Source: Betaproteobacteria bacterium | Lineage (GTDB): Bacteria; Pseudomonadota; Gammaproteobacteria; Burkholderiales; UBA3065 | DNA length: 48,570 nucleotides | Assembly (NCBI GenBank): GCA_009927815.1 | Contig: RFMI01000069.1 | Location: 1-48,570 of the forward strand | Reading direction: 5' to 3' | Part shown: positions 1-48,570 of the stretch, in pieces | Position numbering within the stretch: the first letter of the stretch is position 1 | Layout of the letters: each line of letters opens with the position of its first letter | The notes under the pieces: model-generated | Database searches by the model: none | The model's input: only the letters and a program-made list of their open reading frames with translations | What the model was told of the DNA's origin: nothing | Program-made: the position numbers and the translations under genes

Positions 1-19
1 CGATGCCTCTCAACGTTGG

Positions 20-94
20 TGGTGCCCATGGGCAGGATTGAACTGCCGGCCTCTCCCTTACCAAGGGAGTGCTCTGCCACTGAGCTACATGGGC
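20..94 (-). tRNA. tRNA-Thr (anticodon GGT)
   Basis: On the minus strand the acceptor stem GCCCATG pairs with CATGGGC, followed by A and an encoded CCA (20-22). The anticodon loop CTTGGTA gives GGT, and a GTTCAATC T-loop is present. It is the last of four minus-strand tRNAs in the order Thr(TGT), Tyr, Gly, Thr(GGT). In Beta- and Gammaproteobacteria this order precedes tufB, so a tuf gene is expected just left of position 1. Confidence 0.97.
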
Positions 95-112
95 GCAAAA
101 CTGTTACGGTTC

Positions 113-186
<74 letters not shown>

Positions 187-212
187 CCGGCCCGCTTTAC
201 GAACTTGAAAAC

Positions 213-297
<85 letters not shown>

Positions 298-356
298 TAA
301 GCAAACCACGGATTGTGAGGGTGTTCGCGGTTGCGTGTCAATGGGTGGGCAAGAAT

Positions 357-432
<76 letters not shown>

Positions 433-441
433 TTTAGCGAC

Positions 442-840
442 CTACTTGACCCGGTGCAACTTGGGCCTGCCGACTGGCCTGGGCGGGGCGTCTGTCGGCG
501 CCGAGGGACCCGCCGCCGGCCCCGGCTCCTCCGCCTCGAAGAACATGCCTTGGCCGGACTCGCGCGAGAAGATACCAGCGACGGCGTCGATCGGGACAAA
601 CACCTCGTGCGACACACCGCCGAAGCGGGTGGAAAAGGTCACGGCGTCGTTCGCGATCACCAGATGACGAATCGCGCTGGCGCTGACGTTCAGCACAATC
701 TCGCCATCCCGCACGTATTCCCGCGGCACCACGACGCGGTCGGATACGCGCACCGACAAGAATGGCGTCTCGCCGCAGTCCGAGCACCACTCGTAAATGG
801 CGCGAATCATGTAAGGACGCGTCGACCGCCGCGTCGTCAT
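442..840 (-). CDS. sspB: Stringent starvation protein B, ClpXP adaptor
   Basis: SspB tethers ssrA-tagged and other substrates to the ClpXP protease in the cytoplasm. The 132-residue product has the family N-terminus (RPYMIRAIYEWCSDCGETPF) forming the first helix of the tag-binding domain. The LNVSASAIRHL strand follows, then an acidic, Pro/Ala-rich flexible tail. The tail ends in RPKLHRVK, matching the C-terminal ClpX-binding motif of SspB. The ATG at 840 overlaps the sspA stop by 4 nt (ATGA), indicating translational coupling. The gene ends the petABC-sspAB run and is followed by the tRNA cluster. Confidence 0.93.
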   Translation of the reverse strand: MTTRRSTRPYMIRAIYEWCSDCGETPFLSVRVSDRVVVPREYVRDGEIVLNVSASAIRHLVIANDAVTFSTRFGGVSHEVFVPIDAVAGIFSRESGQGMFFEAEEPGPAAGPSAPTDAPPRPVGRPKLHRVK

Positions 841-1433
841 CGGCGCATGGCCTTTTCGGCCGGCGTGGTCGCGTCCTGGAAAGCTGGTCGGTCAAACAGC
901 CGCTGGAAATAGCCGTCCATCGCCGCGGTGTCGCGACCGCAATTCACACCGTAGCGCGGCAAACGCCACAGCAAGGGCGCGATCGCGATGTCGAGCATCG
1001 ACATGTCGTCGCCGAGCAGGAAGCGGTTCCGGGTAAACACCGGGGTCAGCTGAGCGAGCCCGTCAGCGACCGCACGCCGCGCCATGGGCGCCGAGTCGTT
1101 CTCGGCCTCGAGGTCGTCAACGTGACAAAAGAGATCGCGCTCAAACTGCAGCAGCATCAGACGCGCACGCGCCCGCATCGCAGGGTCCGGCGGCATCAAC
1201 TGCGGATGAGGAAAGCGGTCGTCGATGTACTCGTTGATGATGTTGGCTTCGTAGAGCACCAGATCGCGCTCAACCAACACCGGGACTTCGTTGTAAGGAC
1301 TGATGACCGCCAGGTCTTCGGACTTTTGGGGCGAATCAATGTGCTCGACATGAAAATCCATCCCCTTCTCAAAGAGGACGATGCGGCAACGATGACTTCT
1401 CGGGCAGGTGCTGCCCGAATACAACGTCATCAT
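837..1433 (-). CDS. sspA: Stringent starvation protein A, GST-fold RNA polymerase-associated protein
   Basis: SspA is a glutathione S-transferase-like protein that binds RNA polymerase and affects transcription in stationary phase and stress. The product has 198 residues. The N-terminal thioredoxin-like half starts MMTLYSGSTCPRSHRCRIVL and contains the cis-Pro segment NEVPVLVERDLVLYEANIINEYID. The C-terminal half is helical. Length and motifs match the family. The gene is 34 bp downstream of petC and overlaps sspB by 4 nt. The petABC-sspAB order is characteristic of Betaproteobacteria. Confidence 0.94.
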   Translation of the reverse strand: MMTLYSGSTCPRSHRCRIVLFEKGMDFHVEHIDSPQKSEDLAVISPYNEVPVLVERDLVLYEANIINEYIDDRFPHPQLMPPDPAMRARARLMLLQFERDLFCHVDDLEAENDSAPMARRAVADGLAQLTPVFTRNRFLLGDDMSMLDIAIAPLLWRLPRYGVNCGRDTAAMDGYFQRLFDRPAFQDATTPAEKAMRR

Positions 1434-1467
1434 CGCCCGCAGGCTCCCGGGCAGTCCCCAACAACCA

Positions 1468-2184
1468 TCAGTGGATGTCCCTCCAGTATTCCTTCTTCAG
1501 CGCATAGGCCACGACCAGCATGATCAGCAGGAACCCGATCACAAAAAAGCCCATCCGCACCCGAGACGCTTGAGCCGGCTCCGACACCCAAGCCAGGTAA
1601 TTGGTCAGGTCACCGATCAGCGCGTCGTACTCCGCCGGGCTGAGTTGACCATCCTTCACCTTGATCAGTGCGCCGGCGCCGTGGCCCTCCGCTGACTCAT
1701 GGTTGAGAGCGTACTCCCCTTGCAAGGTGAAAAGCACATGCGGCATGCCCACCTTCTCGTACACCAGATTGTTCCAGCCGGTCGGACGGGTGTCGTCGCG
1801 GTAGAAGGTCCGCAGATAGGTGTAGATCCAGTCAGCCCCGCGCGAGCGCGCCTCAACCGAAAGGTCAGGCGGACGCACACCAAACCATGCCTTGGAGTCT
1901 TCGGGCCGCATCGGGATGCCCATGGTGTCACCGAGCTTCGCGCCAGCAGGCAACAGCGTCTGCTTGATCTGCGCCTCGGTAAGGCCGATGTCGGTCAGGC
2001 GGCTGTAGCGCATATAGCCAAGGCTGTGACAACCCGAGCAGTAGCTGCCGAAGGTGGCTGCGCCGCGTTGCAAAGAGACGGTGTTGGCAAGATCGACCGG
2101 CGCCTTTTCCAGCGGATAGTGGCCGCTGGAGGCAATGGCCGGGCCCGCGAGGAGAGCGGCCAGGATCAGAACGAACGACTTCAT
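1468..2184 (-). CDS. petC: Cytochrome c1 of the bc1 complex
   Basis: The 238-residue protein has a cleavable signal peptide (MKSFVLILAALLAGPAIAS). The covalent haem site is C49-S-G-C-H53. A conserved RPEDSKAWFGVRPPDLS segment follows, and a C-terminal transmembrane helix (GFFVIGFLLIMLVVAYAL) anchors the haem domain on the periplasmic face. It passes electrons from the Rieske protein to soluble cytochrome c. The ATG at 2184 overlaps the petB stop (ATGA). The reading frame is open further upstream, but that part is shadow sequence inside petB. It is the last bc1 gene before sspA. Confidence 0.96.
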   Translation of the reverse strand: MKSFVLILAALLAGPAIASSGHYPLEKAPVDLANTVSLQRGAATFGSYCSGCHSLGYMRYSRLTDIGLTEAQIKQTLLPAGAKLGDTMGIPMRPEDSKAWFGVRPPDLSVEARSRGADWIYTYLRTFYRDDTRPTGWNNLVYEKVGMPHVLFTLQGEYALNHESAEGHGAGALIKVKDGQLSPAEYDALIGDLTNYLAWVSEPAQASRVRMGFFVIGFLLIMLVVAYALKKEYWRDIH

Positions 2185-3461
2185 GCGGTCACCCTTTCCG
2201 GAACAGGCTTGAAGGTATCGCGAGCCGTGTACCACGGCATCAGCAGAAAGAAAGCGAAGTAGACGAGCGTACAGACCTGCGCCACCAGCGTTGCAACAGG
2301 CGCCCCACCCAACAACGGCAGACCGGCCGGGAATGTCCCCCAAACACCGGTCGGCTTGATGCCGAGGTAGCCGAGGATGACGAAGACGACCACAAACGCG
2401 GCCAGCCAGCGCTTGAACACAGGCCCCTTGTAGCGAATCGATCGCACCGGCGAACGGTCGAGCCACGGGAGTGCGGCGAAGATCACCACGGCTGCGCCCA
2501 TTGCCGCAACACCTGGGAATTGCGAACCAAAGAGCGGCGGTACGGCGCGCAGGATCGAGTAGTAGGGCGTGAAGTACCACACCGGGGCGATGTGCTCAGG
2601 CGTCTTCAGCGGATCGGCGGGGATAAAGTTGTTGGCTTCGAGGAAGTAGCCGCCCATTTCCGGCGCAAAGAAAATAATCGCCGAGAACAGGATGAGGAAC
2701 ACCGAAACGCCAACCAGATCCTTGACCGTGTAGTACGGGTGGAAGGGAATGCCGTCCTTCGGGATCCCAGTCGCCGGATCCTTGATTTTCTTGATGTCGA
2801 CGCCGTCCGGGTTGTTCGAACCAACTTCGTGCAGGGCAATGATGTGAACCACCACCAGGCCCAACAGCACGATCGGCAGCGCGATCACGTGGAAGGCAAA
2901 GAAGCGGTTGAGGGTGGCGTCGGACACCACGTAGTCGCCGCGGATCCACAACGACAAGTCGGGACCAACAAAAGGCACCGCGGAGAACAAGTTGACGATC
3001 ACCTGGGCTCCCCAATAGCTCATCTGACCCCAGGGCAGCAGATAACCCATGAAGGCCTCAGCCATGAGGCCGAGGTAGATGCCCAAACCCACCAACCAAA
3101 CCAGCTCACGCGGCGCGCGGAACGATCCGTACAGCAGGGCGCGGAACATGTGGAGGTAGACCACCACGAAGAACATCGAGGCGCCGGTGGAGTGCATGTA
3201 ACGGATCAGCCAGCCGAAACTGACGTCGCGCATGATGTATTCGACCGAGGCGAACGCGTTGGCTGCATCCGGCTTGTAGTTCATGGTCAGGAAAATGCCG
3301 GTCAGAATCTGCAGCACAAGCACCAGCAGCGCCAACGAGCCGAAGTAGTACCAAAAATTGAAATTCTTCGGCGCGTAGTATTCGGAGATGTGCTCTTTCC
3401 ACATCGCCGTCAGCGGGAAGCGCTGATCGATCCAGCCGCGAACGGCTTCGACTTGGCTCAT
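2181..3461 (-). CDS. petB: Cytochrome b of the bc1 complex
   Basis: The 426-residue membrane protein holds the two b haems and the Qo and Qi quinone sites. Haem ligands appear as His90/His104 and His191/His206. The second pair has 14 intervening residues, as in cytochrome b6, where mitochondrial-type cytochrome b has 13. The Qo-site motif reads PVWY in place of PEWY, a substitution I recall as common in Beta- and Gammaproteobacteria. At least eight hydrophobic helices are visible. It starts 2 bp after the petA stop and overlaps petC by 4 nt, so the three subunits are coupled in one operon. Confidence 0.96.
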   Translation of the reverse strand: MSQVEAVRGWIDQRFPLTAMWKEHISEYYAPKNFNFWYYFGSLALLVLVLQILTGIFLTMNYKPDAANAFASVEYIMRDVSFGWLIRYMHSTGASMFFVVVYLHMFRALLYGSFRAPRELVWLVGLGIYLGLMAEAFMGYLLPWGQMSYWGAQVIVNLFSAVPFVGPDLSLWIRGDYVVSDATLNRFFAFHVIALPIVLLGLVVVHIIALHEVGSNNPDGVDIKKIKDPATGIPKDGIPFHPYYTVKDLVGVSVFLILFSAIIFFAPEMGGYFLEANNFIPADPLKTPEHIAPVWYFTPYYSILRAVPPLFGSQFPGVAAMGAAVVIFAALPWLDRSPVRSIRYKGPVFKRWLAAFVVVFVILGYLGIKPTGVWGTFPAGLPLLGGAPVATLVAQVCTLVYFAFFLLMPWYTARDTFKPVPERVTA

Positions 3462-3463
3462 GT

Positions 3464-4057
3464 TTACGACTCCTTGGAATCAGCGCCGACCAGCAGGACG
3501 GCATCGCTGACATAGCGGTGTGGGGGGACAACCAGATTGACCGGCGCCGGCACGTTCTTGAACACTCGGCCGGCAAGGTCGAAGCGCGAACCGTGGCAGG
3601 GGCAGTAATAGCCACCAGGCCAATCGCCGCCGAGGTCGGCAGCGCCCTTGTCGGCACGGAAGGTCGGCGAACAACCCAGGTGCGTACACACGCCGACGAC
3701 AACCAGATACTCCGGTTTCAGCGAACGGGTCTTGTTCTTGCAGTACTCGGGCTGCTGCTGCGCCTCTGAACCGGGGTCGCTCAGCTTGTCCGCGTTTTGA
3801 TCGAGCTGGGCGATCATCTCCGGCGTACGGCGAACGATCCACACCGGCTTACCGCGCCACTCGACCGTGAGTTGCGCGCCCGGCTCAAGCTTGGAAACGT
3901 CCACTTCAATCGGCGCACCGGCCGCCTTGGCCTTGGCACTGGGCAGCATGCTGCCGACGAACGGAATAGCCACGCCGGCCGCAGCGACACCGCCGACTGC
4001 TCCGGTGGCCGCCAGCAAAAACCTGCGCTTGCTGGTGTCGACTTGATCTTGACTCAT
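3464..4057 (-). CDS. petA: Ubiquinol-cytochrome c reductase Rieske iron-sulfur subunit
   Basis: The 197-residue protein begins with a twin-arginine-type signal anchor (KRRFLLAATGAVGG). The [2Fe-2S] ligands lie in CTHLGC (C124, H126) and CPCHGS (C152, H155), and C129 and C154 are placed for the structural disulfide. It accepts electrons from ubiquinol at the Qo site of cytochrome b. The ATG at 4057 has a strong ribosome-binding sequence (AAAGGGA) a few bases upstream. It is the first gene of petABC-sspAB, and the 85 bp gap to the Nif3-like gene probably holds the operon promoter. Confidence 0.96.
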   Translation of the reverse strand: MSQDQVDTSKRRFLLAATGAVGGVAAAGVAIPFVGSMLPSAKAKAAGAPIEVDVSKLEPGAQLTVEWRGKPVWIVRRTPEMIAQLDQNADKLSDPGSEAQQQPEYCKNKTRSLKPEYLVVVGVCTHLGCSPTFRADKGAADLGGDWPGGYYCPCHGSRFDLAGRVFKNVPAPVNLVVPPHRYVSDAVLLVGADSKES

Positions 4058-4142
4058 TAGGGATCCCTTTGCTGCGACGCAATCAAATATAGAAGATTGT
4101 AGCGAATCGGAAAGGCCATTCGCGCTCTACGGATTGAAAGGC

Positions 4143-4907
4143 TCAAATTGGGTTGTCGACGTCGACGAAGCAAGCGTCGATGTTGAAGGTGCTGGCCAGA
4201 TGCGCGGCCAGAGACTGCACGCCGAAACGCTCGGTGGCATGGTGGCCTGCGGCCATGAACACCACACCGGACTCGCGGGCCAAATGGGTACACGGCTCGC
4301 TCGCCTCGCCAGTGATGTACAGATCGGCGCCGGCGGCAATGGCGTCAGCGAACATCGACTGGGCGCCACCCGTGCACCAAGCGACGCGCTGGACGCTGCG
4401 GTCGAGGTCGCCCAACAGCTGCGGCGTGCGTCCGAGCGCAGCCGCCACGGTTGCGGCGATTTGGCCAACAGGCGTTGGCGCCGGCAAGCTGGCGAGGCAG
4501 CCGATCGACTGGTCACCGAACGACGCCTCTGCGCTCAGCCCCAACACCCGACCGAGTCCAGCGTTATTGCCCACGTCAGGGTGAGCGTCCAGCGGCAAGT
4601 GGTACGCCAGAAGCGAGATGTCGTGGGCCAGCAGGGTGGCGATGCGACGGCGCCTCCAACCCGTCAGGACCGGTGGCTCGTTTCGCCAGAAGTAACCGTG
4701 GTGCACCAACACCGCGTCGGCGCCATGCGCGACCGCGGCGTCAAGCAGAGCCTGACTCGCCGTCACGCCAGTAATCACTCTGCGCACTTGCGCGCGGCCC
4801 TCGACCTGCAGACCATTGGGCGCATAGTCGCGAAACCGCAAAGGCTGCAGCAGCTGGTCAAGATGAGCGACAAGGCTATCGCGCGAAAGGGGCTCGGATG
4901 CGGTCAC
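4143..4907 (-). CDS. Nif3/YbgI-like dinuclear metal-centre protein
   Basis: The 254-residue protein belongs to the Nif3/YbgI (DUF34) family, which forms toroidal hexamers with a dinuclear metal site. Its molecular role is unsettled, although databases often call it 'GTP cyclohydrolase 1 type 2'. Visible family motifs are YAPNGLQVEG near residue 28, VHHGYFW (metal-binding histidines), HLPLDAHPDVGNN, and the C-terminal GHHATERFGVQSLA. It has the short-form length, without the inserted PII-like domain. It is divergent from the downstream protease gene and precedes petABC, an arrangement usual in Betaproteobacteria. Confidence 0.88.
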   Translation of the reverse strand: MTASEPLSRDSLVAHLDQLLQPLRFRDYAPNGLQVEGRAQVRRVITGVTASQALLDAAVAHGADAVLVHHGYFWRNEPPVLTGWRRRRIATLLAHDISLLAYHLPLDAHPDVGNNAGLGRVLGLSAEASFGDQSIGCLASLPAPTPVGQIAATVAAALGRTPQLLGDLDRSVQRVAWCTGGAQSMFADAIAAGADLYITGEASEPCTHLARESGVVFMAAGHHATERFGVQSLAAHLASTFNIDACFVDVDNPI

Positions 4908-4966
4908 GTGACGTGGGTTCCTGGACCGCTAGAATGTAGCAAATCCAAAGCGCCCAAAGGTTAGCC

Positions 4967-6127
4967 ATGCTGCGTCTATGGCACTTGTTCTGCCAGACGG
5001 TGACCGTCGCCGTCGCCGTGCTATTCGTTGTGTGGACCTTTCACCCCGAGTGGCTGCGTCGTCCGCTGATAGCGGAAGATCCGCTGCCAACCATCCGCGA
5101 AGCGGTGTCCAGCCCACCGGCGGAAGACAACCTCGCCGGCGGCAGTGCCCGGGCCGCCGCGAAAGCGAGCCGCTCGGTGGTGAGCATCTACACCCGCCGC
5201 GAGGTGGCTCGCAGCAACCCGCTGCGCGAGCATCCCTTCTTCGGGCGTTTCTTTGAAAACGAGCCAGCGGACGACGAACAACCGGGCTTGGGTTCGGGCG
5301 TGATTGTCAGCGCCGACGGCTACATCCTCACCAATAACCACGTCGTCGAGGCCGCCGACGCCATCGAGGTCGCCATGGCTGATGGCCGGACCGCGACCGC
5401 GCGGGTGGTCGGCATCGACCCTGACACTGATTTAGCCGTCTTGAAGATCGCAGCCACCGACCTGCCGGCCGTGACGTTTGCCGACACCTCGACGGCGCGC
5501 GTCGGCGAACCGGTGTTGGCGATCGGCAACCCATTTGGCGTTGGCCAGACCGTGACCCAGGGCATCATCAGTGCGCTGGGGCGCACGCGACTCAATCTCA
5601 ACACCTTCGAGAACTTTATTCAGACCGACGCCGCCATCAACCCCGGCAATTCGGGTGGTGCGCTGGTCGACATGAATGGCAACTTGCTCGGCATCAACAC
5701 CGCGATCTTCACCCGCAACGGCGGCTCGATGGGCATCGGTTTTGCGATTCCGGTGGATCTGGCGCGCGGCGTTCTCGAGCAGATTGTCCGCAACGGCAGC
5801 GTCACCCGTGGCTGGATGGGCATCGAGATGCAAGCGCTGACCCCTGACCTTGCCAGCTCGCTGGGCGTTGGGCGGGAACAGGGCGTTCTGGTCGCCGGGG
5901 TGATGCGAGGCGGACCCGCAGCGCGCGCCGGCATCCGTCCAGGCGATGTGATTGTTTCGATCGATCACAAAGCGGCGCGGGATGCGGCTGGGATTCTGAA
6001 TCAAGTGGCGGCCATCAGCCCCGGCACCGCCGCCCAAGTCGAGTTGGTGCGCAACGGCAAACCACTGCAGGCCGCCGTCGAGGTGGGACGACGCCCAACC
6101 GACAACCGCCGGACAGAGACGCCCTAA
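4967..6127 (+). CDS. Membrane-anchored DegS/AlgW-type periplasmic serine protease
   Basis: This HtrA-family protease has 386 residues. An uncleaved N-terminal transmembrane segment (about 8-25) is followed by a trypsin-like domain with catalytic triad H125 (TNNHVV), D155 (DTDLAVL) and S229 (NPGNSGGAL). A single PDZ domain occupies about 280-375. One membrane helix plus one PDZ is the DegS/AlgW architecture, which senses misfolded outer-membrane proteins and starts anti-sigma-E cleavage. DegP/DegQ have two PDZ domains and a signal peptide. The ATG at 4967 is preceded by AAAGG. The 3' end overlaps aroB convergently by 4 nt. Assignment to the sigma-E pathway is inferred from architecture only. 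Confidence 0.9.
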
Positions 6128-7212
6128 GCGGCGATCAGTCGTCCCGTCAGCACTCGCCGCAGCAGATCGGTCGGAACCTCGGCGCTGACCACCGCCGAAC
6201 CCAGCGCGCGCAGCAGGATGAAGCGGATGCGTCCGGCCTCGACCTTCTTGTCTTGCGCCATCAACTCGAGGTAGCGGTCAGCGCCGTAAGCCGGCGACCG
6301 CACTGGCAGGCCGGCATGCACGAACAAGCGCTCGATGCGATCGACGTCGGCGGCCCCGATCCAGCCGAGTCCGGCCGACGTCTCGGCGGCCAGCAGGGTG
6401 CCCGCCGCTACGGCGTGGCCATGCAACCAATTGCCGTAACCGGCCGCGGTCTCGATGGCGTGGCCAAAGGTGTGGCCCAGGTTCAGCAGTGCCCGCACGC
6501 CGGTCTCGTGTTCGTCCTCGGCGACCACATCCGCCTTGTTGCGACAGGAGCGCAAAATGGCCTCGGCCAGTGCCGCGGGTTCACGCTGCATCAGCACGTC
6601 AACGTTGGCTTCGAGCCATTCGAGGAAGGGTAGGTCGCGAATCAGGCCATATTTAATGACTTCGGCCATCCCTGCTGACAGTTCGATGTCGGGCAAGGTG
6701 TCGAGCGTCGCGGTGTCGGCCAGCACCAGCCGTGGCTGGTAGAAAGCGCCGATCATGTTCTTCCCGAGCGCGTGGTTGACGCCGGTCTTACCCCCCACCG
6801 ACGAATCCACCTGCGAGAGCAATGTGGTCGGCACCTGAATAAACGGCACGCCGCGCAGGTAGGTCGCCGCCGCAAAGCCGGTCAGGTCGCCGATCACCCC
6901 GCCGCCTAGCGCGATGAGGGTGGTCTTGCGTTCGCAGCGGGCGCGCAACAAGGCATCGAACACCTGATTCAGCGTATCGAGCGTTTTGTAGGACTCGCCG
7001 TCGGGCAACACGATGCGCGTCACCTTGACGCCCGCTGCCTCGAGCGGCTCGGCCAGTCGGTCCATGTAGAGGGGCGCGACCGTCGTGTTGGACACGATCG
7101 CCACGGCGGGCGCCGGCAGATGCGGCAGGATCAGCTCGGCACGCTCGAGCAGACCGGCGCCGATATGGATCGGGTAGGCGCGATCGCCCAACGCGACGTT
7201 CAGGGATTGCAC
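6124..7212 (-). CDS. aroB: 3-dehydroquinate synthase
   Basis: AroB converts DAHP to 3-dehydroquinate, the second shikimate-pathway step, using NAD+ and a divalent metal. The 362-residue product shows the NAD-binding segment [20 protein letters not shown] and the [19 protein letters not shown] loop. It also has [21 protein letters not shown] and metal-site segments including [11 protein letters not shown] and GHAVAAG. Length is typical. The start codon lies 13 nt inside the end of aroK, so the two are translationally coupled. The pathway supplies chorismate, the substrate of PabB encoded at 32614-33993. Confidence 0.96.
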
Positions 7213-7754
7213 GCGGTGACCTCCGCAGCGGGCTCGGGGTTCGGGCGGATCTGCTGACCGATCTGGCGAGCCAGTTTGCTGGCGCTCTGGCGCCCGGTCT
7301 CGACCACCAAATCAGCGACTTCGCGGTACCACACGTCGCGCTCACGGTAGAGCTGGGCGAGCCGACCGCGCGGGTTGGCGGTCTGCAGCAGTGGTCGCGA
7401 ACGGTCGTTCTTCAATCGGACAAACAGGTTCTCCGGGCGCGTGTGCAAATAGACGACGAAACCCCGGCCGGCGAGGTCACGGCGGTTGTCGGCATCGATG
7501 ACCGCGCCCCCGCCAGTGGCCAAAACAATACTCTCGCGACGGGTCAGCTCTTCAATCATGCGGCGTTCGCGGGCGCGGAAGCCAGCCTCGCCCTCCAACT
7601 CGAAAATGGTGGCGACTGGCACGCCGCTTCGAGCCTCGATTTCGTGGTCGCTGTCGACAAAGGCAAGGCCGAAGTCGCGGGCGAGCAGCCGCCCGACGGT
7701 GGACTTGCCCGCCCCCATCAAGCCGACAAGAAAAATGCGCGAGACTTCGGACAT
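7200..7754 (-). CDS. aroK: Shikimate kinase
   Basis: AroK phosphorylates shikimate at the 3-hydroxyl with ATP. The Walker A motif GLMGAGKST lies near the N-terminus. [11 protein letters not shown] follows for shikimate and Mg binding, with [11 protein letters not shown] and a lid arginine in DRSRPLL. I chose the ATG at 7754, which gives 184 residues. The frame is open to 7790, but the extra 12 codons have no family counterpart. The gene lies 35 bp downstream of pilQ and overlaps aroB by 13 nt, the usual pilQ-aroK-aroB arrangement. Confidence 0.95.
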
Positions 7755-7789
7755 CCTCGATTCTAGCCGAGCCGCGATGTCCGGCGGCA

Positions 7790-9226
7790 TCAGGGTGGCG
7801 ACACCAGGGGTGGCGCCTCCACGATCCGCGGGGTCACGAATATCAGCAACTCGGTCTTGTCCTGCTGCTGCGTCCTGCTGCGAAACAGGCGACCGATGCC
7901 CGGTAGCGCCGACAAGCCGGGAATGCCCGCGCTGTTGTTCTGCCGCGCTTCGGTGAGGATGCCCCCGATCACGACGGTGCCGCCGTTCTCGATCCGCACT
8001 TGGGTCTGGATTTGCTTGGTGTCGATCGGCGGCCCTGCGGGTGTGGTGTTACTGAAGTTGGGAGAATCCTTATTCACCCGTAGATTCATGACGATGTGAT
8101 TGTCCGGAGTGATTTGCGGACGCACACGCAGCGACAGCGTCGCTTTCTTAAAGGTGACGGCGGTGGCGCCGCTTGAGGTCGCCAACTGGAACGGCACCTC
8201 AGTGCCTTGCTCAATCACCGCCTCCTCTTGATCGGCGGCGACCACGCGCGGACTCGAAACGACCCGGCCGAGACCGTCGGCCTCGAGTGCGCTCACCTCG
8301 AGGTTGAGAAAGCGGGTCAGCCCAGCGTTGAACAGAGACACGCTCAAGGCCCCCGGCGCAACTCCCCGGATGGCAGTCGCCGGCAGGTTCACCAGCAAGG
8401 CCTGAGACACGCCGTCTGCAGTTGCCGCCGAGGCGGCCTGCGCTGCTGGGGCCAGCGCGTTGGCGGGCTGATTGAGCTGACCAGTCTGAGCCGCTACACC
8501 GCCACCGCCGGCAAGCCCGCCACCAACCAGGACACGCGTACCGCCCCCGACTCCGGGGACGCCGCCCCGTGCGTTGCTGGTGTCGTTGAAGCCCAGGCGG
8601 ACACCCAGGCTGCGGCCAAAGCTGTCGGTCGCCTCGACGATGCGCGCCTCGATCATCACCTGCCGCAAAGGCACGTCGGTGTCGGCGATCAGGCGCTGGA
8701 TGTCAGCCAAGCGCTGAGCCGTGTCTTGCACAAAGACCCGGTTGGTGCGTGGATCAGCCAACACCGCACCTCGCTTCGAAAGAATGCGATGCGCGGGGTC
8801 GCCCAGCAGCGCCTTGAACGCTTCGGCCCGCTGGTAATGCAACTGGATGCTCTCGCCGACCAGCGGTTCCAGATCGGCGCGCTGCAACTGCTGCATCTGC
8901 GCATCGCGGTCGCGTTGCAGAAGCTCCTCGCGCGGAGCGACCAAGATCAGGTCGCCGAAGCGACGCTGGTCGAGGTCGCGGCTGGCCAAAACCAAGTCCA
9001 GCGCCTGCGGCCAAGGCACATCGGTCAAGCGCAAGCTGATGGCACCCTGCACCGAATCAGTCGCCACGATGTTCAGCCCTGACGCATCGGCGATCGCCTG
9101 CAGCACAGCCCGTACATCAGCATTGTTGAAGTTGAGGTTGATGCCGTCGGCAACTGCAGCAGCCGAAAGCCACTGTGTTGTGGCGATGAGCAGCAATGTC
9201 TTGACGCTTCGTTCAAACAGGCTCAA
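7790..9226 (-). CDS. pilQ: Type IV pilus secretin PilQ, short form without AMIN domains
   Basis: PilQ forms the outer-membrane channel for type IV pili. The 478-residue product has a signal peptide (cleavage after about AAAVADG) and an STN/N0 domain (about 28-105). An N1-type domain covers about 115-190, and the secretin core reaches the C-terminus, with VVSSPRVVAADQEEAVIEQG and GIPGLSALPGIGRLF. Typical PilQ proteins have around 700 residues with one or more N-terminal peptidoglycan-binding AMIN domains. None is seen here. The start is TTG at 9226, overlapping the pilOP stop (TTGA). A GGGAGGGG ribosome-binding sequence lies a few bases upstream and supports this start. The region near 220-270 is Gly/Ala-rich. 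Confidence 0.92.
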   Translation of the reverse strand: MSLFERSVKTLLLIATTQWLSAAAVADGINLNFNNADVRAVLQAIADASGLNIVATDSVQGAISLRLTDVPWPQALDLVLASRDLDQRRFGDLILVAPREELLQRDRDAQMQQLQRADLEPLVGESIQLHYQRAEAFKALLGDPAHRILSKRGAVLADPRTNRVFVQDTAQRLADIQRLIADTDVPLRQVMIEARIVEATDSFGRSLGVRLGFNDTSNARGGVPGVGGGTRVLVGGGLAGGGGVAAQTGQLNQPANALAPAAQAASAATADGVSQALLVNLPATAIRGVAPGALSVSLFNAGLTRFLNLEVSALEADGLGRVVSSPRVVAADQEEAVIEQGTEVPFQLATSSGATAVTFKKATLSLRVRPQITPDNHIVMNLRVNKDSPNFSNTTPAGPPIDTKQIQTQVRIENGGTVVIGGILTEARQNNSAGIPGLSALPGIGRLFRSRTQQQDKTELLIFVTPRIVEAPPLVSPP

Positions 9227-10158
9227 GGGCCCCTCCCAATGTCGTCATTTCGGCGATCACTGCCGACCATTGGCACGCGCAGACGCTGCCCGCCACGGCT
9301 CAACCAGACCTCGTCATCGCTCACTCGCTCGACGCGCCAGCCGCCATCGAAGACGCTATCGCCGACCGTGACTGCCTGCACCTCGCCGTGGCGACCATCG
9401 ATCAACGCAATCAGACGCCCGGGGATTCCCAGTGTGCCGAGCAAGCGCACACGCGGGTACGTGCTGCCGCGGGACTCCAGTGATCGTTCGTTCACCCTGG
9501 GTGAGAGCGTCGTCGCAAAAGGATCGATGCCGTGTTGCGGCCAGCTGAACGCCGCTGCGGCGCCATCCGGCAAGCGGATCTCAGGCGTCCGCTGCGACAG
9601 CACCAAGGCCACCCGGTCACCGGCCATCGACTGCGAATCGCTTTGCCAGCGCAACTCGCGAATCAACCAAGGCTGCGTCCTGACCTGTTGCGTCAACCAA
9701 GTACCGATCGCGTTGAAACTGCCGCGCAATTCAACAGACATCACGGCCGAAGCCGCGGGGCCTTGCTCCGGACGGAGACCCAGCACCTCGAGCTCGGCCT
9801 CCGCAGCGCTCTTCTGCAAGTCCAGCACCCGCTCGGACACCGAGAGCGGCGCCTGCGCACGAGACGCCTCGCCAGCAGAAGCCGGATGCTCGCTAGCCAA
9901 GTGTCGCCGCACGCGCATCGAGCGAGCCGCAGTCTCGGCCGTCCGCAGCGCTGTTTGATGGACTTGAATCGCCCCCTCCAGCGCATTCAGCTGCTGCCAG
10001 CGCGGCCACAGGCCAAACCCCGCCATAGCCGCGATTAAGCCCGCGAGCAGCGCGGGCGCGAGACTCTGCAGCGACGGTCGAGGCCAAGCCGGCCACAGCG
10101 GTGGCGGGCGCTCACCACCCGCATCGGATGCGAACCGCAACCGCAGCGACTCAGCCAT
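9223..10158 (-). CDS. PilO-PilP fusion protein of the type IV pilus alignment complex
   Basis: The 311-residue protein occupies the positions normally held by separate pilO and pilP. Residues about 30-53 form one inner-membrane helix. A short coiled coil and a ferredoxin-like PilO domain follow to about residue 200. After a linker the PilP signature DPFAT appears. The C-terminal 80 residues look like the PilP homology-region beta-sandwich (RVRLLGTLGIPGRLIALI, then a VTVGD...DGGWRVERVSDDEVWL repeat-like end). The PilP lipoprotein signal peptide and its N-terminal segment are absent. The start is ATG at 10158, overlapping the pilN stop by 1 nt. A GTG one codon upstream is possible. No frameshift is apparent, so I read this as a true fusion. 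Confidence 0.85.
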   Translation of the reverse strand: MAESLRLRFASDAGGERPPPLWPAWPRPSLQSLAPALLAGLIAAMAGFGLWPRWQQLNALEGAIQVHQTALRTAETAARSMRVRRHLASEHPASAGEASRAQAPLSVSERVLDLQKSAAEAELEVLGLRPEQGPAASAVMSVELRGSFNAIGTWLTQQVRTQPWLIRELRWQSDSQSMAGDRVALVLSQRTPEIRLPDGAAAAFSWPQHGIDPFATTLSPRVNERSLESRGSTYPRVRLLGTLGIPGRLIALIDGRHGEVQAVTVGDSVFDGGWRVERVSDDEVWLSRGGQRLRVPMVGSDRRNDDIGRGP

Positions 10159-10718
10159 CACTTAGCCTCCGGCACCGAGTGGACCCCGCCGGAGGCGTCG
10201 GGCAAGCGGGCTCGGACTTCGAACAGCAGCCAGCCGGACGGCACGTTGTCGCGGTGCACGTCGACCAGACTGGCTTGGGTGACCACGCCAGCGGCGTCCA
10301 GCGCCGAGAACCAAGCGCCGATTTGCGAATGCGAGCGGGCCCGCCCACCGATGCGGAGACCCGAGTCATCGTGGTGCAACAACTGCAGCGACAGGCCAGG
10401 CTGGGCGATGCGCCGCAAACCGTCGAGCAAGGCCAGCACGGCGACCGACTGTCGACGGTCTTCCATGGATTGGCTGAGGCGCTGCCTGTCGTCCGCGAGG
10501 TTGCGACGTTGCGCCATGACGCTGGCATTACGCGTGTCCAGGGCTGTGACACGTTCGGACAGTTCACGGTCGAGACCTTGGCGATCGCGGATGGCCTCAA
10601 CAAGGCCGAACCAGCCGACGCCAACCAACAGGACGCCTGTAGCCAAAGCCACCGACAGCATCGATACCGATTGCGCCGGGGCTTGGGCCCGGCGAGGCGC
10701 AAGATTGATCGTGATCAT
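10158..10718 (-). CDS. pilN: Type IV pilus assembly protein PilN
   Basis: PilN is an inner-membrane protein whose short cytoplasmic N-terminus binds PilM. The 186-residue product starts with the family signature MITINLAPRR. One membrane helix follows (about 20-42) and then a periplasmic coiled coil with a compact C-terminal domain. I chose the ATG at 10718 because it begins the INLAP-type PilM-binding motif and overlaps the pilM stop by 4 nt. The open frame extends 35 codons further into pilM without family similarity. Confidence 0.92.
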   Translation of the reverse strand: MITINLAPRRAQAPAQSVSMLSVALATGVLLVGVGWFGLVEAIRDRQGLDRELSERVTALDTRNASVMAQRRNLADDRQRLSQSMEDRRQSVAVLALLDGLRRIAQPGLSLQLLHHDDSGLRIGGRARSHSQIGAWFSALDAAGVVTQASLVDVHRDNVPSGWLLFEVRARLPDASGGVHSVPEAK

Positions 10719-11647
10719 GACAGGCCTCGCAGTGCCAGGCCGTATGCGGTCAACCACGCGCCCCCGAGCCCCGCATCTACAGAGCCAGGGTCTGGCGGCA
10801 TTTGCGGCACGTGAAACATGCATCCAGGCTGACCGGCCTGCAACGCTGCCAGCCGATCCGGGTCGGCTGCAGAGCCCGCTACGGCAATTCCCGTCGACCG
10901 GACATCGTCCCGAGCGGGCAGGCTACTCAATGCCACCTGCAACTCGTCCAGCCACTGGGTGAGCGCACCGACGCTGCTCGGGGCTGCAGCCAGTTCACGT
11001 GATGTGACCACGCCTGACTCAGCCGGGCTGATGACGCGAGTCGCACGTTGACCGCAGTCGATCAAAACGTCACGGACATGCTGCGGAGACCAGAGCTCCA
11101 GCGCGCGCCGCTCGGCATAGGGGTTGAGATCGACCACCTGGGCCCGCAAGCCGACGGCATTGAGCAGGGCCATGCGCTGGTCGACAGTCTCGCGGCGGAC
11201 CGCCACCAGACAGACCGGATGCCCTATCGCATCGGCCGGACCCGAGCGATGCCAATCGAGTTGCAGACCAGCCGGCGACACCGGCAGAACGGCTGCTGCC
11301 TGCCGCTGGACTGCCGCATCAAAGCGCTGAGCGTCGCCATCGTCATCCGCCGGGATGACGATGCGGCGGGTGATCGCGGTGCTGCCCGGCAGGCCCACCA
11401 CCACCTCGACCGCACGAAACGGTAAATCCCGCAGTGCGATGCGGATGGCGTCAAGCGCCGACGCGCTCCCGTCGGCAGAATCGAGCGGCATCGCCGCCCA
11501 AGCGTGCGCCTCGAGCCGGGGGCCCGCGCGCCCAGACCGCAGACTCACCACACGGACGGCACTGGCGCCGATATCCAGCCCCACCCCCCGCCGTCCATGC
11601 CAATGTGATAGCCCGTTGCAGACACGCTGTAAGCCGGTGACAAACAT
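10715..11647 (-). CDS. pilM: Type IV pilus assembly protein PilM
   Basis: PilM is an actin-like cytoplasmic ATP-binding protein that docks to PilN. The 310-residue product shows the phosphate-1 motif GVGLDIGASAVRVVSLR, the VVVGLPGSTAITRRI segment and a second nucleotide-binding segment around DVLIDCGQRATRV. It is somewhat shorter than typical PilM (about 350). The ATG at 11647 opens the operon. The 104 bp to the divergent ponA gene should contain both promoters, although I could not assign clear -35/-10 pairs. Confidence 0.9.
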   Translation of the reverse strand: MFVTGLQRVCNGLSHWHGRRGVGLDIGASAVRVVSLRSGRAGPRLEAHAWAAMPLDSADGSASALDAIRIALRDLPFRAVEVVVGLPGSTAITRRIVIPADDDGDAQRFDAAVQRQAAAVLPVSPAGLQLDWHRSGPADAIGHPVCLVAVRRETVDQRMALLNAVGLRAQVVDLNPYAERRALELWSPQHVRDVLIDCGQRATRVISPAESGVVTSRELAAAPSSVGALTQWLDELQVALSSLPARDDVRSTGIAVAGSAADPDRLAALQAGQPGCMFHVPQMPPDPGSVDAGLGGAWLTAYGLALRGLS

Positions 11648-11751
11648 TTACCGCCATCCCTGTCGTAGGATTGATGCCCGTGTGGATTGCAACCCTGGCG
11701 GCCGCCAATGGCAATTCGTCATCTGACCGATAAGCCGGCAAGGACCTGAAA

Positions 11752-14052
11752 TTGAACGCGAAACGCATGGCAGTCGGGCTCCTGCTGGTGGCGCTGACCC
11801 TGGTCCTGAGCGGCGGCATGCTGGGCGCCTTTGCCGCCTTCATGACCTACCCGAAGCTACCCTCGCTAGAGGTGCTCACCGATTACCGACCCAAACTGCC
11901 GCTGCGCATCGTCTCCGACGACGGCAAGGTGATCGGCGAGTTTGGCGAGGAACGCCGCTCGGTGGTGCGCTTCAAGGACGTGCCGAGATCGCTGGTCGAC
12001 GCCATCCTCGCTGCCGAAGACGAGCGCTTCTACCAACACGGCGGCATCGACTACGCGGGTGTGCTGCGGGCGATGCTGGTCAACTTCGTCTCCGGCGAGA
12101 CCCGCCAGGGTGCCAGCACCATCACCATGCAGGTGGCGAAAAACTTCTTCCTGTCGAGTGAGCGGACGCTGACCCGCAAATTCAATGAAGCGCTGCTGTC
12201 CTACAAGATTGAGTCGAACCTGAGTAAGGACCAGATCCTCGAGCTCTACATCAACCAAATCTACCTCGGCCAACGCAGCTATGGTTTTGCAGCCGCCGCC
12301 CGCACCTACTTCGGCAAAGATCTGAAACAGCTGAGCATCGCCGAAACCGCCATGCTCGCCGGACTGCCCAAGGCGCCGTCGACCGGCAACCCGATCACCA
12401 ACCCACGACGCGCGCGCGCACGTATGCAATATGTGTTGGAGCGCATGCACTCGCTGAAGAAGATCAGCACAGCGCAATACGAGCAGGCTCGCGACGAAAA
12501 CGTCGCAGTGCGGGCCTCGCGCAACTCTGTCGACAACGCAGACTTTGTCGCCGAGATGGTCCGGCGTGACATGGTCGAGCGCTTCGGCGACGCCGCATAC
12601 ATTAGCGGCATCACCGTCTACACCACCATCGACTCGCGCCACCAGGCCGCCGCGCAAGCTGCCCTGCGCAAAGGCGTTTTGGACTATGAGGCGCGACACG
12701 GCTGGCGCGGGCCGGCGAAGTGGCTGAACCTGCCGGAAGTGCCCGACTTGGCCGACAAGGCGATCGACGAAGCGCTGCAGGACCAGTTGCCGATTGGCGG
12801 TCTGCAAGCGGCGGTGGTGGTTACCGTGACGCCCAAGGAGATTCGCGCGCGCACCCGGCTCGGCGAGGTGCTGACCCTCGGTGCCGACAGCCTGACAGTG
12901 GCCAAAGCCTTCCTCGGCGAGAAGGTGCCCGCGGCCAAACGTCTGCAGCGCGGCTCCGAAGTCTGGCTGCGGCCCACCGACGCGGGCGGCTGGGTGCTGA
13001 GTCAGTTGCCCGAAGCCGAGGCGGCACTGGTCTCAGTCGACCCTCACGATGGCGCCATCCGCTCGCTGGCAGGCGGCTTCGATGCCGGCCGTAACCAGTT
13101 CAACCACGTCACCCAAGCGTGGCGTCAACCCGGCTCGTCGTTCAAGCCCTTCATCTACTCGGCGGCATTGGAAAAAGGCTACAACCCCGCCACCATCGTT
13201 GAAGATGCTCCGCTGCATTTCGACGCCAGTGTCACCGGCAGCGAGGCCTGGAACCCGCAGAACTACGACGGCAATTTCGACGGCCCGCTGCGGCTAAGGG
13301 TCGCTCTGGCAAAGTCCAAGAACATGGTCGCCATCCGCGTTTTGCAGGCCATCACGCCGCTGTACGCGCAGCAATGGATCACCCGCTTCGGCTTCGACGC
13401 GCAGCGCAACCCGGCTTACCTGAGTCTGGCGCTCGGTTCGGGAGCGGTCACGCCGCTGCAGATGGTGGGTGGCTATGCGATCTTGGCGAATGGGGGTCAC
13501 CGGGTAGCCCCCTACCTAGTCAAAAAGGTGATCGACAGCAAGGGCCGCCTCCTTGCCATCGCCAAACCGAAGGTGGTGGGCGTGGATGCCGAGCCCGTGA
13601 TCGAGCCGCGCAATGCCTGGCTAATGACCAGCCTCCTGCGTGATGTGGTGCGCATGGGCACCGCCACCCGCGCCATGAGCCTCGGCCGCGCCGACCTCGC
13701 CGGCAAGACCGGCACCACCAACGACAACGTCGACGCCTGGTTTGCCGGCTATACCCCGGGGTTGGTGGCTGTGAGCTGGATCGGTTTCGACCAACCGAAG
13801 AGCCTCGGCTCAAAGGAGACCGGTGGAGCGGCTGCATTGCCAATCTGGATCGACTACATGAAGACCGCCCTGCAAGGCGTGCCGGAGCAGTTCATGCCGG
13901 AACCCGAAGGCATCGCTCAGGCGATCATCGACCCTGCCAGCGGCCGCTTTGCTGCCAGTGGCCTGATCGAGTACTTCTACGAAGAGCAGACGCCGGCGGC
14001 GCAAGCGGCTGCGCAAGAACCCAACCCCGCGACCACGGTCGAGACCCCATGA
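11752..14052 (+). CDS. ponA: Penicillin-binding protein 1A, bifunctional peptidoglycan synthase
   Basis: The 766-residue class A PBP polymerises and crosslinks peptidoglycan. One N-terminal membrane helix (about 10-32) is followed by a GT51 glycosyltransferase domain with AAEDERFYQHGG (catalytic Glu near 89) and GASTITMQVAKN. An OB-like insertion leads to the transpeptidase with S462-S-F-K, SKN and KTGTT motifs. The TTG at 11752 is chosen because AAGGA lies about 8 bp upstream. An ATG five codons further on is too far from it. The gene is divergent from pilM, a standard proteobacterial arrangement, and overlaps the next gene by 4 nt. Confidence 0.95.
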   Translation: MNAKRMAVGLLLVALTLVLSGGMLGAFAAFMTYPKLPSLEVLTDYRPKLPLRIVSDDGKVIGEFGEERRSVVRFKDVPRSLVDAILAAEDERFYQHGGIDYAGVLRAMLVNFVSGETRQGASTITMQVAKNFFLSSERTLTRKFNEALLSYKIESNLSKDQILELYINQIYLGQRSYGFAAAARTYFGKDLKQLSIAETAMLAGLPKAPSTGNPITNPRRARARMQYVLERMHSLKKISTAQYEQARDENVAVRASRNSVDNADFVAEMVRRDMVERFGDAAYISGITVYTTIDSRHQAAAQAALRKGVLDYEARHGWRGPAKWLNLPEVPDLADKAIDEALQDQLPIGGLQAAVVVTVTPKEIRARTRLGEVLTLGADSLTVAKAFLGEKVPAAKRLQRGSEVWLRPTDAGGWVLSQLPEAEAALVSVDPHDGAIRSLAGGFDAGRNQFNHVTQAWRQPGSSFKPFIYSAALEKGYNPATIVEDAPLHFDASVTGSEAWNPQNYDGNFDGPLRLRVALAKSKNMVAIRVLQAITPLYAQQWITRFGFDAQRNPAYLSLALGSGAVTPLQMVGGYAILANGGHRVAPYLVKKVIDSKGRLLAIAKPKVVGVDAEPVIEPRNAWLMTSLLRDVVRMGTATRAMSLGRADLAGKTGTTNDNVDAWFAGYTPGLVAVSWIGFDQPKSLGSKETGGAAALPIWIDYMKTALQGVPEQFMPEPEGIAQAIIDPASGRFAASGLIEYFYEEQTPAAQAAAQEPNPATTVETP

Positions 14053-14651
14053 GCCGCGACCTGCCGCCACGCTTCCAGCGCGAAGCCATCGCCCAAGCTG
14101 CGGCGCGGATGATCGCTGAGGATGGCTTGCACGACTACGCGCTGGCCAAGCGCAAAGCGGCCCGACAACTGGGCGTCACTGGCAACCAGCAACTGCCGAA
14201 TAACGACGAGATCGATGCTGCGCTGCGCGCCTACCGCGAAGTGTTTCAAACCGGGACCCACCCCGAACTCCTGTACGAACTGCGCAGCATCGCAGCTCAG
14301 GTGATGCAAGAACTGGCCACCTATCAACCGCAACTGACCGGCTCCGTGCTCGCAGGCACGGCCGGACCCGAATCCGACATCAACCTATTGTTGTTCGCCG
14401 ATAGCGACAAAGACGTCGAGATCGATCTGCTCAACCGCGGCATCCCGTTTGAGACTGGCGAGCGCAAACGCCAGCTGCGCGGAGAGACTCGCAAGGTGCC
14501 AGTGCTCACCGTGTTCGTCGGTGACGCCGTCGTCAACCTTGAGGTGCTGGAGCCCCGCGACCGCTTCGACCGACCGCGTGGCAACGGCAACCGCGCCGAG
14601 CGCGCCGATCTACCCGCTGTTCAACAGTTGCTGGACAGCCAGCCCGACTGA
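14049..14651 (+). CDS. Nucleotidyltransferase-like protein of unknown function
   Basis: The 200-residue cytoplasmic protein has a helical N-terminal third (AIAQAAARMIAEDGLHDYALAKRKAARQLG). It is followed by a segment resembling the minimal nucleotidyltransferase core, with LTGSVLAGTAGPESDINLLLF near residues 95-116 in the place of the G-S...D-x-D motif. The second acidic residue is Asn here. A later KVPVLTVFVG strand could hold the third position but has no Asp. The ATG overlaps the ponA stop (ATGA), so the two are co-translated. I do not recognise a specific function. Homologues next to ponA in Betaproteobacteria are sometimes mislabelled as Mur ligases, and no Mur ligase motif is visible. 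Confidence 0.75.
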   Translation: MSRDLPPRFQREAIAQAAARMIAEDGLHDYALAKRKAARQLGVTGNQQLPNNDEIDAALRAYREVFQTGTHPELLYELRSIAAQVMQELATYQPQLTGSVLAGTAGPESDINLLLFADSDKDVEIDLLNRGIPFETGERKRQLRGETRKVPVLTVFVGDAVVNLEVLEPRDRFDRPRGNGNRAERADLPAVQQLLDSQPD

Positions 14652-14670
14652 CCATTGTCGCATCAGCCCC

Positions 14671-14700
14671 TTGCCGGATCGGCAGAGGCACGCGTACAAT
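14671..14700 (+). promoter_or_regulatory. Probable sigma-70 promoter of the rpsP operon
   Basis: TTGCCG at 14671-14676 and TACAAT at 14695-14700 are separated by 18 bp and lie 35 bp upstream of the rpsP ATG. Each hexamer is one or two mismatches from the sigma-70 consensus. The position between ponA's partner gene and a ribosomal operon fits. It is a sequence reading only. Confidence 0.6.
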
Positions 14701-14735
14701 CGCGGGTTCTTTTGATTCCTCACAGGATTTCAGCC

Positions 14736-14984
14736 ATGGTCGTTATTCGTCTGGCTCGCGGTGGCGCCAAGCACCGTCCGTTTTACAGCGTGGTGGTGAC
14801 TGACTCGCGCAATCGTCGCGACGGACGCTTCATCGAGCGCGTTGGCCATTACAACCCGATCGCTAGCGGCGCCGAGCAAGGCCTGCGCATCGACACCGCC
14901 CGCGTCAGCGAGTGGGTTGCCAAGGGCGCGCAAGTTTCGCCGACCGTTCAGCGCCTGATCAAGAGCGGTGCAGCTGCCGCCTGA
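14736..14984 (+). CDS. rpsP: 30S ribosomal protein S16
   Basis: The 82-residue product starts [20 protein letters not shown], the S16 signature, and contains [10 protein letters not shown] and the C-terminal [19 protein letters not shown]. The ATG at 14736 matches the conserved protein start. The longer open frame upstream has no similarity and includes the predicted promoter. It is the first gene of rpsP-rimM-trmD-rplS, and its end overlaps rimM by 17 nt. Confidence 0.98.
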
Positions 14985-15477
14985 TCAGCCGGTGGTGATG
15001 GGCCGGCTGACGGCCCCGTACGGCATCCGCGGATTCATTCGCGTGCAGGTGTTCACCGAGACGCTCGACAGTCTGCTGGACCATCCGCAGTGGTTAGTGG
15101 GACGCGGCGGCGAGTGGCAGGCGAGGCAGGTGGTGGAAGCCGACGTGCATGGCGACGGTTTGGTGGTGTTGCTGGACGGCGTGACCACCCCAGAAGCAGC
15201 GAAGCTGCTGCGGGGGTGCGAGGTGGCGGTGCCCCGTGGCGACCTGCCACCTGCTGAGGATGACGAGGTGTATTGGGTCGACTTGGTCGGCTGCGAAGTG
15301 ATCAACCGAGAGGGTGTGAACTTCGGTCGTATCGTCGAACTGATGGAAACCGGCGCCAACGACGTGCTGGTGGTGCGCGGTGATCGGGAACGCCTGATCC
15401 CGTACATCGACCGCGTAGTGGAGGCGGTCGATCTGGATGCAAAGCGTGTCCGGGTCGATTGGCCGGAGGATTTCTAG
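14968..15477 (+). CDS. rimM: Ribosome maturation factor RimM
   Basis: RimM binds S19 and assists maturation of the 30S head. The 169-residue product has the N-terminal barrel signature [18 protein letters not shown] and a C-terminal PRC-barrel ([15 protein letters not shown], then [17 protein letters not shown]). The GTG at 14968 gives an N-terminal extension that aligns with other RimM proteins and overlaps rpsP by 17 nt. GTG at 14992 or 14995 or ATG at 14998 are shorter alternatives. Confidence 0.93.
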
Positions 15478-15492
15478 CGAGACGGGGGCGGC

Positions 15493-16287
15493 GTGCGGTT
15501 CGATGTGATCACGCTGTTTCCGGAGTTGGTGGCGGCAGTAGCCGGTGGCGGAATCACCGGTCGCGCGTTTGAACGCGGCTTGGCGCAGTTGCAGACGTGG
15601 AATCCGCGCGATTTCACGACCGACAACTACCGCACGGTCGACGACCGCCCCTACGGCGGCGGCCCCGGCATGGTGATGTTGGCCGAGCCGCTGGAGCAGG
15701 CGATCGCCGCAGCGCGTCAAGCGCAGCGGGACGCGGGAATCACTGACCCGCGCGTGGTGCACATGAGTCCGCAAGGGCGCGTGCTGGACCACCGAACGGT
15801 GGTGGACATGGCGCAACGCCCGGGGCTGATCCTCCTGGCGGGGCGCTACGAAGGGATCGACCAGCGCTTGATCGAGCGCGAGGTGGATGAAGAAGTGTCG
15901 ATCGGGGACTATGTGCTGAGCGGCGGTGAGCTGCCGGCGATGGTCCTGATCGACGCCGTGGTCCGGCATCTTCCGGGCGCGGTCAACGATGCGCAGTCGG
16001 TGGTCGAGGAATCGTTCGCTGACGGGCTGCTGGATTGCCCGCACTACACCCGGCCGGAGGTCGACCACCACGGCGAGGCAGTACCCGCGGTGCTGATGTC
16101 TGGGCACCACGAGGCGATCCGTCGCTGGCGCCTCAAGCAGAGTCTGGGCCGAACGCTCGCGCGCCGTCCCGACCTGTTGCATCATCGGCGACTGACTGAG
16201 GCGGAATCCGGGCTGCTGGCCGAGTATCAGCAGGAACAGGATTCCGGCAAGAAAAACGTCCGGGACACCGGCAAGGAGAAGACATGA
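15493..16287 (+). CDS. trmD: tRNA (guanine37-N1)-methyltransferase
   Basis: TrmD methylates G37 next to the anticodon using S-adenosylmethionine, which prevents frameshifting. The 264-residue product begins [11 protein letters not shown] and contains [11 protein letters not shown]. The trefoil-knot SAM site is [20 protein letters not shown] followed by [14 protein letters not shown]. The start is GTG at 15493 with a G-rich Shine-Dalgarno stretch upstream, 15 bp after rimM. The end overlaps rplS by 4 nt. Confidence 0.97.
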
Positions 16288-16667
16288 ACCTCATCGAGCA
16301 ACTGGAACACGAAGAAATCGCCCGCCTGGGCAAGACCCTTCCCAACTTTGCACCCGGCGACACCGTCGTCGTGCAAGTGAAGGTGAAGGAAGGTAACCGC
16401 GAGCGTCTGCAGGCGTTCGAAGGCGTGGTCATCGCCAAGCGTAACCGTGGTCTGAATTCGGCCTTCACCGTGCGCAAGCTATCGGCTGGCGAAGGCGTCG
16501 AGCGGACCTTCCAAACGCACTCGCCGCTGGTCGCCAGCGTGGAAGTGAAGCGCCGCGGTGACGTCCGTCGTGCCAAGCTCTACTACCTGCGCGGTCGCAC
16601 CGGCAAGGCTGCCCGCATCAAGGAAAAGCTGTCGTACGCGAGCAAGGCTCAAGCCGTCAGCGAGTAA
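16284..16667 (+). CDS. rplS: 50S ribosomal protein L19
   Basis: The 127-residue L19 sits at the 30S-50S interface. Recognisable segments are the N-terminal [55 protein letters not shown] and [20 protein letters not shown]. The ATG overlaps the trmD stop (ATGA). It closes the rpsP-rimM-trmD-rplS operon, and xerD follows after 26 bp on the same strand. Confidence 0.98.
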
Positions 16668-16693
16668 GCGACGGTGCGGCGTCCAGCGCGCTA

Positions 16694-17593
16694 TTGCGCG
16701 CGGACGACCGCGACCAACTCGACCGTTTCTGCGACGCTCTCTGGCTGGAGGACGGCCTCTCGCCGCGCACTCTGGCCAGTTATCGGGCCGACCTGACACA
16801 GTTCGCCGTATGGTTGGCCCCTCGCACTGACAGTCTGCTGTCGGCGGGAAGCGCCGACATCGCCGCGTACCTCGCCCACTTGTTTGGCCCCCGCGGACTC
16901 AAAGCCCGCTCGGCCGCGCGCGCAGTGTCGAGCCTACGACGCTTCTATGGCCGACTGTGCCGGGATGGACTCTGCGCCACCGATCCGACCGCGCACACCG
17001 CCAGCCCGAAACTGCCGCGCAGTCTGCCGAAGAGTCTGACCGAGGCCGAAGTCGAGTCGCTGCTGGCCGCACCCGACATGAACAGCGCCGAAGGTCTACG
17101 CGACCGCGCCATGCTGGAGGTGCTTTACGCCACCGGCCTGCGTGTCTCGGAGCTGGTCAATCTGCCGCTAGCGGCCGTCAGCATGGACATGGGTGTGGTG
17201 CGAGTGTTGGGCAAGGGCGCCAAGGAGCGACTGGTACCTCTCGGTGAGGCCGCACTCGACTGGATCAGTCGTTACCACCGCGACGCGCGCCCAGCCTTAC
17301 TGGATGGACGCAACAGCCAGGCACTGTTCGTCACCCGATTGGGCGCACCGATGAGCCGGCAGTTCTTCTGGCAGCGGCTCAAGCGCTACGCCCTGCGCGC
17401 CGGGATCCACAGCGCGGTATCCCCGCACGTGTTGCGCCACGCCTTCGCCACGCATCTGCTCAATCACGGCGCCGATCTGCGCGTGGTGCAATTGCTGCTG
17501 GGCCACGCCGACATCTCGACCACGCAAATCTACACCCACGTCGCTCGCGAGCGGCTCAAACAACTGCACCGCCAACACCATCCGCGGGGCTAG
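16694..17593 (+). CDS. xerD: Tyrosine recombinase XerD
   Basis: XerD acts with XerC at dif to resolve chromosome dimers under FtsK control. The 299-residue protein has an N-terminal SAM-like DNA-binding domain starting LDRFCDALWLEDGLSPRTL. The catalytic domain has R (ATGLRVSELV), K (VLGKGAKER), HxxR (SPHVLRHAFATHLL), H (LLGHADISTTQIY) and the nucleophile Tyr of QIYTHV. The WLEDGLS N-terminus matches XerD more than XerC, and xerC is present at 29741. The start is TTG at 16694. No ATG or GTG fits the family N-terminus. It ends in a convergent 4 nt overlap with folB. Confidence 0.93.
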   Translation: MRADDRDQLDRFCDALWLEDGLSPRTLASYRADLTQFAVWLAPRTDSLLSAGSADIAAYLAHLFGPRGLKARSAARAVSSLRRFYGRLCRDGLCATDPTAHTASPKLPRSLPKSLTEAEVESLLAAPDMNSAEGLRDRAMLEVLYATGLRVSELVNLPLAAVSMDMGVVRVLGKGAKERLVPLGEAALDWISRYHRDARPALLDGRNSQALFVTRLGAPMSRQFFWQRLKRYALRAGIHSAVSPHVLRHAFATHLLNHGADLRVVQLLLGHADISTTQIYTHVARERLKQLHRQHHPRG

Positions 17594-17952
17594 CTTCGGC
17601 CGGTCGCCTGGCGCTCGATGCGCACGCCAAGCCGCGCCACACCACGAATCAGATTGAGTTTGGCCACGCTCACCTTGACCCAAGGCGCACCGAATTCGCC
17701 AAGGACAATGTCAGCGATGTGCTCAGCCAAACGCTCGAGCAGTAAAAAGTGGTTGACCGCCAGACTCTCGCGAATACGGGCCACCACCTCGCCGTAGTCG
17801 ATGGTGTCGTCCAGGTCGTCGCTGCTCGCGGCGTCTGGACCCGGAATCCCAATATGGATATCCAGCTGGATGGTCTGCGGGACCTTGCGCTCCCACTCGT
17901 ACACGCCGACCAGCGTGTCGATGCGGAATTCCTCGATGAAGATGACGTCCAT
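17590..17952 (-). CDS. folB: Dihydroneopterin aldolase
   Basis: FolB splits 7,8-dihydroneopterin to 6-hydroxymethyl-dihydropterin and glycolaldehyde in folate synthesis. The 120-residue product has the family start MDVIFIEEFRIDTLVGVYEWER, the IDYGEVVARI strand, LLERLAEHIA with the conserved Glu, and VSVAKLNLIRGVARLGV. I chose the ATG at 17952, since the open frame to 18024 adds 24 residues without similarity. It is divergent from plsY by 55 bp, with convergent overlap on xerD. A pterin gene is also pertinent to H4MPT, but this one looks like an ordinary folate enzyme. Confidence 0.93.
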   Translation of the reverse strand: MDVIFIEEFRIDTLVGVYEWERKVPQTIQLDIHIGIPGPDAASSDDLDDTIDYGEVVARIRESLAVNHFLLLERLAEHIADIVLGEFGAPWVKVSVAKLNLIRGVARLGVRIERQATGRS

Positions 17953-18007
17953 CTGCGACAATCCATGGGTCAAAAAATGGGCCGCCAAGTTTAGTGGAGT
18001 CCGCCTG

Positions 18008-18586
18008 ATGCTGCCATTGGCCATCGTTGCCAGTTACCTGCTCGGCTGTGTGCCGTTCGCGGTGCTGGTCAGCCGCGCCCTACGACTCCCCGATCCGCGC
18101 CAATTCGGCTCCGGCAACCCAGGTGCCACCAATATGATGCGCACCGGATCACGGCGGGCCGCACTGCTCACTCTGGTGGGTGACGCTGGCAAGGGCGCAG
18201 TGGCGGTGGGTCTGGCCCGCTGGCTCGAGCTGGAGGCCGACGTTGTGGTGTGGTGCGGACTAGCGGCCTTTCTGGGACATGTGTTCAGCGTCTTTCTGCG
18301 CTTTCGCGGCGGCAAAGGGGTTGCAACGGCTGGCGGCGTACTGCTAGCAATCGACTGGCGACTCGGCGGCGCCGTGATCGGTGTCTGGCTTCTGGCATTT
18401 CTGGCGACGCGCATCTCGTCGGCAGGCGCCCTCTCAGCAGCGCTGGCAGCGCCGCTGCTGGCGTGGGCACTGGATGCGCCAAGGACGCTGCTGTTGGCTG
18501 CGCTGGCGATGAGCGCCGTGCTCGTCTTGCGCCATCGCAGCAACATCCGCAAGCTGATCGAGGGCAGCGAGGGGCGCACCGCATGA
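18008..18586 (+). CDS. plsY: Acyl-phosphate:glycerol-3-phosphate acyltransferase
   Basis: PlsY transfers an acyl group from acyl-phosphate to glycerol-3-phosphate, starting phospholipid synthesis. The 192-residue integral membrane protein shows the three loop motifs: GSGNPGATNMMRTG, FRGGKGVATAGGV and RHRSNIRKLIEG. About five membrane helices are present. The ATG at 18008 begins directly at the first helix (MLPLAIVASYLLGCVPFAVL). The stop overlaps the next gene's ATG, so plsY and the stator pair downstream are coupled. Confidence 0.95.
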   Translation: MLPLAIVASYLLGCVPFAVLVSRALRLPDPRQFGSGNPGATNMMRTGSRRAALLTLVGDAGKGAVAVGLARWLELEADVVVWCGLAAFLGHVFSVFLRFRGGKGVATAGGVLLAIDWRLGGAVIGVWLLAFLATRISSAGALSAALAAPLLAWALDAPRTLLLAALAMSAVLVLRHRSNIRKLIEGSEGRTA

Positions 18587-19332
18587 GATCACCGATCCGT
18601 CTGGCCATGGTCCTTGGGCTGCTGGCAATCGTCGGCGGCCACTTGCTCGACGGTGGCAATCTCTTCGCGCTGTTTCATGCGACCGCACTGCTGATCGTTG
18701 TTGGCGGAACCGCCAGCGCGGTTCTCTTGCAGACGCCCGCGCACTCACTGCGCCGCGGCCTCGCGCTGTCGCGCGACGCGTTCGACGATGACGCACCGCC
18801 TGACGCCGCCCCCGCGGTTGAGACGCTGGTCGAATTCAGCCGTATGACCCGCCGCGATGGTTTTTTGGCTTTGGAGCCCTACGCACAAGCCGAGACCGAC
18901 ACCTTCCGCCGCCGCGGGCTTGAGCTGCTTATCGACGGGGTCGAACCCGACGAACTGCGCAGCACCCTTGAGATCGACCTTGCCACCTACGAAATGTCCG
19001 AACGTCAAGCTGGACGCATCTGGGAGTCGGCCGGCGCCTATGCGCCGACCATGGGGATCGTCGGCGCGGTGATGGGGCTGATCCACACCATGCAAAACCT
19101 TGCACAGCCGGCCGATCTCGGCAACGGCATCGCCGTCGCTTTCGTGGCGACGCTATACGGCGTCGGTGCGGCCAACCTGATCCTGCTGCCATTGGCCAAC
19201 CGCATCAAAATGCGCATCGTCGCCGAGGTGCAGCTTCGGCGCATGCTGATCGAGGGCTATTGTGCGATTGCGGCCGGCAGCCACCCCAACGTCGTCGACC
19301 GTCGCATGCGCGGCTACTTGGTCGAAGCATGA
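18583..19332 (+). CDS. motC: MotC/PomA-type flagellar stator subunit
   Basis: The 249-residue protein is a MotA/TolQ-family proton or sodium channel subunit. It has N-terminal helices (IRLAMVLGLLAIVGGHLL and LFALFHATALLIVVGGT) and a cytoplasmic loop with charged residues. The C-terminal helix pair contains the conserved AYAPTMGIVGAVMGLIHTM segment with its proline. It is shorter than MotA of E. coli and closer to MotC/PomA. It overlaps plsY and motD by 4 nt on each side. No other flagellar genes are nearby, so this pair sits outside a flagellar cluster. Confidence 0.88.
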   Translation: MRSPIRLAMVLGLLAIVGGHLLDGGNLFALFHATALLIVVGGTASAVLLQTPAHSLRRGLALSRDAFDDDAPPDAAPAVETLVEFSRMTRRDGFLALEPYAQAETDTFRRRGLELLIDGVEPDELRSTLEIDLATYEMSERQAGRIWESAGAYAPTMGIVGAVMGLIHTMQNLAQPADLGNGIAVAFVATLYGVGAANLILLPLANRIKMRIVAEVQLRRMLIEGYCAIAAGSHPNVVDRRMRGYLVEA

Positions 19333-20063
19333 ACCGCCGGGAGGACGACGACAGCGACGACACCAACCGCTGGCTGGTGTCTTATGCTGACTTCATCACC
19401 CTGCTCTTCGCCTTGTTCGTGGTGCTGTACGCCTATTCGCAGGCCAACGAAGCCAAGCACCAAGCTTTGTCCGAGGCGATCGGCGAGGCATTTGGGAGAT
19501 CGGGGGGCGGCCTGTTGCCGGCCACCGGCAAGATCGTCGGCAACGAGCCGCGCCCGACCGCGCTGGATCCACAGGCTGCCTCGCGAATCGAGTTGCGGCG
19601 GCGCACGATGGATACGGTGCGCGGCGCTCTACGCGATCTGATCGATCAGGGCAGTGTGACTGTCACCGAAACACCCAACGGCTTGGTCATCGATTTCAAT
19701 GCCAGCGCCTTGTTCGAAACCGGCATCGCCGAACCATCGCCGGCCGCCCGCGAGAGCCTCACAGCCGTTGGCCGCTTGCTCGCCGGAACCGATTACGTGG
19801 TCAATATCGAGGGCCACACCGACGACACGCCGATCAACACCCGCACGTTCGCCTCGAATTGGGAGTTGTCAGCGGCGCGTGCCGCCGGGGTCGCCAAGCT
19901 GTTCGAACAGGCTGGGGTCGCGGGCACGCGTCTGGTCGCCATGGGCTTTGGCGAACACCGTCCGGTGGCCGAAAACGCCTCACCCGATGGCAAGGCCCGG
20001 AATCGGCGCATCGTCGCCATCCTCAAGGACCCGTGTGACGCACCCGCCGGGTGCGCCCACTAA
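19329..20063 (+). CDS. motD: MotD/MotB-type flagellar stator subunit
   Basis: The 244-residue protein has a short cytoplasmic N-terminus and a single membrane helix, WLVSYADFITLLFALFVVLY, with the ion-carrying Asp. A plug/linker region follows. The C-terminal OmpA-like peptidoglycan-binding domain reads VVNIEGHTDDTPINT, then NWELSAARAAGVAKLF and GFGEHRPV. This is the MotB architecture, and the MotD label follows from pairing with MotC. It starts inside the motC stop (ATGA). It ends 3 bp from the convergent mlaA gene. Confidence 0.88.
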   Translation: MNRREDDDSDDTNRWLVSYADFITLLFALFVVLYAYSQANEAKHQALSEAIGEAFGRSGGGLLPATGKIVGNEPRPTALDPQAASRIELRRRTMDTVRGALRDLIDQGSVTVTETPNGLVIDFNASALFETGIAEPSPAARESLTAVGRLLAGTDYVVNIEGHTDDTPINTRTFASNWELSAARAAGVAKLFEQAGVAGTRLVAMGFGEHRPVAENASPDGKARNRRIVAILKDPCDAPAGCAH

Positions 20064-20066
20064 CGC

Positions 20067-20771
20067 TTACTCTTCGGTACCGCCGATGGTCGAGTCCTTG
20101 ACCAGCGAATCGCGACGGTTCAGGTAGAAATCCCGCACGGTGGCGTATTCGTCTTTGCCCGCCGCGTCGATGATGTCCTGAACGTCGAGGAACTCGGAGC
20201 GCTTGCTGACAATGCGACCACCGGCGATTTTGTAGCGATCGCTTTTGGGGTCGACCTGGTTAATCGGGTCGGCATACAAGTCGCCCACCAGACCGACGGC
20301 GTCACGCACAGTGCTCGGGCCGAAGAACGGCAAGACCACGTAGGGGCCGCTGCCGACACCCCACTTGCCAAAGGTCTGACCGAAGTCTTCGTTGTGCTTC
20401 TCAAGACCCGCTGGCGTGGCGATATCAATGAAGCCGAGCAGGCCAAACGTGCTGTTGAAAGCAAAACGCACGAAATCGCTGGCACCTTGGCCGACTTTGC
20501 CCTGCAGCAGGTTGTTAACGCCGATCATGACATCGCCGATGTTGGCGAAGAAATTGCCGATACCTTTGCGGATTGGCGCGGGAACGTAGTTGTAGCCTTT
20601 GGCCACCGGCGTCAGAACCGCCTTGTCCAGCCCTTTGTTGAAGGCGTAAACACCCCGGTTGAACCCTTCCATGGGATCACGCGGGTGGGCGGTCTGCTGC
20701 GGCGCCGTGGCGCACGCCGACAAAGTGGCCGCCAGCGCGGCTGACGATGCGAACTTGAGAAGACGATTCAT
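20067..20771 (-). CDS. mlaA: Outer-membrane lipoprotein MlaA (VacJ)
   Basis: MlaA removes misplaced phospholipids from the outer leaflet of the outer membrane and passes them to the Mla pathway. The 234-residue product has a lipoprotein signal with lipobox LSAC (Cys about 19). The family core is recognisable: DPMEGFNRGVYAFNKGLD, NFFANIGDVMIGVNNLLQGK and FGQTFGKWGVGSGPYVVLPF. It is 30 bp downstream of ppc on the same strand and probably co-transcribed. No other mla genes are in the window. Confidence 0.94.
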   Translation of the reverse strand: MNRLLKFASSAALAATLSACATAPQQTAHPRDPMEGFNRGVYAFNKGLDKAVLTPVAKGYNYVPAPIRKGIGNFFANIGDVMIGVNNLLQGKVGQGASDFVRFAFNSTFGLLGFIDIATPAGLEKHNEDFGQTFGKWGVGSGPYVVLPFFGPSTVRDAVGLVGDLYADPINQVDPKSDRYKIAGGRIVSKRSEFLDVQDIIDAAGKDEYATVRDFYLNRRDSLVKDSTIGGTEE

Positions 20772-20801
20772 GGCCGGTTCCTTGTGAGCCTCGGTGCGAG
20801 T

Positions 20802-23561
20802 TTATCCGCTGTTGCGCATTCCCGCAGCAATGCCGTTGATGGTCATCAGAATGGAGTTGCGCAGTCGCGGCTCCGGATCGCCGTTGCGGAAACGCTGCAT
20901 CAGGTCGACCTGCAGGTGGTTGAGCGGCGCCACATAGGGCAAACGCGCCCGCAGACTCTCGCCGAGCGCGGGGTTCGATTCGAGCAGTATCTTCTGCTGG
21001 GTGATGTCGAGAATGTGAGCCTGCGTACGCTCGTGGGCCGCGCGGATGCGGCCGAAGATGCGCTCAGCGGCCTCGCGGTCGGACACGAGGTCGGCGTAAC
21101 GCTCACCGATGGCCAGGTCGCACTTCATCAACACCTGCTCAACGTTGGACAAGACCGACCGCAAGAACGGCCAGTGCGCGTACACCTCACGCAGTCGGGC
21201 GATGCCACCGCTGCCCTCTTTCGCGATGAAGGCGTCGATCGCCGAACCGATGCCATACCACCCCGGCAACACGATGCGGTTCTGACTCCAGCTGAACACC
21301 CAAGGGATGGCGCGCAAATCTTCAATGCGATTCGACTGGGTGCGGGAGGCCGGACGACTGCCGACCTGCAACTGGCGGATCTCGTTGATTGGCGTGCCTT
21401 CCCAGAAAAAGGTGAGGAAGCCATCGGTCTCGTAGACCAGGTTGCGGAATGCGCGAAACGCTGACTCGGACAGATCCCCCAGCACCTCACGGTCTTCGGG
21501 GCGCGCGCCGTCTTCGCCCGAGGCCCGCAGCAGCGTGGCCTCCAGCGTGGCCGACACCAAGGTCTCGAGGTTGCGCTGGCCGATGCGCGCATCCGTGTAC
21601 TTGGACGCGATGACCTCGCCCTGCTCGGTGAGGCGAATCTGGCCGTTCACCGCGCCCGGGGGCTGCGCCAGGATCGACTCGTAGCTCGGGCCGCCACCGC
21701 GGCTGACCGTGCCGCCGCGACCGTGGAACAAGCGCAGACGCACCCCGTGCCGGCCCGCCACCTTGGTCAGGTTGCGTTCGGCCAGGTACAGCTCCCAGTT
21801 GGATGTGAAGATGCCGCCGTCCTTGTTGCTGTCGGAGTAGCCGAGCATGACCTCTTGCGTCATGTCACGCGACTCGAGGAGGGCGCGGTATTCGGGAATC
21901 GAGAACAAGCGGTCCATGATCGGGCCGCAGGCGCGCAAATCGCCGATGGTCTCGAACAACGGGATGATGTTCATATGCAACTGCGGCGCGGAGCCCGGCA
22001 GCAGAAGGCCGTGCTCCTTGAGCAGTAGCGCTGCTTCGAGGATGTCGGAAACGCCCGCGCAGTTGGAGATGATGTAGTTGGGCATCGCCTGACGACCGAA
22101 GTCGCGGTGGATGGCCGCGATCTCGTCGAACACCGACAACTCCCCGGCAACCGTCTCCTCGTAGGCAATGAACGAGGACTTGAGCGGACGCGGATCGGTG
22201 ATTTCCTGCACCAGCAGAGCGATCTTGGCGTCCTCGTCAAGGCCGCTGTAGTGGGCATGCACCAAGGACTTGGCCAGCAGTTCGTTGACCGAGTTCTCGT
22301 GCAGGCGGCTGTGCTGACGTGAATCCAGCGGCGCCAAATGGAAGCCGAACACGCGCGCGGCGCGACGCAACTCGCGCAGACGCCCGCGGGTCGCCCAGAC
22401 CGAACCTTGCGAGCGCAGCGCAGTGTCAACCACGTCGAGTTCGTGGACGAACTCGGCAGCGTTGGCGTAGGGCTTGCCCTCGGCCAACGGCGGTTGCGCG
22501 TACATGTGCAAGCGCAGCGTCTGCGCCGTGGCAAACAAGCGGCAGTAGACCGAGACCAGCGCTCGGCGGTAGGGCTCGTCGGCGCGGTGCGGAGAGTCTT
22601 CGGGGGAGGACTCGGCCATCGCCACCAGCTCCGGCGTGGTCGGCATCAGCAACTTGGACTGGGCCAACTCACGGGTCAGCTTGAGGACTTCGGCGAGGTA
22701 GAACTCGAACGCCACCACCGCGTGGCGACGCATCGCGTGGCGGGTGACTTCAGCCGTGACGAAGGGATTGCCGTCGCGGTCGCCGCCGATCCAGCTGCCC
22801 ATCAGCACGAAGTTGGCTAGGTCGGGCTGGCCCAACTCAGGGAAGGCGCGTGCGACGGCGTCCTCAATGCGGCTGTAAACGCGGGGCAATTCGCGCAACA
22901 AGGTGTAGCGGTAGAACGACAAGCCATTCTCGATCTCGTCCTGCACCTGCAGCTTTTCAACACGCAACATGCGCGTGCGCCACAGCACCTGCAGGGTGTG
23001 GCGGATGGCGTCGTCGACTTCCTGCGCTTCGTCCGGCGTCATGTCGACCTGGTCGCGCACATCCATGCGGCTGTGGATCTCGCGCAGATTGTCGAGGATG
23101 CTCTTGCGCTGAACCTCGGTCGGGTGGGCAGTGAGTACCGGTGCCGTCAACATCACGTTGAGCGTCTCGACCACCGCCTTGGCCTCAATGCCGGCCTCGG
23201 CGATGCGCGCCAGAGCCAGTTCGAAGTCGCCGTTCTCACGCGGCGCGCCAGACTTGCGCATCTGCCGATGACGCCGGTTGAGGTGAACATCCTCGGCAAT
23301 GTTGGCGAGCTGATAGAAAAAGCTGAAGGCGCGCGCCACGCGCACGGTACCCGCGGTGTCGATGCCGGCGAGCAGCGTCTGCAGCTGGGTCTCGCTGGCC
23401 TTGTCGCCATCGCGGTGAAACTTGATCGACAGACGGCGAATCTCTTCGATCAGCTCAAAGATGCGCTCACCCTCGAGATCGCGCAGCGTTTCGCCGAGCA
23501 TGCGCCCGAGATAACGGATGTCGTCGCGCAGACGCGACTGCAGTTCCTTGCCTTGGCTCAT
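20802..23561 (-). CDS. ppc: Phosphoenolpyruvate carboxylase
   Basis: Ppc forms oxaloacetate from PEP and bicarbonate, an anaplerotic step. In serine-cycle methylotrophs it also fixes CO2. The 919-residue product carries VLTAHPTEVQRKS (catalytic His), GYSDSNKDGGIFTSNW and the mobile loop RLFHGRGGTVSRGGGP. The C-terminus ends RNSG where most proteobacterial enzymes end RNTG. The ATG at 23561 is preceded by AGGGTGG. A GTG two codons upstream is less well placed. It is divergent from hemC, a classic betaproteobacterial arrangement. Confidence 0.96.
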   Translation of the reverse strand: MSQGKELQSRLRDDIRYLGRMLGETLRDLEGERIFELIEEIRRLSIKFHRDGDKASETQLQTLLAGIDTAGTVRVARAFSFFYQLANIAEDVHLNRRHRQMRKSGAPRENGDFELALARIAEAGIEAKAVVETLNVMLTAPVLTAHPTEVQRKSILDNLREIHSRMDVRDQVDMTPDEAQEVDDAIRHTLQVLWRTRMLRVEKLQVQDEIENGLSFYRYTLLRELPRVYSRIEDAVARAFPELGQPDLANFVLMGSWIGGDRDGNPFVTAEVTRHAMRRHAVVAFEFYLAEVLKLTRELAQSKLLMPTTPELVAMAESSPEDSPHRADEPYRRALVSVYCRLFATAQTLRLHMYAQPPLAEGKPYANAAEFVHELDVVDTALRSQGSVWATRGRLRELRRAARVFGFHLAPLDSRQHSRLHENSVNELLAKSLVHAHYSGLDEDAKIALLVQEITDPRPLKSSFIAYEETVAGELSVFDEIAAIHRDFGRQAMPNYIISNCAGVSDILEAALLLKEHGLLLPGSAPQLHMNIIPLFETIGDLRACGPIMDRLFSIPEYRALLESRDMTQEVMLGYSDSNKDGGIFTSNWELYLAERNLTKVAGRHGVRLRLFHGRGGTVSRGGGPSYESILAQPPGAVNGQIRLTEQGEVIASKYTDARIGQRNLETLVSATLEATLLRASGEDGARPEDREVLGDLSESAFRAFRNLVYETDGFLTFFWEGTPINEIRQLQVGSRPASRTQSNRIEDLRAIPWVFSWSQNRIVLPGWYGIGSAIDAFIAKEGSGGIARLREVYAHWPFLRSVLSNVEQVLMKCDLAIGERYADLVSDREAAERIFGRIRAAHERTQAHILDITQQKILLESNPALGESLRARLPYVAPLNHLQVDLMQRFRNGDPEPRLRNSILMTINGIAAGMRNSG

Positions 23562-23710
23562 GACCACCCTTTTCCCTAATGTCGGATATTTTTAAGGGGC
23601 ACGTCGAGCCGGCCGGCTTGGCGCCCGCCCGCCGGCCGTGCGCCGGGACGCGTGTTAGACTGGCCCGACTCGCAACCCAGACGCCTCCTCCGGCGCCGAC
23701 TCTTCGGGTC

Positions 23711-24697
23711 ATGTCAAACCACAATCCAACCGCAACATCTGCAATGCCTTCAGCCCCGGAACGCCTCGTCATCGCCACCCGCGAAAGTCCTCTCGCGCTG
23801 TGGCAGGCGCATCACGTCCAAGGTCGACTCTCTCAAGTATACCGGCAAACCCAAGTTGAGCTGGCTCGCATGACCACGCGCGGCGACCAGATCCTCGAAA
23901 CGCCGCTGTATCAGGCGGGGGGCAAAGGACTCTTTATCAAGGAACTGGAAGTGGCTCTGCTGGAAGGCCGCGCCGACCTCGCTGTGCACTCGCTCAAAGA
24001 CGTGCCGATGGAGCTTGAGGCGCCGTTCGCGCTGGTGGCCATCGGCGAGCGTGAAGACCCACGGGACGCGTTCGTTTCCAACCGCTATGACCGCATCGAC
24101 GATCTGCCCAAAGGCGCTCGCGTCGGCACTGCAAGTCTGCGCCGCGCCTGCCAACTGCGCGCACGCCGGCCAGACTTGGTGGTCGAGACGCTGCGCGGCA
24201 ACGTCGGCACCCGCCTGCGCAAATTGGATGCGGGTGAGTTTGACGGCATCCTGCTGGCGGCTGCCGGTCTGATCCGACTCGAACTGGCCGACCGCATCCG
24301 CGAGGTCATTCCGCCGGAGGTGAGCCTGCCGGCCGTCGGCCAAGGCGCACTGGGCTTTGAGGTGCGCGCCGACCGCAGCGACGTCGCAGCACTGCTGCAG
24401 GTCATGAACCATGAGCCGACGCGTCAACGAGTCACCGCCGAGCGCGCCATGAGTCGCGCCCTGGGCGGCAGCTGCAACGTGCCGCTGGGCTGTCATGCGG
24501 TGTTGAACGGCGATCGCCTGCACCTTACCGGTTTCGTCGCCATGCCCGATGGCAGTCGCATGATTCGTGGTGAAACCGAAGGACTGGCCACCGACGCCGA
24601 GGCCATCGGTCTCGACCTGGCCGAACAATTGCGGGGTCGCGGCGCCGGCGCGGTGATGGCCGAGCTTGCCGACCACCTGAGCAAACCGGCTGGCTGA
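23711..24697 (+). CDS. hemC: Porphobilinogen deaminase
   Basis: HemC condenses four porphobilinogen molecules to hydroxymethylbilane. The 328-residue product has the N-terminal LVIATRESPLALWQA, then GDQILETPLYQAGGKGLFIKEL and SLKDVPMELE. The dipyrromethane cofactor cysteine lies in LGGSCNVPLG (Cys255 in this numbering). A second ATG at 23744 would give 317 residues, nearer the usual family length. Neither start has a strong Shine-Dalgarno, so the choice is open. It is the first of hemC-hemD-hemX-hemY. Confidence 0.95.
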   Translation: MSNHNPTATSAMPSAPERLVIATRESPLALWQAHHVQGRLSQVYRQTQVELARMTTRGDQILETPLYQAGGKGLFIKELEVALLEGRADLAVHSLKDVPMELEAPFALVAIGEREDPRDAFVSNRYDRIDDLPKGARVGTASLRRACQLRARRPDLVVETLRGNVGTRLRKLDAGEFDGILLAAAGLIRLELADRIREVIPPEVSLPAVGQGALGFEVRADRSDVAALLQVMNHEPTRQRVTAERAMSRALGGSCNVPLGCHAVLNGDRLHLTGFVAMPDGSRMIRGETEGLATDAEAIGLDLAEQLRGRGAGAVMAELADHLSKPAG

Positions 24698-24707
24698 GTC
24701 GCCCACC

Positions 24708-25466
24708 TTGGCGCCACGACCGCTGCACGGCCGACGCGTCGTCGTCACCCGTCCAGCCGGACAGTCGGCGCATCTGCAACAGTTGCTGAATGACGCCGGT
24801 GCTGCCACGGTCGAACTTCCGCTATTGCAGCTCGTGGGACTGCCATGCCCGCCCGCGACGGGTACTGCCGCCGCGCCACCAGACTGGGTGATCGCCGTCA
24901 GTCCGAGCGCGGTGCGCTTCGGTCAAGACTGGTGGGCTGGCCCTTGGCCGCCGGCGTGCCGTGTAGCCGGCGTCGGGGCGGGAACGGCCCGAGCCTGGCG
25001 CGAAGCCGGGCACGCCGCTCCGCTGCAGCCCGAGGCCGGGCAAGACAGCGCCGCGCTGCTCGAAGCCCCCGACCTACAGGCAGTCACGGGCCAGCGCATC
25101 ATCATCGTTCGCGGCGAAGGTGGCCGCGACCTCTTGGGCCCGGCCCTGCGCGCTCGTGGCGCGGTGGTGGACGAGTGGCTGTGCTACCGGCGCGAACCTC
25201 CGCCGACGCTGGCCGCCGATCTGCAACGGCTGTGTCAGTCGCCACCGGCAGTGGACGCCTGGACGCTGACCAGCAGCGAAGCGGTGGCGCACCTGGACGC
25301 CGCCTGGCCGCCCGATATGCCACGCACTGCACCCGTGTTCGCGCCGCATCCGCGGATCATCGAGGCCGCCCGAGATGCCGGTTGGATGACGGTGCTCACA
25401 CCCGAGGGCGATAGCGGCTTGCTGGCAGGTTTGCGGACGTGGTTTGATGACGGCCATCATGACTGA
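24708..25466 (+). CDS. hemD: Uroporphyrinogen-III synthase
   Basis: HemD closes and inverts ring D of hydroxymethylbilane. The family is poorly conserved. The 252-residue product shows the start RRVVVTRPAGQSAHLQQLL, VIAVSPSAVRF and IIIVRGEGGRDLLGPAL. The C-terminal half (DAWTLTSSEAVAHLDA) has the two-domain pattern expected. The start is TTG at 24708, as no upstream ATG or GTG fits. It lies 10 bp after hemC and overlaps hemX by 20 nt. Position in the hemCDXY operon supports the call strongly. Confidence 0.9.
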   Translation: MAPRPLHGRRVVVTRPAGQSAHLQQLLNDAGAATVELPLLQLVGLPCPPATGTAAAPPDWVIAVSPSAVRFGQDWWAGPWPPACRVAGVGAGTARAWREAGHAAPLQPEAGQDSAALLEAPDLQAVTGQRIIIVRGEGGRDLLGPALRARGAVVDEWLCYRREPPPTLAADLQRLCQSPPAVDAWTLTSSEAVAHLDAAWPPDMPRTAPVFAPHPRIIEAARDAGWMTVLTPEGDSGLLAGLRTWFDDGHHD

Positions 25467-26493
25467 CGCCCCGCCACCCCCGACCTCGAGCCCGGTCCAG
25501 CCGACGGCCCCGACTGCGCCATCCTTTACCCCGACACTGGCGCTGGTGATCGCCATGATGGCGGTGGCTGGCTGCGTCTGGCTGGCGGTGGACAGCGCCC
25601 GCAGCCAGGCCAAACTTAAGCAGCAGATGGTCGATTACCTGGCGCGTGGCGACCGCACCAACACCGAATCGCGGCAGATTGCCGATCGCGCCGACAACGT
25701 TGCCCGCGCCCTTGATGATCGTGTGGATCAAGTGGAGCAGCGACTTGCCGACTGGCAGAACCAGCAGGCTGCGATGGAGGCGCTGTATCGCAACCTCGCT
25801 CGCACCCGCGACGAGTGGGTGCTCAGCGAGATCGAACAGATGCTGCTCAACGCCGATCAGCAACTGCAACTGGCCAACAACATCAACGGCGCATTGGCGG
25901 CCTTGCAGGCGGCTGAACAGGTGCTGCAAAGACAGCCGCAGACCGCACTCATCAACTTGCGCCGAGCGCTGGCCAAAGACATCGATGCGCTGCGCAGCCG
26001 CCCGCAACGCGACGTGGTGGGCACCATTGCCCGACTCGACACCCTGATCGGCGAAGTCGACGAGTGGCCGCTGCAGCACCAGTTCCGCCTACCCGCTCCG
26101 GCTTCACCGGCAGCCGAACGCAGCGCCCTGGGCAGCCTTGCGTCGCTCTGGGACGACCTGCGCAGCCTGATCCGCGTGCAATACACCGGTGATCGCGACC
26201 TCGCCCTGTTGTCGCCCGAAGGTGGCGCGCTGTTGCGCGAGAATCTCCGGCTGCGCCTGACCGCCGCGCGCTTCGCAACGCTGCGCGGTGACGAGGCACA
26301 ACTCAATCGGGAACTGGGCTTATCCCGGGAGTGGCTGGAGCGTTATTTCAACGTTCGCAACGAGGCGACCCGCGCGGCGCTGACGCAGATCACCCAGCTC
26401 AGCCGGGGCAGCGTTCGCGACGCCCCACCGCAAATCGCCGGCAGCCTTGAGGCGCTGCGCCAGGCCCGCCGCGCTTTCGACAGCAAGGGCTGA
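25447..26493 (+). CDS. hemX: HemX-like membrane protein
   Basis: The 348-residue protein has a Pro/Thr-rich cytoplasmic N-terminus and one membrane helix (about 30-50). A long periplasmic coiled-coil region follows (KQQMVDYLARGDRTNTESRQ onward). This is the HemX family, often mislabelled uroporphyrin-III C-methyltransferase. No SAM-binding motif is visible. HemX is thought to organise haem enzymes at the membrane, with the exact role unknown. The start could be ATG 25447 or ATG 25459 (MTDAPPPP). The latter overlaps the hemD stop by 8 nt. It is followed by hemY after 3 bp. Confidence 0.88.
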   Translation: MTAIMTDAPPPPTSSPVQPTAPTAPSFTPTLALVIAMMAVAGCVWLAVDSARSQAKLKQQMVDYLARGDRTNTESRQIADRADNVARALDDRVDQVEQRLADWQNQQAAMEALYRNLARTRDEWVLSEIEQMLLNADQQLQLANNINGALAALQAAEQVLQRQPQTALINLRRALAKDIDALRSRPQRDVVGTIARLDTLIGEVDEWPLQHQFRLPAPASPAAERSALGSLASLWDDLRSLIRVQYTGDRDLALLSPEGGALLRENLRLRLTAARFATLRGDEAQLNRELGLSREWLERYFNVRNEATRAALTQITQLSRGSVRDAPPQIAGSLEALRQARRAFDSKG

Positions 26494-26496
26494 ACG

Positions 26497-27696
26497 ATGC
26501 GGACGCTGTTGTGGGTGGTGACCCTGTTCGGCATCGCCGTCGGCCTGACCGTACTCACGCAAGCGCAGCCCGGCGTGGTGCAGTTTGTGTTCCCCGGCTT
26601 GCGGGTTGAGCTCGCCTTCGCGCTGTTCGTGGTGCTGTTGCTGGCGTTCGGCCTGCTGTTCGGCACTGCTGTGCGCCTGTTCCGCGCGGCGCTGAGTCTG
26701 CCAAGGCGAGTCAGCGCACACCGCGAGGCAGTGGCCGAGAAGCGTGCCCGTCAGGAACTCGACGCCGCCCTGCGCGCCTTTTTCGAGAACCGCTGGAGCC
26801 GCGCCGAGCGACACGCGGCACGCGCCCTCGACACCGGCTCTACGGCGGTTCTGGCGCAGATCGTGGCCGCACGCGCCGCCCAAGCGCAGCGCCAGTACGG
26901 CCGTGCCGAGCAATACCTTGATCACCCGACCCGCGTCACTGGCAACGACCGCTGGATGTCGACCTTTGCCCGCGCTGAACTGCTGGTGCAGCGCAAGCGG
27001 GCCGCCGAGGCCTTGCCGCTGTTACGCGACTTGCGTCGCAACGCGCCGTCGCACTCCGGGGCTCTGCGGCTGGAGATCCAAGCGCAGAGCAACGCTGGTC
27101 AGTGGGGCGAAGTGCTTAAGCTGACCGAGCAGGCGGCTCGGCATGGCGCCTTCGACCCCGCCACGCTCAACCAATACCGCGAAAACGCCATCACCGGCCT
27201 ACTGCTGGACCCCGGCCTCGACCTTGCGGCGCTGAACCGCCTATGGCGGCAGACGGCCCTGCCCCTGCGTTTGCTACCCCGCGTGGCTGATGCCGGTGCG
27301 CGCGCGTTCTCTCGACTCGGCGACGCCGAGGCCGCCCACACCTGCCTGCAAGAATCGATCGAGCAGGAGTGGTCTGGCGAACTCGCCGCACTCGACCTGG
27401 CACTGAGCGAAGACCAAGAATCGGCGCAGGCCCTGCAGCGTGGTGAGAGCTGGCTGCGCTCACACCCGACCGACACCATGCTGTTGTTGGCGCTGGGCCG
27501 GCTATGCCGATCACGCGGTCTATGGGGCAAGGCGCGCAACTATCTGGAGGCAGCCATCGCCATCCATCCGCAGGCCTGTAGCCACCGGATGCTTGCCGAG
27601 TTGCTGGAAAGCCTGGGCGACGCCGCTGCGGCCCTGCCCCATCTCAAGGCTGCGGCCAATCTGGCCGCTGATGAGGCTGCCTGTGGCAAAGCCTAG
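26497..27696 (+). CDS. hemY: HemY-like membrane tetratricopeptide protein
   Basis: The 399-residue protein has two N-terminal membrane helices (about 3-20 and 40-62) and a HemY_N-type segment (AHREAVAEKRARQELDAALRAF). Helical TPR-like repeats fill the rest. This is the proteobacterial HemY of the hemCDXY operon and is unrelated to the Gram-positive protoporphyrinogen oxidase of the same name. It starts 3 bp after hemX, and its stop overlaps the convergent argA stop. Confidence 0.9.
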   Translation: MRTLLWVVTLFGIAVGLTVLTQAQPGVVQFVFPGLRVELAFALFVVLLLAFGLLFGTAVRLFRAALSLPRRVSAHREAVAEKRARQELDAALRAFFENRWSRAERHAARALDTGSTAVLAQIVAARAAQAQRQYGRAEQYLDHPTRVTGNDRWMSTFARAELLVQRKRAAEALPLLRDLRRNAPSHSGALRLEIQAQSNAGQWGEVLKLTEQAARHGAFDPATLNQYRENAITGLLLDPGLDLAALNRLWRQTALPLRLLPRVADAGARAFSRLGDAEAAHTCLQESIEQEWSGELAALDLALSEDQESAQALQRGESWLRSHPTDTMLLLALGRLCRSRGLWGKARNYLEAAIAIHPQACSHRMLAELLESLGDAAAALPHLKAAANLAADEAACGKA

Positions 27697-29036
27697 TCGC
27701 AGCGCTTGATCAGCACCTTGGAGCGCCGCTGCCAGTTGTAGAAGCGCTTCTTTGACTCGGGCAAATCATCGACATCGCTCTCGACGAAGCCCCGCTCGCG
27801 GAACCAGTGGGTGGTCTGCGTGGTGAGCACGAACAGACGTTTGAGCTTCTGGGCGCGCGCGCGGGTCACGGCGAAGCGCAACATGCGGTCGCCGAGACCG
27901 GCATCGCGGTAGGCCGGTGCCACCGCCAGACACGCCAATTCGGCAGCCGCCTCGCCATCGAACGGATAGAGGGCGCCGCAGGCAAGGATCAGCCCATCGT
28001 GCTCCAGCACAAAGAAGCGGTCGATCTCCTGCTCGAGGCGCTCGCGCGATCGCTTGACCAGCACGCCCTGCTCCTCGAGTGGTTCGATCAGCTGCAGGAT
28101 TCCGCCGACATCGTCGATGGTCGCCTCCCGCAGTTCGTCCAAGCCGCTGGCGGTGAGCATGGTGCCAATGCCGTCGTGGGTGAACACCTCGCTCAGCAAG
28201 GCGCCGTCGGTGGCCGCGTTGATCAGGTGCGAGCGCGCGACGCCAGCGCGGCACGCGCGAATCGCATACGGCAGATAAATGCGCGCGTCGCCGGGCGGGA
28301 GTTCCGGCAGCAGCGACTCGGCTTCGGCCAGCGTAAGTTCGGGGCGAACACCACCGCGGGCATCGACCACCCCGTCAGCGTCCATCAGGAAGATGAGTTT
28401 GTCGGCACCGATCGCGGCGGCAGTGGCTGCAGCGACGTCCTCCACCGTGAGGTTGAAGATCTCCCCGGTCGGCGAGTAGCCCAGCGGCGACAGCAGGACG
28501 ATCTCTTCGTCGCGCAAGCGGTTATTGATTGCCACTGCGTCGATTTTGCGCACCCGACCGGTGAACTGCAGATCCACGCCCTCGACGATCCCAATCGGTT
28601 GCGCAGTCACGAAGTTGCCGCCGGAGACGCGGATGTCGGCACCCGCCATCGGTGTGTTGGGCAGTCCCATGGACAACGCCGCCTCCAGCTCGCAGCGCAC
28701 CTCGCCGACCGCCTCTTTCACGCACTCGAGCGCCGCCGCGTCGGTGACCCGCAAATCACCGACGTAGCGCCCCTCGAGCTCCGCCCGCACCATGCGCCGC
28801 TCGACATGCGGCCGCACGCCGTGGACGATCACGAGGCGTACGCCGAGGCTCTCCAGCAGGTTGAAGTCGTGCACCAGACCGGTGAAGGTGTCGCTGTCGA
28901 CCACGTCACCACCGAAGGCGATGACGAACACTTTGCCGCCAAACGCGTTGATGTAGGGCGTGGTCGAGCGAAACCAATCGACGAATTGCTGATCGTGAAG
29001 CTTGCGCCTGCGGGGCGATTGGGCGGGTTTTCTCAT
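27693..29036 (-). CDS. argA: N-acetylglutamate synthase
   Basis: ArgA acetylates glutamate with acetyl-CoA, the first step of arginine synthesis, and is usually feedback-inhibited by arginine. Of 447 residues, about 20-290 form an amino-acid-kinase-like domain (FVIAFGGDVVDSD, LVIVHGVRPHVERRM, LLSPLGYSPTGEIFNL). The last 150 form a GNAT domain (AELACLAVAPAYRDAGLGDRML). I chose the ATG at 29036, which gives the typical length, since the open frame runs 97 codons further without similarity. It is convergent with hemY and divergent from the DUF484 gene. Confidence 0.95.
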   Translation of the reverse strand: MRKPAQSPRRRKLHDQQFVDWFRSTTPYINAFGGKVFVIAFGGDVVDSDTFTGLVHDFNLLESLGVRLVIVHGVRPHVERRMVRAELEGRYVGDLRVTDAAALECVKEAVGEVRCELEAALSMGLPNTPMAGADIRVSGGNFVTAQPIGIVEGVDLQFTGRVRKIDAVAINNRLRDEEIVLLSPLGYSPTGEIFNLTVEDVAAATAAAIGADKLIFLMDADGVVDARGGVRPELTLAEAESLLPELPPGDARIYLPYAIRACRAGVARSHLINAATDGALLSEVFTHDGIGTMLTASGLDELREATIDDVGGILQLIEPLEEQGVLVKRSRERLEQEIDRFFVLEHDGLILACGALYPFDGEAAAELACLAVAPAYRDAGLGDRMLRFAVTRARAQKLKRLFVLTTQTTHWFRERGFVESDVDDLPESKKRFYNWQRRSKVLIKRCD

Positions 29037-29121
29037 CCCGCGACCATATCGCAAAGACCGTCCGGCTTCAAAGCGCCACAGCGATGGTAGAGTCGGGGCG
29101 AGTTCACGAACCACCGCCGGC

Positions 29122-29730
29122 ATGAGCCCAGACACTGTCCTGCAATACCTGCGCGAGCACCCGGAGTTCTTCGACACCCACGCCGAAGCCGTGGCTGCCA
29201 TCCCCATTCCGCACCCCGAGTCGGGGCGCACCATCTCGATCAACGAGCGCCAGCTGATCGCTCTGCGCGAGCGCTGCGCTGCGCTGGAGGACCGTCTGGC
29301 AGCTTGGCTCGACGCCGGACGTGCCAACGATCAGCGCAACCAGCAACTGCACGCGCTGGTGTTGCGCGTGCTTGCGGCGCACGGCCGTCCGGCCCAGGTC
29401 GCGGAAGTTTGCGCGGGGCTGCGCGAGGTGTTCGGCATCCCCTGGGTCTACCTGACCGAGAGCGGCATCGACATCGACGCCTGGAGCACGCTGGTGCACG
29501 ACTGGACCACGCCGGGCTGTGGACCGGTGGCCGAATCGCAACAGGCGCGGCTGTCGGAGTTGGCAGGGCACGCGATTGGCTCGGTGGCTTGGGTGCCGGT
29601 TGCGCTCGGCGAGACGGGCTATGCCCTGCTGTTTCTAGGCAGCGAGGACGAGACGCGCTTCCCGCTTGGCACCGGCACACATTACCTGCAGCAGGTGGGC
29701 GAGATGCTGCAAACGCTGCTGGCCGACTGA
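29122..29730 (+). CDS. DUF484 family protein
   Basis: The 202-residue protein has the DUF484 N-terminal helix (VLQYLREHPEFFDTHAEAVAAI) and the short ISINERQLIALRER coiled coil. A C-terminal GAF-like domain follows (IGSVAWVPVALGETGYALLFLGSEDETRF). Members lie upstream of xerC in many Beta- and Gammaproteobacteria, and their role is unknown. The ATG at 29122 matches the conserved start. It is 10 bp from xerC and likely co-transcribed. Confidence 0.9.
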   Translation: MSPDTVLQYLREHPEFFDTHAEAVAAIPIPHPESGRTISINERQLIALRERCAALEDRLAAWLDAGRANDQRNQQLHALVLRVLAAHGRPAQVAEVCAGLREVFGIPWVYLTESGIDIDAWSTLVHDWTTPGCGPVAESQQARLSELAGHAIGSVAWVPVALGETGYALLFLGSEDETRFPLGTGTHYLQQVGEMLQTLLAD

Positions 29731-29740
29731 GCCGGCGCGG

Positions 29741-30655
29741 ATGGACACACGCGAGGCCAATCGCGCACTGATCGACGACTTTGTCGGCCACCTTGCGAGC
29801 GAGCGGCGACTGTCGGCCCACACCACCGCCGCTTATCGGCGCGACCTCGACCGACTGGCCGATGCCGCGGCCGAGACGCCGCTGGCGCAGCTGACGTCGC
29901 AACAGGTGCGGCGTGCGCTGGCGCAACAACACGCCGGCGGACTGGGCGGCCGCAGCCTGTCGCGTCGCTTGTCGGCGTGGCGCGGACTCTACGCGTGGCT
30001 GGCACGCCAGGGCATCGTGGATGGCGACCCTTGCGCCGGCGTCCGCGCGCCAAAGTCGCCCAAGCGCCTGCCGGAGACCCTGTCACCTGATGTCACTGCG
30101 CGACTGCTTGACGCGCCCAGCGAGACTTTCGACCAATATTGCGACTGCGCGCTGTTCGAGCTGATCTACTCCTCGGGCTTGCGTCTGGCCGAAGCGATTG
30201 GCCTCGATGTAAGCAGCATCGACCTGAGCACCGGTCAAGTGCGAGTCCTGGGCAAGGGCGCCAAGACCCGCGAGGTGCCGGTCGGGACCGCGGCCTGCGC
30301 GGCAGTGCGCACCTGGCTTGCGCAGCGACCGCAACACGCCAGTCCCGACGAACCGGCCTTGTTCATCAACCGCAAAGGTCGCCGCCTCGGGCCGCGTGCG
30401 GTGCAGACCCGACTGGCCCGGCTGGCCCGTCAGCAGGGCCTCGACCAGCATGTCCACCCGCACATGCTGCGACACGCCTTTGCCAGCCATGTGCTGCAAT
30501 CCTCCGGTGATCTGCGCGCGGTGCAAGAGCTGCTGGGCCACGCCAGCATCAGCACGACGCAGGTCTACGCCCACTTGGACTTTCAGCACTTGGCCAAGGT
30601 GTACGACGCCGCCCATCCACGCGCCCGGCTCAAACCTGAGACACCACAGAAGTGA
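29741..30655 (+). CDS. xerC: Tyrosine recombinase XerC
   Basis: XerC pairs with XerD at dif. The 304-residue protein has an N-terminal DNA-binding domain (IDDFVGHLASERRLSAHTT). The catalytic residues are R (SSGLRLAEAIGLD), K (VLGKGAKTREV), HxxR (HPHMLRHAFASHVL), H (LLGHASISTTQVY) and the nucleophile Tyr of QVYAHLDFQHLAKVYD. The HLDFQHLAKVYD ending is typical of XerC. The ATG at 29741 is 10 bp after the DUF484 gene, and the stop overlaps the rlmI GTG. Confidence 0.94.
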   Translation: MDTREANRALIDDFVGHLASERRLSAHTTAAYRRDLDRLADAAAETPLAQLTSQQVRRALAQQHAGGLGGRSLSRRLSAWRGLYAWLARQGIVDGDPCAGVRAPKSPKRLPETLSPDVTARLLDAPSETFDQYCDCALFELIYSSGLRLAEAIGLDVSSIDLSTGQVRVLGKGAKTREVPVGTAACAAVRTWLAQRPQHASPDEPALFINRKGRRLGPRAVQTRLARLARQQGLDQHVHPHMLRHAFASHVLQSSGDLRAVQELLGHASISTTQVYAHLDFQHLAKVYDAAHPRARLKPETPQK

Positions 30656-31842
30656 GCGCTCGCATCATCCTCGCTCGCGGTAAAGAAACGCCGCAGTTCC
30701 GGCGTCACCCGTGGGTGTTCGCCAACGCCGTCGAGCACCTCAACGGCCGCGCTCGGCCCGGCGACACGGTATTGGTCGAGACCCACGACGGCCGGGTGCT
30801 CGGACGTGCAGCGTGGAGCCCGAATTCGCAGATCCGTGCGCGCATGTGGACCTTCGACGCCGACGAGACCATCGACGACGCGTTTTTCAAGCGCCGCATC
30901 GCGGCTGCGGTGGCACGCCGCGTGGCGCTACCGACGCTGACCGGGCAGGATGGGCTGCGACTGGTGCACGGCGAGGCCGACGGCCTGCCGGGCCTCATTG
31001 TCGACCGCTATGGCGACACCCTGGTGGTGGCGCTCAACGCGGCCGGTGTGGACAAGTGGCGCGACGCCATCGTCGGGGCGCTGCTGCGCAGCACTGCCGC
31101 GGCGCACCTCTACGAGCGCAGCGACAGCGACGCGCGCCGGCTGGAGGGGCTGGAGCCACGGGTCGGACCGCTGCACGGCGAGCCGCCCGCCACCACCGTC
31201 ATCAGCGAGCATGGCGTACGCCTGACGGTGGACATCGTCAACGGGCACAAGACCGGCTTCTACCTCGACCAGCGCGATAACCGGCGCCTGACTCGCGACC
31301 TCTCCGCCGGTCGCCGCGTGCTCAACTGCTTTTGCTACACCGGGGGATTCTCCTTGCAGGCCTTGGCGGGTGGTGCGCGCGCAGTGCTGTCGGTCGACAG
31401 CTCGGCGCCCGCGCTGGAGGCAGCACAGGCCAGTCTGGGGCTGAACGCAGGCCTCGACGCCAGCCGGGCGCAGTGGCGCGACGCCGACGTGTTCGAGTTG
31501 CTACGCGAACTCAAGTCGGCCGGCGAGCAGTTCGATCTCGTCATCCTCGACCCGCCCAAGTTCGCGCCGTCGAGCGCCCATGCTGAGCGGGCCGGTCGCG
31601 CCTACCGCGACATCAACCGCCTCGGCCTGCAACTGCTGACACCGGGCGGCCTGCTGATGACCTACTCGTGCTCGGGCGGGGTGTCGGCCGAGCGCTTCCA
31701 GGGGTTTGTCGCCGCAGCAGCCTGCGACGCTGGGGTCGATGCGCAAGTGCTGCAGCATCTGCAGGCGGGGGCGGATCATCCGGTGGCGCTGGCAGCGCCG
31801 GAAGGTGAGTACTTGAAGGGCTTGCTGGTCGTTCGCAACTGA
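30652..31842 (+). CDS. rlmI: 23S rRNA (cytosine1962-C5)-methyltransferase-like protein
   Basis: The 396-residue protein has an N-terminal PUA domain (RHPWVFANAVEHLNGRARPG). It is followed by a Rossmann methyltransferase with NGHKTGFYLDQRDNR, the SAM site LNCFCYTGGFSLQAL, LDPPKFAP, and a Cys in TYSCSGGV that fits the catalytic position of m5C enzymes. This is the RlmI family, which modifies C1962 of 23S rRNA. The GTG at 30652 overlaps the xerC stop (GTGA). The next 91 bp mark the convergent boundary with the C1 cluster. Confidence 0.9.
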   Translation: MSARIILARGKETPQFRRHPWVFANAVEHLNGRARPGDTVLVETHDGRVLGRAAWSPNSQIRARMWTFDADETIDDAFFKRRIAAAVARRVALPTLTGQDGLRLVHGEADGLPGLIVDRYGDTLVVALNAAGVDKWRDAIVGALLRSTAAAHLYERSDSDARRLEGLEPRVGPLHGEPPATTVISEHGVRLTVDIVNGHKTGFYLDQRDNRRLTRDLSAGRRVLNCFCYTGGFSLQALAGGARAVLSVDSSAPALEAAQASLGLNAGLDASRAQWRDADVFELLRELKSAGEQFDLVILDPPKFAPSSAHAERAGRAYRDINRLGLQLLTPGGLLMTYSCSGGVSAERFQGFVAAAACDAGVDAQVLQHLQAGADHPVALAAPEGEYLKGLLVVRN

Positions 31843-31933
31843 CAGCGCCACCTTGGCGAGGCCGGCCAAGCGCCAACCGCAAGTGCACGCTGCCCGGCAC
31901 CCCAACGACCGCCTCGCGGTGCTATGCGTCCCA

Positions 31934-32533
31934 TCAGGCCCCAGGGCCCAGCACCCCGGCCAGGTCTATCCACTCCGAGGGGCCGAGCACCATCGTCTGC
32001 AAGCCGGCAGACTGCCGTGGCCATTCTGCGTCGACGATACCGGCCACCACCAATGCCTCGGCGCTTGCACCGTCTGGCACCGCGCACGACTTTAGCAGCG
32101 CCACTCCCGCCAGACCGAGCCGGCGGGCGGCGACGGCGGCGATGCTGTCGGAGGTGAGGTCCCAGTTGCGCGGAAGCGTGTGGTCGCCAGCCAAGTCGTC
32201 ATGCGGCGCCCAGACCGGCGTGAAGCCGGCAGCGAGGTTAGCCGGCGCATCCTGCAGCCGTGTGATCACCCGGGCGGTACCGCGCAGCAGCGCCGCGCAA
32301 TCGCTGGCGCTGGCGTCCATCGCGGCGAGCGCCTGCAGGTGCGCGGTGTCGTCGTCAAAACCGTCTTCCTGCTGAGCCGCGCGCACCGCATCGGCATGGT
32401 GGCCGCCCCCTGGCACCAGCAGGAATCGCCCCGGTTGACGCCGCAGCGTCTCGAACAAGCGCTCGCGCGCCGCCACCAGTGGGTCGTCAGCCGCGCAGTG
32501 AAGGATGCTGCCACCGAGTTTGAGCGCCCACAT
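31934..32533 (-). CDS. Amino-acid-kinase-fold protein, MfnE-like
   Basis: The 199-residue protein has the amino acid kinase fold: LKLGGSIL at the N-terminus, LVPGGGHHADAVR, and the substrate/ATP segment LTSDSIAAVAARRLG with GVALLKS. In methanogens the related MfnE phosphorylates a furan-methanol phosphate in methanofuran synthesis. Bacterial H4MPT clusters carry the short form seen here, so a methylofuran role is inferred. The ATG at 32533 is chosen, with a GTG two codons upstream as an alternative. It is the last gene of the minus-strand C1 run, 80 bp after pabB. Confidence 0.8.
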   Translation of the reverse strand: MWALKLGGSILHCAADDPLVAARERLFETLRRQPGRFLLVPGGGHHADAVRAAQQEDGFDDDTAHLQALAAMDASASDCAALLRGTARVITRLQDAPANLAAGFTPVWAPHDDLAGDHTLPRNWDLTSDSIAAVAARRLGLAGVALLKSCAVPDGASAEALVVAGIVDAEWPRQSAGLQTMVLGPSEWIDLAGVLGPGA

Positions 32534-32613
32534 GGTCACGCGAACATGCGGTCAGACATCCACGAAATTCATGGCGCGCGCAAAGCCACCCCGCAACGCA
32601 CCGCTCACCCGGA

Positions 32614-33993
32614 TCAGGCGCCGACCCCGCTGGCCTCGACCTGCGCCAGCAGGCGCAGCAGTGCGGCGCCCTTGTGCAGCGTCTCCTGGTACTCATCCTC
32701 TTCGCGCGAGTCAGCGACGATGCCGCCGCCGGCCCAGAATCGCACCACGCCCTGCGAGTACACCAGCGTGCGAATAGCGATGCTGGTGTCCATGCTGCCG
32801 TCAAAGCCGACGTAGCCGATCGAGCCGCAATAGAGCCCGCGCCGGTGCGGCTCAAGCTCCTCGATGATCTCCATGCTGCGCAACTTGGGCGCGCCAGTGA
32901 TCGACCCGCCAGGGAAGCAGGCGCGCAGCAGGTCGAGCGCGTCGCGGCCCTCGGCCAATTCTCCGGACACGGTGCTGACCATGTGGTGCACCGTGGCGTA
33001 ACTCTCGATGTCGAAGATCTTCGGCACGCGCACGGTGCCGGTGCGGCAGACGCGCGAGATGTCGTTGCGCAGCAAGTCGACGATCATCAGGTTCTCGGCG
33101 CGGTCCTTGAGGCTCTCGCGCAGGCTGATGGCCAGCGACATGTCTTCCTGCGGCAGACCGGATCGGCGCCGCGTGCCCTTGATCGGCTTGGTCTCGACGC
33201 GGCCGCGCGAGGACATCAGGAAGCGCTCCGGCGAGGCCGACAGCACCTGCACGAAGGGCAGATTGAGGTAGGCCGCCTGCGGCGCCGGGTTGATCAGCCG
33301 CAGCTGCCGGTAAGCTGGCCAACCGTCGCCCTCGGCACGCGCAGAGAAGCGCTGCGCCAGATTGACCTGGTAGCAGTCGCCAGCAGCGATGTAGTCCTGC
33401 ACGCGACGGAAGGCCTCGCCATACGCGGCGCGGGTCAGGTTGGAATTGACCTTCGACAGCACGCGGAAGGGCGCACGCGCGCGCGCTGGAATAGGCGTGG
33501 TGAAGCGCCCGACCAGCGCATCCCAACGCGCAGCAGTGGACGGGTCGCGGCCGGCACCGATCAGGGTGGCAACGCGCAGTTCGTGGTCGACACAGAGCGC
33601 CCAGTCGTAGAGACCGACCGCCATCTCCGGGATGCGCTCAGCGTCCTCGGCGGTGGCCGGCAGCCGCTCGATGCGGCGGCCGAGGTCGTAGGCAAAGTAG
33701 CCCACCGCGCCGCCCGGGAAGGGCAGGTCGTCCTCAGTCGGAATCGGCTCGCCAAGCGCCTCGCGCAGCAGCTCGAAGGGGTCGCGCGGAGACAGCTCGA
33801 CCGCATCACCGCGGCGGATCTCGGTCATCGCGCCGCGCGTCGTCAGCGTGGCGTAGGGCTCGGCGACGAGAATGTCGTAGCGCGCCTGCCCGCCGCGCGG
33901 CGGGCCGCTGTCGATGAACATCGCCCACGGCAGGTCGGCGATGGCCTCGAACAGATCGGCGCTGTCTTCGCGGTAGGGGATCTCGGTTCGCAT
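32614..33993 (-). CDS. pabB: Aminodeoxychorismate synthase component I
   Basis: PabB aminates chorismate to 4-amino-4-deoxychorismate on the way to p-aminobenzoate, the arene of both folate and H4MPT. The 459-residue product starts MRTEIPYREDSADLFEAI and has the chorismate-binding core with PIKGTRRR, whose lysine distinguishes PabB from TrpE. It also has DLLRNDISRVC and GSITGAPK. The ATG at 33993 has AAGG about 9 bp upstream. The frame is open continuously into the MfnF-like gene, giving an 815-codon ORF. I regard that as a frameshift effect (see findings), because PabB is complete from this ATG. No pabA is in the window. Confidence 0.92.
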   Translation of the reverse strand: MRTEIPYREDSADLFEAIADLPWAMFIDSGPPRGGQARYDILVAEPYATLTTRGAMTEIRRGDAVELSPRDPFELLREALGEPIPTEDDLPFPGGAVGYFAYDLGRRIERLPATAEDAERIPEMAVGLYDWALCVDHELRVATLIGAGRDPSTAARWDALVGRFTTPIPARARAPFRVLSKVNSNLTRAAYGEAFRRVQDYIAAGDCYQVNLAQRFSARAEGDGWPAYRQLRLINPAPQAAYLNLPFVQVLSASPERFLMSSRGRVETKPIKGTRRRSGLPQEDMSLAISLRESLKDRAENLMIVDLLRNDISRVCRTGTVRVPKIFDIESYATVHHMVSTVSGELAEGRDALDLLRACFPGGSITGAPKLRSMEIIEELEPHRRGLYCGSIGYVGFDGSMDTSIAIRTLVYSQGVVRFWAGGGIVADSREEDEYQETLHKGAALLRLLAQVEASGVGA

Positions 33994-34009
33994 GCTTGTA
34001 ACCTTAGCG

Positions 34010-35061
34010 TCAACTTGGCTCGGTGTGTGAGTCGGCAGACGCGAGGCTCGCCACCGCCAGTGCCGGCGCGTAAGCGTGGCTCCAACCACACCCGGGGCAC
34101 CCGCCGCCGCAGCAAACGCCATCGCCGGAAGACCCAGTCGTTCGGCAACGCGGCCCGCCAGCCAATCGCCGACGCCAGCACAGACCACCATCGGCGCCTG
34201 GAGTTGCGGCTGTCGCGACAACACCGCGCGAGCCGCCGCAACGATCTCGTCCAGCATCTGCGCCGCCAACTGCCTAGCGATCGACTGCCACACCGGCAAA
34301 GGCGCCGCTTCCAGGTCTTCGCCCAGCATACGCGCCAGTCGGCGCGCGCTCTCCAGCGGCGTCTTGGCGCCGCCGTCGGCCGCGGGATAAGCGTCAGCGG
34401 CCTCGTCAAGGTCGCCGGTCAGACGAAACACATCGGCACTGGTGGCGAAGTGCTCTGCCATCAACGGACGCATCTGACCCTGCCAGTCGACGTGGTGGGC
34501 CAGAGCCATCACTGGCGTACGAACGATGCCGCGATACACCAACTCGTGCACCGCAAGGCGGTCACCATCGGTCAAGGCCACCGGCTGAGCGCGCCCATCA
34601 TGCAAAACGACGATATCGGTGGTGGTCGAGCCGATGTCGATGAGCAGGCCGTCGCCCTGCTGCGCCGCACAGTTGGCGGTCGCGAGCCAATTGGCGGACG
34701 CCAGCCGCAGCGGATCAGCCAACGCCGTAGCGGTGTCCAGCAGTCGACCGTCGAGCCCGAACCACGTCCACGCCGCCGGCGCGAACACGGTTGTCGCGCA
34801 GCCAATGATGGCCTCCACGCCGGTGCGACGGTCCGGGAAAGCGTCGACCAGTTCGCCGGTCATGGTAGCCGCATGGCGCACCCGCGAGGGCGCGACCGGC
34901 CAGTCGGTGGTGGCCTCGCGCAGGCCCGCTTCCAATTGGTCGATGCCGCGCCACAGCGCACAGGGGCTCTGCCGCACCTGCAGCCATTCGCCGTGCGGAT
35001 CGCGCAAAGCCCATTTGAGGTGAGCACCGCCGATGTCCCAGCCGCACTGCCAGTCGTTCAT
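34010..35061 (-). CDS. MfnF-like hydantoinase/oxoprolinase-family protein, frameshifted near its 3' end
   Basis: The product has an actin/ASKHA fold, with GWDIGGAHLKWALRD at the N-terminus and LLIDIGSTTTDIVVLHDG near residue 130. In methanogens, MfnF joins the furan and tyramine-glutamate halves of methanofuran. Bacterial C1 clusters carry homologues. The sequence reads well to GAPGVVGAT (about 34080), after which the frame turns Arg/Trp-rich. The minus-one frame gives AYAPALAVASLASADSHTEP and a TGA at 34010-34012, which looks like the proper C-terminus. Restoring one base gives 350 residues. Its ATG overlaps the MfnD-like stop (ATGA). Confidence 0.78.
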
Positions 35062-36110
35062 ATCTCGCCAGCGGACGGATCGGGCGCCGGATCGGCTGCT
35101 GCCCCCACAACTGGCTCCGGTTCGAGTTCCGGCACCTGGAAGGCGACAGCCAGACCCGCCCGCGCCTGCGGCAACTCACCACCCGCTTGCAAGGCGAGCA
35201 CCGTCTTGCCGACGTTGAGGCCGATGGCCCGCTGCAGGAACACGCTGGACGTGGTTGGCCTCGGATTGACCTCAATCAGCACAGGCTCGCCCTCGGCGGG
35301 CAAGACACAGTCGATGCCCCAATAACCCTTGAGGCCAGGAATCGCTGCCTGCACAGCATCGGCCATCGGCTGGAAGCGCTCGCGCTCTGGCAAGGCGTTG
35401 GCAATGCCACCACGATAGCGGGCAAAACCGGCCTCATCCCAATCGATGCGCTGCCGATTCACCGATACAACACGGGCCTCACCGGCGTGGCTCAGCACCG
35501 ACAGACTCAAAGGCTCGCCCTCAACAAAAGGCTGTAGCACCGAATCCGCCGTCAGCCCGTCCCGCAGAGCCCCTAGCGCGTCATCCGCAAGGCGCCGCAC
35601 ACCCATTCCGCCGGCACCCAGATCGGGCTTGAGCACCCAGCCAGTCGCGCTCGACCACTCGCCTTCCGCGTCGACTGCGCGCACCTCTGCTTGCGCAATA
35701 CGTCCGAGCAGAGCGGCGTGGGTGGCCCGTTTGCTCCCCGCCACGGCCACCGCTTCGCTCGACGGACCTAGCAGCGCACAGCCAGCCGCCTCCACCTCGC
35801 GGCTGAGTCTGAGCAGGTCTCCCTCGGCCTCTGGCGCGGTCAACCACACAACATCAGCCCACAGCAGGACCTCCCGCCATGAGCGCTCCCAATCGCCGGG
35901 GGCAACCAGCGTCTCGTAGCGATGCCAGCGGGGTGCGAGATCGCCTCGCCGCATCACGCAGAGTTCGGGCGAGCCGGCACCCACCATAGTCAGCGGGAAC
36001 AGCGGGCTCACCATGGCGCCGACCATCCATTCGGCCTCGACCAGCAGCTCGCTCGCCACCGGCCGGTCGAAAGCGCCTGCAGTGATAGACTCGACCAAGA
36101 GGATGTTCAT
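35058..36110 (-). CDS. ATP-grasp ligase, MfnD-like
   Basis: The 350-residue protein has an ATP-grasp fold: GWVLKPDLGAGGMGVRRL for ATP binding, LQPFVEGEPLSLSVLS, GYWGIDCVL, and VLIEVNPRPTTSSVFLQRAIG for Mg binding. It resembles the archaeal MfnD tyramine-glutamate ligase family and bacterial C1-cluster ATP-grasp proteins. It probably adds an amino acid during methylofuran synthesis, with the substrate uncertain. The C-terminus is Pro/Glu-rich. It overlaps the MfnF-like gene by 4 nt. Its ATG shares the CATG at 36108-36111 with the divergent HisA-like gene. Confidence 0.8.
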   Translation of the reverse strand: MNILLVESITAGAFDRPVASELLVEAEWMVGAMVSPLFPLTMVGAGSPELCVMRRGDLAPRWHRYETLVAPGDWERSWREVLLWADVVWLTAPEAEGDLLRLSREVEAAGCALLGPSSEAVAVAGSKRATHAALLGRIAQAEVRAVDAEGEWSSATGWVLKPDLGAGGMGVRRLADDALGALRDGLTADSVLQPFVEGEPLSLSVLSHAGEARVVSVNRQRIDWDEAGFARYRGGIANALPERERFQPMADAVQAAIPGLKGYWGIDCVLPAEGEPVLIEVNPRPTTSSVFLQRAIGLNVGKTVLALQAGGELPQARAGLAVAFQVPELEPEPVVGAAADPAPDPSAGEI

Positions 36111-36798
36111 GCAAATCGTACCGGTTCTGGATCTCCGCGACGGGATCGTCGTCCATGCCCGCCGCGGCGACCGTGCCAGTTACGCACCATTGCGGTCCTC
36201 GCTGTTCATGGGTTGCGATCCACTATCTGCGCTACAAGCGCTGGTTCGCGCCTGCAACGCACCGGCAGTGTATATCGCCGACCTTGACGCCATCACCTGC
36301 AGATCGCTACAGCGCGCCCTGCTGTTGGCTCTGCGCGAACACAGCCCGGTGCCAATCTGGCTGGACGCGGGTTTTGACGACGCCGAGGCCGCTCTTGAAG
36401 CGCACGCCGCAGGGTTCGTCCCGGTGATGGGCAGCGAATCGCTGCGCGATTCCAGCCACATCGCCGCGATGGCTGACCGACTCCCAAGCGACGCCTGGCT
36501 GCTGTCTCTAGACGCCGATGCGCAGGGCCCACGCGACCCGGCTGGCGTGCTGCAGCAGACCCAGCATTGGCCACAGCGAGTCATTGCCATGGACTTAAGC
36601 CGCGTTGGCAGCGAAGCTGGTGGTGTGGGCGAGTGGCTGATGCACTGCCGCGCCTTGGCCCCCAGCCGCGACTGGATCGCCGCCGGCGGCGTGCGCAACC
36701 GCAACGACCTCGATGCGCTGGCAGCCGCTGGCGTTGACACCGCACTGGTTGCTACTGCGCTGCATGCGGGGAGCCTCGACGTGCAGTCGCCGGCCTGA
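36109..36798 (+). CDS. HisA-like TIM-barrel protein of the C1 cluster
   Basis: The 229-residue protein starts MQIVPVLDLRDGIVVHARRG and resembles HisA. The first-strand acidic residue (Asp in PVLDLRDG) and a central SLDADAQ Asp in the positions of the HisA catalytic pair are both present. AAGGVRNRNDLDALAAAGVD resembles the phosphate-binding end. It belongs to a HisA-related group that recurs in H4MPT clusters and in methanogens, with no assigned reaction. The ATG at 36109 has AGAGGA about 8 bp upstream. An in-frame ATG at 36103 is possible. It is the only plus-strand gene between rlmI and fhcB. Histidine synthesis is unlikely, since no his genes are near. Confidence 0.78.
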   Translation: MQIVPVLDLRDGIVVHARRGDRASYAPLRSSLFMGCDPLSALQALVRACNAPAVYIADLDAITCRSLQRALLLALREHSPVPIWLDAGFDDAEAALEAHAAGFVPVMGSESLRDSSHIAAMADRLPSDAWLLSLDADAQGPRDPAGVLQQTQHWPQRVIAMDLSRVGSEAGGVGEWLMHCRALAPSRDWIAAGGVRNRNDLDALAAAGVDTALVATALHAGSLDVQSPA

Positions 36799-36810
36799 CG
36801 CGGTTCACGC

Positions 36811-36840
36811 AAAAAATAACCCCTCGCCGAGGCGAGGGGT
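36811..36840 (-). terminator. Rho-independent terminator of the fae genes
   Basis: A perfect 10-bp stem (ACCCCTCGCC at 36819-36828 with GGCGAGGGGT at 36831-36840) and a 2-nt apparent loop is followed, reading the minus strand, by a six-T tract (A-run at 36811-36816). It lies 50 bp after the fae paralogue stop. It may also stop plus-strand transcripts from the HisA-like gene, although it lacks a T-tract in that direction. Confidence 0.85.
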
Positions 36841-36890
36841 CTGAAAGTACCGGGCCAGAGGAATCTGGCCCAAGACCGCGAAGGTCGCGC

Positions 36891-37502
36891 TCAGTGAGCG
36901 GCGAACGGATGCGCGGACTTTGACTTCTGGGCAACCACGTCCTTGGCGGTCGGCTCGCCAGCGACGGCGCGCTGGATCGCTTCACGGGTGGCGCGGTAGT
37001 TGAAGTCTTGAATCTTCTTGTCGTCGGAGGCGTCCCAGTGGATGAACACGCCAACCGATACGAACAGGTCATCGGCTTGATCGACCGGGATGGTGCCATC
37101 CTCGACCGAATCAGCAACCGCCATCGCAACGCCACGCTGAGCCGGGCCGAACATCTGCACAGCTTGCTTGGCACCCTTGATGGTGACCTTGTTGAACATG
37201 ACGCAGTTGGGCTTGGCCATCAAGTTCGGCGCGACCACAGCCAGCAGGGCGGTGAAGCCATGCTTGTTGTTGGTCAGCGAATTGTTGAAGGCGGCTTCGG
37301 CAGCCGATCCACGCGGACCGATGATCAGGTCGATGTGCGCGACTTCGTTGCCATCACCCACCAGCGATTCGCCGATCAGGACCTTGTTGATGCGGGTCGA
37401 AGCCTTGGCGGCCGGCTTGGCAGCTGCCGGAGCAGGTGCGGCGGCGGTGGCCGGTTGTTGCTTGAGACCGAGCAGCCCGAGGATACCGTCGAGAATTCCC
37501 AT
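36891..37502 (-). CDS. fae2: Formaldehyde-activating enzyme paralogue with N-terminal helix-linker extension
   Basis: Fae condenses formaldehyde with H4MPT to methylene-H4MPT. The 203-residue protein has a complete Fae domain from about residue 36, with [19 protein letters not shown] including the conserved His, and the C-terminal KSAHPFAAH. It is about 83% identical, by my ungapped reading, to the neighbouring 169-residue Fae. The first 35 residues are extra: a Gly/Leu helix ([14 protein letters not shown]) and an Ala/Pro/Lys linker. The ATG at 37502 has AGAGGGAG 5 bp upstream, which fixes the start and makes the extension translated. The open frame to 37562 lacks such support. The symbol only marks the second copy. 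Confidence 0.93.
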
Positions 37503-37604
37503 GTTGACTCCCTCTGTGGAGCGGCCCGCCCAACTGGACAGGCCGTCTTCGAGTAGCGCCACGCACCAGCGGCCGAAGCCCCCAGTGCGCGATGGCGACT
37601 GCGA

Positions 37605-38114
37605 TTAGTGTGCTGCGAACGGGTGGGCCGAGGTGCCCTTGGCTGCAACCACGTCCTTGGCCTTCGGCTCGCCCTTAACGGCGCGGGCCAGAGCTTCCTT
37701 GGTGGCGGTGTAGTTGTAGTCTTGGATCTTCTTGTCGTCTTCGGCCATCCAGTGGATGAACACGCCGACCGAGATGAACAGGTCATCGGCTTCGTCAGCC
37801 GGGATGGTGCCGTCTTCGACCGAATCAGCGACTGCCATAGCGACGCCACGTTGGGCCGGGCCGAACATTTGGACGGCTTGCTTGGCGCCCTTGATGGTGA
37901 CCTTGTTGAACATCACGGTGGCCGGCTTGCACATCAGGTTGGGAGCAACCACAGCCAGCAGCGAGGTGAAGCCGTCCTTGTTGTTGGTCAGGGTGTTGCA
38001 GAAAGCCGATTCAGCGGCCGAACCACGCGGGCCAATGATCAGGTCGATGTGTGCGACTTCGTTGCCATCACCAACCAGGGACTCGCCCACCATCACGCGG
38101 TCAATCTTTGCCAT
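37605..38114 (-). CDS. fae: Formaldehyde-activating enzyme
   Basis: This is a canonical 169-residue Fae ([20 protein letters not shown] onward, ending SAHPFAAH), which forms methylene-H4MPT from formaldehyde in the cytoplasm and is usually very abundant. The ATG at 38114 has an ideal AAGGAG Shine-Dalgarno (38122-38127 on the complementary strand) 7 bp upstream, fitting high expression. A 93 bp gap separates it from the CitG-like gene, and 102 bp lie before the paralogue, so it may have its own promoter. The shared terminator lies beyond the second copy. Confidence 0.97.
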
Positions 38115-38207
38115 TTCCAGACTCCTTCAAGTGTTTGCAATGAAACCATCAATGAGAACTACGATCCCGCATCGATCCATGGAAAGTACGGTCGCGCGGC
38201 ATTGTGC

Positions 38208-39076
38208 CTAAGTGTTCTGCATTTCGTCCAGTTCTGTCGCGAAAACCGCCGCAACTGACAGGTCTGCCCAAGTACCCGGGTTGATGCCGGCAAGCCGCAA
38301 ATCGCTGTCAAGCGTGAGGATGCGACAGATATGTGACAACTTCCAGTGCGGTGGATCCGGAATCTCGCCTGAACACCGTGCTGCGTCAAACTTCACCTGC
38401 TCGGCGACCACCGCGCCATGCTTGCGCACGATGTGGGTGTCGGCTTCGGTGGCCAGTCCGCGCAAAAACACTGCGGTGAGCGCGTCTTCGCGGGTGGCGC
38501 CGGCGCGGACCCGCGCAGCAAAGTAGGCGGCCGCCTCCAGCACCTCAGCAAAGCCCGTGGAATACTGCCGGGCGATCTGGTCGCGTCCGGCCGCCAGCGC
38601 CATCGCCTGCAGCAAGGTCAGCGCAAACCCGGACGCAGTGACGTCGCCCTCGGCGGCGTTGCCCAGGCCCGCCGGACTGGCGCGAACGATGGCCCGCGCC
38701 AAGGCGACACCGTCGTCGATCGTGGTGTTGGCGAGCACCACCGGCAGTTGGTCGCGCCAACTTGGCCGACTGGCGCCGACGCGCGCAGAGCCGCCTCGCA
38801 CAGCGGTGCCAGCAACAGCACGATGCCGAGGTTGGTGTTGCAACCAGCCGCAGCCCAACTCGCGTCAACTGCCGTCTCGATGCGCTCGCCAAGACTCAGC
38901 CCCGGGTCGGACAACGGGCCGCAAACGGCCTCGGCACTGCGCAAAAAATGCTCGGCAGTCATCCGGTGCGCCGGCGCGCCGATGGCCACATTGCCGGGCT
39001 TGAACGCTTCGACGTCCGCGCAGCAAGCCCGTAGCACCGCATCCGACAAACGCTGGCTGACGCTCACGGCACACAT
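38208..39076 (-). pseudogene. CitG/MdcB-like triphosphoribosyl-dephospho-CoA synthase homologue, frameshifted
   Basis: Two overlapping frames together make one protein. The 5' part (to about 38770) gives MCAVSVSQRLSDAVL, FKPGNVAIGAPAHRM and GCNTNLGIVLLLAPLCEAAL. The 3' part, one frame back, gives SWRDQLPVVLANTTIDDGV, RASPAGLGNAAEGDV and the helical rest to 38208. Restoring one base near 38755-38790 gives 289 residues, a normal length. The family makes the CoA-like prosthetic group precursor of citrate or malonate lyases. The version between mch and fae in methylotrophs (Orf7-type) is thought to act in C1 cofactor synthesis. The start is ATG 39076 or GTG 39067. The break may be a real mutation or a sequence error. 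Confidence 0.8.
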
Positions 39077-39969
39077 CCCGCCGCCAGTCGCTGGCCCAGC
39101 AATCGGTCGACCAGACGCTCGGCAACGTCAAAGCCACACACCGACTGCAGGCCGCGCCAAGCCGGGATGCCGTTCACCTCGACCACCAGCAGGCGGCCGT
39201 CGCGGTCGCGGATGAGGTCGACACCGGCGTAGTCCATGTCCAGCGCTGCCGCCGCATCCACCGCCAGGCGGGCCAGGTCGCCATCGGCACAGACCGCCTC
39301 GCACTGCGCGCCCTGCGCCACGTTGCTGATCCAGTCGGTGCCGCGGCGGATCATTGCCGCCACCACCTCGCGGCCGATGACAAAGACGCGGAAGTCGTGC
39401 CAACCGTCGGCGCTGGTGTCGATGAAGCGCTGCAGGTAGTAGGCATGATCGAAGTCTTCACCGGCAGGGAGCGCGCCATCGCCCAAACGCTGCACGCCAA
39501 TGCCTTGCGACCCGAACAGCGGCTTGATCACCAGTTCATGCCCGGCGGCACGCTCGGCGGCGAGCGTTGCGAGCGCCTGCTCGCGCGACTCGCAGGCCCA
39601 GGTGGGCGGCGTTGGGATGCCGGCGCGGTGCAGCAAAAAACTGGTCAGCGCCTTGTCGACACTCTTTTCGATGGCGCGACCGTGGTTGAACACTGGCACG
39701 CCGAGCGCCTGCAGGGCGTGCAGCACGTCCAAGCGCAACACGATCTGCTCCAGGGTACCCCCGGAGATGCCGCGCACAAACACTGCGTCAGGGCGTCGCG
39801 CGAAGCCCGGAACGCGCACGCCATCCGGCGCCGTCAGATCGAGCGCGCAGTCGCGCAGACTGACGGTGCGCGGCTGGACGTTTCGCGCCAGCAAGGCCGC
39901 GTCGAGACGCCGGCCATGCCAGCCAGCGTCGTCGGTAGCGACCAGTACGGTGGGTGCGTCAGACGCCAA
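39064..39969 (-). CDS. RimK-like ATP-grasp ligase of the mch-fae region
   Basis: The 301-residue protein has an ATP-grasp fold. An N-terminal domain with DAVFVRGISGGTLEQIVLRL leads to GIPTPPTWACESREQAL and the ATP site HELVIKPLFGSQGIGVQRL. The Mg-binding end is DRDGRLLVVEVNGIPAW. It resembles RimK/MptN-type ligases that add glutamate to cofactors, and corresponds by position to Orf5 of Methylobacterium. A glutamylation role in H4MPT or methylofuran synthesis is inferred. No ATG fits. TTG at 39969, overlapping the mch end by 11 nt, is the best start. It overlaps the CitG-like gene at its 3' end. Confidence 0.82.
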   Translation of the reverse strand: MASDAPTVLVATDDAGWHGRRLDAALLARNVQPRTVSLRDCALDLTAPDGVRVPGFARRPDAVFVRGISGGTLEQIVLRLDVLHALQALGVPVFNHGRAIEKSVDKALTSFLLHRAGIPTPPTWACESREQALATLAAERAAGHELVIKPLFGSQGIGVQRLGDGALPAGEDFDHAYYLQRFIDTSADGWHDFRVFVIGREVVAAMIRRGTDWISNVAQGAQCEAVCADGDLARLAVDAAAALDMDYAGVDLIRDRDGRLLVVEVNGIPAWRGLQSVCGFDVAERLVDRLLGQRLAAGCVP

Positions 39970-40939
39970 ACGAGGTGTCGAGAAGATCGGGGTTGGCTTT
40001 ACCGGCGCGGTAGGTATGCCCCGACTCGTAGGCGGTGACCGAAACCACCGCCGGCGCGAACAGCGCCGGGTCGATCTTGTAGAAGTCGTAATGCACCGCC
40101 TTGAAGATTTCGGCAAACGGCTTGCCGTAGTCGCGGGACGTGCAGGACGGCATCTTTTCGGCAAGGTCACGGGCATCGGCATCCGAGCCCAGCACCACCA
40201 GATTGACTTCGCCGCAGAGCAGGATGGCGTCGTTGGTCCGGCCCATCGCGTCCATGAACTGGGGCGCCGGCGGGCACAGTGGTGCCGCGCCCATACCGTC
40301 GAGGATGTTCTCCAGTGGAAAGCCTAAGGTATGCGCCTTGTGCAATCCGACTTCCAAGACACGCGAGACCACTTGGGTGGCGCCAGCAAGACTACGGGTT
40401 GGCGTCAGGATGTAGGTCTGGCGATCGGTCGGCACGCCGGTATCCCGCGCCACCTTGTCCATGACCTCCGGCGGCGGCGTCTTGTCGGTCTCCAGCACCA
40501 GCACGCAATGGTCATGCTCATCCTTGTACTGGAGTTCCTTGAACAACTCCTCGCGAGCGGCCAGCGCGCGGCCTGGCCCTGAGCCCAGCGCAAAGAACGC
40601 CTCTTTGCCATCGCCGTGCGACAAGCTCCAGCCGGCGTATTGCGAGCCCAGGCAGGCCAGTACCGGGTTGGACGTGCCGACCACCACCTGCCACGCCCAA
40701 CGCTCGTAAGGCGCGTAGCCGATCGAGACATTGCCGAGCCCCCCGAGACAGATCTCGGCGATCAGCTTGCCGGCCTCGATGCCGCCGGGCGCTTTAACGC
40801 CCGCGTCGACAAATGTAGCGCCGTTGGCGGCGCGGCTGACACCCACGCGCAATACGCGGGCATCGCGCACCAGGCGCTCAACGAGCGGATGCGCGGTGGC
40901 ATTGACGCTGGGCCAGTGGTTGGAGGTCATCTCAAGCAT
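39959..40939 (-). CDS. mch: Methenyl-H4MPT cyclohydrolase
   Basis: Mch hydrolyses methenyl-H4MPT to formyl-H4MPT. The 326-residue product matches the family in length, with AAGNATFV-like RAANGATFVDAGVKAPGG, GLGNVSIGYAPYERW, SVTAYESGHTY near the end and FGSGPGR-like LGSGPGRALA. The ATG at 40939 is preceded by AAGGA 7 bp away. The longer open frame to 41047 lacks this and any similarity. It lies between the two ATP-grasp genes in the fae-to-mtdB run. It supplies the substrate for the formyltransferase/hydrolase complex encoded from 44323. Confidence 0.95.
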   Translation of the reverse strand: MLEMTSNHWPSVNATAHPLVERLVRDARVLRVGVSRAANGATFVDAGVKAPGGIEAGKLIAEICLGGLGNVSIGYAPYERWAWQVVVGTSNPVLACLGSQYAGWSLSHGDGKEAFFALGSGPGRALAAREELFKELQYKDEHDHCVLVLETDKTPPPEVMDKVARDTGVPTDRQTYILTPTRSLAGATQVVSRVLEVGLHKAHTLGFPLENILDGMGAAPLCPPAPQFMDAMGRTNDAILLCGEVNLVVLGSDADARDLAEKMPSCTSRDYGKPFAEIFKAVHYDFYKIDPALFAPAVVSVTAYESGHTYRAGKANPDLLDTSFGV

Positions 40940-40968
40940 GGTGGGTCCTTGGATCAAATCAAAATATT

Positions 40969-42054
40969 TCAGAGCGCAATGGTAGCGGCACGGCGGGCGC
41001 GCCGCGCGGCCAGTTCGGCGGTCGGCGCCACTGCGTGGATGCTGCACAGCGGCGCACCGGGGCGGATGCGAGCCCCGCAGCGCCAGTCAGACGCCGCTGC
41101 CGGTCGGGCTGCCGTGCGCAGCGGACGCTCAGCGTAGACCACGGCCAGTGCCCGGCTGCCTGCCGGCGCCTGCCAGTTGGGCAGAGGCTCACCGCGTACA
41201 GCGGCGCGGTGCAGCGCCAGCAGACCCGGCGCATCGCGGTCGTACAACTCGACGCTGGCCGACGGGCGCGGGTTGATCTCCAGCGCCCAGGGCTGCCCAT
41301 CCCGGCCGACAACAAAGTCCAGCGAATTCAGCCCGCGCAAACCGAGCTGCCCGGCAAGTCGCGTCGCCCAAGCCAGCACCTCGCGCTCGATGGCCGAACC
41401 GAGATCGGCGCGACTGGCGACCCCGCCCCAGCGAAACGGCAGTCCGGGCGTCGGACTGCACCACTGGCGGTTAAACCCTAGCGCCAGCACCCCGTCGCGG
41501 TGGGCACAGAACAGCAAAGACGCGGGACGACCCGCCACCCGCCGTTGCCAGATCGGTCCGTCGACATCAGCCAGCCGGACGCCAATCCCGGCGCTTCCCT
41601 CGGGACGTTTGCACAGCCAGCCGCTGAGACGGGCCGGACAGCTCAGGCGCGTCTCCGGTGTGGGGATGCCGGCATCAACAAACAGCATCGGCGCACGCGC
41701 GGCACGCCACACTGGCGGCAGATTGTTGAGCAGCGCATAGCGGCTGGCGATCGCTTCGATGACGTCGGGCCGGCCGTCGAAGCCGCCGCCGAGCAACACT
41801 TGCATCGGGTCATCGACGGTCCTCGCGGCTGCCGTCTGATCGAGCACTTGGGCAATCGCCCGCAGCACCCGCGCCGGCCTCGCGAGGTCGCTCAAAGGTA
41901 GATGCTGCCAGGCGTCGGTCACTGCGCGCGTATCGTCATCGCCGAACGCATCCACCGCCAAGAGAGGCGACCGCGGGGTGCGCCAGCCGACACGCCCCGC
42001 ACACTCCGCCAGCGCTCGCACCGACGCACCGACAACGACCAACGCACCGCTCAT
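40969..42054 (-). CDS. ATP-grasp protein, OrfY-type
   Basis: The 361-residue protein has an N-terminal LVVVGASVRALAECAGRVGW domain. Downstream are ATP-grasp features: SGWLCKRPEGSAGIGVRLAD, RGLNSLDFVVGRDGQ and WALEINPRPSASVELYDRD for Mg binding. It matches the OrfY protein next to mtdB and mch in methylotrophs, which is needed for the H4MPT pathway in Methylobacterium and presumed to act in cofactor synthesis. The ATG at 42054 overlaps the mtdB stop by 4 nt, and mch follows after 29 bp. The C-terminus is Ala/Arg-rich. Confidence 0.84.
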   Translation of the reverse strand: MSGALVVVGASVRALAECAGRVGWRTPRSPLLAVDAFGDDDTRAVTDAWQHLPLSDLARPARVLRAIAQVLDQTAAARTVDDPMQVLLGGGFDGRPDVIEAIASRYALLNNLPPVWRAARAPMLFVDAGIPTPETRLSCPARLSGWLCKRPEGSAGIGVRLADVDGPIWQRRVAGRPASLLFCAHRDGVLALGFNRQWCSPTPGLPFRWGGVASRADLGSAIEREVLAWATRLAGQLGLRGLNSLDFVVGRDGQPWALEINPRPSASVELYDRDAPGLLALHRAAVRGEPLPNWQAPAGSRALAVVYAERPLRTAARPAAASDWRCGARIRPGAPLCSIHAVAPTAELAARRARRAATIAL

Positions 42055-42974
42055 CCCGCCGGCTTGGTCTCGCTGACAAACTCGCGGGCAAAGGCAAAGG
42101 CGGCGCGGAAGTCGTAGTAGACCGGCTTCTCGGCCTTGACCATGCTGCGGAACATACGCTGCATGGTCTGATACTTGACGTTGCCGATGGCCAATGCGCC
42201 GATGGCGACGGTCTTGCCCGAGGCCGACTCGATGCGCTTGCCGTCGTCCATCAGGTCGATGCCGGCAATGCCGGCTGGCGGCACAGCATTCACGTCGGCC
42301 GCCACCAGCAAATGATGTGTCGTCGCCAGTCCTGCCGGAGTGAGGACTTGCACACCCGCTTTGGACGTCGCCAACACGACGTCGGCGTCGCGAACCATGC
42401 GCAGCTTGATCTGCTCGAGGTCGGCCTCGGCCGGCGTGATCTCGACCTCGTACTTGTCGGCGAGGCGGTTGGCGGTGGTGCGGGCGTGCGTCATCGGCTC
42501 GTAACCGATGATGTGGACATCGGCGCCGGCATCGGCCGACAACACGGCTGCCGCCGCGCCAACCGGACCGGTGCCGCCGATCACGGCGACACGCTTGCCC
42601 TCGAGCGTGGTGCCGTGGTCGCGCTTAAGCGCGCGCTCGACGCAGGCGACCATCGCTGCCGCCGTGGTGAAGGCGCCCGAGGGATCGGCGAACACGCTGA
42701 CCTCGAACGGCGGGACCATGGCGCGGTGCGCCGCCTCGACCATATCGTTGGCGATCTCGTTGTCACGGCCGCCGATGAAGATGGCGGTGCGCTTCACGCC
42801 GCTGGGCCCGCGCGAAAAAATCGCGTCCTGCGTCATGCCCTGCACCTGATCGACCGTCAGGTGGGTATAGGGGATGACCACGTTGTAGCCCGAATCAATG
42901 GCCATATTGACGTCGAACGGACTGACGTTCGGCGCGTGGGTGAACATGTGCAGGATGTAGGGCGAGTCGGTCAT
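42051..42974 (-). CDS. mtdB: NAD(P)-dependent methylene-H4MPT dehydrogenase
   Basis: MtdB oxidises methylene-H4MPT, the product of Fae, to methenyl-H4MPT. The 307-residue protein begins MTDSPYILHMFTHAPNVSPF. It has a substrate segment (DSGYNVVIPYTHLTVDQVQG) and a Rossmann fold with VAVIGGTGPVGAAAAVLSAD. It resembles MtdB more than the NADP-specific MtdA by its family start and by its company of mch and orfY. Cofactor preference cannot be read with certainty. It lies 45 bp after the beta-RFAP synthase gene and overlaps orfY by 4 nt. Confidence 0.94.
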   Translation of the reverse strand: MTDSPYILHMFTHAPNVSPFDVNMAIDSGYNVVIPYTHLTVDQVQGMTQDAIFSRGPSGVKRTAIFIGGRDNEIANDMVEAAHRAMVPPFEVSVFADPSGAFTTAAAMVACVERALKRDHGTTLEGKRVAVIGGTGPVGAAAAVLSADAGADVHIIGYEPMTHARTTANRLADKYEVEITPAEADLEQIKLRMVRDADVVLATSKAGVQVLTPAGLATTHHLLVAADVNAVPPAGIAGIDLMDDGKRIESASGKTVAIGALAIGNVKYQTMQRMFRSMVKAEKPVYYDFRAAFAFAREFVSETKPAG

Positions 42975-43019
42975 GGCGCCTCCCGGGCGAGCTGAGTCTG
43001 CGGAACGTGGATGAGCGGC

Positions 43020-44066
43020 TTATCGTGAGGCGAGCGCGACAATCGCATCGGCTCGGACCTTGGCCTCGGCAGATGCCAGTTCGGCGCCGCGATTGCGGCC
43101 GCGACTGATCTCGACCCGCACGGGCAGGTCGGCGAACTGCTGACGCACCCATGCGGCCATGGTTTCGCCGCGGCCGGCGTCGGGCAATACGGCAAAACCA
43201 GTGGGTCCCCAGGAGCTCTGACCCAGGCAGGTCACACCGGCGTCGCGCAGACCGTCGAGGACGGCGGTGATCCGGGGACTGGCGAAGCGCCCACCCTGCG
43301 CCGGCGCAAAATGGTCCCCGCACTCGTTCTGCACCACAGTCACCGCCGCGCCGAACGCGTCGAGATCGGACTCGGCCAGCGCCGGCAACAGCTGCATCAG
43401 CGTCACCCGGCACAACCGCGCGGCGCGCTCGGCAGTAAACGGCGGCAGTCGGCGGAAAGCCTCGATCTCGGCTTCGCCGTGCAGACCCGTGGCGGCCTCG
43501 TCGTACAGCAACAGCACCGACCACGCGTCCGGGATGTCGGCCCGCGCGACCACCGGCGCGACGCCTTCGCCACGGTTGCCACCATCCACCAGAAAACCGC
43601 CCTGCTCGAAGCCCGCGATGCCGATGCCCGAGCGCAGACCGCGCCCGGTGGCGTGCGCCAACTCAAGCGCCGTCGGCGTAAGTCCGTAGAGCGCGCACAG
43701 GCTGCGCGCCAGCGCCAGCGCCAACTGAGTGCCCGACCCGAGACCGATGTGCGCCGGCACCGTCGCATCAACGTGGAAATGACCCGCCGGCGGAATACCG
43801 AAATGGGTCGCCGCGCGCTGGAGGTAACGCAAAGCACGCTCGGCGTCGCAGCCGGTCACCCGCAGCTGTGCGGCCGGCATGGCCACGATGCGTGTTCCGG
43901 GATGCTCGAGGGTGAAGCCCAAACTGCCGAAACGGCGCCCCAGCCCGCCGTCGAGGTCAAGAAACCCCATGTGCAGCCGCGCGGGCGCCCAGAGTGCGAG
44001 CCCGTCCGGCGCGGCTACGCTACGGGGCATCTGGACAAGCGGACGGGACTGCGGGTTGCGGGACAT
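43020..44066 (-). CDS. mptG: Beta-ribofuranosylaminobenzene 5'-phosphate synthase
   Basis: This enzyme joins p-aminobenzoate to PRPP with loss of CO2 and PPi, the first committed H4MPT step, so it uses the product of the PabB branch encoded 10 kb away. The 348-residue product has GHMP-kinase-like motifs: ARLHMGFLDLDG near residue 30, VPAHIGLGSGTQLALALA, RSGIGIAGFEQGGFLVDGG, and LGQSSWGPTGFAVL near the C-terminus. ATG 44066 or 44030 are both plausible. An upstream ATG at 44135 would overlap the probable promoter. It is the first gene of the minus-strand C1 operon and divergent from fhcB. Confidence 0.92.
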   Translation of the reverse strand: MSRNPQSRPLVQMPRSVAAPDGLALWAPARLHMGFLDLDGGLGRRFGSLGFTLEHPGTRIVAMPAAQLRVTGCDAERALRYLQRAATHFGIPPAGHFHVDATVPAHIGLGSGTQLALALARSLCALYGLTPTALELAHATGRGLRSGIGIAGFEQGGFLVDGGNRGEGVAPVVARADIPDAWSVLLLYDEAATGLHGEAEIEAFRRLPPFTAERAARLCRVTLMQLLPALAESDLDAFGAAVTVVQNECGDHFAPAQGGRFASPRITAVLDGLRDAGVTCLGQSSWGPTGFAVLPDAGRGETMAAWVRQQFADLPVRVEISRGRNRGAELASAEAKVRADAIVALASR

Positions 44067-44322
44067 TGGCGAAGAATCACCGCTGATGTTTTTGAGCGTG
44101 TCTATTATGCACGAAGCCTGTACCGCATCTGCCACAGCGCCAAGGCGCCAAGCCAGCGTCTCGGCGCGTGCCGTCGGGCGCGTGCTGGCGTTACACTAGG
44201 TGGTTATCGTTGCGCACACTGGCTAGCGCAACCGCCCGCGCCACTGCCGGCCGGAGCTTGCAACCGACATGGTGTTGCGCCCGCCAGAGGACCGTCCTGC
44301 CAACCCAGCGAGCGCACCCTCG
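44067..44322. promoter_or_regulatory. Divergent promoter region between mptG and fhcBADC
   Basis: This 256 bp gap is the largest in the C1 cluster and must drive both arms. On the minus strand CATAAT (44104-44109) is a candidate -10 for mptG. On the plus strand TACACT (44192-44197) with TGCCGT 17 bp upstream is a weak candidate for fhcB. Neither -35 is convincing. I see no clear operator palindrome. Confidence 0.4.
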
Positions 44323-45645
44323 ATGAGCCACCACCCTTCGTCAACCCGCCATGACGTGCCCTGCGGTTTCTGCGGGCTACTGTGTGACGATCTGAGCGTC
44401 ACCACCGACCACGGCCGCGTCCGCATCGACGCCGGCGCCTGCCCGCGCGCCACCACCGGCTTCGACGCCGCCAACCGCGCGTTGGAGGCCGGCGCCACAC
44501 CGCGCATCAAGGGTCAGGCGGCGAGCCTCGAGCAGGCCATCGCCGCCGCAGCCGACATCCTGCGCGGCGCCCGCGCACCGCTGTTCGGCGGCAACGGCAC
44601 CGAACTCCCGGGCATGCGCGGCGTCATGGACCTCGCCGACGCCACCGGCGGCACCGTCGACCACATGAACAGCTACAGCCTGTTCCGCAACTTCCACGTG
44701 CTGCAGAACTCGGGATGGGTGGTGACGAGCCTGTCGGAAGTGCGCAACCGCGCCGACCTGCTGGTCTGCTTCGGCACCGACATCGCCAGCCGCCTGCCGC
44801 GCTTCTACGAGCGCTGCCTGTGGGTCGACGACACGCTGTTCGGCCTGCGCGCCGAGGACCGCGAGGTGGTGATGCTCGGCGCGCCCAAAGACGCATCGCT
44901 GGCCACCTCGCCCGCCGGACGCAAGGCCGAGGTGCTGGCCTGCGCCAACGAGGACCTGGCCGAGGTCGCGCAGGCGCTGCGCGCGCTGGTCGCTGGGCGG
45001 CCCGTCACCGGCGATGCAGTGGCCGGCATCGCCACAGCCGACCTCGCCCGCCTCGCCGAGCGCCTCAAAGCCGCCAAGTACGGCGTGGTGGCGTGGGTCA
45101 CCTCCGACCTCGACTTCGACCACGCCGAGCTGGCCGTGCAGTCGGCCTGCGACCTGGTGCGCGAACTCAACGCCCACACCCGCTGTAATGGACTACCTCT
45201 GGGCGGCACCGACGGCGACTACACCGCGCATCAGGTGTGCACCTGGCAAACCGGCTTCACCGTGCGCACGCGGCTGTCTGCTGCGGGCCCGCAGCACGAC
45301 CCGCGCGCCTTCGATACGGACGCAGTGCTCGCCGACGGCGCTGCCGACGCGTTGATCTGGGTGTCGAGCTTCGACCCGGGCAAAACCCCGCCCGCCGCCA
45401 AGATCCCCACCGTGGTGATCGGCCATGCGGCGATGCAGGTCGAGTGCGACGTCTTTATCCCGGTCGGTGTGCCGGGCATCGACACCGCCGGCCACCTGTT
45501 CCGCACCGACAGTTCGGTGGCGGTGCCGATGCGCCAGTTGCGCGACATCGGCCTGCCCTCGGTGGCCGATGTCACTGCCAGCATCCTCGCCGCGCTCGGG
45601 CCGGCCCGTCCGTCCGCCACCCGGCAGGAGGCTCGCGCATGCTGA
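44323..45645 (+). CDS. fhcB: Formyltransferase/hydrolase complex subunit B (formylmethanofuran dehydrogenase B-like)
   Basis: FhcB resembles archaeal FwdB/FmdB, but the bacterial complex hydrolyses the formyl cofactor to formate without redox chemistry. The 440-residue product starts with a Cys-rich segment (VPCGFCGLLCDD) and has molybdopterin-oxidoreductase-like domains (AAPLFGGNG-type APLFGGNGTELPGMRG, LLVCFGTDIASRLPRF, CDVFIPVGVPGIDTAGHLFR). The ATG at 44323 is chosen. ATG 44269 would add 18 residues with no clear similarity. It overlaps fhcA by 7 nt. The order is fhcB-A-D-C. Confidence 0.92.
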   Translation: MSHHPSSTRHDVPCGFCGLLCDDLSVTTDHGRVRIDAGACPRATTGFDAANRALEAGATPRIKGQAASLEQAIAAAADILRGARAPLFGGNGTELPGMRGVMDLADATGGTVDHMNSYSLFRNFHVLQNSGWVVTSLSEVRNRADLLVCFGTDIASRLPRFYERCLWVDDTLFGLRAEDREVVMLGAPKDASLATSPAGRKAEVLACANEDLAEVAQALRALVAGRPVTGDAVAGIATADLARLAERLKAAKYGVVAWVTSDLDFDHAELAVQSACDLVRELNAHTRCNGLPLGGTDGDYTAHQVCTWQTGFTVRTRLSAAGPQHDPRAFDTDAVLADGAADALIWVSSFDPGKTPPAAKIPTVVIGHAAMQVECDVFIPVGVPGIDTAGHLFRTDSSVAVPMRQLRDIGLPSVADVTASILAALGPARPSATRQEARAC

Positions 45646-47312
45646 TCAAGCTCTCCGGCGGCAAGGTCATCGACCCCGCCCACAACGTCGACGGCGTCAC
45701 CCGCGATATCTACATCCGCGACGGCCGCATCGTCGACGCGCCCGAACCGGGCGCCAAGGTCGACCGCGAGTACAACCTGCGCGGCAAGCTGGTGATGGCC
45801 GGCGCCATCGACCTGCACACCCACATCGGTGGCGGCAAGGTCAACATCGCCCGCGCCATGTTGCCGGAGGACCACCGGCCCGACCTCTGCGCCGCCACGG
45901 AGCTGGAGCGCTCGGGCTGCGGCCACGTCGCGCCGAGCACCTTCACCACCGGCTACCGCTACGCCGAGATGGGCTACACGGCGGGTTTCGAGCCGGCGAT
46001 GATGCCGGTCAACGCCCGCCAGGCGCACATGGAGATGGGCGACACGCCGATCATCGACAAGGGCGCCTACGCCATGCTCGGCAGCGACGACCTGCTGCTG
46101 ACGCTGATGAAGGACGGCGCCGACCAGCGCGTCATCAATGACTACGTCGCCTGGACCATCACGCACTCGCAGGCAATGGGCCTCAAGGTGGTCAACCCGG
46201 GCGGCATCTCCGCCTTCAAGTTCAACCAGCGCAAGCTCGACCTCGACGAGCAGGCGCCCTTCTACGGCGTCACGCCAAGGCAGATCCTCAAGACCCTGGC
46301 ACAGGCGCTGTACGACCTCGGCGTGCCGCATCCGCTGCACGTGCACGGCTGCAACCTAGGCGTGCCCGGCAATGTGCAGACCACGCTGGACTCGTTTGCT
46401 GCGCTCGATGGCCTGCCGGCGCACTTCACGCACATCCAGTTCCACAGCTACGGGACCGAGGGCGACCGCAAGTTCTCCAGCGGCGCGGCGCACATCGCCG
46501 AGATGGTCAACACGCACAAGAACATCTCGGTGGACGTCGGGCAGATTCTGTTTGGCCAGACCGTCACCGCCTCCGGCGACAATATGAGCCAGCACCGCAA
46601 TGCGGCGTTCGCCGACCCGTCGAAGTCGGTGATCATGGACATCGAGTGCGACGCCGGCTGCGGCGTGGTGCCGTTCAAGTACCGCGACACCAATTTCGTC
46701 AACGCACTGCAGTGGTGCATCGGGCTTGAGACCTTTTTGCTGATCGACGACCCGTGGCGCGTCTACCTGACCACCGACCACCCGAATGGCGCGCCGTTTA
46801 CCAGCTACCCGCATCTGATTCGTCTGCTGATGGACCGCAGCTTCCGCAACGAGCAACTGGCGCGCATCAACGGCGAGGCAGCGGGCCTGTCGAATCTGGG
46901 CTCGCTGGAGCGCGAGTACACGCTGTACGAGATCGCCATCATGACCCGCGCCGGCCCGGCCAGAACCCTCGGCCTGCGCGACCGCGGGCATCTGGGCGTG
47001 GGCGCCGCCGCCGACATCACCGTCTACACCGAGGACGCCGACCGCGAGAAGATGTTCGCCAAGCCGGATTACGTGTTCAAGGACGGCACCCTGGTGGCGC
47101 GCGAGGGCAAGATCGTCGAGGTGGTCTGGGGCAACACCCACGTGGTCAAGCCGGACTACGACGCCAGCATCGAAACCATCATCGAGCCGCACTTCACCCG
47201 CTTCCGCACGCAACGCATGGGCAACTTCAAGATCTCCAATGACGAGATGTGCGAGTGCGGCCACGGCTCCAAGCTGCACGTCCACGATTGCACGCACGGG
47301 AGGAAGCAATGA
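45639..47312 (+). CDS. fhcA: Formyltransferase/hydrolase complex subunit A
   Basis: FhcA is the amidohydrolase-fold subunit that releases formate from formyl-methylofuran. The 557-residue product has the metal-binding HxH motif in AIDLHTHIGGGKVNIARAM, further His-containing segments (HVHGCNLGVPGN, HIQFHSYGTEGDRKF) and TTDHPNGAPFTSYP near the C-terminal half. The tail is Cys/His-rich (MCECGHGSKLHVHDC), a possible metal-binding end. The ATG at 45639 begins the MLIKLSGGKVIDPAHNVDG strand. The stop overlaps the fhcD ATG (ATGA). Confidence 0.95.
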   Translation: MLIKLSGGKVIDPAHNVDGVTRDIYIRDGRIVDAPEPGAKVDREYNLRGKLVMAGAIDLHTHIGGGKVNIARAMLPEDHRPDLCAATELERSGCGHVAPSTFTTGYRYAEMGYTAGFEPAMMPVNARQAHMEMGDTPIIDKGAYAMLGSDDLLLTLMKDGADQRVINDYVAWTITHSQAMGLKVVNPGGISAFKFNQRKLDLDEQAPFYGVTPRQILKTLAQALYDLGVPHPLHVHGCNLGVPGNVQTTLDSFAALDGLPAHFTHIQFHSYGTEGDRKFSSGAAHIAEMVNTHKNISVDVGQILFGQTVTASGDNMSQHRNAAFADPSKSVIMDIECDAGCGVVPFKYRDTNFVNALQWCIGLETFLLIDDPWRVYLTTDHPNGAPFTSYPHLIRLLMDRSFRNEQLARINGEAAGLSNLGSLEREYTLYEIAIMTRAGPARTLGLRDRGHLGVGAAADITVYTEDADREKMFAKPDYVFKDGTLVAREGKIVEVVWGNTHVVKPDYDASIETIIEPHFTRFRTQRMGNFKISNDEMCECGHGSKLHVHDCTHGRKQ

Positions 47313-48241
47313 GCGACACGACGCCCGCCCGCAGCATGGAGATCAACGGCACCGTCATCGACGACACCTTTGCCGAGGGCTTCGGCATGCGCGGCACGCG
47401 CATCCTCATCACCGCGCAGAACCACCGCTGGGCGTACAACGCCGCGAACGCCATGACCGGCTTCGCCACCTCGGTGATCGCCTGCGGCGTGGAGGCCGGC
47501 ATCGAGCGCGAACTCTCGCCCGACGAGACACCCGACGGCCGGCCCGGCTACTCGGTGCTGCTGTTCGCGGCGGGCTCGGCGGTGCTGATCAAGCAAGTCG
47601 AAACCCGGATGGGACAGTGTGTGCTCACTTCGCCGACGAGCGCTGCATTCAGCGGCATCGACGGCGGTGACCGCATCAACCTCGGCAAAAACCTGCGCTT
47701 CTTTGGTGATGGCTTCCAGCAAAGCAAAAAGATCGGCTCGCGGCGCTACTGGCGCATCCCGGTGATGGACGGCGAGTTCCTCGTCGAGGAGACCACCGGC
47801 ATGGTGCGCGCGGTGGGCGGTGGCAACTTCCTGGTCCTCGCCGACAGCCAGCCGCAGGCACTGGCCGCCTGCGAGGCCGCCATCGACGCCATGAAGAAGC
47901 TGCCCAATATCGTCATGCCCTTCCCCGGCGGCGTGGTGCGCTCCGGCTCCAAGGTCGGCAGCAAATACAAAGCGCTGATGGCGTCGACCAACGACGCCTT
48001 CTGTCCGACCATCCGTGGCATCACCAAGAGCGAGATCTCGCCGGGTATCGAGTCGGTGATGGAGATCGTGATCGATGGCCTGACCGAGGCGGACGTGCGC
48101 GAGGCCACCCGCGTCGGCGTGCAGGCCTGCTGCGACATCGGCGCCAAGGGCGGCATCCGCCGCATCTCGGCCGGCAACTACGGCGGCAAACTCGGCCAGT
48201 TCCAGTTCCACCTGCACGACATCATGGGAGGTGCGAAGTGA
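47309..48241 (+). CDS. fhcD: Formylmethanofuran:H4MPT formyltransferase
   Basis: FhcD moves the formyl group from formyl-H4MPT (made by Mch) to methylofuran within the Fhc complex. The 310-residue product matches archaeal Ftr in length. Visible family segments are INGTVIDDTFAEGFGMRGTR, ILITAQNHRWAYNAANAMTG, CGVEAGIERELSPDETPDGR and IRGITKSEISPGIESVMEIV. The ATG overlaps the fhcA stop, with AGGAAG just upstream. The end overlaps the fhcC GTG by 4 nt. Confidence 0.96.
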   Translation: MSDTTPARSMEINGTVIDDTFAEGFGMRGTRILITAQNHRWAYNAANAMTGFATSVIACGVEAGIERELSPDETPDGRPGYSVLLFAAGSAVLIKQVETRMGQCVLTSPTSAAFSGIDGGDRINLGKNLRFFGDGFQQSKKIGSRRYWRIPVMDGEFLVEETTGMVRAVGGGNFLVLADSQPQALAACEAAIDAMKKLPNIVMPFPGGVVRSGSKVGSKYKALMASTNDAFCPTIRGITKSEISPGIESVMEIVIDGLTEADVREATRVGVQACCDIGAKGGIRRISAGNYGGKLGQFQFHLHDIMGGAK

Positions 48242-48570
48242 GCGCGCTGACCTTCACCCTCAAGAACCCGGCCGGTTCGGCGGACATCGACTGCGGCGGC
48301 CTGACCGCCGATGCGCTGGCCGGCAAGACAGCAGCCGAGGTCGCGGCGCTGCCGCTGCTGGTCGGTGGCCGCACCGCCAAAGTCGATGACGTGTTCGAGG
48401 TGAGCGGCGCCGACGCGATGCAGATCGTGTTCCGTGGCAGCACCGCCCGCTGTCACCGCATCGGTGCCGGCGCGACCACCGGCTCGATCCGCGTCGAGGG
48501 CGACGCCGGCGACCACCTCGGGGCGCAGTTGCGCGGTGCCGAGATCACCGTCACCGGCAATGCCGGCGCG
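48238..48570 (+). CDS. fhcC: Formyltransferase/hydrolase complex subunit C (5' part)
   Basis: A GTG at 48238 overlapping the fhcD stop (GTGA) opens a frame to the right edge. The 111 visible residues begin MSALTFTLKNPAGSADIDCG and contain the beta-helix type repeats of FwdC/GltB-C-terminal-like domains (IGAGATTGSIRVEGDAGDHL, then GAQLRGAEITVTGNAGA). FhcC completes the fhcBADC operon. The gene is cut by the window end at roughly 40% of the usual length. Confidence 0.92.
   Translation, partial: MSALTFTLKNPAGSADIDCGGLTADALAGKTAAEVAALPLLVGGRTAKVDDVFEVSGADAMQIVFRGSTARCHRIGAGATTGSIRVEGDAGDHLGAQLRGAEITVTGNAGA

Follow-up and report, generated by a model that had tools for sequence, protein, structure and literature searches.

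In Pseudomonas aeruginosa, the unstructured N-terminus of PilP binds PilNO and its C-terminal domain binds the N0 domain of PilQ; contacts of the PilP homology-region (HR) domain with PilQ N0 and of PilP with PilNO have both been reported (PMC5285504, PMC5805733). The machine is localised in this organism by AMIN domains (PMC5285504). Fusions of PilO and PilP were reported by Korotkov et al. (2011), with the Pseudomonas putida protein Q88CU9 named as an example, and a 1:1 stoichiometry was inferred (PMC3169554). As the fusion is already described there, the question of novelty is settled: a PilO-PilP fusion as such has been known since 2011 and is not new in kind.

A gene of this type is present in the window, by which the whole analysed stretch of 48,570 nucleotides is meant (contig RFMI01000069.1 of assembly GCA_009927815.1, Betaproteobacteria bacterium; 1.76 Mb in 140 contigs, 94% complete). 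The operon has the order pilM-pilN-[pilO-pilP]-pilQ-aroK-aroB, with the following features.

6124 to 7212, minus strand: aroB-like 3-dehydroquinate synthase gene (open reading frame; by eye)
7200 to 7790, minus strand: aroK-like shikimate kinase gene, directly after pilQ (open reading frame; by eye)
7790 to 9226, minus strand: pilQ, a short secretin of 478 aa with N0/STN, N1 and secretin domains (Pfam; TIGR02515, E 2.8e-133)
9223 to 10158, minus strand: fused PilO-PilP, 311 aa (open reading frame, AlphaFold, Foldseek and VIA-align, hydropathy, cysteine count)
9265 to 9459, minus strand: HR (PilP/GspC homology-region) domain of the fusion, residues 234-298 (VIA-align; weak Pfam matches, NCBIfam pilP_fam)
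9586 to 9852, minus strand: PilO-like ferredoxin domain of the fusion, residues 103-191 (VIA-align)
10158 to 10718, minus strand: pilN, about 186 aa from MITINLAPRR, in a longer open reading frame reaching 10823 (Pfam PilN, E 2e-4, just below the cut-off; operon position)
10715 to 11647, minus strand: pilM, 310 aa (Pfam PilM_2, E 4e-22)
11752 to 14052, plus strand: penicillin-binding protein 1A-like gene, divergent, ahead of pilM (open reading frame; by eye)

A penicillin-binding protein 1A gene is the usual upstream neighbour of pilM, and the gene surroundings are those of the usual chromosomal setting of pilMNOPQ. The fusion is read as a single uninterrupted frame from the ATG at 10158; an alternative GTG start at 10161 would give 312 aa. 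Its 5' end shares TGATG with the pilN stop and its 3' end shares TTGA with the TTG start of pilQ, so that it is packed into the operon by overlaps on both sides. It very probably encodes a naturally fused PilO-PilP subunit of the type IVa pilus alignment complex, within a chain PilM-PilN-(PilO-PilP)-PilQ. Elsewhere in the window, at 36891 to 38114, two similar adjacent genes resemble by eye those of formaldehyde-activating enzymes and have other possible C1-metabolism genes near them, which suggests a methylotroph.

The sequence-only reading had proposed that PilO and PilP are joined in one bitopic frame of 311 residues without a lipobox, and this was borne out. The only strongly hydrophobic stretch found by hydropathy is at residues 32-50, and the protein contains no cysteine, which means that there is no lipobox and no lipid anchor. 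The AlphaFold model, built on a five-sequence alignment (mean pLDDT 61, pTM 0.34), is reliable for the two domains and not for their arrangement. The protein is laid out as a cytoplasmic N-terminus (1-31), a membrane helix (about 32-50), a coiled coil (50-88), the ferredoxin domain (103-191), a linker (191-232) and the HR domain (234-298). Helices were predicted at 30-47 and 50-88, the coiled-coil region at low pLDDT, and the linker, which includes the DPFAT motif, is unordered (pLDDT <50). In the model the ferredoxin-like fold spans 107-188, and the HR domain is predicted as a beta domain (238-297) at a pLDDT of about 80-89. PilO, PilP, the GspC HR domain and PulM were the top Foldseek matches of the model. 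With VIA-align, residues 103-191 were superposed on P. aeruginosa PilO (2rjz) with a Z of 11.0 and an rmsd of 2.7 over 89 residues. The HR fold at the C-terminus, which had been set as a test, was recovered: residues 234-298 gave a Z of 11.0 and an rmsd of 1.6 with the GspC HR domain (3oss_C), and Z values of 9.5, 9.3 and 8.9 with PilP (2lc4, 2y4y and 2ivw, respectively), a fit to GspC that is no worse than that to PilP. The PilO traits present are a single N-terminal membrane helix, a coiled coil and a ferredoxin-like core; of the PilP traits the HR beta-sandwich is present, and the lipobox with its lipid anchor is absent.

Sequence profiles were less sensitive. Pfam T2SSC (3e-4) matched the HR domain slightly better than Pfam PilP (0.08), both under the curated cut-offs, and NCBIfam pilP_fam gave 8e-5. 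Pfam PilO (PF04350) did not match the window protein and reached a congener (L054) below threshold, and the PilO identity consequently rests on fold, position and relatives. A phmmer search against the PDB returned nothing relevant. No second PilP was found in the source genome, 94% complete, with PF04351 at E<=10, and a search with a profile of fusions likewise gave a single match, the fusion locus; a separate pilP elsewhere in the genome, which the sequence-only reading had named as a refutation, was thus not found.

The family comprises five genomes of one genus, and the fusion is present in all five. Among them PilQ is 72-73% identical and the frame directly upstream carries both domains in every case, whereas the window fusion shares 21-25% identity with its four congeners. 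Since each of these four congeners keeps the frame uninterrupted at this low identity, a sequencing artefact was ruled out as the source of the fusion. The fast evolution of the protein accounts for the failure of a plain protein search with the fusion sequence to give any match in named genomes. A profile of the genus, searched against 399 genomes from the order, matched chiefly through its HR segment. Across about 20 other genomes, the matched proteins at the loci examined were about 164-188 aa long, bore a lipobox and adjoined a PilQ-like secretin, which indicates that the HR domain belongs with PilP; in three of these loci the front half of the profile matched separate PilO genes. Two matches (L065 and L072) lacked a lipobox, and because their over-long frames overlap pilO their true starts lie later. 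The congener records are betaproteobacterial or Rhodocyclaceae metagenome-assembled genomes (MAGs); one of these records (L051, CAMDGF010000008.1), oddly titled as a Klebsiella pneumoniae MAG, contains the operon of this betaproteobacterial genus and its title is likely wrong.

The linker, unordered as the PilP tail is, could be thought to be cut after synthesis of the one chain, leaving separate PilO and PilP-like parts. This is very unlikely, for every member of the genus retains the single frame, and an HR domain released by cleavage, with neither a lipobox nor a signal sequence ahead of it, would be left unanchored in the periplasm.

The survey of related genomes, which the sequence-only reading had also called for, extended the fusion from the genus to other families of the order and of the class. 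In a class-wide PilP search 298 of 369 genomes gave a match, and among the best matches listed nearly all frames measured 170-250 aa, a length that cannot hold a fusion. Eighteen loci were inspected further, chosen for weak matches or long frames. Single open reading frames with PilO-like and PilP domains were present in families f165, f81 (three genomes), f202, f110, f88, f146 and f129 and in a Gammaproteobacteria MAG (L055). In three loci (L122, L135 and L140) Pfam PilO and PilP both scored above their cut-offs within one frame (2e-22 and 9e-17 in L122). The L122 fusion (766 to 1791, genome G512) is clear and is not followed by pilQ within the stretch examined; the secretin may be elsewhere. 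At three loci, short separate PilP-like genes of 105-129 aa lie beside a short PilQ (L138 1471-1821, L142 1471-1788, L143 1459-1848); they have no obvious lipobox and possibly represent a pre-fusion stage.

A first survey of the order with the genus profile had pointed to a fusion confined to the genus of the window, which was overturned by a wider profile made from 16 fusions. This profile gave matches in 308 of the 399 genomes surveyed in the order, mostly two separate ones per genome among those listed. One frame spanned both halves in at least eight genomes, namely the five of the genus, two of family f31 (G254 and G119) and one of f7 (G101). Beyond the family of the window genome, fusions were thus found in two families of the order and in seven or more further families of the class. 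Genomes in which the two genes are separate also occur in families f31, f7, f165 and f202, and such mixing implies a repeated origin inside type IV pilus systems. A PilQ tree with 43 rows required a minimum of eight switches between the fused and the separate state, four of them forced by starred branches, although changes on this tree cannot by themselves separate gain from loss; a careful tree within the order needed three. Placing every fusion detected within the order in a single clade was only marginally disfavoured (AU p 0.051), and one clade of the genus and f31 was not rejected (AU p 0.375). Taken together, the changes on the PilQ trees indicate that the fusion arose several times.

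This bears on the proposal that the protein follows the plan of GspC, and on the further step of taking it for an intermediate in evolution, or for a genuine GspC-type protein, that shows how type IV pilus and type II secretion systems interconvert. The plan holds in part: an HR domain that fits GspC closely, with the better T2SSC score, is carried on a single inner-membrane helix, but GspC has no ferredoxin domain between the helix and HR. The interconversion was not upheld and is very unlikely. By its TIGR02515 secretin, gene order pilMN-pilQ and neighbours the operon is a pil operon; the HR profile matches lipobox-bearing PilP, and in other fusions the HR domain is clearly that of PilP (1e-8 in L055, and L122 as above). 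The scattered, repeated fusions within type IV pilus lineages argue for convergent gene fusion and not for a step between systems. Moreover, contig C85 of the same genome carries a separate type II-like cluster that includes a secretin of its own, a GspE-like ATPase and pseudopilins. The secretin of this cluster (locus L026, G000:C85, 11176-17804) has 630 aa and a TPR-like N-terminal part; a 160-aa one-helix protein encoded there (14492-14974, minus strand) is HR-like by eye and matches no Pfam or NCBIfam model. ATPase searches found four T2SSE-family genes in the source genome, which by score and context we read as PilB-like (C95), GspE-like and TadA-like (C85) and PilT-like (C137). That the operon is a degenerate, non-functional remnant, as the small genome and the fast divergence of the fusion relative to PilQ might suggest, is scarcely credible given that every frame is intact in five species, PilQ is strongly conserved and PilB- and PilT-like genes are present.

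The function of the fused PilO-PilP protein is most likely that of a one-piece alignment subunit that connects PilN with the N0 domain of a PilQ that is short and lacks AMIN. It would be anchored by its single inner-membrane helix, and its coiled coil and ferredoxin domain would pair with PilN in the manner of PilO. The flexible linker and the covalent link to PilO may take the place of the lipid anchor and the PilNO-binding tail of PilP, and the HR domain is expected, as in homologues, to dock on PilQ N0. A continuous chain from PilM to PilQ would result, in which PilO and PilP are forced to a 1:1 ratio, a stoichiometry also derived from the homologues. The natural fusions support this ratio and offer a single chain for structural studies of the alignment complex, and their repeated origin suggests that the PilP lipid anchor is dispensable once PilO carries the HR domain.

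An AMIN domain was not detected in the window PilQ (Pfam, E up to 10), nor in the PilQs scanned from fused lineages with the exception of G101, whereas all three unfused relatives scanned (L180, L181 and L197) have two AMIN stretches. In G101 a fusion of 371 aa (L175 1983-3098) occurs with a 746-aa PilQ that bears AMIN (L198 1746-3986), and an AMIN-less PilQ as a requirement for fusion was rejected on this ground. A short PilQ is also found at some unfused gammaproteobacterial loci, so that the link between fusion and AMIN loss is a tendency. The fusion may tentatively be seen as a path taken repeatedly and convergently by type IV pilus systems, often of small genomes with an AMIN-less PilQ, that dispenses with the PilP lipoprotein and fixes the alignment complex at 1:1; this is possible rather than probable. 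The open-access literature searched yielded no paper that deals with the repeated origin or with the AMIN tendency.

Among known systems, P. putida Q88CU9 is like the window protein in combining PilO and PilP in one type IV pilus polypeptide with the same proposed 1:1 consequence, a likeness known from the cited description, and differs in lineage. The type IVa pili of P. aeruginosa and Neisseria share domain folds and gene order with the window, but there PilO and PilP are two genes, PilP is a lipoprotein and PilQ has AMIN. HofQ models of NCBIfam match the window PilQ. The HofMNOPQ and ComABCDE DNA-uptake operons are compact and have a short PilQ without AMIN, as in the window; HofO/HofP and ComC/ComD are separate genes, unlike the fusion. 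GspC is bitopic and HR-bearing as the fusion is, and GspM shares the ferredoxin domain. GspC lacks that domain; the fusion ends with HR and lies outside a type II locus, beside a PilQ-type secretin, pilM and pilN. In type II terms the fusion is a GspM plus an HR domain.
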